A stretch of DNA of 64,000 bases from Kordiimonas sp. SCSIO 12603 (GTDB lineage: Bacteria > Pseudomonadota > Alphaproteobacteria > Sphingomonadales > Kordiimonadaceae): assembly GCF_024398035.1 (NCBI RefSeq), contig NZ_CP073748.1, positions 2,827,520 to 2,891,519 on the forward strand, written 5' to 3'. The position numbers and the translations under genes were made by a program. Positions 1 through 64,000 of the stretch are shown here, in pieces (the stretch's first letter is position 1; every line of letters starts with the position of its first letter). The notes under the pieces were generated by a model, which made no database searches, was not told the origin of the DNA, and was given only the letters and a program-made list of their open reading frames with translations.

Positions 1-33
1 AACGGCTTAATAAGATTTGATTGAAGTTAGGTG

Positions 34-840
34 TTAACCGTAGAGAGCGGCCTCTACCCTTTTCACCAATTTTTGCGGGCATTGGTAATGCGCCGTAGCC
101 CGTTGCAATTTTAAAACTTTTAAATCATCAACAAGCTTTTCAACGTCTCGCTGGACAGTTTTGTATGCAGGCGCATCATCTACAGCGTATGCTAGGTGTT
201 CCTCATTAACTCGCCCCAGTTCCTTCGCTTTTGACAGACGTTTAGGGCAACTGCATTTTGCTGTTGAATTTGCCAACCCACAAACCTTCCCTGTGAAACT
301 CACCACCTGCTTTCGAGCTCTCGACAAGCGTTTACGATAATTTTCCCGACTGATACCAAGCGCTTCCGCAGCTTCGTTATGTTCCAGCTCAAAAACATCA
401 CCAAGAATATAGGCCATTCGCTGCTCGGCAGGTAGGCAGAGAAGAAGCGCGCTCGTGCAAGCAATGCGCAATTCATTAAGGAGGACAAGATCATCGGCTG
501 CAGGTGCGGGGTCTACCAGCAAACCATCTTCTAAATCAGCCTGAAACACATCAAAGTTTAACCCCCTGTTACGTTCCAAGCTTCGCTTAGCTGATAGAAG
601 GTAGTTTACAGCAACCTTATAAACCCACGTGAAAAACTGGCTACGCCCCTCGAATGTAGAAAGCTTGGTAACGACAAGTATCAATATCTCCTGTGTCGCC
701 TCACCTGCATCATCAGGATTAACGAGCATACGCATTGCCAAACGGTATACCTGATCCTGAACATGCCCTACCACATCAGAAAGAGCTTCCTGATTTCCGC
801 TTTGAGCGAGCTTAACAATATCTAAAATATCAGGCTGCAT
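34..840 (-). CDS. ECF-type RNA polymerase sigma factor with C-terminal extension
   Basis: The 268-residue protein is an extracytoplasmic-function sigma factor that would direct RNA polymerase to a dedicated promoter set. Region 2 lies at about residues 20-90, including a D-D-A-G-E-A-T-Q-E stretch and a core-binding F-F-T-W-V-Y segment. Region 4, with a helix-turn-helix (EAAEALGISRENYRKRLSRA), lies at about residues 130-180. About 90 residues follow, longer than a minimal ECF factor, starting with a cysteine-containing stretch (C-G-L-A-N ... C-S-C-P-K-R) that could bind metal or sense redox state. The start has a strong AGGAGG-type ribosome site just upstream. No anti-sigma gene is adjacent; the neighbour upstream on the same strand is a PAS_5 protein 76 bases away. 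The regulon is unknown. Confidence 0.85.
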   Translation of the reverse strand: MQPDILDIVKLAQSGNQEALSDVVGHVQDQVYRLAMRMLVNPDDAGEATQEILILVVTKLSTFEGRSQFFTWVYKVAVNYLLSAKRSLERNRGLNFDVFQADLEDGLLVDPAPAADDLVLLNELRIACTSALLLCLPAEQRMAYILGDVFELEHNEAAEALGISRENYRKRLSRARKQVVSFTGKVCGLANSTAKCSCPKRLSKAKELGRVNEEHLAYAVDDAPAYKTVQRDVEKLVDDLKVLKLQRATAHYQCPQKLVKRVEAALYG

Positions 841-916
841 ACGTCCTCCTGTTCCAACATTTATATAGTTAGACAGTTAGAGGAAAGAATGTGTGACAGC
901 TTTTTTTGAAAATAAG

Positions 917-1423
917 CTAACTTTTTTCTGGGTCGTCGATTATCTCTGAAGCACACAACAGCATCAGAGTTTCGCCATCGGCCGCCATCATAGGCAAAAA
1001 TATGTTTTCAGTGAAGAAAACAACTTCATTTTCATCACAACATTTAAAAATGGAAAAAAGCGGCTCCCGAGCTAAAGCAGCTTTGCGAAAAGCTTCGCCG
1101 CGCCAACGTCCCTCAGGAGGAGTTTTAGAAAGCTGAATACCTGTGTAGTCTTTACCAAAGATTGCAACAAGCCCCGTACCAAACAAGCGCATGGTGAAGT
1201 CTGAAGCGCCTTCATGCACATCAAGTACATAGATGTACGGCAAATCAACCGTCATCTCTCGTGGATCAAAAGCGTGGCGATCAGGGATACTTGTTTGCCC
1301 TTCCGCACATTTTGTTTTCCACAGTTCATACAGTTTAACAGGAATTGGTGCTTCTGGCGCATCTAGGTATTTTACGATACCACCATCAATTCCAACAGGC
1401 TTGATATCAACTTTCGGTAACAT
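917..1423 (-). CDS. PAS_5-family protein
   Basis: A soluble protein of about 168 residues that resembles the PAS_5 family common in alphaproteobacteria. The typical opening (L-Y-E-L-W ... P-D-R-H-A-F-D-P) is followed by the PAS-like core with Y-I-Y-V-L-D-V and R-L-F-G-T-G, then a late strand F-L-P-M-M-A-A-D-G. The function of this family is not established; it is usually treated as a sensory or regulatory single-domain protein. I prefer the ATG at 1423, with GGGAG four bases upstream, over a TTG eight codons earlier at 1447. It is followed by the ECF sigma factor gene on the same strand, so a regulatory link is possible but only inferred. Confidence 0.75.
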   Translation of the reverse strand: MLPKVDIKPVGIDGGIVKYLDAPEAPIPVKLYELWKTKCAEGQTSIPDRHAFDPREMTVDLPYIYVLDVHEGASDFTMRLFGTGLVAIFGKDYTGIQLSKTPPEGRWRGEAFRKAALAREPLFSIFKCCDENEVVFFTENIFLPMMAADGETLMLLCASEIIDDPEKS

Positions 1424-1493
1424 AGCACTCCCACATGCCCCCAACAATCGGCATACATGAACAGATCGCCCACCATTATTCGCGAAAGTTATT

Positions 1494-1523
1494 AAAAAAG
1501 CGCTACCAAAGAGGCAGCGCTTT
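1494..1523 (-). terminator. Intrinsic terminator of purB
   Basis: An 8-base-pair stem, AAAGCGCT (1497-1504) with AGCGCTTT (1516-1523), is followed in the minus direction by a run of T. It lies about 27 bases after the purB stop. Confidence 0.8.
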
Positions 1524-1549
1524 AAGAAGTTTAAAGTCTCTCGTTTGAC

Positions 1550-2851
1550 CTATTCGCCAAACACACGTTTGAAAATCGTATCTACATGTTTGGTGTGGTA
1601 ATCCATATTGAAGAGCTCATCCAGCTCTTCCGCGGAAACCTTGCTTGTTACAGTTTCGTCCGCTTTAAGAAGATCAAGAAGCTGCAGTTCGCCGCGGCTA
1701 TCCCACACTTTCATCGCGTTTTCCTGCACAAGGCGGTATGCATCTTCGCGGCTAACACCAGCTTGCGTTAGTTCAAGCAGTACACGCTGGCTATTTGGCA
1801 GGCCGCCCATCTTGTTCATGTTATCCAGCATGTTATCTGGATATACCAGAAGCTGGTCCATCACGTTTGTGAGACGCGCAAGTGAGAAATCAAGGGCTAC
1901 TGTTGCATCTGGGCCAATATAACGCTCAACAGATGAGTGCGAGATATCCCGTTCATGCCACAGCGCCACATTTTCCATCGCCGGAATACACATAGCGCGG
2001 ATATAGCGGGCCTGACCTGTCAGGTTTTCTGTAAGGATCGGGTTCTTCTTATGCGGCATCGCAGAAGAGCCTTTTTGACCTTTTGAGAAATATTCCTGCG
2101 CTTCAAGAACTTCTGTACGCTGAAGGTGACGAACCTCAACAGCAAGTCGTTCAATACAGCTTGCAATCACACCGAGCACAGAGAAATACATCGCATGGCG
2201 GTCACGTGGGATAACCTGTGTGGAAACAGGCTCGATAGTAAGACCCATTTTCTCTGCCACATGCTCTTCCACAAACGGATCAATGTTTGCAAATGTACCA
2301 ACTGCGCCAGAAATTGCACATGTTGCCACTTCAGCACGAGCATCTTTCATCCGCTTCAAGCAGCGATCAAATTCAGCATATGCCTGTGCCATCTTGAGGC
2401 CGAATGTTACCGGTTCAGCGTGAATACCATGGCTACGACCAATACATACTGTATATTTATGCTCTTCCGCACGGCGCTTAAGAACCACGAGAAGCTTCTC
2501 AAGGTCTTCGATGATGATATCCGCCGCCTGCATAAGCTGTACAGAAAGACAGGTATCCAGAACATCAGAAGATGTCATACCTTGGTGAACGAAACGTGCT
2601 TCATCACCCACATGTTCAGCTAGGTTCGTAAGGAACGCGATTACATCGTGTTTTACTTCACGCTCAATCTCGTCAATACGGGCAACTTCAAACTTACCAC
2701 GTTCCCAAACAGCTTTTGCAGCTGATTCAGGGATACGGCCAAGCTTAGCGTTTGCATCACAAGCGTGCGCTTCAATTTCGAACCAAATGCGGAAACGGTT
2801 TTCCGCCTCCCAAATGTCTGCCATTTGTTTACGTGAGTAACGAGGGATCAT
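1550..2851 (-). CDS. purB: Adenylosuccinate lyase
   Basis: This cytosolic enzyme of purine synthesis releases fumarate from SAICAR and from adenylosuccinate. The 433-residue length is normal for the short bacterial form. The fumarase/aspartase superfamily signature is clear (G-S-S-A-M-P-H-K-K-N-P, about residues 260-270), as are the substrate-binding segments T-S-S-D-V-L-D-T and G-R-S-H-G-I-H-A-E-P. The start sequence M-I-P-R-Y-S-R is typical of alphaproteobacterial PurB. It is transcribed alone and has its own terminator. Confidence 0.97.
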   Translation of the reverse strand: MIPRYSRKQMADIWEAENRFRIWFEIEAHACDANAKLGRIPESAAKAVWERGKFEVARIDEIEREVKHDVIAFLTNLAEHVGDEARFVHQGMTSSDVLDTCLSVQLMQAADIIIEDLEKLLVVLKRRAEEHKYTVCIGRSHGIHAEPVTFGLKMAQAYAEFDRCLKRMKDARAEVATCAISGAVGTFANIDPFVEEHVAEKMGLTIEPVSTQVIPRDRHAMYFSVLGVIASCIERLAVEVRHLQRTEVLEAQEYFSKGQKGSSAMPHKKNPILTENLTGQARYIRAMCIPAMENVALWHERDISHSSVERYIGPDATVALDFSLARLTNVMDQLLVYPDNMLDNMNKMGGLPNSQRVLLELTQAGVSREDAYRLVQENAMKVWDSRGELQLLDLLKADETVTSKVSAEELDELFNMDYHTKHVDTIFKRVFGE

Positions 2852-2948
2852 GTGTCCAGTTCCTATAACGAGTGGTGCGGAATATTTATGCCGCCGCTCT
2901 AACAGAAACGGGCCTCAATCGCAAGCAACACTTCACTATCACATGACC

Positions 2949-4511
2949 CTACGCTTCATTAACGCCAGCAACACCATCTTCGATTACATAAGACTTCAAT
3001 GTACGTGCCTTGAGATCGCGTTTCCTCACGTCATCGACCACTCGCAAATCTGTACGCCATTCTTTTTTATCAAGGGTTGCGAGCGTGTACCCGCGGTGGC
3101 GGCCTTCATAGAGCTTGATGTGTGGGTTATCCACAAGCGTTGCTGTGTTGCGGTCATGATACCAGTTACCGCTGGTGATAGATGTCGTCACAAACTCACT
3201 TGCTAAAGTTTTGGACTCTGGATTGTTAAAATCCTTTTTCACATCACACACATATGTCGCATGTACATCACCGCCAATAATAACTGGATTCGATACGTTA
3301 CGCTGCTCAATCGTATTCAAAACTCTGTCGCGAGAAACAGTATAGCCATCCCAATATTCACTGCCGTGCTCTGAACCAGCGCCCACTCTATAATCATGCT
3401 GTGAGAAAAGCATCCCTTGCGCGAGAACATTCCACTGAGCACGTGAACGCCCTAACCCTCGCAGTAACCAGCGCTCTTGCTCTTCTCCTAGAATGGTGCG
3501 GTTTGGATCAAATCGCTCCTCACACAACTGTCCATCAATGATTTTCCAGCCACCGTTATCTGGTGTTTGGCAGGGTTGATCTGTTCTGTACTGACGGGTA
3601 TCGAGCATGTTTATTTCAAGCAAATCACCAACAACGGTACGCTGATAAATTCTGCTATCTGGCCCCATTGGGCGTGCTGCTGCCCGTAATGGCATGTGTT
3701 CATAGTAAGCTTTATAAGCTGCTGCCCGGCGTTTTAAGAAGGCAGGTACGGGTTCATAATTTTCACCCTGGTCAGCGGCATAATCATTCGCCACTTCATG
3801 ATCATCCCATGTCATCAGCCAACTTGTATGCGCATGCCCGGCCTGAAGGTCTGGATCAAGCTTGTAGGTCGCATGAAGTTGTCGGTAATCTGTTAGGCTA
3901 TGCGCCTCTGTAATTGGAACACGGCGCGTATTAAAACCGCCATAGCTCTTCTCATAAATATAATCCCCAAGGTGGACAATAAGGTCTGCCTCTTCAGCGA
4001 TCATATCTCTGTAAGCTTTAAAGAAACCTGCTTCAAATTCTTGGCAAGAGGCAAAAGCAAAACGGAACTTGTCAACGGCAGCGCCAATAGCAGGCGTCGT
4101 AATAGCCCGGCCTACAGGGCTGATTTCATCACCTGCCTTAAATCGGTACCAGTACGGTCGGCCAGCTTGAAGGCCCGTTACATCTACATGAACAGCATGC
4201 GCATTTTCAGGATAGGCAACTACAGTCCCGCGCTGCGCAATTTTGCGGAAGTTTTCATCTTCTGCAATCTCATACCCCACGGGAATAGGCTCACTCCCCG
4301 TAGCAGCAGCATCAAGTGGAGATGGTGCCAGACGTGTCCAAAGGACAAAACCTGTTGGCAGAGGATCCCCAGACGCCACTCCCAGTTTAAAAGGATAATC
4401 CAAAAATCTTGCTTTACCGGTTATCCAGGGAACCGCCATAACCGGGCTCGCAAAAGCTGCTGCACCGAGCAGGCTGGCTGATTTCAAAAGGCTACGCCGT
4501 GTAAGTACCAT
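2949..4511 (-). CDS. PhoD-like metallophosphatase, Tat-exported
   Basis: A 520-residue protein of the PhoD alkaline phosphatase/phosphodiesterase family. The N-terminus carries a Tat-type signal (R-R-S-L-L-K then a hydrophobic stretch ending A-S-P-V-M-A). A PhoD N-terminal beta domain follows (G-V-A-S-G-D-P ... V-L-W-T-R-L), then the metallophosphatase domain with H-L-G-D-Y-I-Y-E, T-W-D-D-H-E-V-A-N and a late G-G-D-V-H metal motif. It would act in the periplasm to release phosphate from phosphate esters, probably using Ca/Fe. A phytase and porin lie elsewhere in this window, consistent with organic phosphate use, but no clear Pho box was found upstream. Confidence 0.92.
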   Translation of the reverse strand: MVLTRRSLLKSASLLGAAAFASPVMAVPWITGKARFLDYPFKLGVASGDPLPTGFVLWTRLAPSPLDAAATGSEPIPVGYEIAEDENFRKIAQRGTVVAYPENAHAVHVDVTGLQAGRPYWYRFKAGDEISPVGRAITTPAIGAAVDKFRFAFASCQEFEAGFFKAYRDMIAEEADLIVHLGDYIYEKSYGGFNTRRVPITEAHSLTDYRQLHATYKLDPDLQAGHAHTSWLMTWDDHEVANDYAADQGENYEPVPAFLKRRAAAYKAYYEHMPLRAAARPMGPDSRIYQRTVVGDLLEINMLDTRQYRTDQPCQTPDNGGWKIIDGQLCEERFDPNRTILGEEQERWLLRGLGRSRAQWNVLAQGMLFSQHDYRVGAGSEHGSEYWDGYTVSRDRVLNTIEQRNVSNPVIIGGDVHATYVCDVKKDFNNPESKTLASEFVTTSITSGNWYHDRNTATLVDNPHIKLYEGRHRGYTLATLDKKEWRTDLRVVDDVRKRDLKARTLKSYVIEDGVAGVNEA

Positions 4512-4653
4512 GATGCATCTCTACCAATTTCACAAATCACACGAAACTTACGGCAAATACCGATAAATACAAAAGAAACTTTGATGAACCGTTTGCAGTA
4601 ATTCTGCATAAAGCCTTCACATCGCAAGCTTGTGATCACCCTTCATAGCATTA

Positions 4654-4683
4654 TTGACAGAACCTCCACACCTGCTGTGTTAT
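4654..4683 (+). promoter_or_regulatory. Candidate sigma-70 promoter for the amidohydrolase gene
   Basis: A consensus -35 TTGACA (4654-4659) is followed after 18 bases by TGTTAT (4678-4683), a 4 of 6 match to the -10 box. It lies 32 bases before the chosen start codon. Confidence 0.5.
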
Positions 4684-4715
4684 GCTAACACTCATGATTA
4701 TTGAGGGAGGATATC

Positions 4716-6005
4716 ATGCGACTGGCGTTTAGCCTGCTAGCGTCTATTTTGCTTAGCGTTTCTGCGTTTGCAGACACGCTCATTTCAAATGTAACAGCCA
4801 TCACCATGAAGGGCGATGAGGTTATTGAAGGGGCTTATGTTTATATTCGCGGTGACAGGATCGAATATATCGGCAATGGGCGCTATGACCCCAAAGACGC
4901 TTCGAATTTAGAAATCATAGACGGCACAGGAAAATTCCTGATCCCCGGCTTGGCCGAGATGCACGGACATCTTCCTCAAGGGGCAGCTAACTCACAACAA
5001 GCCAAAGATACTCTATTCCTATACCTAGCTGGCGGCGTTACCACCGTACGCGGTATGCTGGGTAACCCTGTTCAATTCGAAATGCGGCAGATGATAAAAG
5101 AGGGTGTGCTTGATGGCCCTACACTTTATCTTGCTGCACCGAGCTTGAATGGCAGCACAGTGAGTTCACCGGAGCAAGGTGCACAACTCGTTGAACGCTA
5201 TAAAAATGAAGGATGGGATCTTCTTAAAATCCACCCTGGCCTAACGCTTAAAGAATATGATTCAATCGCAAAGAAAGCTCATGAAGTTGGCATCGGCTTT
5301 GGTGGTCATGTGCCAGCAGACGTTGGCCTTATTCATGCTCTCAACAAAGGGCAAGCATCTATCGACCATATGGATGGTTTCATTCAATTGGCTGGAGGTT
5401 CTGACGAACGCTTATCTGACGAACAGATTAGACATGTTGTTGAACAGTATAATAACGCGTTCAAGTCGTGGATTGTGCCCACCCAACCGCTATTCAACAT
5501 CCTTATCGGCGGTGGTGATGTTATCCGCCTTAATCGCCGCTTTGAAAATAAATATGTTTCACCAGAGACACGGGGTAATTGGCATAACCGCATTAAAGCG
5601 ATCAACAGACGCGCGAATTCCTATATCAAAGATAACCGGAACCGGATGCTGGCAGAACTATATAAATCAGGCGCAAACATAGTGCTGGGCAGTGATGCAC
5701 CACAACTGTATAGCGTGCCAGGTTTCTCTATCTGGCGCGAGATTGAAGCCCTTATCAAAGCTGGTGTTACACCAGAAGATATGCTCGTGATTGGCACCCG
5801 CAATGCCGGAGATTACTTTAAAGGTAAAGATCGGTTTGGCACCATTCAGGCAGGTATGCGTGCCGACCTTTTACTTTTAGATGCCAACCCGCTTGAAAAC
5901 TCTAAAAACCTTTTCAAACAAGCTGGGGTAATGGCTGCGGGCCGCTGGTATAGCCGTGCCGATATTGATGCAAAACTCGCAGATATCGCTGCACGTAACA
6001 AATAA
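4716..6005 (+). CDS. Secreted amidohydrolase
   Basis: A 429-residue metal-dependent hydrolase of the amidohydrolase superfamily, imidazolonepropionase/prolidase-like type. A Sec signal peptide (about 19 residues ending S-A-F-A) sends it to the periplasm. The composite beta sandwich comes first, then the metal-site segments A-E-M-H-G-H, a Lys in L-L-K-I-H-P, G-G-H-V-P-A, I-D-H-M-D and the catalytic Asp in L-G-S-D-A-P. The C-terminus has the usual G-T-I-Q-A-G-M-R-A-D-L-L-L-L. The start at 4716 is set by GGGAGG six bases upstream. The substrate is unknown; cyclic dipeptides and Xaa-Pro peptides are known for relatives. It is a single gene with its own promoter and terminator. Confidence 0.9.
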   Translation: MRLAFSLLASILLSVSAFADTLISNVTAITMKGDEVIEGAYVYIRGDRIEYIGNGRYDPKDASNLEIIDGTGKFLIPGLAEMHGHLPQGAANSQQAKDTLFLYLAGGVTTVRGMLGNPVQFEMRQMIKEGVLDGPTLYLAAPSLNGSTVSSPEQGAQLVERYKNEGWDLLKIHPGLTLKEYDSIAKKAHEVGIGFGGHVPADVGLIHALNKGQASIDHMDGFIQLAGGSDERLSDEQIRHVVEQYNNAFKSWIVPTQPLFNILIGGGDVIRLNRRFENKYVSPETRGNWHNRIKAINRRANSYIKDNRNRMLAELYKSGANIVLGSDAPQLYSVPGFSIWREIEALIKAGVTPEDMLVIGTRNAGDYFKGKDRFGTIQAGMRADLLLLDANPLENSKNLFKQAGVMAAGRWYSRADIDAKLADIAARNK

Positions 6006-6010
6006 AGATT

Positions 6011-6034
6011 AGAGGGTTGCATATGCAGCCCTCT
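6011..6034 (+). terminator. Intrinsic terminator after the amidohydrolase
   Basis: A 10-base-pair stem, AGAGGGTTGC with GCAGCCCTCT, has a 4-base loop and is followed by a short T-rich stretch. It also lies just after the convergent DUF1330 gene, so it may serve both. Confidence 0.7.
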
Positions 6035-6041
6035 TTCGTTC

Positions 6042-6320
6042 TTATCCTATAAGAGTAAAATTACTATCCATTCCAGCATCTCTTGTTGGGACAATCGCTT
6101 GGTAGTCATCAGAATTATACCAAGCTTTTGCTTTTTCCTTACTTGGGAAAGAAATCAGAACTTTTACAGGCTTACCTAATTCTCCGGTCAATATTTCAGC
6201 CGGCCCTTTAGCAATAAACTCACCGCCATAGGCAGCAACGAGCGGTGCCGCAAGCGCGCTATACTCAGCCATTTTTTCAGGATTTTTAGGTTCCAGTTCC
6301 ACAATTACATAAGCAGTCAT
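6042..6320 (-). CDS. DUF1330 family protein
   Basis: A 92-residue ferredoxin-like fold protein of the DUF1330 family, related to dimeric alpha/beta barrel proteins such as ABM monooxygenases. Family landmarks are the opening A-Y-V-I-V-E, the G-G-E-F-I-A-K-G strand and A-K-A-W-Y-N-S-D-D-Y. No catalytic role is established. I chose the ATG at 6320 because GGAG sits six bases upstream, rather than the ATG four codons earlier. The divergent LysR gene 92 bases away is the likely regulator. Confidence 0.85.
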   Translation of the reverse strand: MTAYVIVELEPKNPEKMAEYSALAAPLVAAYGGEFIAKGPAEILTGELGKPVKVLISFPSKEKAKAWYNSDDYQAIVPTRDAGMDSNFTLIG

Positions 6321-6412
6321 TTCAAGCTCCATTAGTGAATGATCTTGAAGCTTATTTATGGAGAGCTAATATATTTAACAATATGCAATAATAAGACATA
6401 GTGTTTAATATT

Positions 6413-7312
6413 ATGAACAATATAAAACTTACATCTGATTTACTGATTTTCGCTGAAGTTGCACAGCAGCTTTCGTTCACAAGCGCTGCAAAACAGTTAA
6501 ACCTCAGCAAGGCTGCTGTTAGCCTCAGCATTTCCCGTTTGGAAAAAGAACTGGGGATGCAGCTCATGATCAGAAGCACACGAAAGATATCCCTGACACC
6601 TTTCGGAGCAAAGCTTGCGGTAAGTTGTTCCGCACTCAATTCGCAGGTAAATGAAACTCTCCAAGACATTCATAAAGAACAAACAAAGCCAACTGGCCCT
6701 CTTTCAATCACAGCTCCTTATTCCTTAGAAACCAGTGTATTACTGCCGTCTTTAAAACAGTTCGCAGAAGAATATCCAGATATTACACCGCAGCTTAACA
6801 TCACTGATGCTCCGCTAGATTTGATCGATGATAATATAGACATCGCGCTTTTCAGCGGCACTCTACCCGACAGTGACTACCGCGCTCTTCGTCTTCCACC
6901 TCTCAAAGAACAATTATTCGCAACACCAGAATTCATAGAAAAACTCTCAATAGATAACCGCCTAACAAAACTAGGAGGCATGCCATGGGCCAAGGCTCCG
7001 TGGCAAAAGGAGACTATAGAATTGTTTCAACGAGACAGCAGGCTCGCTATCACCCCTAAACGCACCAGTGAATGTAACTCGTTAAGCTCAGCTATTCATC
7101 TTGCCCTACATGACTTAAGCTTCGTTTTCGCACCTAAAATTGCGGTTACCCAGTATCTGCTCACAGGAAAACTGAAAGCGATAGCACCTGAATACTCAGG
7201 GAAAGAATGGCCACTTTATTTCCTACATGGCTACAAAAGAGAAAAGCCCGCTCATATCAGCAGGCTTTATGACTTGATTAATTTACATATGCGGCGATCA
7301 ACCGCTGTGTGA
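6413..7312 (+). CDS. LysR-family transcriptional regulator
   Basis: A regulator of about 299 residues. The N-terminal winged helix-turn-helix (residues about 5-62; F-T-S-A-A-K-Q-L-N-L-S-K-A-A-V-S) is followed by a type 2 periplasmic-binding-like effector domain. It belongs to the CrgA/DmlR-type subgroup judging by the A-V-S-L-S-I-S-R-L-E-K-E-L-G region. A GTG at 6401 is an alternative start; neither start has a strong ribosome site. It is divergent from the DUF1330 gene, the usual arrangement for a LysR regulator and its target. Its stop touches the stop of the convergent NUDIX gene. Confidence 0.88.
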   Translation: MNNIKLTSDLLIFAEVAQQLSFTSAAKQLNLSKAAVSLSISRLEKELGMQLMIRSTRKISLTPFGAKLAVSCSALNSQVNETLQDIHKEQTKPTGPLSITAPYSLETSVLLPSLKQFAEEYPDITPQLNITDAPLDLIDDNIDIALFSGTLPDSDYRALRLPPLKEQLFATPEFIEKLSIDNRLTKLGGMPWAKAPWQKETIELFQRDSRLAITPKRTSECNSLSSAIHLALHDLSFVFAPKIAVTQYLLTGKLKAIAPEYSGKEWPLYFLHGYKREKPAHISRLYDLINLHMRRSTAV

Positions 7313-7762
7313 TTATTGGTTCACTTTAAACCGGTTAAAGCACAAGCCAATTGCGTTGCCGTAACCAAGCGGCATATCACCAATTTCATCCACACCTTCA
7401 GGGCACAGGAATTTACCCCAGATATGCTCATCTGAAAGCTTCACTTCCATTTTTTTGGCTTTTTTCTTTAGGTGCGCTTCAAATACAATTACCAAGCGGT
7501 CGCCCAGCGATTTATTGGTTTTCACCCAGCTGGTTACGAACTGAAAGTTCTTGGCTTTAAAGCCAACTTCTTCCTTAAGTTCACGTTCCATAGCCTCAAA
7601 AAGGTTTTCACCCTTCTCTACCTTACCTCCTGGTAAGTCAACGATGCCGCTGCTTTTACGGAGTACAAGCACTTTGCCGTCCTTTGAAACAACAACGACT
7701 TTCGCGGAAACAGGTAGGTTTTCCAAATCCGTTTTGGATTCTTCGATTTGCTGCCAATACAC
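7313..7762 (-). CDS. NUDIX hydrolase
   Basis: A 149-residue hydrolase of nucleoside diphosphates linked to another moiety. The NUDIX box is complete: G-G-K-V-E-K-G-E-N ... R-E-L-K-E-E-V-G, about residues 44-67. It starts with GTG at 7762, with GGAG about nine bases upstream. It is the last gene of the sfsA-map-radC run, 21 bases after radC. The substrate cannot be told from sequence; 8-oxo-dGTP, ADP-ribose or dinucleoside polyphosphates are all possible. Confidence 0.88.
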   Translation of the reverse strand: MYWQQIEESKTDLENLPVSAKVVVVSKDGKVLVLRKSSGIVDLPGGKVEKGENLFEAMERELKEEVGFKAKNFQFVTSWVKTNKSLGDRLVIVFEAHLKKKAKKMEVKLSDEHIWGKFLCPEGVDEIGDMPLGYGNAIGLCFNRFKVNQ

Positions 7763-7783
7763 CCTGAGCTCTCCAAAGCTTGA

Positions 7784-8473
7784 TTATAAAAGCCCGAGTT
7801 TTTTAAAACTGGTCTGCCCGAACTTCCCAATAATGATATGGTCATGTACCTGTATTGAGAGCTTACCACAAGCTTCTTTAATTTCCTGTGTCATCACCAT
7901 ATCAGCTTTACTGGGCGTTGGATCACCGGAGGGGTGATTGTGAACAAGGATCAACGCTGACGCATCGTTCTGAAGTGCTGATTTCAGCACCTCCCGCGGA
8001 TACACAGCCGTTTGGTCAACCGTCCCTTCACTAAGCGTTTCATCGGCAATGAGGGTATTTTTACGGTCCAGAAACAATACTCGGAATTGTTCACGTGTCA
8101 GATGGGCCATTGCCCCCTGAAGATAGTTTTGAACGGCTGCCCAATTGGAAAGAACCGGTTTTTCCTTTGCTTGTTCCCTCGAGAGATACAGCGCTGAAGC
8201 TTGAACAGATTTAATTGCTGCTACTGCGGTTTCACCAAGTCCCGGTGCGGCGCGCAATGCTTCCACATCAGCGGAGAGAACAGCAGCGTAACTGCCAAAG
8301 CGAGCAATTAGTTCTTTTGCTAGGGGTTTCACATCCCGCCGGGGAATGGCGAGGAAAAGAATAAGTTCCAGAAGTTCATAATCAGGCAAGCCTTCCGGTC
8401 CACCCTTTAAAAACCGCTCTCGCAAGCGGGCCCGGTGCCCGCTCCGATGATCTTTTTTGGCTTCTTCCCCCAT
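7784..8473 (-). CDS. radC: RadC-family JAB/MPN domain protein
   Basis: 229 residues with a helix-hairpin-helix-like N-terminal part (A-P-G-L-G-E-T-A-V-A-A-I-K near residues 75-87) and a C-terminal JAMM metalloprotease-like domain. The metal motif H-N-H-P-S-G-D-P-T-P-S-K-A-D is intact. The name DNA repair protein RadC is historical; the real activity is not established. It is the third gene of an operon with sfsA and map, 19 bases after map. Confidence 0.93.
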   Translation of the reverse strand: MGEEAKKDHRSGHRARLRERFLKGGPEGLPDYELLELILFLAIPRRDVKPLAKELIARFGSYAAVLSADVEALRAAPGLGETAVAAIKSVQASALYLSREQAKEKPVLSNWAAVQNYLQGAMAHLTREQFRVLFLDRKNTLIADETLSEGTVDQTAVYPREVLKSALQNDASALILVHNHPSGDPTPSKADMVMTQEIKEACGKLSIQVHDHIIIGKFGQTSFKKLGLL

Positions 8474-8492
8474 AAGCAGCCTTTATTCCTTC

Positions 8493-9320
8493 TTAATCGA
8501 GTGCGTAAGGTGGGAATTCCCACCCTTTAGGAGATTTGGTGAAGACCTCATAGCCATCCTCGGTTACAGCAAGCGTATGTTCGAACTGCATCGACAATGA
8601 TTTATCCCGTGTCACAGCTGTCCAGCCATCTCCTAGTACTTTACAAGCTGGTTTACCCGCATTCACCATAGGTTCAATTGTAAAGAACATACCCGGTTTA
8701 AGCTCAGGGCCTGAACCTTTAGTGCCGTAATGCATAACGCTTGGTTCATCATGGAATACCTGCCCGATACCGTGACCACAGAAATCACGAACAACGCTGT
8801 AGCGGTGTGCTTCCACATGCTCCTGAATGGCGGCACCGATATCACCGAGATGCGCGCCAGGCTTTACAACCTCAATACCCTTCCACAGGGCCTCAAACGT
8901 TACCTGACACAAGCGCTTTGGTAATAATTTTGGTTCACCGACAAAGAACATACGGCTTGTATCACCAAACCAACCATCCAGAATAACTGTCACATCAATA
9001 TTAAGCGTATCGCCATTCTTAAGTTTCTTTGGCCCGGGAATACCGTGGCAAATCACATGGTTAATGGATGTACAAATTGATTTTGGAAATCCACGATAAT
9101 TAAGCGGCGCTGGTGTAGCACCATTCTTAAGAATAAAATCATGGCAGAGCGTGTTCAATTCTTCGGTTGTAATGCCCGGCTGAACATGTGGTGTTATAAA
9201 ATCAAGAGTTTCAGCGGCCAAGCGACCAGCAGCGCGCATACCTTCAAATGCCTCAGGGCCATATAACTTAATAGCGCCTGTGCGGGATGACGGTGCCGTT
9301 GCTGCATCAACATATGTCAT
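8493..9320 (-). CDS. map: Methionine aminopeptidase, type I
   Basis: A 275-residue cytosolic enzyme that removes the initiator methionine from new proteins. All five metal ligands of the pita-bread fold are visible: Asp in L-N-I-D-V-T, Asp in G-D-T-S-R-M-F, His in G-H-G-I-G-Q-V-F-H, Glu in F-T-I-E-P-M-V-N and Glu in Q-F-E-H-T-L-A-V. The substrate-pocket His in I-N-H-V-I-C-H-G-I-P is also present. It has a short N-terminal extension of about 20 residues. It lies between sfsA and radC, a gene order seen in many alphaproteobacteria. Confidence 0.97.
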   Translation of the reverse strand: MTYVDAATAPSSRTGAIKLYGPEAFEGMRAAGRLAAETLDFITPHVQPGITTEELNTLCHDFILKNGATPAPLNYRGFPKSICTSINHVICHGIPGPKKLKNGDTLNIDVTVILDGWFGDTSRMFFVGEPKLLPKRLCQVTFEALWKGIEVVKPGAHLGDIGAAIQEHVEAHRYSVVRDFCGHGIGQVFHDEPSVMHYGTKGSGPELKPGMFFTIEPMVNAGKPACKVLGDGWTAVTRDKSLSMQFEHTLAVTEDGYEVFTKSPKGWEFPPYALD

Positions 9321-9349
9321 TTCAAATAAACCTTACTATTCGAGGCATC

Positions 9350-10042
9350 TTAAAGCTTTACGGGAAGCGTGCCTTTTACTGTAATTCCTTGCGGTGAAAG
9401 TTCGCATGTATAACAAAGAACCTCAACACCAGCTTTTACCGCTTCTCTTAGCGTATTTGCATATGTCGGGTCAATTTCATCTGCTGGTGCGAAATATTCA
9501 CAGTCACTACGGCCAACCAAATACATCATAACGGCACGGTGCCCCTCTTTCACCATATCCATCAGTTCGTTTAGGTGCTTGGTACCACGTGCGGTTACAC
9601 TATCAGGAAAAATGGCCCCTTTGCCTTCTTTCAGGGTAACACTCTTTACCTCAACATAACACAGGCCCGGCCCTTCGAGCAGAATATCAATTCGACTGTT
9701 GCCGCCATATTTTACTTCTCGTCGCATGCTTTCCAAGCCTTGAAGCTCAACAACAGTGCCATCTGCAATAGCTTCTTCTACAAGCGCATTAGGACGAGAT
9801 GTATTGATATTAACTAGACTGGACCCCACATCGACCAGCTCCCACCGCCAATCAAGCTTTGCTTTTGGATTGTTATTCGGAGAAAGGTAAACCGTATTCC
9901 CTTCATCCTTTAGTCCTAACATGGAACCTGAATTTGCGCAGTGAGCCGTAACGACTTCACCGGTTTCAAGCTCAACATCAGCTAAAAATCGCTTGTAGCG
10001 TTTAATTAAAGTACCTTTGGTTAAGGCGATATCGTAAATCAT
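9350..10042 (-). CDS. sfsA: SfsA family protein (sugar fermentation stimulation)
   Basis: 230 residues, full length for SfsA. Diagnostic stretches are G-T-L-I-K-R-Y-K-R-F-L-A-D-V, H-C-A-N-S-G-S-M, L-V-N-I-N-T-S-R-P-N and the nuclease-like core Y-V-E-V-K-S-V-T-L with F-P-D-S-V-T-A-R-G. The protein has an OB-like N-terminal part and a restriction-endonuclease-like C-terminal part. Its role is still unclear, although nucleic-acid binding has been reported. First gene of the sfsA-map-radC-NUDIX operon, with gaps of 29, 19 and 21 bases. Confidence 0.95.
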   Translation of the reverse strand: MIYDIALTKGTLIKRYKRFLADVELETGEVVTAHCANSGSMLGLKDEGNTVYLSPNNNPKAKLDWRWELVDVGSSLVNINTSRPNALVEEAIADGTVVELQGLESMRREVKYGGNSRIDILLEGPGLCYVEVKSVTLKEGKGAIFPDSVTARGTKHLNELMDMVKEGHRAVMMYLVGRSDCEYFAPADEIDPTYANTLREAVKAGVEVLCYTCELSPQGITVKGTLPVKL

Positions 10043-10096
10043 AGTCGTTTAATATTTCTGTAATATTTATTTAACAAATTACCCAAGGCGGCATTA

Positions 10097-10112
10097 TTGA
10101 CTAATTGGTCAA
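10097..10112. promoter_or_regulatory. Dyad operator candidate TTGAC-N6-GTCAA
   Basis: TTGAC (10097-10101) and GTCAA (10108-10112) form an inverted repeat in the 200-base region between the divergent sfsA operon and the first TonB-dependent receptor. The form and size suit a TetR- or MarR-type dimer. No cognate regulator lies next to it. Confidence 0.4.
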
Positions 10113-10242
10113 GGTCTGTAATCTCGCTGCTACAAACATATTTGGACAACTGTGTCTTGTGTGCGTCAAAGAGGAATAACGCATATTTAAAGGCCGCTGT
10201 TCAAGAATAAATTATAATGAATGGCTCAGTAAGGACTAACTC

Positions 10243-12459
10243 ATGAAAGCAACTAGACGCCTAGGTCTCCTAGGATCAGTAGCCCTGTTGGCATGTGCTC
10301 CTGGCATTTCCCCCGTTTCTGCGCAAGATAGCTCTCAAGCAACTGATAATGTACTCGAGGAAATCCTCGTTACAACGGCTCGTAAGCGTCAGGAATCTAT
10401 TTTTGACTCCCCAACATCCCTAACATCTTTTGGTGAAACAGGCCTGAAGGCTCTGAACGTAAGTAACCTTGACGATGTTGGGAAGTACGTACCTAACTTA
10501 AACGTATCGCGTTTTGGTGTTGGTAACACATCGGCTGCCGCAGTATTTATCCGCGGCATTGGTATTCAGGATCACCTAATCACCACAGACCCAGGCGTTG
10601 GTGTTTATATTGATGGTGTATATCTTGGTCGCCAGATGGGCTCTAACCTTACACTGAAAAACATTGAACGCGTTGAGGTTCTTCGTGGCCCTCAAGGTAC
10701 ACTTTATGGCCGAAACACCCTTGGTGGCGCTGTAAATATCGTGACACGTCGCCCAGGTGATGAAGAAGGCGTTGAAGTAGACGCAACAATCGGTACTCGC
10801 GAACGTTATGCTGCTGGTTTTTATGCAAACACACGCCTTTCAGACAATTTCGCAGTTTCCCTTACAGGTAACTTCAAGCACCGTGGTGGTGTTGGTGAAG
10901 CAGTAAATCTGCCAAACCCAGAAGCTGAAATTGGTGAAGAAAAAGAGTTCAGTGGCCGTGTTGCAGCTCTTTGGGATGTATCTGACGATTTCTCCCTTCT
11001 CTTCGCATTTGACGGTGTAGACAACAACTCTGGCCAATCACCATACACTATTGAAATTATTGGTGACCCGGTTCCAGGTTTTGGCCTCCCAACACTAACA
11101 GCAGCTGATTTGCCTGCTGACCCAGATGATCTAGCGACAACTGTTCCAGGCATCGAAAGCACTTCAAGCAACGGTGTTGGTGCCTCTGTTACTGCCGAAT
11201 GGGCAATGACAGAAAACCTTGATGCTAAACTCATCGGTAGCTGGCGCAGAACAGAATATACTGGTGGCCTGGACGATGATGCCACAGCCTTCAATCTCTC
11301 TGAATTCCCTGAAACAGGTGAAGCTGAGCAGTATAGCGTTGAGCTACAGGTAAATGGTTCCTGGGATAACTTCGACCTTGTAACTGGCCTCTTCTATTTT
11401 AATGAAGATGGTGAAAACTTCTCTGGCCCGTTTAACTTCGCTCCGTTCAACGGTGCGGTTGATACAATCGGCACAATCGCAAATGGTGATTTCTTCGAAC
11501 TTGCACAGGAAACAGATGCAATCGCTATTTACGCTAACGGTTCATACCATGTAACCGAACAGCTAACGATCGGTGGTGGTCTTCGTTATTCTGATGATAG
11601 CAAAGAAGCGAACGCCCTATTCCCAAGCTTTGGCGGTGTACGCGACTTTGAAGAAGTTGATTCAAGCGCTGTAACCTGGGATGCCAACATCAATTACTCA
11701 ATTGATGAAAAAACATCTGTATATGCAACAGTTGCACGTGGTTACCAAACAGGTGGTGTACCTCCTCGTCCGTTCGGCGGTGAAGCACAGTTTGATCCGT
11801 TTGATGAAGTAACAGCAATTAACTATGAAATTGGTTTCAAGAGCCAAATCACAGATAACTTCCTGTTACTCGCTTCTGCTTTCACAACAAACTACAATGA
11901 TTTCGTTGTACAGGTTTCAGAACCTCAAGCAGGCGGTTTCGTTACACGTGCCGGTAACGCAGCGAAAGCACGCGGCCGTGGTTTCGAACTGGAAACTAAA
12001 ACTTCCTTCGATAATGGCTTCTACATCAACACAAGCATTGGCTATCTTGATGCAGAAATTCGTGAGCTTGAAGGTGAAGTACTTGGTATTTCAGTAGGCG
12101 ATAAACTACCGCTTGCTCCTGAGTGGACCATTTCTGCTGTAACAGGCTACCGTACAGTTCTTTCAAACGGCGCTGAGCTAAGTTTCCAGGCTGATTATTC
12201 ATTCCGCGACGATATGTTCGGTCAGGTTGTTAATTCAGAAACTGAGCTCTTAGAGGCTCGTGATCTGTTTGGCTTCAACATTCAGTATCTCAGCGAAGAT
12301 GGTACGTGGAGCATCGATCTATACGGTGAAAACGTATTCAATGAAGTTTATGACCAAGGTCGTTTGAACAACACATTCCACGGTTTCGTTGGCGTTGTTC
12401 GCAGTAATGACCGCAGTGAATTTGGCCTGCGCTTCACAAAGCGCTTTGGCGGCCTTTAG
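10243..12459 (+). CDS. TonB-dependent receptor
   Basis: A 738-residue outer-membrane transporter. It has a signal peptide ending near P-V-S-A, a TonB box-like E-E-I-L-V-T-T-A, a plug domain (about residues 55-165; V-F-I-R-G-I-G, E-V-L-R-G-P-Q-G-T-L-Y-G-R-N) and a beta barrel ending with the C-terminal signal R-F-G-G-L. Of the type abundant in sphingomonads and Kordiimonas-like marine alphaproteobacteria, it could import siderophores, vitamins or oligosaccharides; the substrate cannot be told. No signs of a sensor extension. Codon use is strongly biased (CGT, GTA), suggesting high expression. A perfect inverted repeat lies just after the stop. Confidence 0.93.
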   Translation: MKATRRLGLLGSVALLACAPGISPVSAQDSSQATDNVLEEILVTTARKRQESIFDSPTSLTSFGETGLKALNVSNLDDVGKYVPNLNVSRFGVGNTSAAAVFIRGIGIQDHLITTDPGVGVYIDGVYLGRQMGSNLTLKNIERVEVLRGPQGTLYGRNTLGGAVNIVTRRPGDEEGVEVDATIGTRERYAAGFYANTRLSDNFAVSLTGNFKHRGGVGEAVNLPNPEAEIGEEKEFSGRVAALWDVSDDFSLLFAFDGVDNNSGQSPYTIEIIGDPVPGFGLPTLTAADLPADPDDLATTVPGIESTSSNGVGASVTAEWAMTENLDAKLIGSWRRTEYTGGLDDDATAFNLSEFPETGEAEQYSVELQVNGSWDNFDLVTGLFYFNEDGENFSGPFNFAPFNGAVDTIGTIANGDFFELAQETDAIAIYANGSYHVTEQLTIGGGLRYSDDSKEANALFPSFGGVRDFEEVDSSAVTWDANINYSIDEKTSVYATVARGYQTGGVPPRPFGGEAQFDPFDEVTAINYEIGFKSQITDNFLLLASAFTTNYNDFVVQVSEPQAGGFVTRAGNAAKARGRGFELETKTSFDNGFYINTSIGYLDAEIRELEGEVLGISVGDKLPLAPEWTISAVTGYRTVLSNGAELSFQADYSFRDDMFGQVVNSETELLEARDLFGFNIQYLSEDGTWSIDLYGENVFNEVYDQGRLNNTFHGFVGVVRSNDRSEFGLRFTKRFGGL

Positions 12460-12468
12460 AAAATAAAT

Positions 12469-12501
12469 CCTCAGGTAGGGTTGCGATAGCCCTACCTGAG
12501 G
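12469..12501. repeat. 12-base-pair perfect inverted repeat between two receptor genes
   Basis: CCTCAGGTAGGG (12469-12480) and CCCTACCTGAGG (12490-12501) form a perfect stem with a 9-base loop, 10 bases after the receptor stop. There is no T run on the plus strand, so it may be a 3' end stabiliser or factor-assisted terminator rather than a classic one. The remaining 200 bases before the next gene contain a weaker dyad, CACTTAT (12601-12607) with ATAAGTG (12626-12632). Confidence 0.6.
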
Positions 12502-12719
12502 AAACAAAACCCAATCAAGACGTGGTGTTTTCGCAACAGTTCCAGACGCAGGAAACCCTCAGCCTCCCTTGATTGTTAAATTTGCGTGGCAATTCAGTGA
12601 CACTTATGCACACTGTCGCGCGTGAATAAGTGGGGACATTGAAGTCTGTTAGGTTTTGCTTCACCCCGCCCTAAAGCAATTAGTTTTAGTTTAAATTGCC
12701 TTTGAATAAGGAAACACAC

Positions 12720-14900
12720 ATGAACAATACGCCACTTTCAAAAGTAGCCAAGCTGGCTCTGGGCTGTTCTATGCTTGCACTGACAACCGGTGCAGTTTCA
12801 GCGCAAGAACTTGCTCTTGAAGAAATCGTTGTAACCGCGCAAAAGCGTGAGCAGAGCTTCCAGGATGTTCCGATTTCTATCACAGCAATCGGTGGTGAAA
12901 AGCTGAATAACTTCTCCGCTGGTGGTGAAGATATTCGTCTTCTTTCCTCACGCGTACCAGGCCTGAACGCTGAATCATCAAACGGCCGTGTAGCACCACG
13001 TTTTTACCTGCGTGGTCTCGGTAACACAGACTTTGATCTAGCAGCTTCACAGCCAGTATCTGTAATTGTTGATGACGTGGTAATGGAAAACGTAATTCTG
13101 AAGAGCTTCCCGCTTTTCGACGTTGACCGTGTAGAAGTACTTCGTGGCCCACAGGGAACACTCTTTGGCCGCAACACACCTGCTGGCATCATCAAATTCG
13201 ATACACGTAAGCCTACTCAAGAAACTGAAGGCTATGTATCTGCAAGTTATGGCTCGTTTGGCACGACAACTGTAGAAGCTGCTCTCGGCGGTGGTATTTC
13301 TGAAAAAGTTTCTGCTCGTGTTTCTGGTCTATACCAGCGCCGTGGTGACTATATTGACAATGGTTTCACAGGCGAACGTGATGCTCTAGGCGGCTTTGAT
13401 GAAAAAGCGGCACGTCTACAGCTTCAGTTTGATCCAACGGACAATTTCCGCGCACTTGCAAATGTTCACGTACGTTCCATTGAAGGTACAGCTGCTGTAT
13501 TCCGCGCAAACATCCTGACAACAGGTAGCAACGATCTGAATGATAACTTCGATCGCGACACTGTTTTCTTTGATGATGAAGCAAATAACCCTCAAGAATA
13601 TGACCAGTGGGGCACAAGCCTGAAACTGGAGTATGACCTTGAGAACGGCATGAGCATTACATCTGTAACTGCATATGAAAACGCAGAAGGTTTCAGCCGC
13701 GGCGATATCGATGGCGGTAACCCAACCGGCCCTGGCGTTATCCCATTCCAATCAGCAACACAAGATGGCCTTGATGATCTGGACCAGTTCACTCAAGAAC
13801 TTCGTCTATCTCAACAGGCAACTGACAATCTCTTCTATCAAGTAGGCTTCTACTACTTCGATGGTGATTTCACAGTTCGTACACGTCCGTTCTTTGTACC
13901 TGACTCAACTGTTCGCCACCAGAACGAAACATGGGCGGTATTTGGTCAAGTTGCTTATGACTTCACTCAGGACACTACTCTAACAGTTGGTATTCGCTAC
14001 ACAGACGACGAAAAAACAGCTGATGCATTCTCAGGTGCATTTGATTCACAGCTTCCAACTGTTGAGCTAGACGGCAATCACGTTAGCTGGGACGCAGCCG
14101 TGAACCACGTTGTAAACGACGATCTCTCTGTTTACGCCCGTGTTGCAAGCGGTTTCCGCGCACCAACAATTCAGTCTCGTGACGTAGCATTCTTCGGTGT
14201 TCCAACAACAGCGCCTGAAGAAACAATCATTTCTTACGAAGCTGGTTTCAAAGCGGTGCTCGCTGAAAACACACTTCGCTGGAATGGTGCTGTATTCTAC
14301 TATGATGTATCTGATCTTCAGGTAACTGCTGTTGGTGGTGCTGATAACAGTGTACGCCTTGAAAGCCTTGAAGAAGTTATTGGTTACGGTTTCGAGACAG
14401 ACATTGAATGGCTAGCTTCTGAGAACCTGACGATCACCGCTGGTGTTGGTTATGCTAATACAGAAATCAACGATACAAACATCCGTATCCCAACATGTGG
14501 CTCGCAGCAGTGTACAGTAACGAACCCTGTTGATGCGAACGGCTTTGCTATCATCGACGGAAACCCGCTACCACAGGCACCTGACTGGACAGTTAACTTC
14601 ACAGCTGACTATCACCAGCCAGTAGGCGACGATGGCGAATTCTTCATCTTTGCAGATTATGCTCTACAAGGTGATACGAACCTGCTTCTTTATGCAGCAG
14701 AAGAATTCAACACAAGCGGCAACTTTGAGCTTGGTCTACGCACAGGTTACCGCTGGAACGACGGTCAGTATGAAGTAGCTGTGTTTGGCCGTAACGTAAC
14801 AAACGAAGCAAACCTTAAAGGTATTATCGACTTCAACAACAACACTGGTTTTGTAAACGAGCCACAAGTGTTTGGTGTTTCTTTCGGTGCACGTTTCTAA
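12720..14900 (+). CDS. TonB-dependent receptor
   Basis: A 726-residue outer-membrane receptor, distinct from the upstream one but of the same broad class. Order: signal peptide ending V-S-A, TonB box (E-E-I-V-V-T-A-Q-K-R), plug (F-Y-L-R-G-L-G-N-T-D; E-V-L-R-G-P-Q-G-T-L-F-G-R-N-T-P), beta barrel, C-terminal F-G-A-R-F ending in Phe. The barrel contains a pair of cysteines in C-G-S-Q-Q-C, likely a disulfide loop at the surface. The start at 12720 is supported by AAGGA upstream; an earlier in-frame codon at 12696 is less likely. It has its own terminator. Substrate unknown. Confidence 0.93.
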   Translation: MNNTPLSKVAKLALGCSMLALTTGAVSAQELALEEIVVTAQKREQSFQDVPISITAIGGEKLNNFSAGGEDIRLLSSRVPGLNAESSNGRVAPRFYLRGLGNTDFDLAASQPVSVIVDDVVMENVILKSFPLFDVDRVEVLRGPQGTLFGRNTPAGIIKFDTRKPTQETEGYVSASYGSFGTTTVEAALGGGISEKVSARVSGLYQRRGDYIDNGFTGERDALGGFDEKAARLQLQFDPTDNFRALANVHVRSIEGTAAVFRANILTTGSNDLNDNFDRDTVFFDDEANNPQEYDQWGTSLKLEYDLENGMSITSVTAYENAEGFSRGDIDGGNPTGPGVIPFQSATQDGLDDLDQFTQELRLSQQATDNLFYQVGFYYFDGDFTVRTRPFFVPDSTVRHQNETWAVFGQVAYDFTQDTTLTVGIRYTDDEKTADAFSGAFDSQLPTVELDGNHVSWDAAVNHVVNDDLSVYARVASGFRAPTIQSRDVAFFGVPTTAPEETIISYEAGFKAVLAENTLRWNGAVFYYDVSDLQVTAVGGADNSVRLESLEEVIGYGFETDIEWLASENLTITAGVGYANTEINDTNIRIPTCGSQQCTVTNPVDANGFAIIDGNPLPQAPDWTVNFTADYHQPVGDDGEFFIFADYALQGDTNLLLYAAEEFNTSGNFELGLRTGYRWNDGQYEVAVFGRNVTNEANLKGIIDFNNNTGFVNEPQVFGVSFGARF

Positions 14901-14926
14901 GCTAAACGCTTAATCTAAAATTTAAG

Positions 14927-14956
14927 ACGGGAGCCTTTGTGGCTCCCGTTTTTTTT
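14927..14956 (+). terminator. Intrinsic terminator of the second TonB receptor
   Basis: ACGGGAGCC (14927-14935) pairs with GGCTCCCGT (14941-14949) and is followed by eight T. Confidence 0.9.
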
Positions 14957-14960
14957 ATAA

Positions 14961-14991
14961 AAAAAGCCCAACCTGAACGGCCGGGCTTTTT
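14961..14991 (-). terminator. Intrinsic terminator of the SDR operon
   Basis: AAAAAGCCC (14961-14969) pairs with GGGCTTTTT (14983-14991) and gives a T run in the minus direction, 20 bases after the SDR stop. Confidence 0.8.
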
Positions 14992-15010
14992 CTTTAAACT
15001 TTAAAGCATT

Positions 15011-15796
15011 CTAGGCGATACGCAGCGTATGTGCTCCATCAACAGGAAGAGCAACACCAGTGGTAAAGCTGCTTGCAGGGCTTGCAAACATCAGCATGCT
15101 TGGTACCAATTCAGCTAACTCCCCGTGACGCTTGGCTGGCGTCGCTTTCAGCATACGCTGCCCCAGATCACTCTCAAGGAACTTATCATTGATTTCGGTT
15201 TTAAAATAACCCGGGCAAAGCGCATTCACGCGAATGCCAAAGCGTTGCCACTCAAGCGCCATTACCTTGGTCATCTGAATTACGCCAGCCTTGCTTGTGG
15301 CATAAGTAAGCTGCTGTGGGCCAACCATAAGACCAAGAACAGATGCGGTATTGATGATCGAGCCACCCTTGCCTGCCGCCTGCATCCTGCGCGCTGCTTC
15401 CGTTCCAACACGCCACATCCCCTTCAGATTGGTTTCCATTGTGATATCCCAATCCTCTTCCGTATCATCAAGCGCATATTTAGGGCGCCCGATACCAGCG
15501 TTGTTACAGATAATAGTAACAGTACCAATCGCTTCCTCCGCAGCGTCAAATGCAGCACGAACACTATCACCACTAGTTACATCAAGCGCAACGGCCAGAG
15601 TTTTACGGCCAGTTTCTGCCGCAATATCATCTGCAAGTTTCTGGATACGGTCAGTGCGGCGTGCACCAAGCACAACATTTGCCCCCGCTTTAGCGAGCGC
15701 TGACGCGAATTCAGCCCCGATACCTGAAGAAGCTCCAGCCACAAGTGCCACTTGCCCCTCAAGGCTGAATATATTTGTTAGAAAATCATTAGACAT
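15011..15796 (-). CDS. Short-chain dehydrogenase/reductase
   Basis: A 261-residue classical SDR. The Rossmann glycine motif is G-A-S-S-G-I-G (about residues 20-26), with N-N-A-G at about 95, the catalytic Ser in I-N-T-A-S-V and the catalytic pair Y-A-T-S-K. It would reduce or oxidise a small hydroxyl/keto substrate with NAD(P). It lies 17 bases downstream of the FadB/J-like gene on the same strand, so a role in acyl-CoA or related lipid catabolism is a fair inference; a 3-hydroxyacyl-CoA type activity is one option. Confidence 0.9.
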   Translation of the reverse strand: MSNDFLTNIFSLEGQVALVAGASSGIGAEFASALAKAGANVVLGARRTDRIQKLADDIAAETGRKTLAVALDVTSGDSVRAAFDAAEEAIGTVTIICNNAGIGRPKYALDDTEEDWDITMETNLKGMWRVGTEAARRMQAAGKGGSIINTASVLGLMVGPQQLTYATSKAGVIQMTKVMALEWQRFGIRVNALCPGYFKTEINDKFLESDLGQRMLKATPAKRHGELAELVPSMLMFASPASSFTTGVALPVDGAHTLRIA

Positions 15797-15813
15797 ATTC
15801 TTTAAACCTTACT

Positions 15814-17910
15814 CTATGCTGCGTTTTCTTTATCAAAATCTGCGAAGCTTTTGCCTTCACCTGCAAGCTTCTCAAGAAGAGGTGCCGGCTCCCACCAGCG
15901 AGGGCTTTCTTCACGGAATTCGCAAATGCGTTTGTAAACATAATCAAGGCCGAGGCTATCTGCATAGTGCATCGGGCCACCACGATATGGCGGGAAGCCA
16001 TATCCATTTGCATAAACCACATCAATATCACTGGCACGGTAAGCCATACCTTCGCCAAGGATCTTCGCACCTTCATTAATCATGGCAAAGAAGCTACGCT
16101 CTACAATCTCTTCGGCAGATTTTGAACTACGCTCAATACCGAGTTTAGCGCTTTCTTCCTCAATGATTGCCATCACATCAGTTGATGGTTTCGGTGTACG
16201 GCTACCTTCATCATAGTCATAAACACCCGCACCAACTTTCAATCCTTTACGGCCGCTTTCCACCACACGGTCTGTCCAGTCATATGCTTTGGTTTCATAG
16301 TTTTCGCGGCCCATGCTTTGACGGTTCATATAACCAATATCAAGACCAGCCATGTCTGACATGGTCATTGGCCCCATTGGCATACCGAAATTAAAGATCG
16401 CCGCATCTACCTCCTCTGGCGCACAGCCTTCAATTACATTGAGGCTTGCTTCACGGCCATACGGCGCCAGCATGCGGTTGCCAATAAAGCCAGGACAAAC
16501 ACCTGCCACGACACCAACCTTACGAATTGCCTTAGCCAAATCAACACATGTGGCGAGCACATCAGGCGCAGTTTTCGCACCGCGTACAATTTCCAAAAGA
16601 CGCATCACATTAGCTGGAGAGAAGAAATGCAGGCCAATCACATCACCCGGACGGCTAATGCTATCAGCCATTTCATCAATATTGAGATACGAGGTGTTAG
16701 AAGCGAGAATTGCACCATCTTTCGCGACTGCATCCAGTTTGGCAAACACTTCTTTCTTGATCTCCATCTTCTCGAAAACGGCTTCGATAATAAGATCGCA
16801 ACCTGAGAGATCATCATAAGAAAGTGTCCCAGTGAACAATCCCATACGGTCTTCCACCTGCTCTGGTGTAAGTTTGCCTTTTTTCGCACTGCGTTCGTAG
16901 TTACCGCGTACTACACCAAGACCACGATCAAGCGCTTCCTGCTGTACTTCAAGAATGGTTACCGGAATACCCACATTAACAAAATTCATGGCGATACCGC
17001 CACCCATGGTTCCGGCACCAATGATACCAACCTTTTTAATTTCGCGACGTGGCGTGGATTTATCAATACCCGGAATACGGCTCACTTGTCGCTCCGCAAA
17101 GAACATATGCTGCAGCGCGCGTGCTTGCGGATTGCTCATGCACTCCATAAACAGGTCACGTTCCCGCTTCAGCCCTTCGGCTAGCGGCATGGATACAGCA
17201 GCTTCTACGCACTGGATACAGCGTTCCGGCGCAAAGTAACCACGGGTTTGACGTGCAATAGATTTACGAAAACCTGCAAAATAATCAGCATCATATTTGC
17301 TGCCATCAATTTCGATCTCACCAGTACGGCGCGGACCATCAGAGATTTTTCTTTCAGCAAAACTAATCGCTGCTTCAACAAGGCTGTCCTCAACTATCTC
17401 ATCAATAGCGCCCCATTTTGCAGCGATTTTGGCAGGAAAGTGCTGACCGCTTACGATAGCATTCAGCGCATTATCAACACCCGCGATACGCGGCAAGCGC
17501 TGAGTTCCACCAGCACCCGGCAAAATACCAAGTTTCACTTCTGGTAGCCCTATCTTAGCAGATGAAAGTGCAACCCGGTAATGGCAGCTAAGCGCCACCT
17601 CGAGCCCTCCGCCCAACGCAGTACCATGGATAGCCGCGACAACAGGTTTTTCCATTGCTTCGATTTGGTCAACCACTTCACCAAGGTGTGGTGCTTTAGG
17701 CGGGCTGCCAAATTCACGAATATCAGCCCCAGCGATGAAGGTCCGTCCTTCACAGGCAACAACAATCGCTTCAATAGTATCATCCGCGGCCAAATCCCGC
17801 ATATGATTTTGCAGGCCTTCGCGAACGCTGTGCGATAATGCATTAACTGGTGGGTTGTTTACCATTAGAACCGCGATGCGGCCGTGATCTTTCCTTGAAA
17901 CTGCTGACAT
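15814..17910 (-). CDS. Bifunctional enoyl-CoA hydratase/3-hydroxyacyl-CoA dehydrogenase (FadB/FadJ-like)
   Basis: A 698-residue fusion enzyme for two steps of beta-oxidation. Residues about 1-190 are a crotonase domain (oxyanion-hole segment I-A-G-A-D-I-R-E-F and G-G-G-L-E-V-A-L-S; catalytic Glu in L-P-E-V-K-L-G-I-L-P-G-A-G-G-T). The NAD-binding hydroxyacyl-CoA dehydrogenase domain follows (G-A-G-T-M-G-G-G-I-A near residue 300; catalytic His in G-L-H-F-F-S-P-A), then the C-terminal HAD repeats. The start at 17910 has GGGAGG upstream; an earlier GTG at 17931 is unlikely. Together with the nearby thiolase and acyl-CoA dehydrogenases this makes a complete fatty acyl-CoA oxidation set. Confidence 0.95.
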   Translation of the reverse strand: MSAVSRKDHGRIAVLMVNNPPVNALSHSVREGLQNHMRDLAADDTIEAIVVACEGRTFIAGADIREFGSPPKAPHLGEVVDQIEAMEKPVVAAIHGTALGGGLEVALSCHYRVALSSAKIGLPEVKLGILPGAGGTQRLPRIAGVDNALNAIVSGQHFPAKIAAKWGAIDEIVEDSLVEAAISFAERKISDGPRRTGEIEIDGSKYDADYFAGFRKSIARQTRGYFAPERCIQCVEAAVSMPLAEGLKRERDLFMECMSNPQARALQHMFFAERQVSRIPGIDKSTPRREIKKVGIIGAGTMGGGIAMNFVNVGIPVTILEVQQEALDRGLGVVRGNYERSAKKGKLTPEQVEDRMGLFTGTLSYDDLSGCDLIIEAVFEKMEIKKEVFAKLDAVAKDGAILASNTSYLNIDEMADSISRPGDVIGLHFFSPANVMRLLEIVRGAKTAPDVLATCVDLAKAIRKVGVVAGVCPGFIGNRMLAPYGREASLNVIEGCAPEEVDAAIFNFGMPMGPMTMSDMAGLDIGYMNRQSMGRENYETKAYDWTDRVVESGRKGLKVGAGVYDYDEGSRTPKPSTDVMAIIEEESAKLGIERSSKSAEEIVERSFFAMINEGAKILGEGMAYRASDIDVVYANGYGFPPYRGGPMHYADSLGLDYVYKRICEFREESPRWWEPAPLLEKLAGEGKSFADFDKENAA

Positions 17911-17998
17911 AACTCCCCTCCCATGGTGCAAATGCCGTAACGAAATAAGGTCTTAGGAAAGAAGTAGATCAATCAGTGCGTCAGCCAAGCACAAAAAA

Positions 17999-18027
17999 GA
18001 AGCCCTCACCAATTTGGTGAGGGCTTC
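17999..18027 (-). terminator. Intrinsic terminator of the YHS gene
   Basis: A 13-base-pair stem (17999-18011 with 18015-18027) with a minimal loop is followed by a T run in the minus direction. Confidence 0.85.
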
Positions 18028-18069
18028 CGCTCGGTTCAACTAAACCTTGGGGGTTAGGTTAGTTGGATA

Positions 18070-18531
18070 TTAAAGCTGTGCAGCTGGAACGTTAGCGATT
18101 GATTTCCACTGGCCGTTAGCTTCCGTGATGTTACCTGGAACATCTTCTTCCCAGATGCGCTGAACGTCTTTGTTCAGGTTTAGGTAAAGAGTACCGTCAA
18201 CAACTTTCCATACGTTTGGATCGCCGATGAATTTTTTACCTTTAGAAACACCAAACGCACAGTAGCCACCGTAAGCTGGTAGGTATTTCGCTGGGTTGTT
18301 CTCAAATTTCTTTAGGTTTTCTTTTGTAGCAAACTGGTAAACAACGCCGTCTACTTCAACAGTGTTAGTACCAAGACCACGTACTGGCTTACCAGACTGG
18401 TAAGATACAAGGTCGTAACCTTGAACGCCTACTAGTGAAGTAGAAGTGTCAGCGTTAGCTGCAGAAGTAGCAGCACCTACGAATACGAACAAAGCAGCAA
18501 TGCTTTTTACAAAATTACTTAGAAGTTTCAT
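18070..18531 (-). CDS. Exported YHS-domain protein
   Basis: A 153-residue protein with a signal peptide (about 28 residues ending A-A-N-A-D) and a YHS-like domain: V-Q-G-Y-D-L-V-S-Y, then F-A-T-K-E-N-L-K-K-F-E-N-N-P-A-K-Y-L-P-A-Y-G-G split by the family spacing, and Y-C-A-F-G-V-S-K-G-K. YHS domains are small, often metal-related modules; this exported form has no assigned function. The start at 18531 has AGGAG eight bases upstream. A TetR gene lies directly upstream on the same strand and two matching dyads lie between them, so it is probably TetR-regulated. Confidence 0.88.
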   Translation of the reverse strand: MKLLSNFVKSIAALFVFVGAATSAANADTSTSLVGVQGYDLVSYQSGKPVRGLGTNTVEVDGVVYQFATKENLKKFENNPAKYLPAYGGYCAFGVSKGKKFIGDPNVWKVVDGTLYLNLNKDVQRIWEEDVPGNITEANGQWKSIANVPAAQL

Positions 18532-18558
18532 TTGGATGTCTCCTGATTTTCCCAAAGC

Positions 18559-18609
18559 GGTAGACCACCTTGTCTACCCTTGCCAACAAGATGGAGACAA
18601 CTCGGTCTC
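18559..18609. promoter_or_regulatory. Twin AGAC-N6-GTCT operators upstream of the YHS gene
   Basis: GGTAGAC (18559-18565) and GTCTACC (18572-18578) form a perfect dyad with a 6-base centre. A second dyad, GAGAC (18594-18598) with GTCTC (18605-18609), shares the same AGAC-N6-GTCT core. Their centres are 33 bases apart, close to three helical turns. They lie between the TetR gene and the YHS start codon, which points to cooperative TetR dimers repressing the YHS gene. Confidence 0.6.
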
Positions 18610-18657
18610 TTTTCAAATCAACTCGCAGTAACGTCGCCGTGAGGAGACTGTCATCAA

Positions 18658-19242
18658 TCAGGATTGCTGTGCTTGCTCGATTAACTGCGTTGCTGTTTGC
18701 TTCGCCAAAATGGCTGATTTGCTATCGCCTGCGACCTGCGCAATCACGGTAGCGCCCTCAAACAGCATAAAGAGTTGGTCCCCTAATTTTTCTGGATCAG
18801 GCAAGCCGGCAAGGAAACAAAGCTCCCTTAAATAATAGCGCATTTCCTTTTTATAGTTCTGGCAGGCTGCGCGAATCTCAGATTCAACTGCTGAATATTC
18901 ACCCACCGCATTTGTGAAGAAGCAGCCAAAGAAATTTTTATCTTCATACCAATCTTCAAGAACATCAAAAAATGCGAAGATACGTTCAAGTGGAAAAGCT
19001 GCCCTTTCTTCCACCATGGTCTTGAACTTCTGTCGGGCTAAACGGTCATACCGCTGTAGAACTTCAACAATCAGTTCATCTTTCGAAGAAAAATGGTGAT
19101 AGAGCGTTTTCTTAGCAATCCCGGATTCTTCAAGAATACGGTTTATTCCAGTTGCGTGGAATCCATACTCTGAAAATAAGACTGTCGCTGTTTCTATTAA
19201 TTTCTCTTTTGGTGATTGTTCCAACTTCAACTCACTTAACAT
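18658..19242 (-). CDS. TetR-family transcriptional regulator
   Basis: A 194-residue regulator. The N-terminal TetR helix-turn-helix spans about residues 12-58 (A-T-V-L-F-S-E-Y-G-F, I-N-R-I-L-E-E-S-G-I-A-K-K-T-L-Y-H-H-F). The C-terminal domain is the TetR_C-type ligand-binding fold with several Cys and Tyr. The gene begins 19 bases after the thiolase stop and precedes the YHS gene. The ATG at 19242 has AAGGA directly in front, so the exact start is uncertain by a few codons. The paired dyads just downstream are its most likely operators. Confidence 0.92.
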   Translation of the reverse strand: MLSELKLEQSPKEKLIETATVLFSEYGFHATGINRILEESGIAKKTLYHHFSSKDELIVEVLQRYDRLARQKFKTMVEERAAFPLERIFAFFDVLEDWYEDKNFFGCFFTNAVGEYSAVESEIRAACQNYKKEMRYYLRELCFLAGLPDPEKLGDQLFMLFEGATVIAQVAGDSKSAILAKQTATQLIEQAQQS

Positions 19243-19261
19243 TCCTTGCCGAACGCATATC

Positions 19262-20467
19262 CTACACGCGCTCTATCACCATAGCAATTCCTTGGCCTAC
19301 ACCAATACACATCGTTGCGAGGCCGTAGTGAGCATCTTGTACATGAAGTTCGTGAGCAAGGGTGAGAGCAAGCCGAGCACCAGACATACCAAGCGGGTGG
19401 CCGAGCGCGATAGCGCCTCCATTCGGATTCACATAGTCAGCATCATCGGCGATACCCAAACCACGCATACAGGCGAGCGACTGCGCGGCAAATGCCTCAT
19501 TAAGTTCAATAATATCTATATCACTGAGTTTCATGCCAAGGCGGCTTAACAGCTTCTCAGTCGCGGGTACGGGGCCATACCCCATGGTTCTGGGCGGCAC
19601 ACCCGCTACTGCCGTACCCACAATACGTGCTTTTGGTGTAAGGCCATACTTTATAGCGGTTTCTTCATCAGCAATAATAAGTGCGGCTGCCCCGTCATTA
19701 GTGCCAGAAGCATTTCCTGCGGTCACTGTCCCGTTTTCTTTAAAAGGTGTTCCAAGTTTTGCTAGCCCTTCAAGAGACGTTGAAGGCCGAGGGTGTTCAT
19801 CCATAGAAACTACCTGAGGCTCACCTTTACGCTGAGGAATAGAAACTGAAGCAATCTCCCGTTCAAACCTTCCGGCTTTCTGCGCCCTAGCTGTTTTCAT
19901 TTGCGAACGGTAGGCAAAAGCATCCTGATCTAGCCGACTGATATTCATCTCTGCAGCCAGATTTTCAGCGGTCTCTGGCATACTGTCGGTACCGTATTCC
20001 TTATCCAGTTTCCTGTTCACAAAGCGCCAGCCAATTGTGGTATCGTACATTTCAGCGTTGCGGGAGAAACCACTAGACGCTTTCGCCATGACAAACGGTG
20101 CCCTCGACATGCTTTCAACGCCGCCAGCAATAGTAAGCCTTGCTTCACCGGTCGATACGGCCCTGCCCGCTTGCGCGACAGCTTCAAGCCCAGAACCGCA
20201 AAGCCTGTTCACAGTCACAGCAGGCATCGCCTCAGGTATTCCTGCAAGGAGAGCAGCCATACGGCCTACATTCCTGTTATCTTCCCCAGCTTGGTTGGCA
20301 CAACCATAAAACATATCGTCCACTGCGGCCCAGTCCACACCTACATTCCGTTCCTGAAGAGCTTTAAGAGGATGGGCTGCCAGATCATCCGTACGCACAT
20401 GTGCAAGGCCACCGCCATAGCGCCCGATTGGTGTGCGGATACCGTCACAGATGAATGCATGTTTCAT
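19262..20467 (-). CDS. Acetyl-CoA acyltransferase (thiolase), PcaF-like
   Basis: A 401-residue thiolase II-type enzyme that cleaves 3-oxoacyl-CoA to acetyl-CoA and a shortened acyl-CoA. The acylation Cys is in N-R-L-C-G-S-G, the catalytic His in N-P-N-G-G-A-I-A-L-G-H-P and the second Cys in C-I-G-V-G-Q-G. The whole sequence resembles 3-oxoadipyl-CoA thiolases (PcaF) more than FadA, but there are no other aromatic-pathway genes nearby, so a general beta-oxidation or dicarboxylic acid role is equally possible. The start at 20467 has GGGAG six bases upstream. It is divergent from an acyl-CoA dehydrogenase 112 bases away. Confidence 0.93.
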   Translation of the reverse strand: MKHAFICDGIRTPIGRYGGGLAHVRTDDLAAHPLKALQERNVGVDWAAVDDMFYGCANQAGEDNRNVGRMAALLAGIPEAMPAVTVNRLCGSGLEAVAQAGRAVSTGEARLTIAGGVESMSRAPFVMAKASSGFSRNAEMYDTTIGWRFVNRKLDKEYGTDSMPETAENLAAEMNISRLDQDAFAYRSQMKTARAQKAGRFEREIASVSIPQRKGEPQVVSMDEHPRPSTSLEGLAKLGTPFKENGTVTAGNASGTNDGAAALIIADEETAIKYGLTPKARIVGTAVAGVPPRTMGYGPVPATEKLLSRLGMKLSDIDIIELNEAFAAQSLACMRGLGIADDADYVNPNGGAIALGHPLGMSGARLALTLAHELHVQDAHYGLATMCIGVGQGIAMVIERV

Positions 20468-20579
20468 AGCCAACTCCCTTCCCCTTAGGTTCAGAAGATA
20501 ACTTATTGCAAATATGTATATTATCCAGCCTTGCCTCATCCAATTTAAGAAATACTTCCTTCATAAGGGAGAGAAAGCC

Positions 20580-21728
20580 ATGACATTAGATCAGGAAACA
20601 AGATCGCAACTTCTCGAAACACTTGATCGGTTTGTAAAAGAACGGCTGATCCCAGCTGAGCGTGCTATGGCAGAAACTGGTGAGATGGACCAGAGTATTC
20701 TCTCAGAAATGCGAGAACTCGGCTTATACGGTATTTCCATTCCGGAAGAATATGGCGGCTTGGGCCTTTGTCTGGCAGATGAAGTTGAGATCGCCATGTG
20801 CATCGGCCAAGCGGCCCCTGCCTTCCGCTCCGCTTTTGGCACCAATGTAGGTATTGGTTCCCAAGCTATCCTCATAGACGGCACAGATGAACAAAGACGA
20901 AAATACCTACCTCGTTTGGCAAATGGTGAACTGGTAGGGTCCTTCTGTTTGACTGAATCCTCTTCAGGATCAGATGCAGGATCCCTAAAAGCAACGGCGA
21001 AAAAGGATGGTGATCACTATATATTAAACGGTACCAAGCGTTATATAACGAACGCCCCCACCGCCGGCCTCTTTACTGTTATGGCACGCACAGATAAAAC
21101 CACTACAGACGGCAGAGGGGTTTCCGCCTTCCTTGTAGAAGCCGATACACCGGGTGTTTCCGTCGGCAAGCCTGAAAAGAAAATGGGCCAGCAAGGTGCG
21201 CCAGTTGCAGACGTGATCTTTGAAAACTGCCAAATACCCGCGGAAAACCTCATTGGCGGTAAAGAAAATGTTGGCTTTAAAACAGCTATGAAAGTTTTGG
21301 ATAAAGGCCGTATCCATATTTCCGCCGTCTGCACAGGCCTTGCTGGGCGTATTCTCCGGGATGCAGTTACTTACGCTAAAGAACGCGAACAATTTGGCGA
21401 ACCCATAGCTAACTTCCAACTTATTCAGGCGATGATTGCAGATAGCGAGACAGAAATTTATGCTGCCAAATGCATGATCCGTGATGTAGCAAAAGCCAAA
21501 GATAGAGGTGAAAACACCAAGCGCAGAGCTTCTTGTACGAAACTTTTTGCTTCAGAGGCCGTGGGCCGCATTGCTGACAGGGCTGTTCAAATACTAGGTG
21601 GTGCAGGCTATATTTCAGAATATGGTATTGAGCAACTCTATAGAGATGCTCGTCTATTCCGAATTTACGAAGGCACTAGCCAAATTCAGCAACTCATCAT
21701 CGCAAAAGATGTGATTTCCTCGTATTAA
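20580..21728 (+). CDS. Acyl-CoA dehydrogenase
   Basis: A 382-residue FAD enzyme of the first step of beta-oxidation. Visible features: N-terminal helical domain, the FAD/substrate segment F-C-L-T-E-S-S-S-G-S-D-A-G-S, the middle beta domain (K-R-Y-I-T-N-A), and the C-terminal domain with Q-I-L-G-G-A-G-Y and the catalytic Glu in R-I-Y-E-G-T-S-Q-I-Q. The start at 20580 has GGGAG upstream. It shares a 112-base divergent promoter region with the thiolase, so the two are probably co-regulated. Confidence 0.94.
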   Translation: MTLDQETRSQLLETLDRFVKERLIPAERAMAETGEMDQSILSEMRELGLYGISIPEEYGGLGLCLADEVEIAMCIGQAAPAFRSAFGTNVGIGSQAILIDGTDEQRRKYLPRLANGELVGSFCLTESSSGSDAGSLKATAKKDGDHYILNGTKRYITNAPTAGLFTVMARTDKTTTDGRGVSAFLVEADTPGVSVGKPEKKMGQQGAPVADVIFENCQIPAENLIGGKENVGFKTAMKVLDKGRIHISAVCTGLAGRILRDAVTYAKEREQFGEPIANFQLIQAMIADSETEIYAAKCMIRDVAKAKDRGENTKRRASCTKLFASEAVGRIADRAVQILGGAGYISEYGIEQLYRDARLFRIYEGTSQIQQLIIAKDVISSY

Positions 21729-21802
21729 CATATACTTACATGCATTTAATTTTGTGCTTGCTCCAAAAGCATTTTAGTCACACCTGCATTAAAATTAATA
21801 AC

Positions 21803-21888
21803 GATTCTAATAATCATTATTAAATACCTTGCCAACCGCGGCACATTCCCGTAAATCAACTGCGAATCATTATCACTATTATTATCAA
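21803..21888. promoter_or_regulatory. Two Fur-box-like elements upstream of a heme-type receptor
   Basis: A perfect 6-1-6 palindrome AATAAT-C-ATTATT lies at 21809-21821. A second AT-rich array at 21862-21888 reads, on the minus strand, as repeated GATAAT units (GATAATAATAGTGATAATGA), the building block of Fur sites. The second element ends 17 bases before the receptor start, so iron-responsive repression is likely. Confidence 0.65.
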
Positions 21889-21905
21889 AGCAACGGAGAT
21901 TGCAC

Positions 21906-23993
21906 ATGACTGTGTTGGGGAAATATTCATGGCTGGCGGCAGGATGTTCGCTTATTGCCCTCACAGGTACAGCTGCAGCTACAGAAGCTGAAGCAGACCT
22001 TCCTGAAGAAATTACGGTAACTGCGACACGTTCAGCAACAAGCGCTTTCGAGCACCCCGGTTCTGTATCCGTTATCACAAAAGATGAAATCGACGATCTA
22101 GTTGCCTCATCAATCTCTGACCTGTTCGAGAATACTCCGGGTATATTCTTTGATGGCGGCCCTCGCCGTAACGCGCAAACACCTTCCATTCGCGGTATCT
22201 CAGGCGAAGGTGTAATCATCCTATTTGATGGTGTTCGCCAAAGCTTCATTTCAGGCCATGACGGTCGCTTCTTTATTGAACCCGATCTTCTGAAAACAGC
22301 GGAAGTTGTTCGCGGTGGAGGCTCTGCTCTATACGGCTCTGGTGGTCTTGGTGGTGTTATTGCATTCCAGACCGTAGATGCTGCCGATCTACTAGATGAG
22401 GATTCTAACCTTGGGTACCGCCTAAAAGGTGGCTTTCAGGGTGTGAACGACGAATGGACAACAGGCGTTTCACTATTTGGTCGTTCTGAAGACGGAAAGT
22501 TTGATGCTGTAGGTAGCCTCACTTACCGTGATTCAAGTGATATTGATCTGGGTAGCGGCGCCAGCCTGCAATCTGATGACGAACTTGCATCAGGCCTTCT
22601 CAAAGCATCTTACCGCTTCACAGATGATCTGAAGCTCGATTTCTCATGGCTTTCTTTCAATGGTGACAGCCTGGAGCCAAACAACGGTCAAGGTGCCAAT
22701 GTTGGTGACCTTGTCGACAAAGACACAACAAGCAATACTTACCGCGCAGGTCTCGTTTTCAATCCATCAGACAATGATCTAATCGACGCCAAAATTACAG
22801 TTTTCAAAAACGATGTTTCTGTGAATGAGGACGAAGTGGATAGTGACCGAGTTGTAACCCGTGATGTAGAAACATTTGGTCTTGTTGCTGAAAACCGTTC
22901 TGTATGGAACCGCGGTCAAAACATTGAATTCGCCCTAACATACGGCCTTGAATATTATACTGACGACCAAACTGGCACAGACAATACATCAACTGATGGC
23001 ACTCGCGGTGGTGTTCCTGATGCAGACGCCAAAACATTTGGCAGTTTCATCCAGGCAGAAGTCGCAGTACAAACAGAACTCGGCCGTTTGAATTTCATAC
23101 CTGCTATTCGCTATGACAACTTCAAAAACTCCGCGGATGATAGTTCTTTTGAAACAGACGATAGTGCATGGTCACCAAAAGTAGCTCTGGCATACCATCC
23201 AACCGAATGGATGATGATCTTCTCAAGCTATTCCGAAAGCTTCCGAGCGCCTTCGTTCAATGAAATTTTTGCTGATGGCATCCATTTCCAAATTCCGCTT
23301 GGGCCCTTTGTAACAGCCCCTAATTTCTTTATCGAAAATCAGGATCTGCAACCAGAAAGGTCCAAAACATGGGAATTCGGTGCGGGCTTATCCTTCAATG
23401 ATGCCTTCCTTGAAGGCGATAGCTTTGCTGTTAAGGGTACATACTTCACCTCGGATGTCACAAATCTGATTGATCTGTCAGTGGATGTAACATTCTCACC
23501 GCAATGTTTTGTTCCAACAATACCAGGCCCGTGTACATCGGGCACCAGCCAAAACGTAAACACTGTTGCGGCAGACCTGAGCGGCGTTGAGATTGAACTT
23601 ACCTATGATACCGCACGTTATTTTTTAACTGCTGGTTACAGCTCAATCGACGGCACTAACTCTATCACTGGTGATTTCGTAGGCACACTTACCCCTACTC
23701 GCTTCGATATCAACACAGGCTTCAAACTTCCTGAAATTGACAGCCGCTTCGGCATGCGTGCTCAGCTTGCTGGCGAACATTCAGAAGTGAATGATGAAGA
23801 CCAAATCCGGGATTCATACGAAACGATTGATCTCTACTATGTATGGCAACCCAAAGAAGGCGCTCTCAAAGGACTTCGCGTTGATTTGGGTGTAAACAAC
23901 CTATTCGATACAAACTTCGAACGTGTATTCGCCGGTGTTTCAGAACCCGGTCGCAACTTTAAAGCTTTGGTAAGCTGGACAGGTTCCTTCTAA
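21906..23993 (+). CDS. TonB-dependent heme/hemoglobin-type receptor
   Basis: A 695-residue outer-membrane receptor. Signal peptide ending T-A-A-A-T, TonB box E-E-I-T-V-T-A-T, plug with R-G-I-S-G-E-G-V-I-I-L-F-D-G-V-R-Q and R-G-G-G-S-A-L-Y-G-S-G-G-L, then the barrel. The heme-receptor hallmark F-R-A-P is present, followed by a His (about 15 residues on) and an N-Q-D-L in place of N-P-N-L. This matches the hemoglobin/heme family rather than the sphingomonad-type receptors upstream. Start at 21906, with GGAG upstream. Fur-like boxes precede it. No hemTUV transport genes are adjacent. Confidence 0.88.
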   Translation: MTVLGKYSWLAAGCSLIALTGTAAATEAEADLPEEITVTATRSATSAFEHPGSVSVITKDEIDDLVASSISDLFENTPGIFFDGGPRRNAQTPSIRGISGEGVIILFDGVRQSFISGHDGRFFIEPDLLKTAEVVRGGGSALYGSGGLGGVIAFQTVDAADLLDEDSNLGYRLKGGFQGVNDEWTTGVSLFGRSEDGKFDAVGSLTYRDSSDIDLGSGASLQSDDELASGLLKASYRFTDDLKLDFSWLSFNGDSLEPNNGQGANVGDLVDKDTTSNTYRAGLVFNPSDNDLIDAKITVFKNDVSVNEDEVDSDRVVTRDVETFGLVAENRSVWNRGQNIEFALTYGLEYYTDDQTGTDNTSTDGTRGGVPDADAKTFGSFIQAEVAVQTELGRLNFIPAIRYDNFKNSADDSSFETDDSAWSPKVALAYHPTEWMMIFSSYSESFRAPSFNEIFADGIHFQIPLGPFVTAPNFFIENQDLQPERSKTWEFGAGLSFNDAFLEGDSFAVKGTYFTSDVTNLIDLSVDVTFSPQCFVPTIPGPCTSGTSQNVNTVAADLSGVEIELTYDTARYFLTAGYSSIDGTNSITGDFVGTLTPTRFDINTGFKLPEIDSRFGMRAQLAGEHSEVNDEDQIRDSYETIDLYYVWQPKEGALKGLRVDLGVNNLFDTNFERVFAGVSEPGRNFKALVSWTGSF

Positions 23994-24046
23994 TCCTCGC
24001 AAAGGATAATATCTTCCCGCCTGTTCGGGTTATCAGAACGGAGCCT

Positions 24047-24079
24047 GAGGCCACCTCCATCGAGGTGGCCTCTTTTTTT
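24047..24079 (+). terminator. Intrinsic terminator of the heme-type receptor
   Basis: GAGGCCACCTC (24047-24057) pairs with GAGGTGGCCTC (24062-24072), followed by seven T. It sits just before the convergent molybdenum hydroxylase gene. Confidence 0.9.
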
Positions 24080-24082
24080 ACT

Positions 24083-26326
24083 TTAGATAGATGAATATCC
24101 ATGCTTGGTAATTGGCATACTTCTGATGCGTTTACCGCCCGCAGCAAAAATCGCATTGGCAAGGGCTGGATACACCGGCGGTGTGCCCGGTTCACCAACA
24201 CCGCCCGGCAGTTCATCATTTTCCATGATTGTCACACTAATTTCCGGCGCATGGCGCATCTTCACCATTTCATAGTCTGTGAAATTGGTCTGCTCTACTG
24301 CGCCATCATCAAGGGTAATTTCACCAAACAGCGCTGCTGACAGGCCAAAGATAATCCCGCTTTCCATCTGCGCTTTCACGGTATCCGGGTTCACCACGCT
24401 ACCGCAATCAACCACACAGGTAACTTTATCGACAGTTACTTCACCATCCTCTGAAAGCGAAATATCGAACACCTCCCCCACATAGCTAAGGAAGCTTTCA
24501 TGAACGGCGATACCGCGCCCCTTACCTTTCGGCACAGGTTTGCCCCAGTCAGCCTGTTTCTTTAGTTCCGCAAGAAGCGCAGATAGACGTTTATGGCCCT
24601 GAAGAAGGTGCTGCCGGTATTCAAACGGATCATGCCCTGCTTTATGAGCAAGTTCATCAACAAAACCTTCAAGGAAGAATGCATTGTGTGTGTGCGAAAC
24701 ACTGCGCCAGAAACCAACGGGTACATTGGTTTCAATAATACTGTTTTTCAGCCTGCGATTTGGAACCTCATATTTACTATGCTGCAAGCCTTCCATGTTG
24801 CTGGCTTCTGAAAGCCCGGCAATTTCAAACGGCAGATTTCGTTTGCTGAAGCTTGGCATAATTGGCTGCAAGCCAACCTTGGTATCCAGCACGTCGGGAT
24901 AACCGTCACTGCCTAGCACCGCCTTCAGCCGGGCCGCGGCAGCCGGACGGTATACATCATGCTGCATATCTTCTTCGCGCGAGTAGATAACTTTCACCGG
25001 TACGCCGGGCATGGCGGCAGCCATTTTCACGGCATAGGTTTCTGCATCTTTTTCAACGCGGCGACCAAAACCACCACCTGCATACATGATATGCGGTGTC
25101 ACAGCCTTGGCGTTCACCACATCCTTTGGAACACTTTCCATATTGGCTGGCATCTGGTTACCAGACCAGATTTCCACTTTATCACCGTCTACACATGCTG
25201 TTGCATTTATGGGTTCCATCGTCGCGTGAGCGAGATACGGTACTTCATAGTACGCCTCGATAGTTTCCTGACCATTTGATGCGGCTTCAACATCTCCTTC
25301 GTGAACAAATTCATGCTCTTCGCCCGTTTCAATGGCTTCCCTAAGCATACGGCTCACATCATCACTATTCAGCTTAGTAACCGCGCTATCATCGAATTCC
25401 ACATCCAGATAATCGAGCGCTTTTTTGGCTTTATAGTAACTATCCGCGATCACCCCAACGGCATCGCCAAGATTCACAACCTTTTTCACACCTTTGAGCT
25501 TCAAAGCTTCAGTATCATTAATTGATTTAACCACGCCACCAAACACAGGGCTCTGCATAACAGTGCCAAACAGCATATCGTCAGTCACAACGTCTACACC
25601 GAACTTGGCTGTGCCATTTACTTTACTTGGGATATCCACACGCTTTTGCGGCTTGCCTACCAGCTTGAAATCTTTCTTGGGTTTCAGGCGTACATTCTCA
25701 TCAGGTGTTTCCTTGGAAACTGCTTCAGCAAGATCACCGTATGATAGTTTATCGTCAGAAAGCCGGCTTACTACTTGGCCATTTTCAGCAAAACAATCGG
25801 ATTTAGCGATACCCCACTGTTTCGCAGCTGCGCTGATCAGCATCTCACGGGCAATTGCCCCTGCTTTCCTGAGCGGCGTGTATGCATCTACAATACTTGT
25901 ACTACCGCCTGTACCCGCGAGCCCCATAAGACCAAACATCTTCTTGCCAAGCCAATCCCCAGCGCCAGAGAACTGCTCAGGGTGTTTCCTGAGCATCATT
26001 GCGAAATTGGCATAAACAGGCAGGTTTTCCTGAGGGTGCACCACGGAAACATTATCCGCAGAAAGATCAACTTCCAGTTCTTCTGCAAGAAGCATAGGAA
26101 GGGACGTAAAAACTCCCTGCCCCATCTCAAGCCTAGGCACAGCAAACTGTATAGTACCATCTTTCTTGATCGTTACCCAAGCATTCAGAGCAAAAGAGCC
26201 GTCATCAGCGATAGCAGCATCATAACCCGATGTATCAATAGTAGAGAGGAAACCAACACCAAGAGCCAACGTACCGCCAACAGCAGCACCACCAACCATA
26301 AAAGCTCTTCTGGTAAACTTACCCAT
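24083..26326 (-). CDS. Molybdopterin-binding subunit of an aldehyde oxidase/isoquinoline oxidoreductase-type hydroxylase
   Basis: A 747-residue large subunit of the xanthine dehydrogenase superfamily, closest in organisation to the IorB beta subunit of isoquinoline 1-oxidoreductase. It carries a Tat signal (T-R-R-A-F-M-V-G-G-A) so the folded, cofactor-loaded enzyme is exported. Seen motifs: P-R-L-E-M-G-Q-G-V-F-T for cofactor contact, G-G-G-F-G-R-R in the Moco region and the catalytic Glu in G-V-G-E-P-G-T-P-P near the C-terminus. It overlaps its 2Fe-2S subunit gene by 8 bases. The substrate is probably an aldehyde or N-heterocycle; no XdhC-type maturation gene is adjacent. Confidence 0.92.
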   Translation of the reverse strand: MGKFTRRAFMVGGAAVGGTLALGVGFLSTIDTSGYDAAIADDGSFALNAWVTIKKDGTIQFAVPRLEMGQGVFTSLPMLLAEELEVDLSADNVSVVHPQENLPVYANFAMMLRKHPEQFSGAGDWLGKKMFGLMGLAGTGGSTSIVDAYTPLRKAGAIAREMLISAAAKQWGIAKSDCFAENGQVVSRLSDDKLSYGDLAEAVSKETPDENVRLKPKKDFKLVGKPQKRVDIPSKVNGTAKFGVDVVTDDMLFGTVMQSPVFGGVVKSINDTEALKLKGVKKVVNLGDAVGVIADSYYKAKKALDYLDVEFDDSAVTKLNSDDVSRMLREAIETGEEHEFVHEGDVEAASNGQETIEAYYEVPYLAHATMEPINATACVDGDKVEIWSGNQMPANMESVPKDVVNAKAVTPHIMYAGGGFGRRVEKDAETYAVKMAAAMPGVPVKVIYSREEDMQHDVYRPAAAARLKAVLGSDGYPDVLDTKVGLQPIMPSFSKRNLPFEIAGLSEASNMEGLQHSKYEVPNRRLKNSIIETNVPVGFWRSVSHTHNAFFLEGFVDELAHKAGHDPFEYRQHLLQGHKRLSALLAELKKQADWGKPVPKGKGRGIAVHESFLSYVGEVFDISLSEDGEVTVDKVTCVVDCGSVVNPDTVKAQMESGIIFGLSAALFGEITLDDGAVEQTNFTDYEMVKMRHAPEISVTIMENDELPGGVGEPGTPPVYPALANAIFAAGGKRIRSMPITKHGYSSI

Positions 26327-26777
26327 TGCTCATCTCCGCTGCTCGTTTGATCGCTTTTTTAATGCGCGGATACGTTCCGCAGCGGCAGATATTGGTCATT
26401 GCTTCATCAATATCTTCATCAGAGGGATTAGGGTTTTCACTGAGTAGTGCGGTTGCCGCCATAATCATACCAGATTGGCAGTATCCACACTGAGGCACTT
26501 GTTCAGCAATCCATGCGGCTTGAACGGAACTTGGCGTACCGTCTTTTTCCAGACTTTCGATAGTTTGAATATCAGCGCCTTCGATATCTTCAATCGCCGT
26601 GATACAGCTTCTTGTCGCCACACCATCTATATGCACAGTACAGGCGCCACACGCGCCTACACCGCATCCAAACTTAGTGCCGGTTAATTTAAGATGATCT
26701 CTAATCGCCCAAAGAAGCGGCATTTCGCCTTCTTCGTTTACGGTAACGGCCTTACCGTTCAAATTGAATGTCGCCAT
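26319..26777 (-). CDS. 2Fe-2S subunit of the molybdenum hydroxylase
   Basis: A 152-residue small subunit (IorA-like). The plant-type 2Fe-2S site is C-G-V-G-A-C-G-A-C ... C, and the second, all-helical 2Fe-2S site is Q-C-G-Y-C-Q-S-G-M and N-I-C-R-C-G-T-Y. It passes electrons from the Moco subunit to an external acceptor, probably a cytochrome c given the Tat-exported partner. It has no signal peptide and so would be carried out with the partner. Translation is coupled to the large subunit by an 8-base overlap. Confidence 0.95.
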   Translation of the reverse strand: MATFNLNGKAVTVNEEGEMPLLWAIRDHLKLTGTKFGCGVGACGACTVHIDGVATRSCITAIEDIEGADIQTIESLEKDGTPSSVQAAWIAEQVPQCGYCQSGMIMAATALLSENPNPSDEDIDEAMTNICRCGTYPRIKKAIKRAAEMSNG

Positions 26778-26997
26778 GTTTTCCTCTGCTGGCCAAGGGT
26801 AACTGAACCTAATATGGCACTCACCTTTTCAATATTCAACATAAATTACCCAAGGTAACTTGCATTAGGTAGCTAAACCCTCAAAAAGCTCGGAAGCAGC
26901 ACCAGAAAAGATTTTAATCCCATACATTAAATATATTGGACAAGTCAGGGAACCCACCTACATTAGGGTCAAACACTATTACCACTTGGAGATAATC

Positions 26998-28197
26998 ATG
27001 GAATTACAACTTACTACGGAACAAACAGCGTTCCGGGATGAAGTAAGATCCTTCCTGAAGGAAAAACTACCTGATGATATCCGTGACGCCTCTAAAGGCG
27101 CGGGTCACCTGACAGCTGAAATGTTCACACGCTGGCACGGCATTCTGGCTGAAAAAGGCTGGTCGGTTCCGCTTTGGCCTGAAAAGCACGGCGGTACGGG
27201 TTGGTCCCCTGTTGAATATGCCATCTTTGATGAAGAATGCCATTCGTTTGGCGCGCCAAAAGTTCTTCCGTTCAGCGTATCTATGCTTGGCCCTGTTCTT
27301 ATCGCTTTTGGTAATGATCACCTTAAGGAAAAATTCCTGCCTGGTATCATTGATGGGTCTGACTGGTGGTGTCAGGGCTTCTCTGAGCCTGGTTCAGGTT
27401 CTGATCTCGCGAGCCTTAAAACATCTGCAATTCGTGAAGGTGACCATTATATCGTAAACGGCCAGAAAACTTGGACAACTCTTGGTCAGCATGCTGACTG
27501 GATTTTCTGCCTGGTACGTACGGACACCAATGCACCAAAACCGCAGATGGGTATCAGCTTTATCCTGATGCCAATGGATCTGCCGGGTATTGAAGTACGC
27601 CCAATCATTACACTTGATGGCAGCCACGAAGTAAACGAGGTTTTCTTCGACAATGTAAAAGTACCGGCTGAATACCTTGTTGGTGAAGAAAATAAAGGTT
27701 GGACATACGCTAAATTCCTTCTCCAGAACGAGCGTATTGGTATTGCGGGCATTGGCGGTTCTAAGGAACAGCTATATGGCCTCAAACGCCTCGCGGCCGC
27801 TGAAAAGAAAAACGGCAAACCGCTGATTGAAGACCAAAACTTCAAAACCAAACTGGCTGAAGTTGAGATTGAACTGCGGGCACTTGATATCACCAACAAA
27901 CGCATGCTTGTTGAAACCGAACGCGGGATGGACCCGGGACCTGTTTCCTCCATGCTGAAAATTCGCGGTAGTGAAGTAGCACAGCGCCTGTATGAGCTTA
28001 AGATGGAAGCATCTGGCCTGTATGCTCTGCCATTCCAGCCAGAGCTGGAAACAGAAGGTTGGAACGATGAGATGATCGGTTCACTTGAAAACGCTATCTC
28101 GGCGCCACGCTATCTGAACACTCGCAAGATCAGCATCTTTGGCGGTTCCAATGAAATTCAGCGCGGTATCATCTCCAAGATGGTTCTAGGCTTTTAG
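26998..28197 (+). CDS. Acyl-CoA dehydrogenase, large-type subunit (PimC-like)
   Basis: A 399-residue acyl-CoA dehydrogenase that resembles PimC-type pimeloyl-CoA dehydrogenase large subunits. Landmarks: W-P-E-K-H-G-G-T-G-W, G-F-S-E-P-G-S-G-S-D-L-A-S-L and V-N-G-Q-K-T-W-T-T-L-G-Q-H-A-D for the FAD and substrate site. The C-terminus reads S-I-F-G-G-S-N-E-I-Q-R-G-I, the usual FAD-contact end. The ATG at 26998 has GGAG seven bases upstream. The next gene, 29 bases on, is a smaller paralogue, and the two probably form a heteromeric enzyme. Confidence 0.92.
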   Translation: MELQLTTEQTAFRDEVRSFLKEKLPDDIRDASKGAGHLTAEMFTRWHGILAEKGWSVPLWPEKHGGTGWSPVEYAIFDEECHSFGAPKVLPFSVSMLGPVLIAFGNDHLKEKFLPGIIDGSDWWCQGFSEPGSGSDLASLKTSAIREGDHYIVNGQKTWTTLGQHADWIFCLVRTDTNAPKPQMGISFILMPMDLPGIEVRPIITLDGSHEVNEVFFDNVKVPAEYLVGEENKGWTYAKFLLQNERIGIAGIGGSKEQLYGLKRLAAAEKKNGKPLIEDQNFKTKLAEVEIELRALDITNKRMLVETERGMDPGPVSSMLKIRGSEVAQRLYELKMEASGLYALPFQPELETEGWNDEMIGSLENAISAPRYLNTRKISIFGGSNEIQRGIISKMVLGF

Positions 28198-28226
28198 ACT
28201 AACCAGCACTGTTAAAGGGTAAGATT

Positions 28227-29321
28227 ATGAATTTTGATTTTTCTGAAGAACAGAAAATGCTGGTGCAGTCGCTTGAGCGTTCACTGGCGAAAAGCTACAC
28301 GTTCGAGGACTACCGTTCACAAATCGCAGACAAGGTTTCTCATGTTCCTGAGAACTGGAACCAGCTTGCAGAGCTTGGTGTTATGGCTATGCCGCTCCCA
28401 GAAGCAGCTGGCGGGTTTGACGGCAACAATGTTGACGTAATGGCAGTTTGTACAGAACTTGGCCGCCGGTTAGTTACAGAGCCATATGTTAGCAGCGCTG
28501 TTGTTTCTGCTTACATTGTTGAAGCAACAGGCACAGTATCTGACGAGCTTCTGCCACAAATTGCTACGGGTGAAGTTCAAATTGCTGCGGGCTTCTACGA
28601 GCCGGGTGAGCGCCACGACGCTCTGGCCTCAAACACCAAAGCTACAGAATCAGATGGTACATGGAAGCTTTCCGGCCGTAAATGCGTGGTGATGGGCGCA
28701 GATTCTGCTGATAAAATTATTGTTTCAGCGGACGCTGGCGGCCCTAGCCTCTTCCTTGTTGATCCGAAAGCTGATGGTGTTTCACTTCGTTCTTATCAAC
28801 TTCTGGATGGTCGCGGTGCGGCTGATATCATCCTTGAAGGTGCTGAAGGCACACTTCTTGGTGAAGCAGGCGGTGCAGCAGATATTATTGAAGCAGCAGT
28901 TGACCGAGGTGCAGCAGCACTTACAGCGGATACGCTTGGTGCAATGCAGGAATCAAGTGCCCTGACACAGGAATACCTGCGCACACGGACACAGTTTGGC
29001 CGTCCAATCGGAAGCTTCCAAGTTCTTGCGCACCGTATGGTGGACCTTCTTGTTGAGCTTGAACAGGTTAAATCTATTGCCATGGAAGCAGCTGTGGAAG
29101 CACGCAACGAAGATGCTGAAACTCGTAAGAAATCAGTATCCGCCGCTAAAGCAAAAGTGGGTGCAGCGTCACGTACATTCGGCCAGGAGTGCATTCAAAT
29201 GCATGGCGGCATCGGTATGACCGACGAATACGCCCTTGGTGCTTATGTGAAACGCATGATCGTGAATGAAACAGTATATGGCGATACAGATTATCACCTG
29301 AACCGTTTTGCTGATCTCTAA
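28227..29321 (+). CDS. Acyl-CoA dehydrogenase, small-type subunit (PimD-like)
   Basis: A 364-residue acyl-CoA dehydrogenase homologue, shorter and more diverged than its neighbour. It opens M-N-F-D-F-S-E-E-Q-K-M-L, has the middle domain around G-R-K-C-V-V-M-G-A-D-S-A-D-K, and ends with R-T-Q-F-G-R-P-I-G-S-F-Q and C-I-Q-M-H-G-G-I-G-M-T. It matches PimD/FadE-small type proteins that pair with a large partner. Which of the two holds the catalytic Glu cannot be settled by eye. The pair is co-transcribed and ends in a strong terminator. Confidence 0.9.
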   Translation: MNFDFSEEQKMLVQSLERSLAKSYTFEDYRSQIADKVSHVPENWNQLAELGVMAMPLPEAAGGFDGNNVDVMAVCTELGRRLVTEPYVSSAVVSAYIVEATGTVSDELLPQIATGEVQIAAGFYEPGERHDALASNTKATESDGTWKLSGRKCVVMGADSADKIIVSADAGGPSLFLVDPKADGVSLRSYQLLDGRGAADIILEGAEGTLLGEAGGAADIIEAAVDRGAAALTADTLGAMQESSALTQEYLRTRTQFGRPIGSFQVLAHRMVDLLVELEQVKSIAMEAAVEARNEDAETRKKSVSAAKAKVGAASRTFGQECIQMHGGIGMTDEYALGAYVKRMIVNETVYGDTDYHLNRFADL

Positions 29322-29344
29322 GCTTTAGAGCTTCATAACAGAGA

Positions 29345-29370
29345 AAAGCCCGCTTCACAGAGCGGGCTTT
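29345..29370. terminator. Bidirectional terminator between acyl-CoA dehydrogenase pair and egtD
   Basis: AAAGCCCGCT (29345-29354) pairs with AGCGGGCTTT (29361-29370). T runs occur on both strands, so it can serve both convergent operons. Confidence 0.88.
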
Positions 29371-29374
29371 TTTA

Positions 29375-30328
29375 TTAGGCTTTCAGCATCATTACAGCAA
29401 ACTTGCCTTCCTTATCGGTCCAGCAATTTTCAAGCTGCCAGCCTGCTCGTTCAACAAGTTCAGAGAATTCATCAACGGTATATTTATAACTGTTCTCGGT
29501 ATGAATAGTTTCACCTTCAGCGAAGGTAAATCTATACTCCCTTATCTGCGCTATTTGGTCTTTCAGACTAACGAGATGCATCTCAATACGGCCTTCAGCC
29601 TGATTGTAAACAGCATGATGCCTGAAAGCACCCACATCAAAATCAGCCTTCAACTCTCGGTTAGCTCGGTGTAGTAAATTGAGATTGAATTCAGCGGTTA
29701 CACCTTGTGCATCATCATAGGCAGCTTCCAGAACCGCCCTGCTCTTCTTCAAGTCTACGCCAATCAAAAAATAATCAGCTTGTGTATTTTCTTTAAGTTC
29801 TCCCAAAAATTCTTCAGCTTCACTGGGGGTAAGGTTGCCGATGGTGGACCCCGGGAAAAACAGCATACGCTTTGACATTTTCTCAGGCACATCAAAGTCC
29901 GCCATGAAATCAGCAATGCTCGGCTTCACCTTCAAATTCGGATACCTTGCCTGCAGTCCTTCTGCCACTTCCAGCACAAACTCTTCAGAGATATCTACGG
30001 GTACATAAAGACTAGGTACGTTCAAGGCATCAAGCAGCATCCTTGTTTTCCGTCCCGCACCACTGCCAAGCTCGATCACTTCTGCACTTTCACCAAGAAA
30101 CGCTGCTATTTCTGGCAAAATTTCCTCAAAGATACCTATCTCGGTACGAGTTGGATAATATTCGGGCAAATCGCAAATAGCGTCAAAAAGTTCTGAGCCT
30201 CTTTCATCATACAAGAACTTACATTCAAGCGTTTTCTGCGGCTTTCCAAGCCCCGATAAAACGGACTGCATAAACTCCTCACCACCACTAACAGCGGTTT
30301 GAGTTTCAACGAATTTCAAATCATCCAT
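29375..30328 (-). CDS. egtD: L-histidine N-alpha-methyltransferase
   Basis: A 317-residue SAM-dependent enzyme that makes hercynine from histidine, the first step of ergothioneine synthesis. The SAM fold motif I-E-L-G-S-G-A-G-R-K-T and the family signature F-F-P-G-S-T-I-G-N-L are present, as are the N-terminal F-L-Y-D-E-R-G-S-E-L-F-D and the C-terminal S-Y-K-Y-T histidine-binding region. It begins directly after the egtB stop with no spacer, so the two are one transcript. Confidence 0.95.
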   Translation of the reverse strand: MDDLKFVETQTAVSGGEEFMQSVLSGLGKPQKTLECKFLYDERGSELFDAICDLPEYYPTRTEIGIFEEILPEIAAFLGESAEVIELGSGAGRKTRMLLDALNVPSLYVPVDISEEFVLEVAEGLQARYPNLKVKPSIADFMADFDVPEKMSKRMLFFPGSTIGNLTPSEAEEFLGELKENTQADYFLIGVDLKKSRAVLEAAYDDAQGVTAEFNLNLLHRANRELKADFDVGAFRHHAVYNQAEGRIEMHLVSLKDQIAQIREYRFTFAEGETIHTENSYKYTVDEFSELVERAGWQLENCWTDKEGKFAVMMLKA

Positions 30329-31606
30329 TTATACATCCTCCGCCAGTCGCAGGCCGGTAAACTGCCACCGTTTTTCAGGGTGCCAAAAATTCCGGTAGGT
30401 AGGTCGCATATGCCCTTCTGGTGTTGCGCAGCTACCGCCTCTGAGCACTTGTTGGCCACTCATAAACTTACCATTATATTCACCAACAACGCCGCTTTCG
30501 GCTTTAAATTTGGGGTACGGGCTAAAACTGGTGCTGGTCCATTCCCAGACATCACCATACAGTCCCGCAATACCGCCTGTATGCTTCACGGGCGCTGGTC
30601 GTAATCTTCCTGAGGAGGCAAAGTTTCCTTTGATATCAGCTTCAAGTGCCGCCAGTTCTAACTCGTGCTCCAGAGGCAATCTCTTGTCAGCCCAAGTGGC
30701 AAAAGCATCTGCTTCATAATAAGAGATATGGCAAACGGGAGCATCGAGATCCACATGCTGCATCCCGCGCAGTGTCATCACCCACCATTCACTATCGCGT
30801 TTTTCCCAGTAGAGCGGTGCTACCCAACCTTCGGCCTGGCATTTTGCCCAACCATCAGAAAGCCAAAGAAGCGGATTATGATACCCACCATCCTGAATAA
30901 ACTCTAACCACTGACGGTTAGTAATAGGCCCATTTGCTAACTTGAATGGGTTTACAAGGGCTTTGTGAACAGGTCGCTCACAATCAAACGCAAATCCTTC
31001 GTCTGAAGCACCAAATTCAAGAACGCCACCATCAAAGCTTGTCCAACCTGAAGCAAGTTCCATATCTTTGTCATATGCAAGTGGTTCTGGTTCTTTGTAA
31101 GCAGGTTTAAGAGGGTTTTGGGCAAACAGATGAAGGATATCAGTTAAGAGCAACTCTTGATGCTGCTGTTCATGGTTTAAACCGAGTTCAACAAGGCCAG
31201 CAACTTCAACACTTTGATCTGCTTCAAGAAACCGTTTCATATGTTCATCAACATAAGATCGGTATTCCATTACCTTCTCAAGGCTTGGTCGTGTGAGCAT
31301 ACCTCTTAGCGGCCTTGGTTGCCTGGCACCCAGAGCTTCATAATAGCTGTTAAATAAATAATGAAAGGTATCCTCAAAAGGCTGATATCCTTTTGAGTAT
31401 TCACTTAAGATAACTGTTTCAAAGAACCATGTTACATGCCCCATATGCCATTTGGCAGGGCTTGCATCTTCCATAGACTGTACAGTGGCATCCGCATCAG
31501 AAAGTGGCGCAATATAACTTTCAGAAACCGTTCGAATATCATGATAGCGTTGTAAAAGTGGTCTGGTATCTTTGGAAATCTGGTTCAACTGCGATGGTGA
31601 CTGCAC
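30329..31606 (-). CDS. egtB: Ergothioneine biosynthesis sulfoxide synthase EgtB
   Basis: A 425-residue iron enzyme that joins hercynine to a thiol donor (gamma-glutamylcysteine or cysteine) with oxygen. The N-terminal DinB-like domain holds the iron ligands: a His in W-H-M-G-H and the H-E-Q-Q-H-Q-E motif (about residues 150-156). The C-terminal formylglycine-generating/C-type-lectin-like domain has G-D-V-W-E-W-T-S and L-R-G-G-S-C-A-T. Together with egtD this supplies most of the ergothioneine route; no egtE or egtC is adjacent. Gap to the upstream DUF427 gene is 23 bases. Confidence 0.95.
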   Translation of the reverse strand: MQSPSQLNQISKDTRPLLQRYHDIRTVSESYIAPLSDADATVQSMEDASPAKWHMGHVTWFFETVILSEYSKGYQPFEDTFHYLFNSYYEALGARQPRPLRGMLTRPSLEKVMEYRSYVDEHMKRFLEADQSVEVAGLVELGLNHEQQHQELLLTDILHLFAQNPLKPAYKEPEPLAYDKDMELASGWTSFDGGVLEFGASDEGFAFDCERPVHKALVNPFKLANGPITNRQWLEFIQDGGYHNPLLWLSDGWAKCQAEGWVAPLYWEKRDSEWWVMTLRGMQHVDLDAPVCHISYYEADAFATWADKRLPLEHELELAALEADIKGNFASSGRLRPAPVKHTGGIAGLYGDVWEWTSTSFSPYPKFKAESGVVGEYNGKFMSGQQVLRGGSCATPEGHMRPTYRNFWHPEKRWQFTGLRLAEDV

Positions 31607-31629
31607 GCCAGCTCCCTCCCCTATCTAAA

Positions 31630-32025
31630 TTATTCAGTTACTCTGAACTCGACACGGTCAGTATAAAAAGCGGCACATGCTGAAAGCTGTTTTACTTCCA
31701 AATAAGGATCATCATACCCCCATAAAACCGGAGTATCCTCCTCATCATCTTTTATAGCCCAGTAACGCGCCTGCCCCTTGAAGGGACAATATGTCGACAA
31801 TGATATCTCCTTAAGAGCATCAAAGTTTATTGCAGAGCGAGGCACATAGTATTGGGGGCTATAGCCAGTTTCTGTCAGCAGGATAGCATTCTGAGCCCGT
31901 GAAAGCAAAACTCCGGCCGATGATACTATGATATCAATAGCTACATTTTCGCAATTAACCTGATGATCCGGGTTCTTCGCATACCCGGGACCATCCAATG
32001 TTTCATTGTTGTGTTTTACAGGCAT
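31630..32025 (-). CDS. DUF427 family protein
   Basis: A 131-residue protein of the DUF427 family. The signature C-P-F-K-G-Q-A-R-Y-W is present, with Y-V-P-R before it and A-F-Y in the C-terminal part. The family has no firm function; it forms a small beta fold. The ATG at 32025 follows AGGAGG with a 4-base gap, while the longer reading from 32106 lacks such a site. It probably starts the DUF427-egtB-egtD operon. Confidence 0.88.
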   Translation of the reverse strand: MPVKHNNETLDGPGYAKNPDHQVNCENVAIDIIVSSAGVLLSRAQNAILLTETGYSPQYYVPRSAINFDALKEISLSTYCPFKGQARYWAIKDDEEDTPVLWGYDDPYLEVKQLSACAAFYTDRVEFRVTE

Positions 32026-32115
32026 AGAGCCTCCTTTCGAGTGCTCTTTAAACCTAGATAATTTGCGCTGAATTGCGCGTTCTATTTTTGCAGTACGCCA
32101 ATGCATAAATGAAAC

Positions 32116-32145
32116 AAAAAAGGCCAGCTCTGTTAAGAGCTAGCC
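32116..32145 (-). terminator. Intrinsic terminator of the chemoreceptor gene
   Basis: A 10-base stem (32122-32131 with 32136-32145) has one position that is G-U paired only on the minus strand. A T run follows in the minus direction, so it ends the chemoreceptor transcript. Confidence 0.75.
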
Positions 32146-32171
32146 TCCAATGGTCACAAATTATGTATCTA

Positions 32172-33404
32172 CTAGTTCATAATGGCTTTCATAAAGCTGT
32201 CCGCCTGCTCTCGAAGTAACTTAGTGCTCTGATCCAGGCTCATCGCTGCGCCAGAGAGGTCGTTTGCATAATTGATCGTGCTTTCAGAAGTCTCGCGCAC
32301 ATCCTGAATATCCGTAGATACAAGCTGTGTGCTTTGATAAGCTTCCTGAACATTCTGACTGATTTCCATAGTAGCACTGGACTGTTCACTAGTAGCTGAC
32401 GCAATCATACCAGAAATATCATTCAGTGAGGTTATTGACTTACTAATCCCCTCTACAGCATTAACGGCAGTAAGCGTACGTTCCTGGATAGACTGAACCT
32501 GCTGGCCAATTTCACCTGTTGCAGCTGCTGTTTGCTGAGCCAGAGATTTCACCTCACTAGCAACCACCGCGAAACCTTTACCAGCTTCACCCGCGCGGGC
32601 AGCTTCAATCGTCGCATTAAGCGCAAGCAAGTTCGTTTGTTCAGCGATATCATTGATCAAGCTGACAACCTTACCAATTGTCTCTGAAGATTCCCGTAGT
32701 TCATTAATGGTACTAGAAGCGGAAGTTGCTTCCTGATGCGCTGTGGAGGCCTGCTCGGACGATGTTCCAACCTGGCGTGCTACTTCATTCACAGAAGCAG
32801 ACATTTCTTCCACTGCAGATGCTACAGTTTGAACATTCATCGCAGCTTCGCTGGCAGCACCGGAAACACTTGCAGAACGATCTTGGGTATCCTGAGCACT
32901 TGCAAGCAAGGCATCCGCAGCAGATCTAGTTTGAGAAACAGCAGCCTGAATAGTTTCCACAACAGTTAGGATTGCTTCTTCAAAGCTCTTCGCGAGTTCA
33001 TTTTTGCGGTTTGTGTCTGTTTGCTCGGCAATCATCATATTTTCGCGGGCTTGATTGATAATTTCAGCTCCACGACCAAAAGCTCCCATCATGCCTTGCG
33101 GCAAAAATTGGCGATAATATTTCCCGTCAACCGCATGTTCAAGCGCAGCACCTGCTTCACGCACGAAAGCATCAGACATATCAAGCATATGGTTAATATC
33201 ATTCAGCGCCGGAGATAAATCACCATATTCATCCCAATCAATGATACGGGCTTCGAAATTCCCTTTACCCGCGGATACTGCAACTTCTGAAACCGTGGCA
33301 AAAGCCTTTTTATATAGGGCAAGTTCAGCTTCAGCCTCTTCCAAGCGCTTTGCCATGCCGGCATTCACAGGTTCAGGCGTATTTGCTTTAAAGAAATTAA
33401 ACAT
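32172..33404 (-). CDS. Soluble methyl-accepting chemotaxis protein
   Basis: A 410-residue chemoreceptor without membrane segments. Residues about 10-130 form a helical sensor/linker part; the rest is the MCP signalling coiled coil. The hairpin tip is nearly the consensus: [16 protein letters not shown] then I-E-A-A-R-A-G-E. It would act through CheW/CheA in the cytoplasm. The ATG at 33404 has GGAGG five bases upstream and lies inside the last codons of the PAS gene, so translation is coupled. The PAS protein is the likely sensory partner. Confidence 0.92.
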
Positions 33405-33936
33405 GTGCACCTCCTGCACCCCAAACGAACTCACTGTATGTCTGACCAGCGTGTGCCAAAGTATCTTCTAAGAGTTTATAGCTAGCCTCTAGTCCTTCAG
33501 TTCGGTTTTTATAACGCTTTTCTTCATCAAGAAGCGCTTTATAAATTGGCTTAATTGCTTCCAACGCTACTGGTCTAGGCTTCCTGCGATTGGAATGATA
33601 TCCAGAGATACGGCCCGCATGATCAAAGCTCGGTGTCACGTGAGCAAAAACCCAATAATATTTACCGGTGAAAGACATATTCTTCACATAGGCAAACACC
33701 TCTTCGCCTGCTGCGATTTTATCCCAGAGAAGTTTAAAAACTGCGCGCGGCATATCTGGATGGCGGATAATGCTATGCGGTTGACCGATTACATCGTTTG
33801 TCTGCATTTCAGCAACTTTACAGAAAACATCGTTTGCGTAGAGGATACGCCCTTTTGTATCTGTTTTTGAGACAATAATTTCGTGTTCACCGAAGGCGAT
33901 TTCCTCGCCTGTCGGAACAATATTACGCTTTGTCAT
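33397..33936 (-). CDS. PAS-domain sensor, Aer-like
   Basis: A 179-residue soluble protein. The PAS domain spans about residues 15-125: [25 protein letters not shown] and F-A-H-V-T-P-S-F-D. The I-R-H-P-D-M-P segment is typical of Aer aerotaxis sensors, which bind FAD. The C-terminal 50 residues are helical. Its 3' end overlaps the chemoreceptor start by 8 bases. Together they look like a split Aer: sensor and signalling parts made as two coupled proteins. Confidence 0.88.
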
Positions 33937-34364
33937 TTACGTTCCCCACAGAACTTTGTACCTACTATTTCATGCACAATACGCCGTGCATATATCGAGC
34001 GGTTGAGAGAATAGGCCCTGAAGGGTTAATTTTATGTTTACGCATTGAAATTACTATATAATTCAAGGTTGTACAAAAGCATGATTGCTTCAGAAAACAT
34101 AACCCCACCAGCTGGTTACCTTGTGCGCTGCGACACGGCGCCGCATTCCTTGTTAAACCTGTTTCCACCCCCCATTGCTCCTTACCGAAAACTATGTGAA
34201 TAGCTCTCACTATTGTGAGAAAGCCACACTTTTGGCGCTAATCGGCGATTTTAGAAAAAAAATACAACACCGTTTAAAATGGCGGTTTCTTTAGCCTTTC
34301 CTTTTATCTGCACCCTCGCTACCTAGTTGCAACTTTTCATGCGAATATGAAGCGGAACAAGACA
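33937..34364. other. Divergent intergenic region, no gene seen
   Basis: About 430 bases between the PAS-chemoreceptor operon and the DUF481 gene. It is AT-rich and contains a small dyad TCTCAC-tatt-GTGAGA at 34205-34220. An 81-codon minus-strand frame (33965-34210) has no recognisable features or ribosome site and is not called. Confidence 0.5.
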
Positions 34365-35072
34365 ATGAAGACAATTTTTGCAGCAGCACTTCTAAGCACA
34401 GCCCTTTCCCCAGTGGCTCTAGCTCAGGATTCAGAAGGCTGGACAGGCAATGCAGATGTTAATGCTCTCGTTACATCCGGTAACACATCGCAGACTTCTT
34501 TTGGTCTGTCAGGTAAGGCAACATATGCATCAGGCCTTTTCCGTCACACAGTTGGCGGTTATTATGATTTCAACAAAAGCAGTGGTGAAACAGACCGCGA
34601 GCGTTTTGGTGCAGACTATAACCTTGCGTATGATTTCTCAGAAAAGCTATTTTTCACAGCAACTGTTGCTTATGACAATGACAAGTTTGGTTCATTCCGT
34701 CAGCGTTTTTCAGCTAATGCCGGTCTGGGTTACAAAGCCATCACTAAGAAAAACTTTGACCTTACTCTAGAAGCTGCGCCAAGTGTTATCTTTACACAGA
34801 ACCTTTCTGGCGAAGATTACGTGACAAATTATGCAGCTCTTGGCCGCAGTACATTGAACTGGAAAATCACAGATACAACAACCTTCAAAAACATCACCGA
34901 GATCAACCTTGGTGGCCGTACACTGATTGAAAACAAATCTGCAATTCAGTTTAAAATTACCAAAGCACTATCCAGCAAACTATCCTATGATATTCGCTAT
35001 GATAATGATGCTCCAGCAGATCGCCGGAAAACAGATACTATTTTCCGCGCAGGCCTAAGCTACGGTTTCTAG
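34365..35072 (+). CDS. DUF481 family outer-membrane protein
   Basis: A protein of about 235 residues with a signal peptide (ending V-A-L-A-Q) and the DUF481 beta-barrel fold: alternating strands with G-W-T-G-N-A-D-V-N-A, T-S-G-N-T-S, Y-D-F-N-K-S-S-G and a final A-G-L-S-Y-G-F ending in Phe, as expected for outer-membrane assembly. The family (YdiY-like) is salt-induced in some bacteria; its role is not known. The start may be 34347 or 34365; the latter begins the signal peptide directly. Single gene with a strong terminator. Confidence 0.85.
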   Translation: MKTIFAAALLSTALSPVALAQDSEGWTGNADVNALVTSGNTSQTSFGLSGKATYASGLFRHTVGGYYDFNKSSGETDRERFGADYNLAYDFSEKLFFTATVAYDNDKFGSFRQRFSANAGLGYKAITKKNFDLTLEAAPSVIFTQNLSGEDYVTNYAALGRSTLNWKITDTTTFKNITEINLGGRTLIENKSAIQFKITKALSSKLSYDIRYDNDAPADRRKTDTIFRAGLSYGF

Positions 35073-35097
35073 GAAAAGATACATAAAGATCATTAAA

Positions 35098-35128
35098 GCC
35101 TGCACACCTTTTGTGCAGGCTTTTTTTT
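35098..35128 (+). terminator. Intrinsic terminator of the DUF481 gene
   Basis: GCCTGCACA (35098-35106) pairs with TGTGCAGGC (35112-35120), followed by eight T. Confidence 0.93.
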
Positions 35129-35237
35129 GCAAAACGCAAGAAACATTATGCTCTGCAATATTATTGAAACATAATTCCTTAATGTCACTGTCAAACCAAT
35201 GATGCGTGATACGCTGTTGCTATATGTGGGAATTAGC

Positions 35238-37301
35238 ATGTCTTCTAAATTATTTATGTCTGTAGCTTTCTGTGCACTTATCACAGCGTGCACACCTGAA
35301 GCACCAAAAGAAGAAACAACTGATGTCATTAGTATTCCAGTTTCAGGTGAAAGCACACCGTCTGCTGGCACTGCCCTTTCCGCCGTTCTTTGGGAAAATA
35401 GGGAGCAACCTAAACAATCCCTCATGTTTGCGGCTGTTGATGATGCCATTGAAATGTACGAAGCAAACGGCAAACGTAAGTTTCGGGCCAGTGGTCGTGC
35501 CTATACCGCGATAGACATTATCAAAGATTATGAAGAAGGCCGAGACCTTATCATCAGCCTGGACGGCCAGTACAACAGGGTTCACACGTATAATGTCAAT
35601 CCACAAGCTGGCAACCTTAAACCCACCAATTTCAGTACCATCGAAAGCAACAGGCGAATAGAGAACATCTGCTCCTACAAAAGCACCAGAGACGGTAATA
35701 GCTATGTCTATACCCTTGGTGAAGATGGTTTTATTGAACACTGGCAGCTTGCAAAACAGAAATATGATGTTCTCACAGGCACCTTAGTTCGCACCCTGAA
35801 GGTAAGCACAGAACCTAAATTCTGTGTCATCGATCCAATGACAGAAACTTTATACGTTGCAGAAGAAGAAATTGGCATCTGGGCATTTGATGCAGCACCT
35901 GAAGGTTCTACCGCCCCAAGTTTTGTAGATGTGGTGAAATTTGGCAATCTTTCAGAAGAAGTGGCTGGCCTAGCCATTTCACGGCCTAACGATGGTACTG
36001 CTATTCTTCTTGCCTCCAATGTGGCAGATAACACTCTCAATGCCTATGACATCAATAATGATCATAATTTCCTAGGTGCTATTGCTCTAACGAGTACAGA
36101 AACGGTTGATGCCGTGGAAGCAGCTCAGGGTCTATTTGCCTCTACGTTCCTTGATACTCTCGTTGTGGCTGATGATGATAACGGAGAAGATCGTACAAAC
36201 TTTAAGTTCGCCAAACTAAGTGATATCCATTCAGCCTTTTCTAAGAAAACAGAGCTCATCCAAAACCCAATCTCCGCCACCAGCAATATTGCTACTGTAA
36301 CAGCCAATGTAGAAACTGCTCCGGTTGAGCACGGCGGTGATGCTGCTGATGACCCAGCCATTTGGGTGCATCCAAGCAATCCCGCTCTCAGCCTCGTTAT
36401 AGGTACAAACAAGCAAGGCGGCCTTTATAGCTACACGCTGGACGGAAAAGTACACCAGTATCTGGCAGACGGTAAAATGAACAACGTAGACATTCGCTAC
36501 GGCTTTGATTTGAATGGTGAAAAAGCAACTATTTTAGCTGCCAGTAACCGTGCAAATCGCTCGATTGCTCTATACCGAATGAATGAAGAAACTGGTATGC
36601 TATCAGATATAGCGGATGGCCCTCAACCAACGCGGATGGAAGACCCATACGGGCTTTGCATGTATCAAAGTACGGAAACTGGCAAAACCTATGTATTTAT
36701 CAATGAAAAAGAAGGCATGGTGCGTCAGTGGGAGCTCGAAGCTTCAGAAAATGGAAAGGTTGCTACAAAACAGGTGCGTGAATTTAACGTTGGCTCAACC
36801 GCCGAGGGCTGTGTAGCTGACGATGATAACGGTATCCTCTTCCAAGCCGAAGAAGATGTTGCTCTATGGGCTTACGGGGCGGAACCAAATGCAGGCGATG
36901 CCCGCACTGAAGTCACCAGTATCGCGAGCAACAAAGCCTTAAAGGATGACCTAGAAGGCGTCTCTATCTATTACGGCGCAAATGGGGACGGATATCTCAT
37001 TCAATCAAGTCAGGGTAACAACAGCTATGCAGTGTTTGACCGTAAGGCGCCCTATACATATCGCGGCAGCTACAGCGTTATTGGCGATATAGCTTCAGGA
37101 ATTGATGGATCGTCTGAGACGGACGGCCTTGATGTTATCAGTACGCCTCTTGGCGAAGCATTCCCACATGGCCTGTTCATCGCACAAGATGGTCGGAATG
37201 TGATGCCTGCTGAAAAGCAGAATTTCAAACTGGTTGATTTTAAAAAAATCGCTGATGCCCTGAACCTTGAATTACACTCAGGTTGGTCACCTCGCAGATA
37301 A
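35238..37301 (+). CDS. Two-domain beta-propeller phytase, lipoprotein
   Basis: A 687-residue phytase (myo-inositol hexakisphosphate phosphohydrolase) of the calcium-dependent beta-propeller family. It starts with a lipoprotein signal with lipobox L-I-T-A-C. Residues about 45-345 form a degenerate propeller domain; residues about 350-680 a complete one, with the active segment G-G-D-A-A-D-D-P-A-I-W-V-H-P and Y-G-L-C-M-Y. The N-terminal copy lacks the D-D-P-A-I-W-V-H segment, so it is likely non-catalytic or substrate-binding, as reported for dual-domain phytases. The start at 35238 is set by the lipoprotein signal. A porin gene converges on it. Confidence 0.93.
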   Translation: MSSKLFMSVAFCALITACTPEAPKEETTDVISIPVSGESTPSAGTALSAVLWENREQPKQSLMFAAVDDAIEMYEANGKRKFRASGRAYTAIDIIKDYEEGRDLIISLDGQYNRVHTYNVNPQAGNLKPTNFSTIESNRRIENICSYKSTRDGNSYVYTLGEDGFIEHWQLAKQKYDVLTGTLVRTLKVSTEPKFCVIDPMTETLYVAEEEIGIWAFDAAPEGSTAPSFVDVVKFGNLSEEVAGLAISRPNDGTAILLASNVADNTLNAYDINNDHNFLGAIALTSTETVDAVEAAQGLFASTFLDTLVVADDDNGEDRTNFKFAKLSDIHSAFSKKTELIQNPISATSNIATVTANVETAPVEHGGDAADDPAIWVHPSNPALSLVIGTNKQGGLYSYTLDGKVHQYLADGKMNNVDIRYGFDLNGEKATILAASNRANRSIALYRMNEETGMLSDIADGPQPTRMEDPYGLCMYQSTETGKTYVFINEKEGMVRQWELEASENGKVATKQVREFNVGSTAEGCVADDDNGILFQAEEDVALWAYGAEPNAGDARTEVTSIASNKALKDDLEGVSIYYGANGDGYLIQSSQGNNSYAVFDRKAPYTYRGSYSVIGDIASGIDGSSETDGLDVISTPLGEAFPHGLFIAQDGRNVMPAEKQNFKLVDFKKIADALNLELHSGWSPRR

Positions 37302-37306
37302 AAGAG

Positions 37307-37337
37307 AAGCCCAGCCATTTATCAGCCGGGCTTTTTC
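37307..37337. terminator. Bidirectional terminator between phytase and porin
   Basis: AAGCCC (37307-37312) pairs with GGGCTT (37328-37333), extended by a GC pair inside; T-rich on the plus side and moderately so on the minus side. Confidence 0.7.
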
Positions 37338-37339
37338 AT

Positions 37340-38584
37340 TTAAAAACGGAATTGATAGTTAATCTGCAACAGGTTTTCCCGCTGGCTGATTGGTGTATTC
37401 TCAAAACCGCCTGCACGATCAGAGCTTGTATAAAGGTATTCTGCGGAAACAATATGATGCTTTGACGCGCGATATTTAATCGCAGTGGTCAATGCCCAAC
37501 CATCTTCTGCAAGTGGTGGTGTAGTTGCAATGGTTGATGGATCGTTCTGATCAAAAAATTCAATCCGACTAGCAAGCTGAACACGACCAAACTCTTTCGC
37601 TACAAGTAAAGAACCTGTTGTAAAATTCGTACCAAAGAAGGAGCTTTCATCCTCTGTCGGCTGTACCTTGGTTTCACCAAACTGGAATTGCCCAATAATT
37701 GTCCAGTCGTCTGGCAGTTCAGGCTTCGCGGTTATATTAATAAAGCGCGCTTCCCACAAACGCCCTTCTGAACCTACCTGTCGGCTATTTGCCCTATTAT
37801 CATAACCATACAAACGAAGCTCACCAAGGCCGGGCCTGGTCAAATTCACGCCGAGCGCAAAGCCAGGTCTGGCATCAGTTTCCACAAATGGACGGTTAAC
37901 TCGGTCAGACCGGACACCTTCAATATCTGCAATTGGCAGATCACCTAAAAGCCCAATCTTGCTATCATTCAAGGTAAACCCGCGGAAGCCTAGAGCATCC
38001 CCTGCTCTATCATTACCGCCAAAGATCGTAGCTTGTATCTCAGCGTTAAGGGTTTCCCCTTTATACTCTGCAGTAAATTCCGCACCAATTGGCCTGATTT
38101 CTTCTGCAATCCATGTATTCGCCGCAGAATTGGTAATGGTATATTTATTACCCCAAGCTAGACCTTCGTTTTCAAAACTCACTGGAGGAAAGAAAGCCCC
38201 CGCGCGTACGCTATATTGCCACTGCCTCAACTGAACAGGCTTGTAGCGAAGGTAAGCTTCTACAATATCAACTTCTGACGATTGATCAGGGTTATGTTGA
38301 ATATGACCGTGAACTGTAAAGCCATCTCCAAACTTAAGGCGACCGACTAAAGCAATTTCAGCTATTCGGAAACGTTCGTTACCGTTTTCACCGTCCCCGC
38401 CATACCGGAGCTTACCGAAGCCACCATCGAAAATTGATCTCTCGCTATCTGCAAAAGAAAGCCGGGCATTTACCAAACCATGTAAACTTGCATCAACATC
38501 GCTCTGTGCTTGCACAGACGCTGTGCCTCCCACAACACATAGAGCAGCTATAGAAAGATAACCTGAAGAAATTTCGCGTTTCAT
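37340..38584 (-). CDS. Porin-like outer-membrane beta-barrel protein
   Basis: A 414-residue protein with a signal peptide (ending S-V-Q-A-Q) and a barrel pattern of alternating aromatic and polar residues, ending N-Y-Q-F-R-F with a terminal Phe. Segments such as V-E-A-Y-L-R-Y-K-P and V-R-A-G-A-F-F-P-P-V-S-F-E-N resemble phosphate-selective porin O/P-like proteins, though I cannot assign it firmly. The start at 38584 follows GGGAACA; a GTG three codons earlier is possible. It converges with the phytase, so phosphate or inositol-phosphate uptake is a reasonable guess. Confidence 0.8.
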   Translation of the reverse strand: MKREISSGYLSIAALCVVGGTASVQAQSDVDASLHGLVNARLSFADSERSIFDGGFGKLRYGGDGENGNERFRIAEIALVGRLKFGDGFTVHGHIQHNPDQSSEVDIVEAYLRYKPVQLRQWQYSVRAGAFFPPVSFENEGLAWGNKYTITNSAANTWIAEEIRPIGAEFTAEYKGETLNAEIQATIFGGNDRAGDALGFRGFTLNDSKIGLLGDLPIADIEGVRSDRVNRPFVETDARPGFALGVNLTRPGLGELRLYGYDNRANSRQVGSEGRLWEARFINITAKPELPDDWTIIGQFQFGETKVQPTEDESSFFGTNFTTGSLLVAKEFGRVQLASRIEFFDQNDPSTIATTPPLAEDGWALTTAIKYRASKHHIVSAEYLYTSSDRAGGFENTPISQRENLLQINYQFRF

Positions 38585-38859
38585 TGTTCCCACCGAGCAT
38601 TATTTTTCTCAATTCTTAACAACCAACAATAATTTCTTCTAATCATTGATAATAAAGAAAGCGTGAACCCAATCAACTGTCTAAAAATGCAACCATTAAT
38701 GCATATTGCAACACTTAGTCGCATTTCGCAAAAGTAGTATTTTTCAACAAATGATAAACTTATACTAAAAATACAACAAATACATAAGGTTACAAAAACA
38801 CACCCAAAAATGGCATACTTGCACACCTCTTGCAAAGCATAGATCAAACAATCAGCAGA

Positions 38860-39166
38860 GTGCGATGGGCACTATAACCGAGTAGAGAGTCAGCTGAAAC
38901 CAACCGTAGGGCCGTATTCCAAGGTTTCAGTTGGCTCCTCAAAACCGGAGAATAAAGAAAAAGAATGTAAGCAATTAGCCACAGCGAAAGACCAGGTGGT
39001 AACTTCCTCCCCACCACGGAAGGCAGACATCCCCACCACACCAGCTGCACCGCCACTTGATCTTTCGCTACCTCCCTAATTTATGTTCTGAGTTTCATAC
39101 TTTCAGCTCGCTACCGATAACGTTGTCCCCCACGCCATTTTCAATTCCGGTAGCGAGCTTTTTTAT
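38860..39166 (+). ncRNA. Strongly structured RNA ending in an intrinsic terminator (unassigned)
   Basis: This gene-free stretch has four stems whose covarying G-U pairs favour transcription on the plus strand. H1: GTGC (38860-38863) with GCAC (38869-38872). H2: 14 pairs, 38888-38901 with 38923-38936, two G-U. H3: 17 positions, 38983-38999 with 39053-39069, one mismatch and one G-U, enclosing CTTCC (39003-39007) with GGAAG (39018-39022). T: 12 perfect pairs, 39105-39116 with 39148-39159, 31-base loop, then six T. The octamer TCGCTACC occurs at 39065-39072 and in the terminator (39108-39115), so H3 and the terminator could compete. I see no tmRNA, RNase P, 6S or SRP signature. It may be a stand-alone RNA or a leader of the gene at 39246. 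The 275 bases before it (38585-38859) are AT-rich with no gene. Confidence 0.6.
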
Positions 39167-39245
39167 TCTTAATAATTTTCCTATTCTTGACTAATCCTTC
39201 CTCGACGCGCACCATTCAGCGAACGCAGCAAATTTAACTGGCCTT

Positions 39246-40757
39246 ATGTTTTCAAAATTTTTCAAAAAGACCACTCCCGCGGCCTCGCCACTGGATAAGA
39301 AGGTTACAGAGCTTTATATCCAGCATGAACTAGCGGATATAGGCTTTGAAGCAAAACCCGGCATCGCGCAGGAGACATTGGTTGCCGTGCTGATTAAATA
39401 CGGGGAGCTGTTATCACAAACAGGGCAAACGGCTTTGGCGTGCAGACAGTTTGAATTGGCGGCAGATCTTACAGAAAAGCCGCTGCATGTATGGCATCAG
39501 TTTTGTTCTGCACTCCTTGCTCAAGGCGAATTTGAGATACTAGAACAAACTTGTCAGCATATTTTGGAAACTTATCCAGAAGATCACAATTCTCATGCAA
39601 CGATCGCGGCTCTTATAGAAAAGAACGACGGCATCAAACCAGCTCAGTGGTATATGAAAAGTTTTCTCAGGAGGTGCGGCGAAAACTTTATCCCTGCGTC
39701 TGGGTCTGGCCTTGAAGAGCCTGCAGGGAAGCTTCTAATCACCTACGGGTATGAGAATACCAGATATGTTATCGGCAGGCGTAACAACGGCGATTTCAAG
39801 CGCGTGCGTAAAGGTGGACATTATATGCTTGATCATCTTCTGGAGGATCAAAGATATGATACCAATCATTATACGATACTGGATGAAAACATCCTGAAGG
39901 ATAAAACTGCTCCGTCAAAGCCCTTTAACTTGATACTGAATGATATTGCCGACCCGGATTTAGAACTGCGCTCTCTGGAAACACTGGAAACCTTTCTTGA
40001 GGAACATCCAAGTATCCCTGTCATCAACGCTCCCCATATGGTCAAAGAAACAACCCGGGACAGTAACTACAGGCGCTTGAATGAAATCCCCGGTGTAAGG
40101 TTTGCAAAAACAGAACGGATTGAGGTCAGAAAAAGCGATATTGAAAAAGATGTAGCCCAAATTGCCGAAGCTATTCTGGCACTTGGCTATAGCTTTCCCT
40201 TCATTATTCGCCAAACAGGCACACATACTGCTGTCTCAACAGAGCTTCTTGAAGATAAAGGTGCCCTTGAAGCCTATCTGTTAGCCCTTCAAGAAGATGC
40301 CACGCTTTACGCCATTGAATATATAGAAAACAAATCAGATGAAGGGCATTACTCCAAAATCCGCTTCTTCTGTATTGATGGCACGCTTTACCCTGTTGTC
40401 TACCATACAGATCAGGTTTGGAATGTTCACGGTAGCAACCGAAAAACTTTCATGAAATCTTATGATTGGATGTTGGAACGGGAACAAAAATTTCTAAACA
40501 ACCCACCTTCAGTTATTGGCGAGGAAATCTATAACCGTATTAAAGCTCTCCAGGATATTGTGCAGCTTGATTTCTGGGGTTTAGACCTTACCCTGATGCC
40601 TAATGGTGACATTCTCATCTTTGAACTTAACCCCGCGATGCGCCACAGCTTTGATCACGCTAAAACCTTCCACTATATGATCCCGCATATGCAGGCTATT
40701 AAAGATGCCTTTGGCCGTATGGTAGAGCGCAAACTGGCTGAAAAAGCATCTGTCTAA
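39246..40757 (+). CDS. TPR and ATP-grasp domain protein
   Basis: A 503-residue protein. Residues about 15-130 form TPR-like helices (G-E-L-L-S-Q-T-G-Q-T-A-L-A-C-R-Q-F-E-L-A). The C-terminal 300 residues look like an ATP-grasp ligase: F-P-F-I-I-R-Q-T-G-T-H-T, Y-A-I-E-Y-I-E-N and the metal/ATP segment L-D-F-W-G-L-D ... I-F-E-L-N-P-A-M-R-H. Such enzymes join a carboxylate to an amine or thiol with ATP; the substrate is unknown. No partner biosynthetic gene is adjacent. The start codon at 39246 lacks a clear ribosome site. The structured RNA ends about 80 bases before it. Confidence 0.75.
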   Translation: MFSKFFKKTTPAASPLDKKVTELYIQHELADIGFEAKPGIAQETLVAVLIKYGELLSQTGQTALACRQFELAADLTEKPLHVWHQFCSALLAQGEFEILEQTCQHILETYPEDHNSHATIAALIEKNDGIKPAQWYMKSFLRRCGENFIPASGSGLEEPAGKLLITYGYENTRYVIGRRNNGDFKRVRKGGHYMLDHLLEDQRYDTNHYTILDENILKDKTAPSKPFNLILNDIADPDLELRSLETLETFLEEHPSIPVINAPHMVKETTRDSNYRRLNEIPGVRFAKTERIEVRKSDIEKDVAQIAEAILALGYSFPFIIRQTGTHTAVSTELLEDKGALEAYLLALQEDATLYAIEYIENKSDEGHYSKIRFFCIDGTLYPVVYHTDQVWNVHGSNRKTFMKSYDWMLEREQKFLNNPPSVIGEEIYNRIKALQDIVQLDFWGLDLTLMPNGDILIFELNPAMRHSFDHAKTFHYMIPHMQAIKDAFGRMVERKLAEKASV

Positions 40758-40765
40758 CATCCATA

Positions 40766-40795
40766 AAAAAAGGCCCCGGCATTGCCGAGGCCTTT
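40766..40795 (-). terminator. Intrinsic terminator of the SulP-carbonic anhydrase operon
   Basis: A 12-base stem (40769-40780 with 40784-40795), with one G-U position on the minus strand, is followed by a T run in the minus direction. Confidence 0.8.
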
Positions 40796-40816
40796 AAGGC
40801 TAAGTGAAAGATTTAA

Positions 40817-42466
40817 TTAGCTCGTAGCTGTAGCTGCACTTTCAGGCAGGTCAGCTTTTATCTTTTCCACAGTAGCTACCGCTTGTGTAAGCGCTGAACG
40901 GCGATCTTTGAACCAGTTCTCATCTGGGATAAGCGGCGCAACCTCAAGGCCGTGCAACACTTTATCCACATCTTCGTTCACACCAGAAACAAACAGGGTC
41001 TTCCCGAGAGCTGAAGCATCTTCCACAATTGTTTCCACCGCTTTCGCTGCAGATAGATCAAGGAAAGGCACACGTTCAAAATCAAGGATAAGAACCTTCG
41101 CATTACCGTTGGCTTTCTCACGCACATGGTGACCAAGATCAGCAGCAGCACCAAAGCTTAGTGGGCCACCGAAATCAAACAGTGTTACTGCACCATTTGA
41201 GCTAGCAAGCAGCGCACGTTCTTCATCACTTTCGATTTCGCGCTCTGTAACATTCAGGCGCTTAAGCTGTTCTTCAGAAAGCTGTTTGATGAAAGCAAGA
41301 GCCGCAAGAACAACACCCACAGCAACAGCTGTGATAAGGTCTACAAACACTGTCAGGCCAAGTACGAGAGCCATAAGAATGAGATCCCAGCGCGGACCAC
41401 GGTGTGCACGCTTCAGGTAGCTCCAGTCAATGATATCATTACCAACTTTAATCAGGATACCAGCAAGAGCGGCATGCGGAATAAGTGAGGCAAACGGCGC
41501 TAGAACAAGAGCAACCGCAAGCAGGATCAAACCATGAACCATGCCTGAGATTTTGAACTGTCCACCAGAACGGATGTTAATCACGGTACGCATTGTTGCA
41601 CCAGCGCCCGGCACACCACCGAATAGGCCAGCAACAGAGTTACCAATACCCTGACCAATAAGTTCTTGATCTGAGTTGTGGCGAGTACGGGTCATGTTAT
41701 CTGCAACAAGAGATGTTAGAAGACTATCGATCGCGCCAAGAAGAGCCAGAAGGAAAGCTGCTTCAAGAACGATTAGGACAGAGTCTTTTTCAAAAGCTGG
41801 CAGAATGAATGAAGGCAGACCAGTTGGTACATCACCGAGAATTGGCGCACCCTCAAAGGCAATACTGATAATTGTAGCTACTACAAGTGCAGCAAGCGGC
41901 GCTGGTACAATCTTGCCAAGATTTTTAGGCCACATAAATACGATAGCAAGCGTTACAACACCAATAGCAAGAGCAGTCAGATTAGGGTCAGCAACCGCAC
42001 CAGGAATAGCCTCAAGAGCAGCAATTGTACCACTGGAAGAAGGTTCATGACCAAACAACCGGGACGTTTGCAGCGCGATAATAATCACACCAATACCGCT
42101 CATAAAACCTGACACTACAGGGTATGGCACCAAACGGATAAGCTGGCCGACTTTCATCAAACCGAAAGCGATCTGAAGCAAACCCGCGAGTACTACCGCA
42201 GAGAATACAAGCGCTGGGTTACCGCCCAGGCTGGCATAAACACCGGCAAATACAACAACCATAGGGCCTGTCGGGCCAGAAATCTGGCTACCAGTGCCAC
42301 CAAATAGAGCAGCCAAGAAACCAACAATAATAGCGCCGTAAAGACCAGCAATTGGTCCAGCGCCTGATGCCTCACCAAAGGCGAGAGCAAGAGGAAGCGC
42401 AACGATACCGGCGGTTAGACCGCCCATAACATCGCCGCGCAGATTAGATGTATTGATAAAACTCAT
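40817..42466 (-). CDS. SulP-family anion transporter with STAS domain
   Basis: A 549-residue inner-membrane transporter. The first 400 residues hold 10-14 membrane helices, including the SulP signature region G-L-Y-G-A-I-I-V-G-F and G-P-T-G-P-M. A cytosolic STAS domain occupies about residues 430-520 (T-L-F-D-F-G-G-P-L-S-F-G-A and V-L-I-L-D-F-E-R-V-P-F-L-D-L-S-A). SulP proteins carry sulfate, bicarbonate or dicarboxylates. The carbonic anhydrase 22 bases upstream points to bicarbonate. Operon of two genes, divergent from an OxyR-like regulator. Confidence 0.93.
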   Translation of the reverse strand: MSFINTSNLRGDVMGGLTAGIVALPLALAFGEASGAGPIAGLYGAIIVGFLAALFGGTGSQISGPTGPMVVVFAGVYASLGGNPALVFSAVVLAGLLQIAFGLMKVGQLIRLVPYPVVSGFMSGIGVIIIALQTSRLFGHEPSSSGTIAALEAIPGAVADPNLTALAIGVVTLAIVFMWPKNLGKIVPAPLAALVVATIISIAFEGAPILGDVPTGLPSFILPAFEKDSVLIVLEAAFLLALLGAIDSLLTSLVADNMTRTRHNSDQELIGQGIGNSVAGLFGGVPGAGATMRTVINIRSGGQFKISGMVHGLILLAVALVLAPFASLIPHAALAGILIKVGNDIIDWSYLKRAHRGPRWDLILMALVLGLTVFVDLITAVAVGVVLAALAFIKQLSEEQLKRLNVTEREIESDEERALLASSNGAVTLFDFGGPLSFGAAADLGHHVREKANGNAKVLILDFERVPFLDLSAAKAVETIVEDASALGKTLFVSGVNEDVDKVLHGLEVAPLIPDENWFKDRRSALTQAVATVEKIKADLPESAATATS

Positions 42467-42488
42467 CGTTTAATCCTTTGCGCAATGC

Positions 42489-43127
42489 TTATTCAGCAGC
42501 CACCGCAGCTTGCTGCGATAGAAGCTCGAAAGAGCCTGAATTTTCGTTGTGAGCGTAGATAGAACCTTCACCGATATCATAAACCCAACCGTGCAGGCGG
42601 AGTTTACCTGCAGCCATAGCTTCAGCTACATATGGGTGTGTTTTCAGATGCTGAAGCTGCAGAACAACGTTTTGTTCAATCACTTCGCGAAGAAGTTCTG
42701 GGTTTTCAGCGTCAGGCTTGTTTGCCTTCGCAACTTTAACCGCCGCATCAGAGTGTGTAAGCCAGCCACATACATGTGGAAGTGCTGTAAGCGCTTCTGT
42801 ATTCATCGCGCCTTTCATAGCACCACAATCCGTATGACCGCACACAACAATCTCTTTAATGCCAAGAGCTGCCACCGCATATTCAATGGATGCTGTATTG
42901 CTTTCACCACCTGCAGCGTATGCCGGAACAATATTCCCTGCATTACGACAAATGAAAAGATCGCCAGGATTTGTTTGCGTAATCATAGCAGGATCAATCC
43001 GGCTATCCGCACATGTCACCATCAATACTTCAGGGCTTTGGCCTGTCGCTAACTCACTAAACAGTCCATTATGTTCTGGGAAAACTTCGTTTTTAAACTT
43101 CAAAACGCCGTCTACAATCTTTTCCAT
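42489..43127 (-). CDS. Beta-class carbonic anhydrase
   Basis: A 212-residue zinc enzyme that interconverts CO2 and bicarbonate. Zinc ligands are visible in T-C-A-D-S-R-I (Cys, with the Asp-Arg dyad) and C-G-H-T-D-C-G-A-M (His and Cys). The length and the W-L-T-H-S motif fit beta-CA clade B. It is first in an operon with the SulP transporter, a combination that suits bicarbonate uptake or pH control. Confidence 0.95.
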   Translation of the reverse strand: MEKIVDGVLKFKNEVFPEHNGLFSELATGQSPEVLMVTCADSRIDPAMITQTNPGDLFICRNAGNIVPAYAAGGESNTASIEYAVAALGIKEIVVCGHTDCGAMKGAMNTEALTALPHVCGWLTHSDAAVKVAKANKPDAENPELLREVIEQNVVLQLQHLKTHPYVAEAMAAGKLRLHGWVYDIGEGSIYAHNENSGSFELLSQQAAVAAE

Positions 43128-43249
43128 GTCTACCTCATAATTTTACAACTAGGGTTCTTTGGCCCATTTATAAAATGTTACTTCATACCATTTTCGGTAT
43201 TTAGGTTGAGGGCGATGTAAAAACAATTGGCTATTTTAGCGAATATACG

Positions 43250-43264
43250 ATAGATAAATACTAT
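43250..43264. promoter_or_regulatory. OxyR-type site ATAG-N7-CTAT
   Basis: ATAG (43250-43253) and CTAT (43261-43264) are separated by exactly seven bases, the form of half an OxyR operator. It lies 25 bases before the start of the OxyR-like gene in the 162-base divergent region with the carbonic anhydrase operon. Confidence 0.6.
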
Positions 43265-43289
43265 CACCTAAACTTAAGGCTCAAAAGCG

Positions 43290-44228
43290 ATGAACGTTGG
43301 TCAACCCACCATCAAACAGTTGAAATACCTACACTGTGTTGTGATGACGAAGAGTTTTCGGCAAGCTGCGCTCACGTTAGGGGTATCACAACCTACTATC
43401 ACCGCACAGATTGCGGCACTCGAAGAAAACCTCGGCCTAACACTGCTTGAGCGCTCCAGAACTGGTGCCCTACCTACAGCTGCAGCTCGTTCCATGCTAC
43501 CGCATATCGAAACGCTGCTTGATGAAGTTAAGTCTATCCGCGATGTTGCGCGCTTTTCACTGGACAGCGGCGCAGGTATTCACCGCCTAGGCGTACCACC
43601 AACTTTGGGCCCATATTTCCTGCCAGATGTTATTCCAGATATTCATGCAGCTTACCCAACGCTTCGTTTATATGTTCGCGAAGAGCCCCCACGAGATCTT
43701 GAAAACGGTTTACTTGACGGCCGATTTGACCTGATTCTCACCACACTACCAATGGAGGTTACAGGGCTTACGGCTGAACCTTTGTTTAGAGAACCCTTTA
43801 AATTATGTGCCGCCCCAGACCATGAATTGGTTCAACGAAAGATAGTCCGAGCAGGCGATATCGCCAACGAAAGACTGCTTGCTATTGAAGAAAGACACCG
43901 TTTGTTCGAACAAATGCAGGCGCTGGCGAATAAATATGGCGCACGAATCATGCGCGATTACGAAGGTACAAGCCTTGATACAGTACGGCAGATGATTGGT
44001 ACAGGTATCGGGCTAGCCTTCCTCCCGTCGCTCTATGTACGGTCTGAGATTGACCCAAGAAGTGATGTATCAGTTTTGAAGCTGAATGAATCTCCAACAG
44101 ATCGTGAAGTTGTTCTGGCTTGGCGGCCAAGCGCCGCGCAACGAAACCTATATAAAGAACTTGCGTCCTTTATTAGGTCTCTTTGTAGCACTAAATTGAA
44201 CGATTATCTGGAAGTATCCCAACCTTAA
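43290..44228 (+). CDS. OxyR-like LysR-family regulator lacking the redox cysteines
   Basis: A 312-residue LysR regulator. The N-terminal winged helix (F-R-Q-A-A-L-T-L-G-V-S-Q-P-T-I-T-A-Q) and the effector domain (H-R-L-G-V-P-P-T-L-G-P-Y-F-L-P) align with OxyR. In the OxyR redox loop, where the E. coli protein has Cys199 and Cys208 (L-E-D-G-H-C), this one reads E-E-R-H-R-L-F-E-Q-M-Q-A-L-A, so both cysteines are absent. It is therefore unlikely to be a peroxide sensor by the usual disulfide. It is divergent from the carbonic anhydrase-SulP operon, its likely target. A site of the OxyR type precedes it. Confidence 0.88.
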   Translation: MNVGQPTIKQLKYLHCVVMTKSFRQAALTLGVSQPTITAQIAALEENLGLTLLERSRTGALPTAAARSMLPHIETLLDEVKSIRDVARFSLDSGAGIHRLGVPPTLGPYFLPDVIPDIHAAYPTLRLYVREEPPRDLENGLLDGRFDLILTTLPMEVTGLTAEPLFREPFKLCAAPDHELVQRKIVRAGDIANERLLAIEERHRLFEQMQALANKYGARIMRDYEGTSLDTVRQMIGTGIGLAFLPSLYVRSEIDPRSDVSVLKLNESPTDREVVLAWRPSAAQRNLYKELASFIRSLCSTKLNDYLEVSQP

Positions 44229-44230
44229 AA

Positions 44231-45133
44231 CTACTCAGGTGGTGTGAAGGTTTGTCGCTGTACCTGGAAGGCTTGTCTTGCAGCTTGCAATACCGCACCA
44301 ATACCAGCTGAATGCATCCTGCCCCGCACAGTCACCATCTGAATTTCACGGGTAAAGGGTAATCCGGGAATAGGCCTAACAGCCAGATCAGGCAGGAATA
44401 CAGCAGATTCAGCCATCAAAGACATGCCGATGCCGTCCCTTATCATTGACTGAATCCAATCATCTCTATCGCTCGAGAATATCCGGTCCAGATGAATATC
44501 CTTCTCCAGAAGGAAGTTTCCTTCCTGCACGGAAAACTCACATCCAGTGCGTTCGATACAGGGCAAGCCATCCAGATCGTCCAGATCTACAAAACTTCGC
44601 GCTGCGAGAGGATGCTCTTGATGAAGAACGGCCATAACCTTTTCTTGATAAAGCGGCACAGCGTGGAAACGTTCATCAAAGCCTTTAGGACGCCCGCAGA
44701 TAGCAAGGTCTAACTTGCCGTCATTCAGCATTTCCTGTAGTGCGCGTGCATTCCCGTTAGTGATTGAAACTTCAACACCGGCAAATAACTCTCTGATCTT
44801 TGCGATAAGAGAGATCAACCGTTCTGGCCCAATCGTACACATAAGCCCAACAGATACTGGTGTTTTTTCCAGCGCCTTATATTTTCGAGCGACTTCAACC
44901 AAATTCCCCGCATTGGTTTCAATCTCTTCAAAATACGGCAGTACCAATTTACCAAGTTCAGTAAGGTGCGAGTTCCCCCGCTCCCGCCTAAACAAGAGGC
45001 CACCTAACTGGGATTCAATAGAGCCAATAGTTCTGCTAACTGTCGGCTGGCTCACATTTAATATCTCAGCGGCCCGAGAAAAGTTCAGCTCTTGTGCCAA
45101 CACTAAAAAAGTTCTGACTTGCTCAACATCCAT
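44231..45133 (-). CDS. LysR-family transcriptional regulator
   Basis: A 300-residue regulator with a standard LysR helix-turn-helix (F-S-R-A-A-E-I-L-N-V-S-Q-P-T-V-S-R) and effector domain (G-L-M-C-T-I-G-P-E-R-L). The ATG at 45133 opens the usual M-D-V-E-Q-V-R-T-F; GAGGG lies nine bases upstream. It lies downstream of two cytochrome P460-type genes on the same strand, so it may regulate them or be transcribed with them. Its stop lies two bases from the stop of the convergent OxyR-like gene. Confidence 0.9.
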   Translation of the reverse strand: MDVEQVRTFLVLAQELNFSRAAEILNVSQPTVSRTIGSIESQLGGLLFRRERGNSHLTELGKLVLPYFEEIETNAGNLVEVARKYKALEKTPVSVGLMCTIGPERLISLIAKIRELFAGVEVSITNGNARALQEMLNDGKLDLAICGRPKGFDERFHAVPLYQEKVMAVLHQEHPLAARSFVDLDDLDGLPCIERTGCEFSVQEGNFLLEKDIHLDRIFSSDRDDWIQSMIRDGIGMSLMAESAVFLPDLAVRPIPGLPFTREIQMVTVRGRMHSAGIGAVLQAARQAFQVQRQTFTPPE

Positions 45134-45241
45134 ACAAATTTGCCCTCGCAACTGGTTCCCCCTTTGCAAATATATCATTTCATCTTGTTCAGATAAACGC
45201 TGGATTTTATTCTCACCGCGTCTGCTTTAATAGAATTAGCG

Positions 45242-46228
45242 TCATAATGTAAGCAGGTACTCAATCAATACCCGCCGAGTGGACGCTTCAGAGATATTAC
45301 GCCGGAATAGCACCGCCATTTTATTTCCTGGAACAAAGCCACTTACATCGCTCAAATGCATATCCAGTGTATTTTCATCCCAACTGAATTCAGCGGCTTT
45401 CATTGCTTTTGAATAACTGTACCCTTCAGCGGATCCCGCCTTTCTTCCTGCAAGTCCAGCTAAGGATGGGCCAACTTTATGTTTACCCTTCACTGTTGAG
45501 TGGCAAGCCTTGCACTGCCCGAAAATCCTTTCGCCAAGAGCTAATCGCTCTGCACTTTCTTTTGCTCGAGACATGGCCCCCGTCATTGCATCCATTTCCT
45601 TTTTAGCAAGCGGCGAGAAGTTTTTCACACTTTCACCAAGTGCCGGGTAGCCATACACATAAACCCAATCATTCTCTTTTGCAGGAACATGGCACCCAAG
45701 GCAGTCATCACGGTAGCCAGTTGCTACCTGATTTTTAGTATCGTCACCTTGAAACAGAGCCCATCCCCAACCATCACCCCAAAGGGCATTATTGGAAAAC
45801 CTCCCAATACTATCTTTGATCATCACAAATCGTACAGCGGGTTTTTCGGCCCAATAAGCATTGCCAGTGGTATGTTCCGCATTAGAAGCCGAGACAACAT
45901 CCTTAACCAACACTGTTCCATCAGGAAATTTGCCTGTGACAATGTAAGCTTCAGCAGCACCTTCAGAGGCATAGACATTATGAAGAGAACTTTCGCCTCG
46001 TTCTTCTCCAATCACTGCCCAGCTTCCAAGGTGCTGCCATGATTTAAAACCATAAGGGAAACTAATGTTTCCCTTATGGTCGACAAAGGGAGAAAATGTA
46101 GGGGTGGCCGTGTGATTGGAAGGCATCGATGTGGTTTGAGAGGTCCCATAGGAATGTGCCAATCCGGCTAGCGCAAAAGCGCAGCCAAACCCAATCATCG
46201 AAATCAGTCTGACAGACCTCTTTCTCAC
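45242..46228 (-). CDS. Cytochrome P460-like domain fused to a class I cytochrome c
   Basis: A 328-residue exported diheme protein. A signal peptide is followed by a cytochrome P460-type domain (about residues 55-200) with P-D-G-T-V-L-V-K, a G-W-G-W-A-L-F strand and heme motif C-L-G-C-H (about 176-180), then by a cytochrome c domain with C-K-A-C-H (about 239-243), K-V-G-P-S-L and an axial Met in P-G-N-K-M. P460 proteins oxidise hydroxylamine or bind NO; the fused cytochrome c would be a built-in electron acceptor. The cross-link Lys cannot be proved by eye. It follows a simpler P460 gene by 30 bases. Confidence 0.85.
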   Translation of the reverse strand: MRKRSVRLISMIGFGCAFALAGLAHSYGTSQTTSMPSNHTATPTFSPFVDHKGNISFPYGFKSWQHLGSWAVIGEERGESSLHNVYASEGAAEAYIVTGKFPDGTVLVKDVVSASNAEHTTGNAYWAEKPAVRFVMIKDSIGRFSNNALWGDGWGWALFQGDDTKNQVATGYRDDCLGCHVPAKENDWVYVYGYPALGESVKNFSPLAKKEMDAMTGAMSRAKESAERLALGERIFGQCKACHSTVKGKHKVGPSLAGLAGRKAGSAEGYSYSKAMKAAEFSWDENTLDMHLSDVSGFVPGNKMAVLFRRNISEASTRRVLIEYLLTL

Positions 46229-46258
46229 GGTTTTTCTCCTTTTGTCAGGGACACGTAG

Positions 46259-46870
46259 TTATTTCTTCTTTACGTCGCGCAACACTGGATAATATTGAGT
46301 GAATACCCAATCATCTGCTGCACTTGCTTCATGGCACGCATTACAACTATCTGTTGGAAATGCCTTCGCTTTTTCTGCATAAGGCGGTGCATGGTGGCCA
46401 AAACTGAAGTATGCCCAACCGCCTGGCTCATCCTTAAAACGCTTATTATCTTTCACTGTTAGCTCAAGGCCGGTAAACTCGCCTTGAAAATATCCTCTGC
46501 CGCTTACTTCCTGAGAGGAACCATCTTCAAAGTTACCATTTTCACTTTTGCGGATCATCGTAAGCTCTTTGGCAATCTGAGTGCCTTCTGGCCACGCACC
46601 ATGCTTTTGGTAATAAGCAAAAGCTTTAGGCTCCACATATACATTGTGAAATTCAGGAAACGGTGCCTCCCCACCATTCAGCGCATTGGGGGTAAGTGGT
46701 GTTCCAACATAAACCCACTCGCGCCAGTTTTTAGGGGCATAAACTTCGCCTGTATCAGCAAACTTGGCCAAACTATCTTTTGGAAGCGTATCGGAGTATG
46801 CATAGAGCCCACTCCCCATAACAGCGGCAATCGTAACTACCGTACCTGCGGTTTTTAAAAACGGTTTCAT
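46259..46870 (-). CDS. Cytochrome P460-family c-type heme protein
   Basis: A 203-residue exported protein with a signal peptide or N-terminal anchor, P460-family strands (W-R-E-W-V-Y-V-G-T-P-L-T-P, F-H-N-V-Y-V-E-P, W-P-E-G-T, G-G-W-A-Y-F-S-F) and one heme site C-N-A-C-H followed by A-S-A-A-D-D-W-V-F-T-Q-Y-Y-P. Relatives act on hydroxylamine or nitric oxide. Start at 46870 with AAGGGG upstream. First gene of the P460 pair; together with the fusion protein downstream it could form a redox couple in the periplasm. Confidence 0.87.
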   Translation of the reverse strand: MKPFLKTAGTVVTIAAVMGSGLYAYSDTLPKDSLAKFADTGEVYAPKNWREWVYVGTPLTPNALNGGEAPFPEFHNVYVEPKAFAYYQKHGAWPEGTQIAKELTMIRKSENGNFEDGSSQEVSGRGYFQGEFTGLELTVKDNKRFKDEPGGWAYFSFGHHAPPYAEKAKAFPTDSCNACHEASAADDWVFTQYYPVLRDVKKK

Positions 46871-47165
46871 CTTTACCCCTTTCCTAAAATTCACGGCATG
46901 TTCTTTTAAACAGCTTCAATAATTTCGGAGAAAAGGACGACGAAGTCCATATAGGCCAGAACAGAGTTTTTGTTGCTCAACCTCAGCTATAATTTTAATT
47001 AAGGCATTATAATAATTAGTATTTTTTGAATAACATGATCGTGAAAAAGGCTATACCAAAAGTGTATAGTGTTTATTCTTGGAGTAGACTTGACGCCGCT
47101 CTACATGCTCTTTTGGTTAACTTAGAAAGTAATATGTAAAAAGAATATCTGTTTTTATAGCCAAC
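46871..47165. promoter_or_regulatory. Intergenic region with LysR-type dyad
   Basis: The region upstream of the P460 operon holds the dyad CTATAC-N7-GTATAG at 47051-47069. It contains T-N11-A, the typical LysR binding form, and is a candidate site for the LysR protein encoded at 44231-45133. The rest is AT-rich with no gene. Confidence 0.45.
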
Positions 47166-47197
47166 AAAAAAGCCCCAACCCAATAGGTTGAGGCTTT
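47166..47197 (-). terminator. Intrinsic terminator of acnB
   Basis: A stem (47169-47180 with 47186-47197) has one G-U position on the minus strand and a T run in the minus direction. Confidence 0.8.
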
Positions 47198-47227
47198 ATA
47201 AATTTAGGTGCCTAACGGCAACTCTAT

Positions 47228-50005
47228 TTAGTTATGACGTAGAGCTGGTTTCGCAAGTGGTGGTGCGAACTTGGTAAGGTTAATACCGTCTACCGCAGCT
47301 TTATATTCATCCATGTTTGGCGTACGACCAAGGATAGTTGAAAGCACTACAACAGGTGTTGAAGCAAGAAGGGATTCACCTTTTTTCTCTTCAGAATCTT
47401 CCACCACACGGCCTTGGAACAGGCGTGTAGAAGTAGCCATCACAGTATCACCTTTCGCAGCTTTTTCCTGGTTACCCATACATAGGTTACAGCCAGGACG
47501 TTCCAGGTAGAGAATATTTTCATATTCAGTACGTGCGTTATTCTTTGGCGCATCATCGTTGAATTCAAAACCAGCATACTTCTGAAGAACAGCCCAGTCG
47601 CCTTCTTCTTTCAGCTCATCAACGATATTGTAGGTTGGAGGAGCAACCACGAGCGGCGCGCTAAATTTAACTTCGCCCTCTTTCTCAAGGTTCTTCAGCA
47701 TCTGCGCAATAATTTTCATATCGCCCTTATGCACCATACAAGAACCAACGAAACCAAGGTCAACCTTCTTATCGCCGCCATAGTATGAAACCGGGCGGAT
47801 TGTATCGTGTGTGTAACGCTTCGATACATCTGCATTGTTTACATCAGGGTCAGCGATCATTGGTTCTGCAACTTCATCCAGATCTACAGTAACCTCAGCA
47901 AAGTATTTCGCATCTGCATCTGGCGTTAGCGCTGGGCGGCTACCGGACTTGATCTCTTCAATACGGTTGTCTGCAATATCGATAAGGCCCTGAAGCGTTT
48001 TCGCCTCATTTTCCATGCCTTTATCAATCATGATCTGAATACGGCTCTTAGCAATTTCAAGCGATTCAATAAGTGTTGCATCTTCTGAAATACAGATAGA
48101 CGCTTTCGCTTTCATTTCCGCTGTCCAGTCAGTGAAGGTAAAGGCTTGGTCAGCTAGTAGCGTACCAATATGTACTTCGATCACACGGCCCTGGAATACG
48201 TTTTCGCCGAACTTCTTCAACATCTGCGCTTGTGTTGCATGCACAACATCACGGAAATCCATGTAATCTGGCATAGTACCTTTGAAAGTAACCTTCACAG
48301 ATTCAGGGATCGGCATTGTTGCTTCACCTGTCGCAAGCGCAAGAGCTACTGTGCCGGAATCTGCACCGAATGCCACGCCTTTAGACATACGTGTGTGGCT
48401 ATCGCCACCAATAATTACAGACCAATCATCCACTGTGATGTCATTAAGCACTTTGTGGATTACGTCTGTCATCGCGTGATATTCGCCTTTAGGATCACGC
48501 GCTGTGATAAGGCCGAATTTATTCATGAAGCTCATGAGCTTTGGAATGTTGCGCTGCGCTTTCACATCCCAAACAGAAGCAGTGTGACAACCAGATTGGT
48601 AAGCACCATCAACTTTCGGCGAAATAACTGTCGCCGCCATCGCTTCCAATTCCTGCGATGTCATCAGACCTGTTGTATCCTGTGAACCAACAATGTTTAC
48701 CTTCACACGCACATCTGAACCTGCGTGCAGATCAGCGTCTGAAGATACGCCAACAGCGTTTCTGTTGAAGATTTTCTCAACCGCTGTCAGGCCTTGGCCT
48801 TCATTTGAAATTTCTTTAGATGCTGCGAACACAGCTGGCATATCAACACCCAGTGTTGTCGCCGCAAAGCTCTGTAGTTTCTTACCGAATACAATCGCGT
48901 AAGAACCACCAGCTTTGATAAACTCAACCTTCTGCGGTGTAAGCGAAGAAGAAATATCAACAAGCTCTTCACCAGCTTCGTTATATAGCTTCTGCGTTTT
49001 GGTATTGATGGTTAGAACTGTACCGTTATCAACAGAATAAGTTTGCTCAAGAACCGGATCACCATTACCGTCTAGAACAGTATTGCCATCTGCGTCCTGC
49101 TTCTTCACCCAGTTTTTCAGATCAATACCAATACCGCCTGTCACACCAACTGTTGTCAGGAAGATTGGGGAAATACCGTTTGTACCGCCAACAATTGGAG
49201 CAATGTTTACAAACGGAACATATGGGCTTGCCTTCTTACCAGTCCAAAGTGCAACGTTGTTTACACCCGACATACGAGATGAACCAACACCCATTGTACC
49301 TTTTTCCGCAACAAGCATTACGCGTGCATCTGGGTGTTGTTTTTGAAGTTCCTGAATTTCAACCTGCGCTGCTTCAGAAATCATGCACTTACCGTGTAGT
49401 TCACGGTCAGAACGTGAGTGTGCCTGATTACCTGGAGAAAGAAGGTCAGTAGAAACATCGCCTTCCGCGGTAATATAAGTAACAACCTTAATTTCTTCTT
49501 CGATATCAGGGAGCTTTGTAAAGAATTCAGCCTTCGCATAGCTTTCCAGAATATCTTTCGCAACCGCATTACCTTCAGCGTGAGCTGCTGCCAGGCGATC
49601 TGTATCAGCTTCATAAAGGAAAACCTGAGTTTTCAGAACATCTGCAGCTTGTGCCGCAATAGCTGCATCAGCACCCAGCGCCAGATCAAGAAGAACTTCA
49701 ACAGATGGGCCACCTTTCATGTGTGAAAGAAGCTCAAACGCAAACTCTGTTGAAATTTCTTCAACAGTAGCATCACCAAGAATAAGCTCTTTCAGGAATG
49801 CCGCTTTTGCACCAGCCGCGCTCGTTGTACCCGGCAGAGTATTATATATGAAAAACTCAAGGGAAGCTTTTCTGTGTTCATTTGAAGTATCTTTAATCTG
49901 AGAGATAAGTTCATTTACTAGGGCAGCGTCTTCAATCGGCTTTGGATTTAGGCCCTGTAATTTTCTGGTTTCGATCTCATCAAGGTATTCTGTGTACAAA
50001 CTCAT
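47228..50005 (-). CDS. acnB: Aconitate hydratase 2 (AcnB), Bacteroidetes-like form
   Basis: A 925-residue [4Fe-4S] enzyme of the citric acid cycle (citrate to isocitrate); AcnB can also act on 2-methylisocitrate. The AcnB domain order is seen: N-terminal helical HEAT-like domain, swivel domain early in the chain, then the three catalytic domains. Cluster ligands are in G-S-C-M-V-H-K-G-D and C-N-L-C-M-G-N-Q. The opening (L-D-E-I-E-T-R-K-L-Q-G-L-N-P-K-P-I) and L-E-F-F-I-Y-N-T-L-P-G-T-T-S-A-A-G closely resemble the longer AcnB of Bacteroidetes rather than the E. coli/alphaproteobacterial type, suggesting transfer. The start at 50005 has AGGA upstream; the 50 residues before it are not protein-like. 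Confidence 0.95.
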   Translation of the reverse strand: MSLYTEYLDEIETRKLQGLNPKPIEDAALVNELISQIKDTSNEHRKASLEFFIYNTLPGTTSAAGAKAAFLKELILGDATVEEISTEFAFELLSHMKGGPSVEVLLDLALGADAAIAAQAADVLKTQVFLYEADTDRLAAAHAEGNAVAKDILESYAKAEFFTKLPDIEEEIKVVTYITAEGDVSTDLLSPGNQAHSRSDRELHGKCMISEAAQVEIQELQKQHPDARVMLVAEKGTMGVGSSRMSGVNNVALWTGKKASPYVPFVNIAPIVGGTNGISPIFLTTVGVTGGIGIDLKNWVKKQDADGNTVLDGNGDPVLEQTYSVDNGTVLTINTKTQKLYNEAGEELVDISSSLTPQKVEFIKAGGSYAIVFGKKLQSFAATTLGVDMPAVFAASKEISNEGQGLTAVEKIFNRNAVGVSSDADLHAGSDVRVKVNIVGSQDTTGLMTSQELEAMAATVISPKVDGAYQSGCHTASVWDVKAQRNIPKLMSFMNKFGLITARDPKGEYHAMTDVIHKVLNDITVDDWSVIIGGDSHTRMSKGVAFGADSGTVALALATGEATMPIPESVKVTFKGTMPDYMDFRDVVHATQAQMLKKFGENVFQGRVIEVHIGTLLADQAFTFTDWTAEMKAKASICISEDATLIESLEIAKSRIQIMIDKGMENEAKTLQGLIDIADNRIEEIKSGSRPALTPDADAKYFAEVTVDLDEVAEPMIADPDVNNADVSKRYTHDTIRPVSYYGGDKKVDLGFVGSCMVHKGDMKIIAQMLKNLEKEGEVKFSAPLVVAPPTYNIVDELKEEGDWAVLQKYAGFEFNDDAPKNNARTEYENILYLERPGCNLCMGNQEKAAKGDTVMATSTRLFQGRVVEDSEEKKGESLLASTPVVVLSTILGRTPNMDEYKAAVDGINLTKFAPPLAKPALRHN

Positions 50006-50309
50006 GGCTATCCTGACAAACAAGTATTGAGTGGAACTTGAAACTCGGCTCGCAGAGGGGCCTGACGAACCGGATATAAGCGGTTTGCGCGCATAGTATT
50101 TCAACAGTCGCTGAGTTGCAAGATAGTTCAATCTGTTTCCTGTCAAGGGTAGCAACCATAAAACACAGGAATATCGCTGCTCCCGTCAGAAAATGAGAGT
50201 GACGTAATGAAAACAACATCAAAAGGAAGAAATGTTTTGTGAACCGTTCAACATTACCAGCGTAAAGAAAATAACTGTAAAAACGTAATTTGCTAAAAGG
50301 AAATAATTC
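50006..50309. promoter_or_regulatory. Divergent region acnB / DUF6134 gene with weak sigma-E-like site
   Basis: TGAACC (50240-50245) and GTAAAG (50262-50267), 16 bases apart, are similar to the TGATCC-N17-GTAACC promoter of the rpoE gene, but with two sequence changes and a shorter spacer. It lies about 43 bases before the DUF6134 start on the plus strand. The remainder of the region shows nothing clear. Confidence 0.35.
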
Positions 50310-50987
50310 GTGAGCTATATTAGGCCGTTGAGCGTTCTGACCTTTTGTCTAGCCCTTTCACCCTCAACCAATCTTTTAGCAAGTGACAATCATTTGAAAG
50401 CCGAAACTTGTATGAGCACTTCATCGGTAAATACATATGATGTCTACCGTAAAAACAAGAAAATCGGCTCACACATGATTTGTTTTAAACAAAATGGTGC
50501 TGAACTATCTGTATTTGCTGAAACACAAATGAAGGTTAAGTTTCTTTTTATCACCGCTTACAAATACACATATCAATCCCATGAAACATGGGTGGATGGT
50601 AAACTCAAATCCGTTAATACACGTGTAAACGACAACGGCAAAAAATCAGCGACCAGTGCTGTTGATGAAAGCACAAATGGCGAAACCCTCGAAAATGCTA
50701 TCAATATTCCTTATGCGTTTTACACAACTAATCACTGGAATTCATCCGCGGTTATGCAACCCAGCCTATTCAACACGATAACTGGTGAATTAAACAAAAT
50801 CTCTGTCGCTGATCGCATATGGAGCAAAGAATTCACTGAATATTCAATCGTCGGCGAACTCAATATTAACACCCGCTATGACGATGATAAAAATTGGATA
50901 GGTATGACCTTCAAACACTCCGATGGTAGTAAAATAGAATTTAGGTGTGTGGACTGTAGAAACACCCCAAGGATTAAAGCATCATGA
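50310..50987 (+). CDS. Exported DUF6134-like protein
   Basis: A 225-residue protein with a signal peptide (ending L-L-A-S) and a mature part that looks like the DUF6134 family: Y-D-V-Y-R-K-N-K-K-I-G-S-H, V-K-F-L-F-I-T-A-Y-K-Y and E-T-W-V-D-G-K-L near the middle, N-H-W-N later. No function is established; the pattern resembles proteins of lipocalin- or DUF3108-like beta fold. Its last 4 bases overlap the start of the SDR gene (ATGA), so they are translationally coupled. The start at 50310 is a GTG. Confidence 0.75.
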   Translation: MSYIRPLSVLTFCLALSPSTNLLASDNHLKAETCMSTSSVNTYDVYRKNKKIGSHMICFKQNGAELSVFAETQMKVKFLFITAYKYTYQSHETWVDGKLKSVNTRVNDNGKKSATSAVDESTNGETLENAINIPYAFYTTNHWNSSAVMQPSLFNTITGELNKISVADRIWSKEFTEYSIVGELNINTRYDDDKNWIGMTFKHSDGSKIEFRCVDCRNTPRIKAS

Positions 50988-51730
50988 TTATTTGGATTAC
51001 AGGAGCCAGCACTGGTATTGGCAGATCCCTCGCCTTAAAATACTGCGAAAACGGGGCGACAGTTTTCGCAACAGCCCGTTCTGCGGACAAACTAAAACAG
51101 CTTGGAAAAGACGCAGAGAATTTAAAAGGTTCCCTGTATATCTTCTCCGCTGATGTCACAAATCAATCGGATATAGAACAAGCCTATGGTTGGCTGGTTC
51201 AACATCTTGGCACCCCCGATAAAGCTATCCTGAACGCCGGTACTTATTTCCCGACACCTGCAGCAACGTTAAACGCCGAAGAACACGGAAAAATTATGGA
51301 TGTGAACTATATGGGTGTGCTGAATTGTATGGAAACTATCCTGCCAGCGATGCGCGAAAGTAAGGCTGGTCAAATTGCCATCGTTGCAAGTGTGGCTGGA
51401 TATCGGGGTCTTCCGAACGCGAGTGCTTATTCGGCTTCCAAAGCTGCATTGATAGCCTTTTCAGAATCTCTTAAAGAAGACCTTAAATCCGATAATATTG
51501 ACCTTAAACTCATCAACCCAGGTTTTGTCAAAACACCACTTACTGATCAAAACGATTTTTCAATGCCATTCCTGATGGATGTAGAAGATGCAGTAGAAAT
51601 AATTATCAACGGGCTGGAGAAGAAGGCATTTGAAATCGCCTTCCCTACTCCGTTTGCACTAATTATGAAATTATTGAATATTTTGCCGAATTGGGCTTAC
51701 TTCGCTGTGGCTAGAAAGGTGATGCGCTAA
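50984..51730 (+). CDS. Short-chain dehydrogenase/reductase
   Basis: A 248-residue SDR. NAD(P) motif G-A-S-T-G-I-G at the N-terminus, L-N-A-G (in place of N-N-A-G), catalytic Ser in V-A-S-V-A-G and Y-S-A-S-K. It lies within the cluster of genes associated with the sigma-E/ChrR singlet-oxygen response, where an SDR is a standard member. Coupled to the DUF6134 gene upstream. Its last 60 bases overlap the 3' end of the convergent DUF3833 gene. Confidence 0.9.
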   Translation: MIIWITGASTGIGRSLALKYCENGATVFATARSADKLKQLGKDAENLKGSLYIFSADVTNQSDIEQAYGWLVQHLGTPDKAILNAGTYFPTPAATLNAEEHGKIMDVNYMGVLNCMETILPAMRESKAGQIAIVASVAGYRGLPNASAYSASKAALIAFSESLKEDLKSDNIDLKLINPGFVKTPLTDQNDFSMPFLMDVEDAVEIIINGLEKKAFEIAFPTPFALIMKLLNILPNWAYFAVARKVMR

Positions 51731-52270
51731 CTGTGCTTCTTCCTTTGTAAAAGTAAGGAACACAGTACCAATCTTAAATCCCCAACGGTAAACCGTCGCT
51801 TTGTTTAAAAGCGTGCCATCTGGCTGCAAAAACATCCAATCATCGAACTTTACTTTCCAGATGCTATCGCCCACTTTCAAATTGAATTTATATTTCCAGT
51901 TGAAGGCGTTCCCTGAAATCACCCCTTCTGCAACACCGATTATTTGTTGTGTAGTACCTGTGTATGTCACCGGGCCTGTTTTCTGGATATCCCATTGGCG
52001 GAATTCGGTCGAGCCGTCGATATATCGAAAGTCTTCTTTTAAGATTAGGGTTTCACCATCCCAGTTTCCTGTAATATCGACGGTAAATTGGGTCCGAACA
52101 TTCCCAAATCTATCTTCAAATAATCCGACGGCTTTAGTGCTGCCCAGGAAATACTCCTCGAGTACAAAATCTGGTTGGTTGCTTTTAAAATCTTGCACAT
52201 TCATGTTTGCCCCACACGCAGATAACCAAAGAATTAGGCTTGTTAGCCCGAAAATACGAAGACCGCGCAT
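51671..52270 (-). CDS. DUF3833 family lipoprotein
   Basis: A 199-residue protein with a lipoprotein signal (L-I-L-W-L-S-A-C) and the DUF3833 core: F-V-L-E-E-Y-F-L-G, A-V-G-L-F-E-D-R-F-G, F-T-V-D-I-T-G-N-W and D-D-W-M-F-L-Q-P-D-G-T-L-L-N. No activity is known, but genes of this type travel with ChrR-controlled fatty-acid modification genes. Last gene of the five-gene minus-strand operon. The C-terminal 20 residues extend over the convergent SDR gene, beyond the usual family end, so the tail may be an addition. Confidence 0.85.
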   Translation of the reverse strand: MRGLRIFGLTSLILWLSACGANMNVQDFKSNQPDFVLEEYFLGSTKAVGLFEDRFGNVRTQFTVDITGNWDGETLILKEDFRYIDGSTEFRQWDIQKTGPVTYTGTTQQIIGVAEGVISGNAFNWKYKFNLKVGDSIWKVKFDDWMFLQPDGTLLNKATVYRWGFKIGTVFLTFTKEEAQLAHHLSSHSEVSPIRQNIQ

Positions 52271-52311
52271 ATTGCGTGCTCCCACTTGTTTTCATTGGTT
52301 TTTCTACGACT

Positions 52312-53589
52312 TTAGCATTGTACTAGATCACGATCTTTTATGGTAAATGGAGCCGTATAAAGCAGCCTCACGGTAGGTAATTTTATCAAGGCAGGAAGCC
52401 CCGCATACAGGACTGCGACAGCAAAGGCATATGCTGAACCATTTAGAAAAGAGCTCAAAACTTCAAGCACACCAAATGCCAACAGAATGGCAACAGCAAA
52501 GGCGATTTTTGATATCACACCCCAAATAGCAAAGTGTAGCGCAGCAAACCGCGAGCCATATTTCTTACTATAAAGCTCAGATGCATCAGCCAACATTGAA
52601 GGGCCAAGAAGTAACTCAGCAGCAAGAGCAAAACCTGTAAGAAAGCAAACAATAGCAAAACCGGTAACATCGCCCGGAGACATGAAAATAGCAGCCGGGA
52701 ATATGATACTCACGGCCAACATACCAACGGCCATAACCTTATGTTTCAGGTATGTTTTAGCAACCCAGGAAAAAAATGGCATACCTAGTACCGCAGCTAT
52801 AAAATAGATAAAGATCACAAACGCCTGCTCGGTGTCACTTCCTTCCAAAACTTCTGTCACATAGACTGGAAACAGTGCTGCAGGTACGGCACTTGCCGTA
52901 GCCGTTAAAAACCAAACCAAACACAAACGTCTGGTAAAAGGTACCTGAAGAATATTTTTTATATCCTCATAGGAAACACTGCTATTTGCTGCATCAAACT
53001 TGGGAGTTGGTACTAAGTACCACACGCCTAAAAAAGCTATCAAACCAACAGGAAACGCAACAGTAGTTATGTTTTCAAGTGCTGCCCCTTCCATAAGGAA
53101 TGGCAGGGAAATCGCAAACAAGGTTCCAAAAAGTGAGAACACCTCTCGGAACATTACATACCGTGTATTTTCTGCATAACTTTTCGCTAAATCCGCAGCA
53201 AGCGCCATGTAAGGCACCATCACCATTGTCCAACCAATATATAAAACTGCGGACCAGGCCCCTAGATAAATTACAGAAACAATCTCTGGTGGGCGTGTAA
53301 TAAAGAAAAGCGCTAGAGCAGCAATTGCCGCCCCAAAAACCATCCAACCTTGCCTGCGTTTATTTAACAGGCTGAAGCGATCACTCAAATATCCAACAAT
53401 TGGGTCACTTATAACATCAATCAGCCGAGACAGAAAAAGAGCAATCCCCACCGCAATGTAACCCAACTGCTTATCTTCAGCATAATAAGCCGGGAGATAC
53501 ACTGCGAACGGAACCAATGGAAAAGAGGTTACAAACGCCGGAAACCCATACGCAACCAGTGTTAAGAAGCCATGCTTTTGCCTTTTCAT
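52312..53589 (-). CDS. MFS/GPH-type transporter
   Basis: A membrane protein of about 425 residues and 12 helices, of the glycoside-pentoside-hexuronide (MelB-like) branch of the major facilitator superfamily. The loop D-P-I-V-G-Y-L-S-D-R-F, with the conserved Asp and G-x-x-S-D-R, is clear near residue 65. It sits in the sigma-E/ChrR-type operon where such a transporter is a regular member; a lipid or lipid-precursor flipping role is speculative. The ATG at 53589 is five bases after the cfa stop, consistent with re-initiation; a GTG at 53619 would overlap cfa by 26 bases. Confidence 0.87.
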   Translation of the reverse strand: MKRQKHGFLTLVAYGFPAFVTSFPLVPFAVYLPAYYAEDKQLGYIAVGIALFLSRLIDVISDPIVGYLSDRFSLLNKRRQGWMVFGAAIAALALFFITRPPEIVSVIYLGAWSAVLYIGWTMVMVPYMALAADLAKSYAENTRYVMFREVFSLFGTLFAISLPFLMEGAALENITTVAFPVGLIAFLGVWYLVPTPKFDAANSSVSYEDIKNILQVPFTRRLCLVWFLTATASAVPAALFPVYVTEVLEGSDTEQAFVIFIYFIAAVLGMPFFSWVAKTYLKHKVMAVGMLAVSIIFPAAIFMSPGDVTGFAIVCFLTGFALAAELLLGPSMLADASELYSKKYGSRFAALHFAIWGVISKIAFAVAILLAFGVLEVLSSFLNGSAYAFAVAVLYAGLPALIKLPTVRLLYTAPFTIKDRDLVQC

Positions 53590-53593
53590 TGGC

Positions 53594-54811
53594 TCAGCCA
53601 ATGACGTATTGCTTAACACTTATTGTGTTTTGTAGAAAACCAGCTTCACAATAAGCGAGATAAAAGAGCCACATCCTGACAAAACGATCATCAAACCCTT
53701 GCTCTTTTACTGCGGGTAGCTGCTCTAAAAAGTCTGCTCGCCAGCATGCAAGAGTGCGGGCATAATCAAGACCAAAATCAAACTCATCGTGCACTTCCAT
53801 TTGCGCACTACCAGTTTGTGTTTTAAATACTTTATCTGAAGGTAACATACCGCCCGGGAAAATGTGTTTCTGAATAAAGTCAGCACCTTTTCTATATGTT
53901 TCAAAGCGCTGATCATCGATGGTTATTACCTGAATACCAGCCTTACCATCCGATTTCAGAAGTGACTTTATCTTCTCGAAATACTGTGGCCAGAAAGCTT
54001 CACCTACTGCTTCCAACATCTCAATTGATACAATTTTATCGTATTGCCCCTGTACATCTCTATAGTCTGTAAGAGAGAAGGAAGCGTTTTCGCCGCCAGG
54101 CGCATTGGCCAAGCGCTGTTCAGCAAAGGCAAGCTGTTCCTTTGACAAAGTTATACAATCAATTTCACAGCCAATTTCAGAAACCGCGTATTCAGCAAAA
54201 CCACCCCAACCACAGCCTATTTCAAGAACTCTATCACCTGGCTGTATGTTTAACTCTCTCGCCAGTCTCGCATATTTTTCTTTCTGTGCTGCCTCAAGGG
54301 AATGCTGATCATCTTTGAAAATGGCCGCAGAATAAGACATGGTTTTATCAAGCCAGAGTTTGTAAAAGTCATTCCCTAAATCATAGTGGTAAGAGATATT
54401 TCTTCGGCTACCGGCTTTGGTGTTTCGGTTCAATAAGTGTCTTAGTTTGTTAAGAAATTTAACGCCTTTAAAGGACGGCAATTTACTTTCCAGAGCTTCC
54501 ATATTCAATGCAAGTAAACTCAAAAGGTACGTCAGATCGTTAGAAGACCACTCGCCCTCTGTAAAGCCTTCCCCTAACCCCAAAGCACCACTACTCATTG
54601 CTCTGTTAATTGCTGACCAGGAATGAATGTGCATTTGAGCTACCTTTGAAAAAGTAGGATCATTAGCTACACCTACAAAGGTGATCATCGCACCAGAAGG
54701 AAATATCACTTCCAGCTGACCTGTATGAATTTTAGAAAGTATCGACGCGAAGAATCTTTCTCGCCATTCGAGTTTTTGCTCCGCGGTGTGATTTACGAGT
54801 GATCCGTCCAT
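53594..54811 (-). CDS. Cyclopropane-fatty-acid synthase-like SAM methyltransferase
   Basis: A 405-residue enzyme that methylates the double bond of acyl chains in membrane phospholipids. The SAM site is V-L-E-I-G-C-G-W-G-G-F-A, with the family marks S-Y-H-Y-D-L-G-N-D-F-Y, S-Y-S-A-A-I-F and I-V-S-I-E-M-L-E-A-V-G. In ChrR-controlled clusters, relatives of this protein make cyclopropane or methylated unsaturated acyl chains, including precursors of furan fatty acids. It lies 14 bases after the DUF1365 gene. Confidence 0.93.
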   Translation of the reverse strand: MDGSLVNHTAEQKLEWRERFFASILSKIHTGQLEVIFPSGAMITFVGVANDPTFSKVAQMHIHSWSAINRAMSSGALGLGEGFTEGEWSSNDLTYLLSLLALNMEALESKLPSFKGVKFLNKLRHLLNRNTKAGSRRNISYHYDLGNDFYKLWLDKTMSYSAAIFKDDQHSLEAAQKEKYARLARELNIQPGDRVLEIGCGWGGFAEYAVSEIGCEIDCITLSKEQLAFAEQRLANAPGGENASFSLTDYRDVQGQYDKIVSIEMLEAVGEAFWPQYFEKIKSLLKSDGKAGIQVITIDDQRFETYRKGADFIQKHIFPGGMLPSDKVFKTQTGSAQMEVHDEFDFGLDYARTLACWRADFLEQLPAVKEQGFDDRFVRMWLFYLAYCEAGFLQNTISVKQYVIG

Positions 54812-54825
54812 AAAAGCCTCTGCGT

Positions 54826-55614
54826 TTAGCTATCTTCAGCCAGAGAATATTGCTTGTCAGGCGCACTTGGCTTTTTGAAAAAAGGAATGCCTTTGAACCA
54901 AATCTTCGCCGCCTCATAATGAATGGCGATTGTGGTCTTGAGCGTCACGAAAGGTATACGGATTAAGGCTTTAAACAGATTAGCCGCGGAGATTTTTTTT
55001 CTATCAGCTTGTAAATGAGCTGTCAGAAGACACTTCCCTGCCTTTTTATACTGAATACCTAAAGAGAGAGAGCTCAGAGAGAGTTTTTGATGAAATTTAT
55101 ATGAGCCTTCCACCTGAAAAAAAGGCGAAACATGAAGTTCTTTATCTGCGCTGTGTGGGCTTACCAATCCCGACCGATCATTAAGTGAGACCGCACTGCC
55201 ATATGTAATGCGTTCGCCAAACGTATTGTGAACCTCGTAAAAAATCGCAACAAGCTCTTCACAATTACTCACGCAATAATAGGTCGTTATCGGGTTAAAA
55301 CTGTAACCAAACACCCGAGGCATTGTTAGCATATAAATTTTGTTGATGGACTCTTGTAGCGTTAATTTTTCACTCTCTTTCAACAACTGCTCTTTTAAAC
55401 CAACACCGCTTTCGTGCCCATAATCCTGCTTCCAGACTGAAAGAATATTAGTCCGATTATAGGATAATAGCTTTGACACTGTTTCTTTTTTATCAAGCTG
55501 ATCAACATCCACCATCAAATAAAAAATCGGGTACCGAAAAGCATGTTTTTTAACATGCCGTCTTTTATGCCAGACATGACCAAGGAAAAGCCCTTCTTCA
55601 AATAAGCTAGCCAT
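54826..55614 (-). CDS. DUF1365 family protein
   Basis: A 262-residue protein with the family landmarks G-H-V-W-H-K-R-R, F-G-Y-S-F-N-P-I-T-T-Y-Y-C, E-V-H-N-T-F-G-E and a K-E-L-H-V-S-P-F segment. DUF1365 proteins are almost always encoded between an FAD oxidoreductase and a Cfa-like enzyme, as here, and are thought to act with them on membrane fatty acids; the activity is not established. Start overlaps the oxidoreductase stop by one base (TAATG). Confidence 0.92.
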   Translation of the reverse strand: MASLFEEGLFLGHVWHKRRHVKKHAFRYPIFYLMVDVDQLDKKETVSKLLSYNRTNILSVWKQDYGHESGVGLKEQLLKESEKLTLQESINKIYMLTMPRVFGYSFNPITTYYCVSNCEELVAIFYEVHNTFGERITYGSAVSLNDRSGLVSPHSADKELHVSPFFQVEGSYKFHQKLSLSSLSLGIQYKKAGKCLLTAHLQADRKKISAANLFKALIRIPFVTLKTTIAIHYEAAKIWFKGIPFFKKPSAPDKQYSLAEDS

Positions 55615-56981
55615 TAGGTCGCCTCTTCATGCAAAGGGATTAGATTGGGAAGGCCAATTCGTTTATTTTGATCCTTACGAGACCAAGGCCTTCTAAAACC
55701 GCTGATCATTTCGGCCACCGCCAAACCAGACTGGATACCATCTTCATGGAAACCATCACCGAGATATGCTCCGGCAAGCCATATATTATCGTGCCCTTGC
55801 GAAGACCAAACATCACCCTTTGCCGCCAGAGCAGCTTGGTCAAACACTGGGTGGTCATATTCAAATGTCCCATAAGTTAAATCAGGATCGATTGGCCTGT
55901 CTGGATTCAGAGTTACAATAACAGGGGTTTTAACAGGTAGATCTTGTAGCTGGTTCATCCAGTATGAGATTGCAGGCCTTTGAGTGTGAGCCCCTGTTCT
56001 TCCAATATAATTCCAGCTTGCCCAAGCTTTTTTGCGCTTCGGCATCAACGATAGATCACTATGAAGAACAACAGTATTTTTTGAATAACGAAGAGGTCTC
56101 AACAAATCTTGAAAATGATCAAAGCCTCTCAAAAGATTGCGGGCCTGATCAGAATGGCAGGCCAGAACTACCTGATCAAATATCTCTGACTTTCCCTGAG
56201 AAAACACACATACCTTTTCACCTTCCGGTGTAACCTTTTCAACACCTGCGTTCAGCCGAATATCACTGATACCTGAAAGCTTCTTTTCAATGGCTCTTAC
56301 ATACGAAACGCTACCGTTCACAACTGTTCGCCAGACTGGCCGGTTAGTAATCTGGGTTAAGCCGTGATTATTAAAAAACTTCAGGAAAGACTTAGCGGGG
56401 TACTTTAAAATATTATTATTATCGCTCGACCATATAGCCGCCCCCATAGGGGCTAAATGCCCTTCAATGAAAGCCTTGGAGTATTTTTCTCTTTCGAGTA
56501 ACTCGCCTAGGGTTAGATCATTAAAAGCACTGTCATCGGCATACCTAGCGGATCGTCGGTAAAACTTTAGAATTCCAGATATCATCGACCAAAATTTAGG
56601 GAGAAAAATATTACTCGGCTGTGCTAGCAGCCCTCCTCCATCCCCTCCAGCATATTCAAAATTACCATCATCAATAGAAGCTGAAAAAGACATGTCTGTC
56701 TCTCGTGTCTCAATGCCAAGATGGTCAAAAAAAGCTGTAAGGTTGGGGTAATTCTGCGGGTTAAAAACTATAAAACCTGTATCTACAGGAAATTTCACGC
56801 CGTCCACTGTTATCTCAACAGTATGCGTATGCCCTCCTAGGTAATCGTTTGCTTCATACAGGGTTACATCATGCGATTTAGCTAGGTGCCAAGCTGCTGA
56901 AAGCCCGGAAATACCGGATCCAACAACAGCAATTCTATTCCCGATACCCTTCTGTGTCTCATGAGATTGTTCAGATTCCAT
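55614..56981 (-). CDS. FAD-dependent oxidoreductase (amine-oxidase-like), fatty-acid modification cluster
   Basis: A 455-residue flavoprotein. The dinucleotide fold is at the N-terminus: V-V-G-S-G-I-S-G-L-S-A-A-W, followed by Y-E-A-N-D-Y-L-G-G-H-T. A further FAD contact is near the C-terminus (W-L-A-G-A-Y-L-G-D-G-F-H-E-D-G). It belongs to the group of proteins annotated as cyclopropane fatty acid/flavin amine oxidase-like. A relative has been reported as the desaturase of furan fatty acid synthesis in Rhodobacter, recalled and not checked. First gene of the five-gene operon that starts at the left sigma-E-like promoter. Confidence 0.9.
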   Translation of the reverse strand: MESEQSHETQKGIGNRIAVVGSGISGLSAAWHLAKSHDVTLYEANDYLGGHTHTVEITVDGVKFPVDTGFIVFNPQNYPNLTAFFDHLGIETRETDMSFSASIDDGNFEYAGGDGGGLLAQPSNIFLPKFWSMISGILKFYRRSARYADDSAFNDLTLGELLEREKYSKAFIEGHLAPMGAAIWSSDNNNILKYPAKSFLKFFNNHGLTQITNRPVWRTVVNGSVSYVRAIEKKLSGISDIRLNAGVEKVTPEGEKVCVFSQGKSEIFDQVVLACHSDQARNLLRGFDHFQDLLRPLRYSKNTVVLHSDLSLMPKRKKAWASWNYIGRTGAHTQRPAISYWMNQLQDLPVKTPVIVTLNPDRPIDPDLTYGTFEYDHPVFDQAALAAKGDVWSSQGHDNIWLAGAYLGDGFHEDGIQSGLAVAEMISGFRRPWSRKDQNKRIGLPNLIPLHEEAT

Positions 56982-57035
56982 CGAATAAATTTCCCGTTCG
57001 ATCTTCTAGGAGGTTTTCCCCTCGTTCTTTCAAAT

Positions 57036-57064
57036 CGTTACGGGCGAATGAATTAGTTAGATCA
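57036..57064 (-). promoter_or_regulatory. Sigma-E-type promoter for the FAD oxidoreductase operon
   Basis: On the minus strand TGATCT (57064-57059) is followed after 17 bases by GTAACG (57041-57036). It mirrors the promoter of the divergent rpoE gene 15 bases away. Confidence 0.7.
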
Positions 57065-57079
57065 TTCTTGCATTTTAAG

Positions 57080-57108
57080 TGATCCAAAAACTGATCTCTC
57101 ACGTAACC
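57080..57108 (+). promoter_or_regulatory. Sigma-E-type promoter for rpoE-chrR
   Basis: TGATCC (57080-57085), then 17 bases, then GTAACC (57103-57108). TGATCC is the -35 box known for the Rhodobacter sigma-E of the ChrR system, so the gene is probably autoregulated. The predicted transcript start falls at or next to the ATG at 57114. Confidence 0.75.
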
Positions 57109-57113
57109 ACTGC

Positions 57114-57818
57114 ATGAAACAAAACGCAATCATATCTCCTGTTTCCTCGCGAGTAGAGGTGCCTTGTCAAGACACACCCCCTTCCTTGACAGGGCATCTC
57201 TCTTCAGGTCATCATGATACGAGAGATGATTTAATCAGTCGCAAGGTGATCCCTATTACCCCTCTGGATAATAATTCGGTCGTTAGCTTCGAAGAGTTGG
57301 CCCGCTGTGTAGCTGAAAACAAAGATAAAATTGCTTTTGCAGAGCTATTTTCTCATTTCGCTCCGCGCTTGAAATCATATCTTCTAAAGCACGGTCTTCC
57401 CGACACAGTAGCAGAAGAAATCTCTCAAGAAGCTATGATTACGTTTTGGCAAAAAGCTGCGCTTTTCAATCCATCAAAGGCTAAGTTTTCCACGTGGATA
57501 TTCCGCGTAGCTCGGAACCGCATGATAGATTTAAAGCGCAAGAAAAAGTATCCTGAAGTAAATGCCGATGATCATATGGCTCATCTAGTAGCTGCAGATC
57601 GCACTGATAAGCCACTTGAAGTGGCTCAAGATGTAAACCTGGTTGGCAAGGCACTTGTAAATTTAAATGCAGCGCAGAGACAGGTGATTGAACTTTCCTT
57701 CTTTGAAGAACTTTCACACTCTCAAATATCTGAGCGTTTATCTATTCCTCTGGGTACTGTTAAATCAAGAATAAGAATGGCGTTTAACACGCTTCGTAGA
57801 GAGTTAGGAGATAGGTAA
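57114..57818 (+). CDS. rpoE: ECF sigma factor, RpoE/ChrR type
   Basis: A 234-residue sigma factor. Region 2 starts near residue 65 (F-A-E-L-F-S-H-F-A-P-R-L-K-S-Y-L) and includes E-E-I-S-Q-E-A-M-I-T-F-W and F-S-T-W-I-F-R-V-A-R-N. Region 4 has L-S-H-S-Q-I-S-E-R-L-S-I-P-L-G-T-V-K-S-R. It resembles the singlet-oxygen sigma-E. About 55 residues precede the usual start of this family, and the sigma-E promoter places the transcript start at the ATG, so it is either leaderless or begins internally; a GTG at 57246 is possible but has no clear ribosome site. One-base overlap with chrR. Confidence 0.92.
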   Translation: MKQNAIISPVSSRVEVPCQDTPPSLTGHLSSGHHDTRDDLISRKVIPITPLDNNSVVSFEELARCVAENKDKIAFAELFSHFAPRLKSYLLKHGLPDTVAEEISQEAMITFWQKAALFNPSKAKFSTWIFRVARNRMIDLKRKKKYPEVNADDHMAHLVAADRTDKPLEVAQDVNLVGKALVNLNAAQRQVIELSFFEELSHSQISERLSIPLGTVKSRIRMAFNTLRRELGDR

Positions 57819-58480
57819 TGAACGCTCATGGCCTTATTTCAGATGAATGGTTGGTTTCTTATGCGGCAGGCGCCTTACCTGATGCACATGCCCTTATAGT
57901 AGCTTCGCATGCTCATTATCACCCCGCTCTCCAAAAAAGGATAGATATCGCTGAGGAGATAGGTGGTGAAATCATTTGCTCTGGTGACAAAGCAGATATT
58001 TCTCCAACTCTGCTAGAAGATACAATGGCAAAACTGGAGAGCTTCCCCGAAGCAATCAACAATCCCAAAATACGTTCGAAAAAAAATACCGACACTGATT
58101 TGCCAGAATGCCTACGAGATTATCTTGATGATAATCTAGACGATTTAAAATGGCGCATTATGGGGCCCGGCATGAAACAGGTAAAACTGGCTACAGGTCC
58201 AAAAGGCGAAAAACTATGGCTCCTGAGAGCCAGAGGCGGCACGAAAATCCCTCAGCATGATCATAATGGTTTAGAACTAACTCTTATTCTAAGAGGTAGC
58301 TATAATGTGGATGGGCACGATTTCATGCCTGGGGATATTGAAATAGCAGACCAAGATATTCGTGATCACCAGCCAATGATCAACGAAGGCGAGGACTGTA
58401 TCTGTCTTGTTGTAACAGAAGCGCCTATCCGCATCCAAAGCCTTATGGGTCGGATGATGCAGCCCTTTATTGGGCTGTAG
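57818..58480 (+). CDS. chrR: ChrR-family anti-sigma factor, variant zinc site
   Basis: A 220-residue anti-sigma factor with an N-terminal sigma-binding domain and a C-terminal cupin, the layout of ChrR, which releases sigma-E on singlet oxygen. In Rhodobacter ChrR the N-terminal zinc ligands are His6, His31, Cys35 and Cys38. Here the matching positions are His4, His31, His35 and Leu38, within S-H-A-H-Y-H-P-A-L, so both cysteines are missing. The cupin metal site looks intact: His147, His149 and Glu153 in Q-H-D-H-N-G-L-E, and His184. Stop/start overlap with rpoE (TAATG) makes the two translationally coupled. Confidence 0.92.
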   Translation: MNAHGLISDEWLVSYAAGALPDAHALIVASHAHYHPALQKRIDIAEEIGGEIICSGDKADISPTLLEDTMAKLESFPEAINNPKIRSKKNTDTDLPECLRDYLDDNLDDLKWRIMGPGMKQVKLATGPKGEKLWLLRARGGTKIPQHDHNGLELTLILRGSYNVDGHDFMPGDIEIADQDIRDHQPMINEGEDCICLVVTEAPIRIQSLMGRMMQPFIGL

Positions 58481-58589
58481 TTTTAGCTGGCCACTATCTT
58501 ATTAGCCCTTATCGGTTTGACTTGCCAATAAATCACAATATTTCTCTCGCAAACACCATTAACAGCTATTTGGGTAGGACTCTTTCCTT

Positions 58590-59546
58590 ATGAATAATGG
58601 TTCAGCATTAAACAAATTCATATGTGCAATTGGGCTAATCATATTTTCAAGTATCTCAGTTAAAGCCAATGAGACGCCAGAAATCTTATCGTTATTTAAT
58701 AAACCTAAGGAAGCACTTAGCTATCATTATTGTGCAACTCCTAAAACAGCTTGGGAAAACAATAAACTAAAGCAACTACTCATGAAATATTCCGCGAGCA
58801 ACACTCGTCAGTACGTTGATCAACGGGTTGTCGCCATTTTAGTTTCTGCCGCATCAAGGGTTGCCCAATTTCAAACATCATTTAAGGCATGTGAGGAAAC
58901 ACTACAAAACGGAGACAAGCTATTTCAATCCACCTTTTCTCAAGCAATGGAGAACCTTTTAAACCAAAACTCAGAAGAAACCTTCTCCGACGGCCAAATT
59001 GGAAACATACAAAAAGCAATTCATGTTGCTTGGCTGGAAGACCAAAGTTCTCGCACAGCATATATTCAGTTATTAAATCCAAAAGGGAAAGGTACCACTG
59101 AAGATTGGGCCTTTGAAAAAGCTAAAGCCAATGCAGTTAAATTGGATGGCCAACATCGTTCCTTAATTAAAAGTTTGCTCGAAACCTATCATTGGATAAC
59201 CTCAGCTCAGTTCGGTGCACAAACATCAAATCGAGCCTTAACCCTTATTCAACATGCAGATGCAGAGCCTGAGTTTCAAAAGAGAGCTCTGAAGCGTATG
59301 GAGCCTTATGTAAAAAATGGGACTGTAAATGGCACCGCTTTCGCTAACCTTTGGGACCGTGTTGCAGTTAATACGGGTAAAAAACAAAGATATGGTACGC
59401 AGCCAAAGAACAGCTGTAATAAAGATGGTACCCTCTCCATTTTACCAGTCGAGGCCCCAGAAAAACTTGCACAACTCCGACAGCAGGTAGGTCTAGAGCC
59501 ACTAGCCGAACAACTTCAGCGATTGAGTTTGCAACGTTGCCAGTAA
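58590..59546 (+). CDS. Exported DUF6624-like protein
   Basis: A 318-residue protein with a signal peptide (about 26 residues, ending V-K-A-N). The mature part resembles the DUF6624 family: L-I-Q-H-A-D-A-E-P-E-F-Q, N-G-T-V-N-G-T-A-F-A-N-L-W-D-R-V, G-K-K-Q-R-Y-G-T-Q and a final R-Q-Q-V-G-L-E-P-L. The function of the family is unknown. No ribosome site stands out. It lies 110 bases after chrR and about 210 bases before the esterase cassette, with no operon link shown. Confidence 0.72.
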   Translation: MNNGSALNKFICAIGLIIFSSISVKANETPEILSLFNKPKEALSYHYCATPKTAWENNKLKQLLMKYSASNTRQYVDQRVVAILVSAASRVAQFQTSFKACEETLQNGDKLFQSTFSQAMENLLNQNSEETFSDGQIGNIQKAIHVAWLEDQSSRTAYIQLLNPKGKGTTEDWAFEKAKANAVKLDGQHRSLIKSLLETYHWITSAQFGAQTSNRALTLIQHADAEPEFQKRALKRMEPYVKNGTVNGTAFANLWDRVAVNTGKKQRYGTQPKNSCNKDGTLSILPVEAPEKLAQLRQQVGLEPLAEQLQRLSLQRCQ

Positions 59547-59758
59547 ACTGCCTGCTCTTCTGTACATATTCAGGCCCTCACAACATAATCACTGTTCTTT
59601 AACATCAGAAATCACTTATCAGCTTTCATGGTTTTGTTATAACTTAACATCTCATCTATTCAGACGAACGGTTTACCGCACTTCACTTGTACAATCATGC
59701 CCGATCCGCCGAGATCCCTCTGACAGCGAGCTTATTGTTCTATATCAGGGGGATTATA

Positions 59759-60607
59759 ATGAAAAAGATCGCGATAGCAGCTTTACTGTTTTTGCCACCA
59801 TTCACGTATGCAGGGGCAGACGAAACCACGCCTTACGCAATGCCCAGAACACAAGTTGTTCCCATAGCTGCTGGCAATTCCCAAAAACAGTATGAACTCT
59901 ATATTAAACTACCAGAAAACTATGGGGAAACCCGCGATAAACAATACCCGGTAATCTACACAACAGATGCCGTTTGGCATATGGACTTACTTTCTGGCAC
60001 CACCGAATACCTGATGCCTGATGTAATTTTGGTTGGTATTTCTTGGCAGCAAAATACTGCTGATACTGTAGCCCACCAAAGCAGGTTCAGAGATTACACC
60101 CTTTATCCATCTAGCGACCCAGAACGACAGGCCAAAAACAAATATGGCCAAGGCGAAACGCACCTCGCCTTCATACGTCAAAATGTCATCCCTTATGTGG
60201 AAGGTACATACCGGACGGCTGAAGGACAAAGAGCTTATCTGGGATATTCTCTGGGCGGGGCATTTGGCGCTTATATGCTTTTTGCGGCACCTGATACCTT
60301 CAACCACTATATTCTCGGCAGCCCAGCCCTTGGACAGCGTAGCTTGAAGATCATTGACGAGATAGCCACTCAAAAGGTTTCAGAGAAAGCGAAAATAGAC
60401 GCAAATGTATTTGTTTCCATTGGCGAACTGGAAGAGGCAGACAGTATATCCACTACCAAAGAACTGGTGTCGGTTTTAAATCGCAATGGCAATAACGGCA
60501 TACGCCTCACTGGCCTTGAAATCATCAAAGCTTCAAACCACGGTACCGCTGTACCGGAAACTTTTACGCGCAGCATAAAATGGCTGTCAGAGCTCACGAA
60601 CAAATAG
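59759..60607 (+). CDS. Exported alpha/beta hydrolase, enterochelin-esterase-like
   Basis: A 282-residue hydrolase with a signal peptide (ending T-Y-A-G). It has the esterase D/Fes-like fold: Y-E-L-Y-I-K-L-P-E-N-Y, Y-P-V-I-Y-T-T-D-A, the nucleophile elbow G-Y-S-L-G-G and a late acid and His (A-S-N-H-G-T). Relatives hydrolyse ester bonds of siderophores or acyl groups. The ATG at 59759 has GGGGA upstream. First gene of a four-gene cassette of exported proteins, 24 bases before the propeller gene. Confidence 0.87.
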   Translation: MKKIAIAALLFLPPFTYAGADETTPYAMPRTQVVPIAAGNSQKQYELYIKLPENYGETRDKQYPVIYTTDAVWHMDLLSGTTEYLMPDVILVGISWQQNTADTVAHQSRFRDYTLYPSSDPERQAKNKYGQGETHLAFIRQNVIPYVEGTYRTAEGQRAYLGYSLGGAFGAYMLFAAPDTFNHYILGSPALGQRSLKIIDEIATQKVSEKAKIDANVFVSIGELEEADSISTTKELVSVLNRNGNNGIRLTGLEIIKASNHGTAVPETFTRSIKWLSELTNK

Positions 60608-60631
60608 CTTCCTGAATAAAGAGAAAATCAG

Positions 60632-61501
60632 ATGAAATATCTATCAGCCTCTACGGCACTGCTACTCATGTCCTTCGCGGTGAACGCAGGTAATCCTGAT
60701 GAAAACAAGCCTATCCTTGAAGGCCCCTATCTTGGGCAGACACCGCCCGGTCTAACACCAACAACTTTTGCACCGGGTATTATTTCCACGGAAGGCTGGG
60801 AATACGGCGTTGTATTCGCGCCAAACATGAAAGAGCTATATTGGGTACGTGAAGTGGATGCTGACACAGACCCCAAGCAAGAGTTTGTTGTTTACGAACA
60901 GAAAAACAATGTATGGCATGAACGCGTTATATCGCCAAGAAGCGGTACGCCTACCCTATCTACTGATGGCAACACCATGTTTTTCGGGCGGAGCTACAAG
61001 GAGCGCGCAGGAGATGGTTGGTCTGACGCCAAACGCTTAGGCCCTGATTTCGAAGACATCCGCATTATGCGAGTTACCGCCTCCGAGGCAGGCACTATTG
61101 CAATAGATGAAGCCACGAGAGAAGGCGATGGCATGCTTCGTTATTCACGGATTATCGACGGCAAGCGTGAGGCACCAATTCCCTTCCCGAAGGAAATCAA
61201 TACGGGTCAGTGGAATGCACACCCATTCATTGCGCCTGATGAAAGCTATGTTATCTGGGACGGACAGAGAGATAATGCCGAACGCAACGCTAATCTGTTC
61301 ATCAGCTTCAAGCAAGAAGACGGATCTTGGGGTGAAGCAATCAAATTTGGCAAGGAAATTAATACAGGTTCTTCTGAGTTCGCCGCCCAGGTAACGCCCG
61401 ATGGGAAATACCTGTTTTTCAATCGCAATGTGGGCCCTGATAACACAGATACTTTCTGGGTTGATGCCAAGGTAATCGAAAAACTAAGGCCGAAAAAATA
61501 G
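60632..61501 (+). CDS. Exported PD40/WD40-like propeller protein
   Basis: A 289-residue protein with a signal peptide and repeats of the PD40 type: F-A-P-N-M-K-E-L-Y-W-V, L-S-T-D-G-N-T-M-F-F, I-A-P-D-E-S-Y-V-I-W-D-G and V-T-P-D-G-K-Y-L-F-F-N-R. Such TolB-like beta propellers bind proteins or peptides. A close paralogue lies 1.3 kb downstream in the same cassette, sharing G-P-Y-L-G-Q-T-P-P-G at the N-terminus. Ligand unknown. Confidence 0.88.
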   Translation: MKYLSASTALLLMSFAVNAGNPDENKPILEGPYLGQTPPGLTPTTFAPGIISTEGWEYGVVFAPNMKELYWVREVDADTDPKQEFVVYEQKNNVWHERVISPRSGTPTLSTDGNTMFFGRSYKERAGDGWSDAKRLGPDFEDIRIMRVTASEAGTIAIDEATREGDGMLRYSRIIDGKREAPIPFPKEINTGQWNAHPFIAPDESYVIWDGQRDNAERNANLFISFKQEDGSWGEAIKFGKEINTGSSEFAAQVTPDGKYLFFNRNVGPDNTDTFWVDAKVIEKLRPKK

Positions 61502-61578
61502 AATTGTTACGAGAACATAACGAGCGCCTTCAAAGCTCATCAGGCCTTATCATAAACTTTCAAAAGCAGGATAGTTAA

Positions 61579-62772
61579 ATGACCATCAATTCACACGTTA
61601 AACGCATATTGGCTGTCGCTCTATTAAGCAGCTTCAGTAGCTTTGCAGTAGTAGCTGACGACCAAAACAGAAACTCAGCAGAGGCTAGCCCGGCTGAAGC
61701 CAATCTCTCATTCAGAGATATACCTCTCCTTGAAAAAGCCTTCATAAACACATCTCCTGCCCTGAGGGACGACGGGTTCCCCGTTGGAAAATTAACCATT
61801 GATGCTGAAAAGAAAGCTGCTCTGATACAGTTTGCCAAAGAGCTGGGCGAAAGCACATACGGCAACTACGACAGTTTGCTTATCACCCATAAAGACAAGC
61901 TGGTTTTTGAAAGCTACTTTCGCCGCGGCCGGATAAATCTTACTCACGGCCAGGCATCAGCCACTAAAGGATACACCAGCCTGATCCTCGGGCGCGCTAT
62001 GCAACTCGGGTATCTGACTATGGCAGATTTAGACAAGCCTCTCATCAGTTTCCTAAAGAATGTGGACCGTACAAAGCTAACGGAAGGTGCTGAAAAAATT
62101 ACACTTCATAAAGCGCTCACCATGCATGGGGGACTGAGTATAAATCGTGAAGAATGGGCTGAAACAGAGAAAACCCCTGAGTGTCTTCAAGGCCAAGGTC
62201 TCGTGCAGTCCCTTTTAGAACAAAGTGCCCCAATTACAGAAGACACTCAGGTTTATAACTACGGTAATTTCAATCCGATATTGGTGATGTCGGTCATTGA
62301 TGCAGTTGTGCCGGGTTCAGCGCAAGAATTCATTAAAACCGAAGTTCTCGATAAATTAGGCATTAAGAACTACCAATGGAAGGATCACATCAGTGGCCTG
62401 CCTGAAGCAGGCTGGCGCGTAAGCATGGCATCACGGGACATGTTAAAATTCGGCAGCGTTATGCTTAACGATGGAAAATTGAACCAAGAACAGTTTATTT
62501 CAGCACGGTATTTAGAGAAAGCAACGAGTGGCCTTGTGAAACCAACCGAAGACTGGATACCAGACACCTATCGCTATGGATACTTTTTCTATCAAACCCC
62601 TCTTACCGTTGAAGGTAAAAATTACAACGCCACCTTCGCCTGGGGCGGCGGCGGACAGCGTATCATCGTAATTGATGAGCTTGATCTCACCATCGTGATC
62701 ACAGGCCATGATAGAGAAGATCAAATCATGGCTCAGATAGAAAATATCGTTGTTCCCGCATTTATTAAATAA
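61579..62772 (+). CDS. Exported serine hydrolase, class C beta-lactamase-like
   Basis: A 397-residue enzyme of the beta-lactamase/penicillin-binding (class C-like) family with a signal peptide. The S-x-x-K motif is S-A-T-K (in Q-A-S-A-T-K-G-Y-T-S), the Y-x-N motif is Y-G-N (in Y-N-Y-G-N-F-N) and the C-terminal motif lies around W-G-G-G-G-Q-R in place of K-T-G. Relatives are esterases, D-amino-acid peptidases or transesterases; drug resistance need not follow. It lies between two paralogous PD40 genes. Confidence 0.9.
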   Translation: MTINSHVKRILAVALLSSFSSFAVVADDQNRNSAEASPAEANLSFRDIPLLEKAFINTSPALRDDGFPVGKLTIDAEKKAALIQFAKELGESTYGNYDSLLITHKDKLVFESYFRRGRINLTHGQASATKGYTSLILGRAMQLGYLTMADLDKPLISFLKNVDRTKLTEGAEKITLHKALTMHGGLSINREEWAETEKTPECLQGQGLVQSLLEQSAPITEDTQVYNYGNFNPILVMSVIDAVVPGSAQEFIKTEVLDKLGIKNYQWKDHISGLPEAGWRVSMASRDMLKFGSVMLNDGKLNQEQFISARYLEKATSGLVKPTEDWIPDTYRYGYFFYQTPLTVEGKNYNATFAWGGGGQRIIVIDELDLTIVITGHDREDQIMAQIENIVVPAFIK

Positions 62773-62782
62773 GGAAGAGATC

Positions 62783-63676
62783 ATGAAATTATTGTTCACA
62801 GCAGCTCTCCTCATAGCTTCAACAGCGGCGATCACAAACAGCGCAAGTGCGGGAGATGAAGTATCCAAACTGGCGGGCCCATATCTCGGGCAAACACCAC
62901 CAGGCTCCACAGCTAAACCCTTTGCACCCGGTATTGTTAATACGGAAAACTGGGGAGATGCTGGTAGTTTCTCACCTGATATGAATGAGTTTTATGTCGG
63001 CCGCTGGCGACACACCAATGAAGCACCTGAGCCAGTAAATGTTACATTTAAACGCGTAGGCAATGGTTGGAAAATGGTAGTCGTGCCGCAAGATGTGCAG
63101 AGACCTTTCCACTCTCCAGATGGCAAAACATTACATTACGATGCCAAATATCAGGAGTGCACAGAAAATGGTTGGTCAGAAATGAAAAGCCTGGGCCCAG
63201 CTTTTGAAGAAATTCAAATCATGGGTTTAACAGCCTCCCGAAAGGGAACCTTAGTTCTTGATGAAAGAGGCAGTAGTAAAGGCGATGGCATACTTCGCTA
63301 CTCAAAGCGCGCAGACGGAAAATGGGAAGATCCAAAGCCTCTACCTAAAACAATCAACACCGGTACATGGAACGCACACCCATTCATTGCACCTGACGAG
63401 AGCTATATAATGTGGGACGGCGAAAGGGAAAGCGGCTTCGGAAGCAGCGATCTTTATATAAGTTTCCGTGAAAAGGACGGCTCATGGGGAGAAGCTATTA
63501 ATCTGGGAGATACGGTAAACACAGAAGCCGAAGAAGGTGGTCCGCGCATCACACCAGATGGAAAATACCTCTTCTTTAACCGAATGGTATTACGCACAGA
63601 TGGCAGTGGTGAACGTCAATCAGATCTATATTGGATTGATGCTTCATTCATCAAAGATCTAAAACCCATGGAATAA
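62783..63676 (+). CDS. Exported PD40/WD40-like propeller protein, paralogue
   Basis: A 297-residue protein with a signal peptide and the same PD40 repeats as the gene at 60632: F-S-P-D-M-N-E-F-Y-V, I-A-P-D-E-S-Y-I-M-W-D-G and I-T-P-D-G-K-Y-L-F-F-N-R. The two share the opening G-P-Y-L-G-Q-T-P-P-G and T-G-T/Q-W-N-A-H-P-F-I, so they arose by duplication and flank the serine hydrolase. The ATG at 62783 has AAGGAAG upstream, ten bases after the hydrolase stop. Confidence 0.88.
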   Translation: MKLLFTAALLIASTAAITNSASAGDEVSKLAGPYLGQTPPGSTAKPFAPGIVNTENWGDAGSFSPDMNEFYVGRWRHTNEAPEPVNVTFKRVGNGWKMVVVPQDVQRPFHSPDGKTLHYDAKYQECTENGWSEMKSLGPAFEEIQIMGLTASRKGTLVLDERGSSKGDGILRYSKRADGKWEDPKPLPKTINTGTWNAHPFIAPDESYIMWDGERESGFGSSDLYISFREKDGSWGEAINLGDTVNTEAEEGGPRITPDGKYLFFNRMVLRTDGSGERQSDLYWIDASFIKDLKPME

Positions 63677-63701
63677 TGCCCATTCTAAGTATAAGCTAAA
63701 A

Positions 63702-63726
63702 ACTGGCTCCCTTAATGGGGGTCAGT
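63702..63726 (+). terminator. Probable terminator of the exported-protein cassette
   Basis: A 10-base-pair stem, ACTGGCTCCC (63702-63711) with GGGGGTCAGT (63717-63726), has two G-U pairs on the plus strand and a 5-base loop. The following stretch is only moderately T-rich (GCTTCTTTC). Confidence 0.6.
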
Positions 63727-64000
63727 GCTTCTTTCAAAATATGTGTTACACTGTATCTTTATAGCTTTTCAGCTATGTGCAATCATTACCCTACTTAAAT
63801 CATTGATAACTCTTTTAATGCACTATGTCGTATTTCTACTTTTGGTATGGCTTGTCTTCAACTTGGTGTTCTTTAGATAGAAAACACCCTCATCTGAACT
63901 GTAGGGTACATGAAGCCCGCACAGATCACTTTCTGTAAATTTAATCATGCAATGCCGACAGATAGTTTGCCTTTAGCGCACCAACTTCTATGGTTTATCT
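63727..64000. other. Gene-free right edge of the window
   Basis: AT-rich sequence after the cassette terminator. A 41-codon minus-strand frame runs across about 63,826-63,950 but has no ribosome site or family resemblance, so it is not called. No partial gene is visible at the edge. Confidence 0.5.

Follow-up and report, generated by a model that had tools for sequence, protein, structure and literature searches.

An intergenic region of Kordiimonas sp. SCSIO 12603 carries an RNA structure on its plus strand that is conserved in two species, this strain and Kordiimonas laminariae, and on balance we lean toward reading it as an independent, structured noncoding RNA of ~310 nt that has its own terminator and would act in trans on G-rich ribosome-binding sites. 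Positions refer throughout to the window, the whole 64,000-nucleotide stretch of DNA that was analysed. What is unusual about this RNA is its size, its nearly invariant long terminator loop and its narrow distribution; as a new orphan intergenic sRNA, it would fall into an already known class. The literature searched listed no study on sRNAs of either Kordiimonas or Kordiimonadales, and the RNA adds an orphan structured sRNA to that bacterial order. Its features and those of the flanking DNA are collected in Table 1.

Table 1. Positions of the proposed small RNA gene, its parts and neighbouring sites in the window.
Feature	Positions	Strand	Basis or remark
Tentative target, start region of divergent porin mRNA	38581..38616	-	predicted duplex; AUG 38584-38582
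Upstream block expected to hold the RNA's promoter	38801..38855	+	46/55 bases identical
Proposed small RNA gene	38856..39168	+	structure and terminator kept in two species; putative transcript ends
SL1, small 5' hairpin	38859..38873	+	minimum-energy fold
SL2, long hairpin	38878..38948	+	changed pairs remain paired
SL3, long imperfect hairpin	38983..39070	+	70/88 bases identical between the two species
CCCCAC copy 1	39009..39014	+	predicted unpaired; absent in K. laminariae (counts against mechanism)
CCCCAC copy 2	39031..39036	+	predicted unpaired; also present in K. laminariae
First octamer TCGCTACC and linker CUACCUCCC	39065..39076	+	sequence
Intrinsic terminator	39105..39168	+	12-pair stem, 31-base loop, U tract
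CCCCAC copy 3	39128-39133	+	in terminator loop
Promoter-like site TTGACT-17-CACCAT for downstream gene	39187..39215	+	both hexamers identical in K. laminariae

A plus-strand structure conserved in two Kordiimonas species

The four stems described in the first-pass annotation are all present in the minimum-energy fold. SL2 has an inner helix of 14 contiguous pairs (38888-38901/38923-38936), the outer arms of SL3 (38983-39000/39053-39070) form 9 + 8 pairs with one mismatch, and the terminator stem (39105-39116/39148-39159) is followed by TTTTTATTC. The 31-base terminator loop reported earlier is borne out, at 39117-39147, as is the repeat of the octamer TCGCTACC at 39065-39072 and 39108-39115, both copies of which are unchanged in K. 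laminariae. The SL2 loop region (38902-38920, AACCGTAGGGCCGTATTCC) is likewise unchanged in that species. On the plus strand, the RNA folds to -102.9 kcal/mol, compared with -69.0 ± 5.6 kcal/mol for dinucleotide shuffles (z -6.1), none of 100 shuffles being as stable as the native fold. Energies computed by strand were -108.1 kcal/mol for the minus and -104.4 kcal/mol for the plus strand, and since the minus strand is about equally stable, the strand cannot be assigned from folding energy alone. On this point the earlier statement does not hold as worded, and it is the comparison of substitutions between the two species that favours the plus strand.

Among genome contigs, the sole related locus found belongs to K. 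laminariae strain 5E331 (L023), which carries this RNA at the corresponding position; its RNA is separated from the window RNA by 32 substitutions, and both sequences fold to about -100 kcal/mol. When the same substitutions were placed at random on the plus strand, 0/100 mutants were as stable as the real partner in either direction (real partner, -98.9 or -102.3 kcal/mol; random-mutant mean, -75.9 or -78.3 kcal/mol), and a second energy test with random placement gave 0/500. On the minus strand, 7/100 and 14/100 mutants were as stable in the two directions. None of ten neighbouring control segments preserved its fold in both directions; two of them looked as good as the RNA in a single direction, SulP+0 (0/100 in one direction, 11 in the other) and porin+300 (1/100 and 85), results that count against the sRNA reading, and the SulP+400 segment, with 75 substitutions, is possibly misaligned.

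Individual base pairs were also compared. The window's own fold has 100 pairs, 13 of them changed; 9 of the changed pairs stay paired and 4 break, whereas 11.4 ± 2.1 broken pairs would arise by chance (P 0.0002, 5000 trials). One pair of this fold is changed on both sides, which is not significant with two sequences only (P 0.42). Using the K. laminariae fold, 8/15 changed pairs stay paired on the plus strand; the corresponding counts for the minus strand are 11/20 and 6/15. A consensus fold has 9/96 pairs changed and 0 broken, that fold itself having been picked to fit both species. Conservation is uneven along the RNA: 39064-39166 is identical at 100/103 positions and the SL2 and terminator loops are nearly invariant across the two species, while identity within SL3 is about what the fourfold-site divergence of neighbouring genes would give (9-27% of fourfold-degenerate sites differ between the two species in four neighbouring genes; an out-of-frame phytase segment was left out of this comparison).

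The strand specificity of this fold preservation and the conservation of a terminator with its U tract both speak against viewing the region as conserved regulatory DNA that holds no RNA gene and whose hairpins are incidental. We consider that view extremely unlikely, although the upstream DNA is well conserved in places and no clear promoter is apparent: scans for consensus sigma-70 sites upstream of the RNA (38801-38855) found none, a result that counts against the sRNA reading.

Identity and distribution of the RNA

No family among the 4227 of Rfam 15 reaches its gathering threshold here; a relaxed Rfam search returned four sub-threshold matches, three of them on the minus strand. A tRNA/tmRNA search found none within the 64-kb window. 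6S RNA (RF00013) is alike in being a structured RNA gene and differs in genomic location, and we rejected this identity because the 6S match of this genome lies at a different place (G000:C1:1143384-1143544), where it scores 46.6 bits with the cut-off at 46.4. Two same-strand frames of at least 20 aa lie inside the RNA. The 27-aa frame was rejected as a gene because it contains a stop codon in K. laminariae, and the 45-aa frame, which is open for 38 codons in that species, was rejected because it has a TTG start and no evident ribosome-binding site and crosses the terminator. The earlier proposal of a new small RNA is therefore supported by conserved structure on the plus strand, a terminator belonging to the RNA, the absence of an Rfam match and the noncoding character of the same-strand frames examined.

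A DNA search of 59 relatives recovered the region in the window's genome (G000) and in G016 only, beyond a fragment in G032, a 35-base match located downstream of the RNA; G016 and K. laminariae 5E331 were counted as one genome. Among 19 genomes of the genus, the region was found at full length in 2, the same pair, and the rest gave short pieces at chance level. RNA models of the 5' and 3' parts were built from the two species' sequences. The 5' model detected the RNA in 2 genomes when 29 of the family were searched (E up to 1), and likewise in 2 when the search covered a sample of 196 from the order (E up to 0.1, with stricter filters); matches to the 3' model were certain in 2 of the 29 family genomes. 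Weak matches to the 3' model in G022 (E 0.136) and at another position of the G016 genome (E 0.338) were dismissed as chance, most of the terminator stem being absent from them. The RNA is single-copy within the 3.85 Mb genome of the window, and plasmid records and viral contigs gave no match to it. Since it was found in two species only among the genomes searched, the RNA would be young, fast-evolving or lost elsewhere, and this two-species restriction could shed light on the origin of sRNAs that pair with their targets through a long terminator loop.

Relation to the downstream gene

The earlier note offered, as an alternative, that the region is a riboregulator with a competing terminator, leading into an ATP-grasp gene at 39246. 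Such a cis-acting leader or attenuator would choose between termination and read-through on that gene's transcript, and its arrangement has some appeal: the RNA lies on the same strand as the gene, 78 bases 5' of the start codon, with the terminator between the two and the octamer repeat conserved. The competing terminator, however, amounts to a sequence repeat. Pairing of the first octamer with the terminator 3' strand has a predicted probability of 0, and the forced alternative fold reaches -81.8 compared with -104.4 kcal/mol, that is, 22.6 kcal/mol worse; co-transcriptional folding was covered by one truncated fold. An attenuator with mutually exclusive stems was accordingly discarded, as the alternative fold falls well short of comparable stability.

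The flanking DNA also argues against a leader. A conserved promoter-like site stands between the terminator and the gene in both species; it matches only 8/12 consensus positions, with no more than 3/9 orthologue upstream regions scoring as high (P 0.013 against shuffles), and the adjoining stretch at 39167-39185 is identical at only 7/19 positions between the species. In seven other species, the orthologous genes (42-47% identity) have upstream sequence that differs by eye and that holds no match to either RNA model within the up to 1.5 kb searched, so that the RNA is kept beside the downstream gene in one relative only, K. laminariae. The RNA is probably not a leader of the gene at 39246, the attenuator reading appears very unlikely, and the result argues against riboregulation of the downstream gene. 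The ATP-grasp label is itself weak, as the product matches no Pfam family and its RimK-family match scores 17.9 bits against a cut-off of 143.4; no firm result came from comparing the protein (39246-40757) to entries of Pfam, NCBIfam and PDB. Relatives of this protein occur in most Kordiimonas genomes searched.

Proposed mode of action and candidate targets

In the reading toward which we lean, an independent gene would give rise to an RNA of ~310 nt ended by its own intrinsic terminator, and unpaired C-rich stretches, namely the CCCCAC motifs in SL3 and the terminator loop together with the linker CUACCUCCC, would pair with G-rich ribosome-binding sites and so block translation. Hfq is probably bound at the 3' end, a putative step suggested by the U-rich end seen in the sequence, and the divergent neighbouring porin would be a tentative target. 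CCCCAC occurs three times in the RNA, compared with 0.26 expected (P 0.0004), and each copy is predicted to be mostly unpaired, as part of the linker is too. K. laminariae has two copies, located in SL3 and the terminator loop and each reading UCCCCCAC. We infer that the RNA acts in trans.

This proposal draws on known sRNAs. The Listeria sRNA LhrC carries UCCC motifs in its loops, terminator loop included, that bind the Shine-Dalgarno region of a target mRNA (PMC4132741). The Kordiimonas RNA is LhrC-like in its C-rich loop motifs, again with one in the terminator loop, the pairing here being predicted only; unlike LhrC, a multicopy family, it is single-copy in its genome. AbcR1/AbcR2 of Rhizobiales are trans-acting sRNAs with the unpaired C-rich hexamers CUCCCA and GUUCCC, and they share with our RNA an alphaproteobacterial host and unpaired C-rich motifs (PMC5461406); the Kordiimonas RNA differs in reaching no Rfam family threshold. 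As in LhrC and AbcR, C-rich motifs suit G-rich ribosome-binding sites, and the unpaired C-rich motifs expected of an LhrC/AbcR-like anti-Shine-Dalgarno sRNA are present in the predicted fold.

Among the starts of 89 window ORFs of at least 100 aa, the best partner of the terminator loop is that of the divergent porin, at -21.4 kcal/mol. The predicted duplex opens with ten pairs to the leader sequence GAAUUGAGAA, followed by two GC pairs, and runs on through the ribosome-binding site (GG and GGGA) to CAAUG with the start codon; in K. laminariae neither the paired part nor its energy changes, and one base outside that part differs. Loops as good at the porin start made up 1.3% of shuffled loops and 1.0% of other 31-mers from the window. 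The porin 5' leader (38594-38668) is identical between the species at 73/75 positions, compared with the 9-27% change at fourfold sites of nearby genes, a level of conservation that fits a target site without proving one. Might the RNA then be an antisense-like regulator of this porin only? The complementarity to leader, ribosome-binding site and start codon and the near-identity of the leader favour such a role, but across the starts of the window and of roughly 10% of the genome, the porin ranks 12/360 by duplex energy and 8/356 once the energy needed to open the mRNA is included (4 starts lacked enough context), so other genes score equally, and it was noticed afterwards, five loops having been tried. 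We consider porin-only regulation decidedly unlikely, and the modelled duplex is suggestive only of the porin as a target. For the SL2 loop and the linker, the porin start is no preferred partner and ranks 276 and 182 of 360. Unlikely as well, if less so, is a recent, lineage-restricted sRNA whose whole 31-base terminator loop would serve as the seed, pairing across the porin's leader, ribosome-binding site and start codon, and whose C-rich repeats in SL3 would dock other mRNAs.

The gene for the enterobacterial sRNA MicF adjoins ompC, an example of an sRNA divergent from a porin gene and concerned with porin-related regulation. Our RNA gene is likewise divergent from a porin, the porin being only a suggested target here. 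A porin orthologue in another genome (G017, 70% identical) has a different leader, and no RNA was detected upstream of it. The porin gene (37340-38593, with BBP2 / Porin_O_P matches) is faced by a phytase gene (35199-37301), a pair that suggests phosphate scavenging. A Pho box scan found 3 matches in the window against 5.4 expected, none of them in the RNA/phytase/porin region, and the idea that a Pho box links the RNA with these two genes was rejected for want of a nearby match.

Searches for complements across the two genomes gave no clear excess, two of the three patterns being near or below their reversed-pattern controls. Complements of the terminator loop numbered 19 in both genomes against 107 in controls, those of the linker 24 against 25 (two in each case being the RNA gene itself), and GTGGGGA before ATG was found 95 times against 65. 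This outcome counts against the proposed mode of action. Together with the near-invariance of the SL2 and terminator loops, it would suit an RNA whose partners are not mRNAs but other small RNAs, which it sponges, or a protein, its invariant loops serving as bait. There is a precedent in the alphaproteobacterium Caulobacter, where CrfA is an Hfq-associated intergenic sponge RNA that acts on sibling sRNAs (PMC12559287). CrfA resembles the Kordiimonas RNA as an alphaproteobacterial intergenic RNA, one for which Hfq is likewise proposed here, and differs in having sibling sRNAs as its targets. The C-rich motifs, however, fit ribosome-binding sites, and we assign the sponge reading a distinctly low chance.

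Returning to mRNA targets, two natural-looking ribosome-binding-site matches are common to both genomes, one in a gene that we take to resemble ccoO and the other in the gene at 33936, whose ribosome-binding site GTGGGGAACGTAAATG is a two-block complement of the terminator loop in both genomes. In the stretch 33397-33949 (minus strand), the gene at 33936, of PAS type by eye, precedes a chemotaxis-receptor-like gene.
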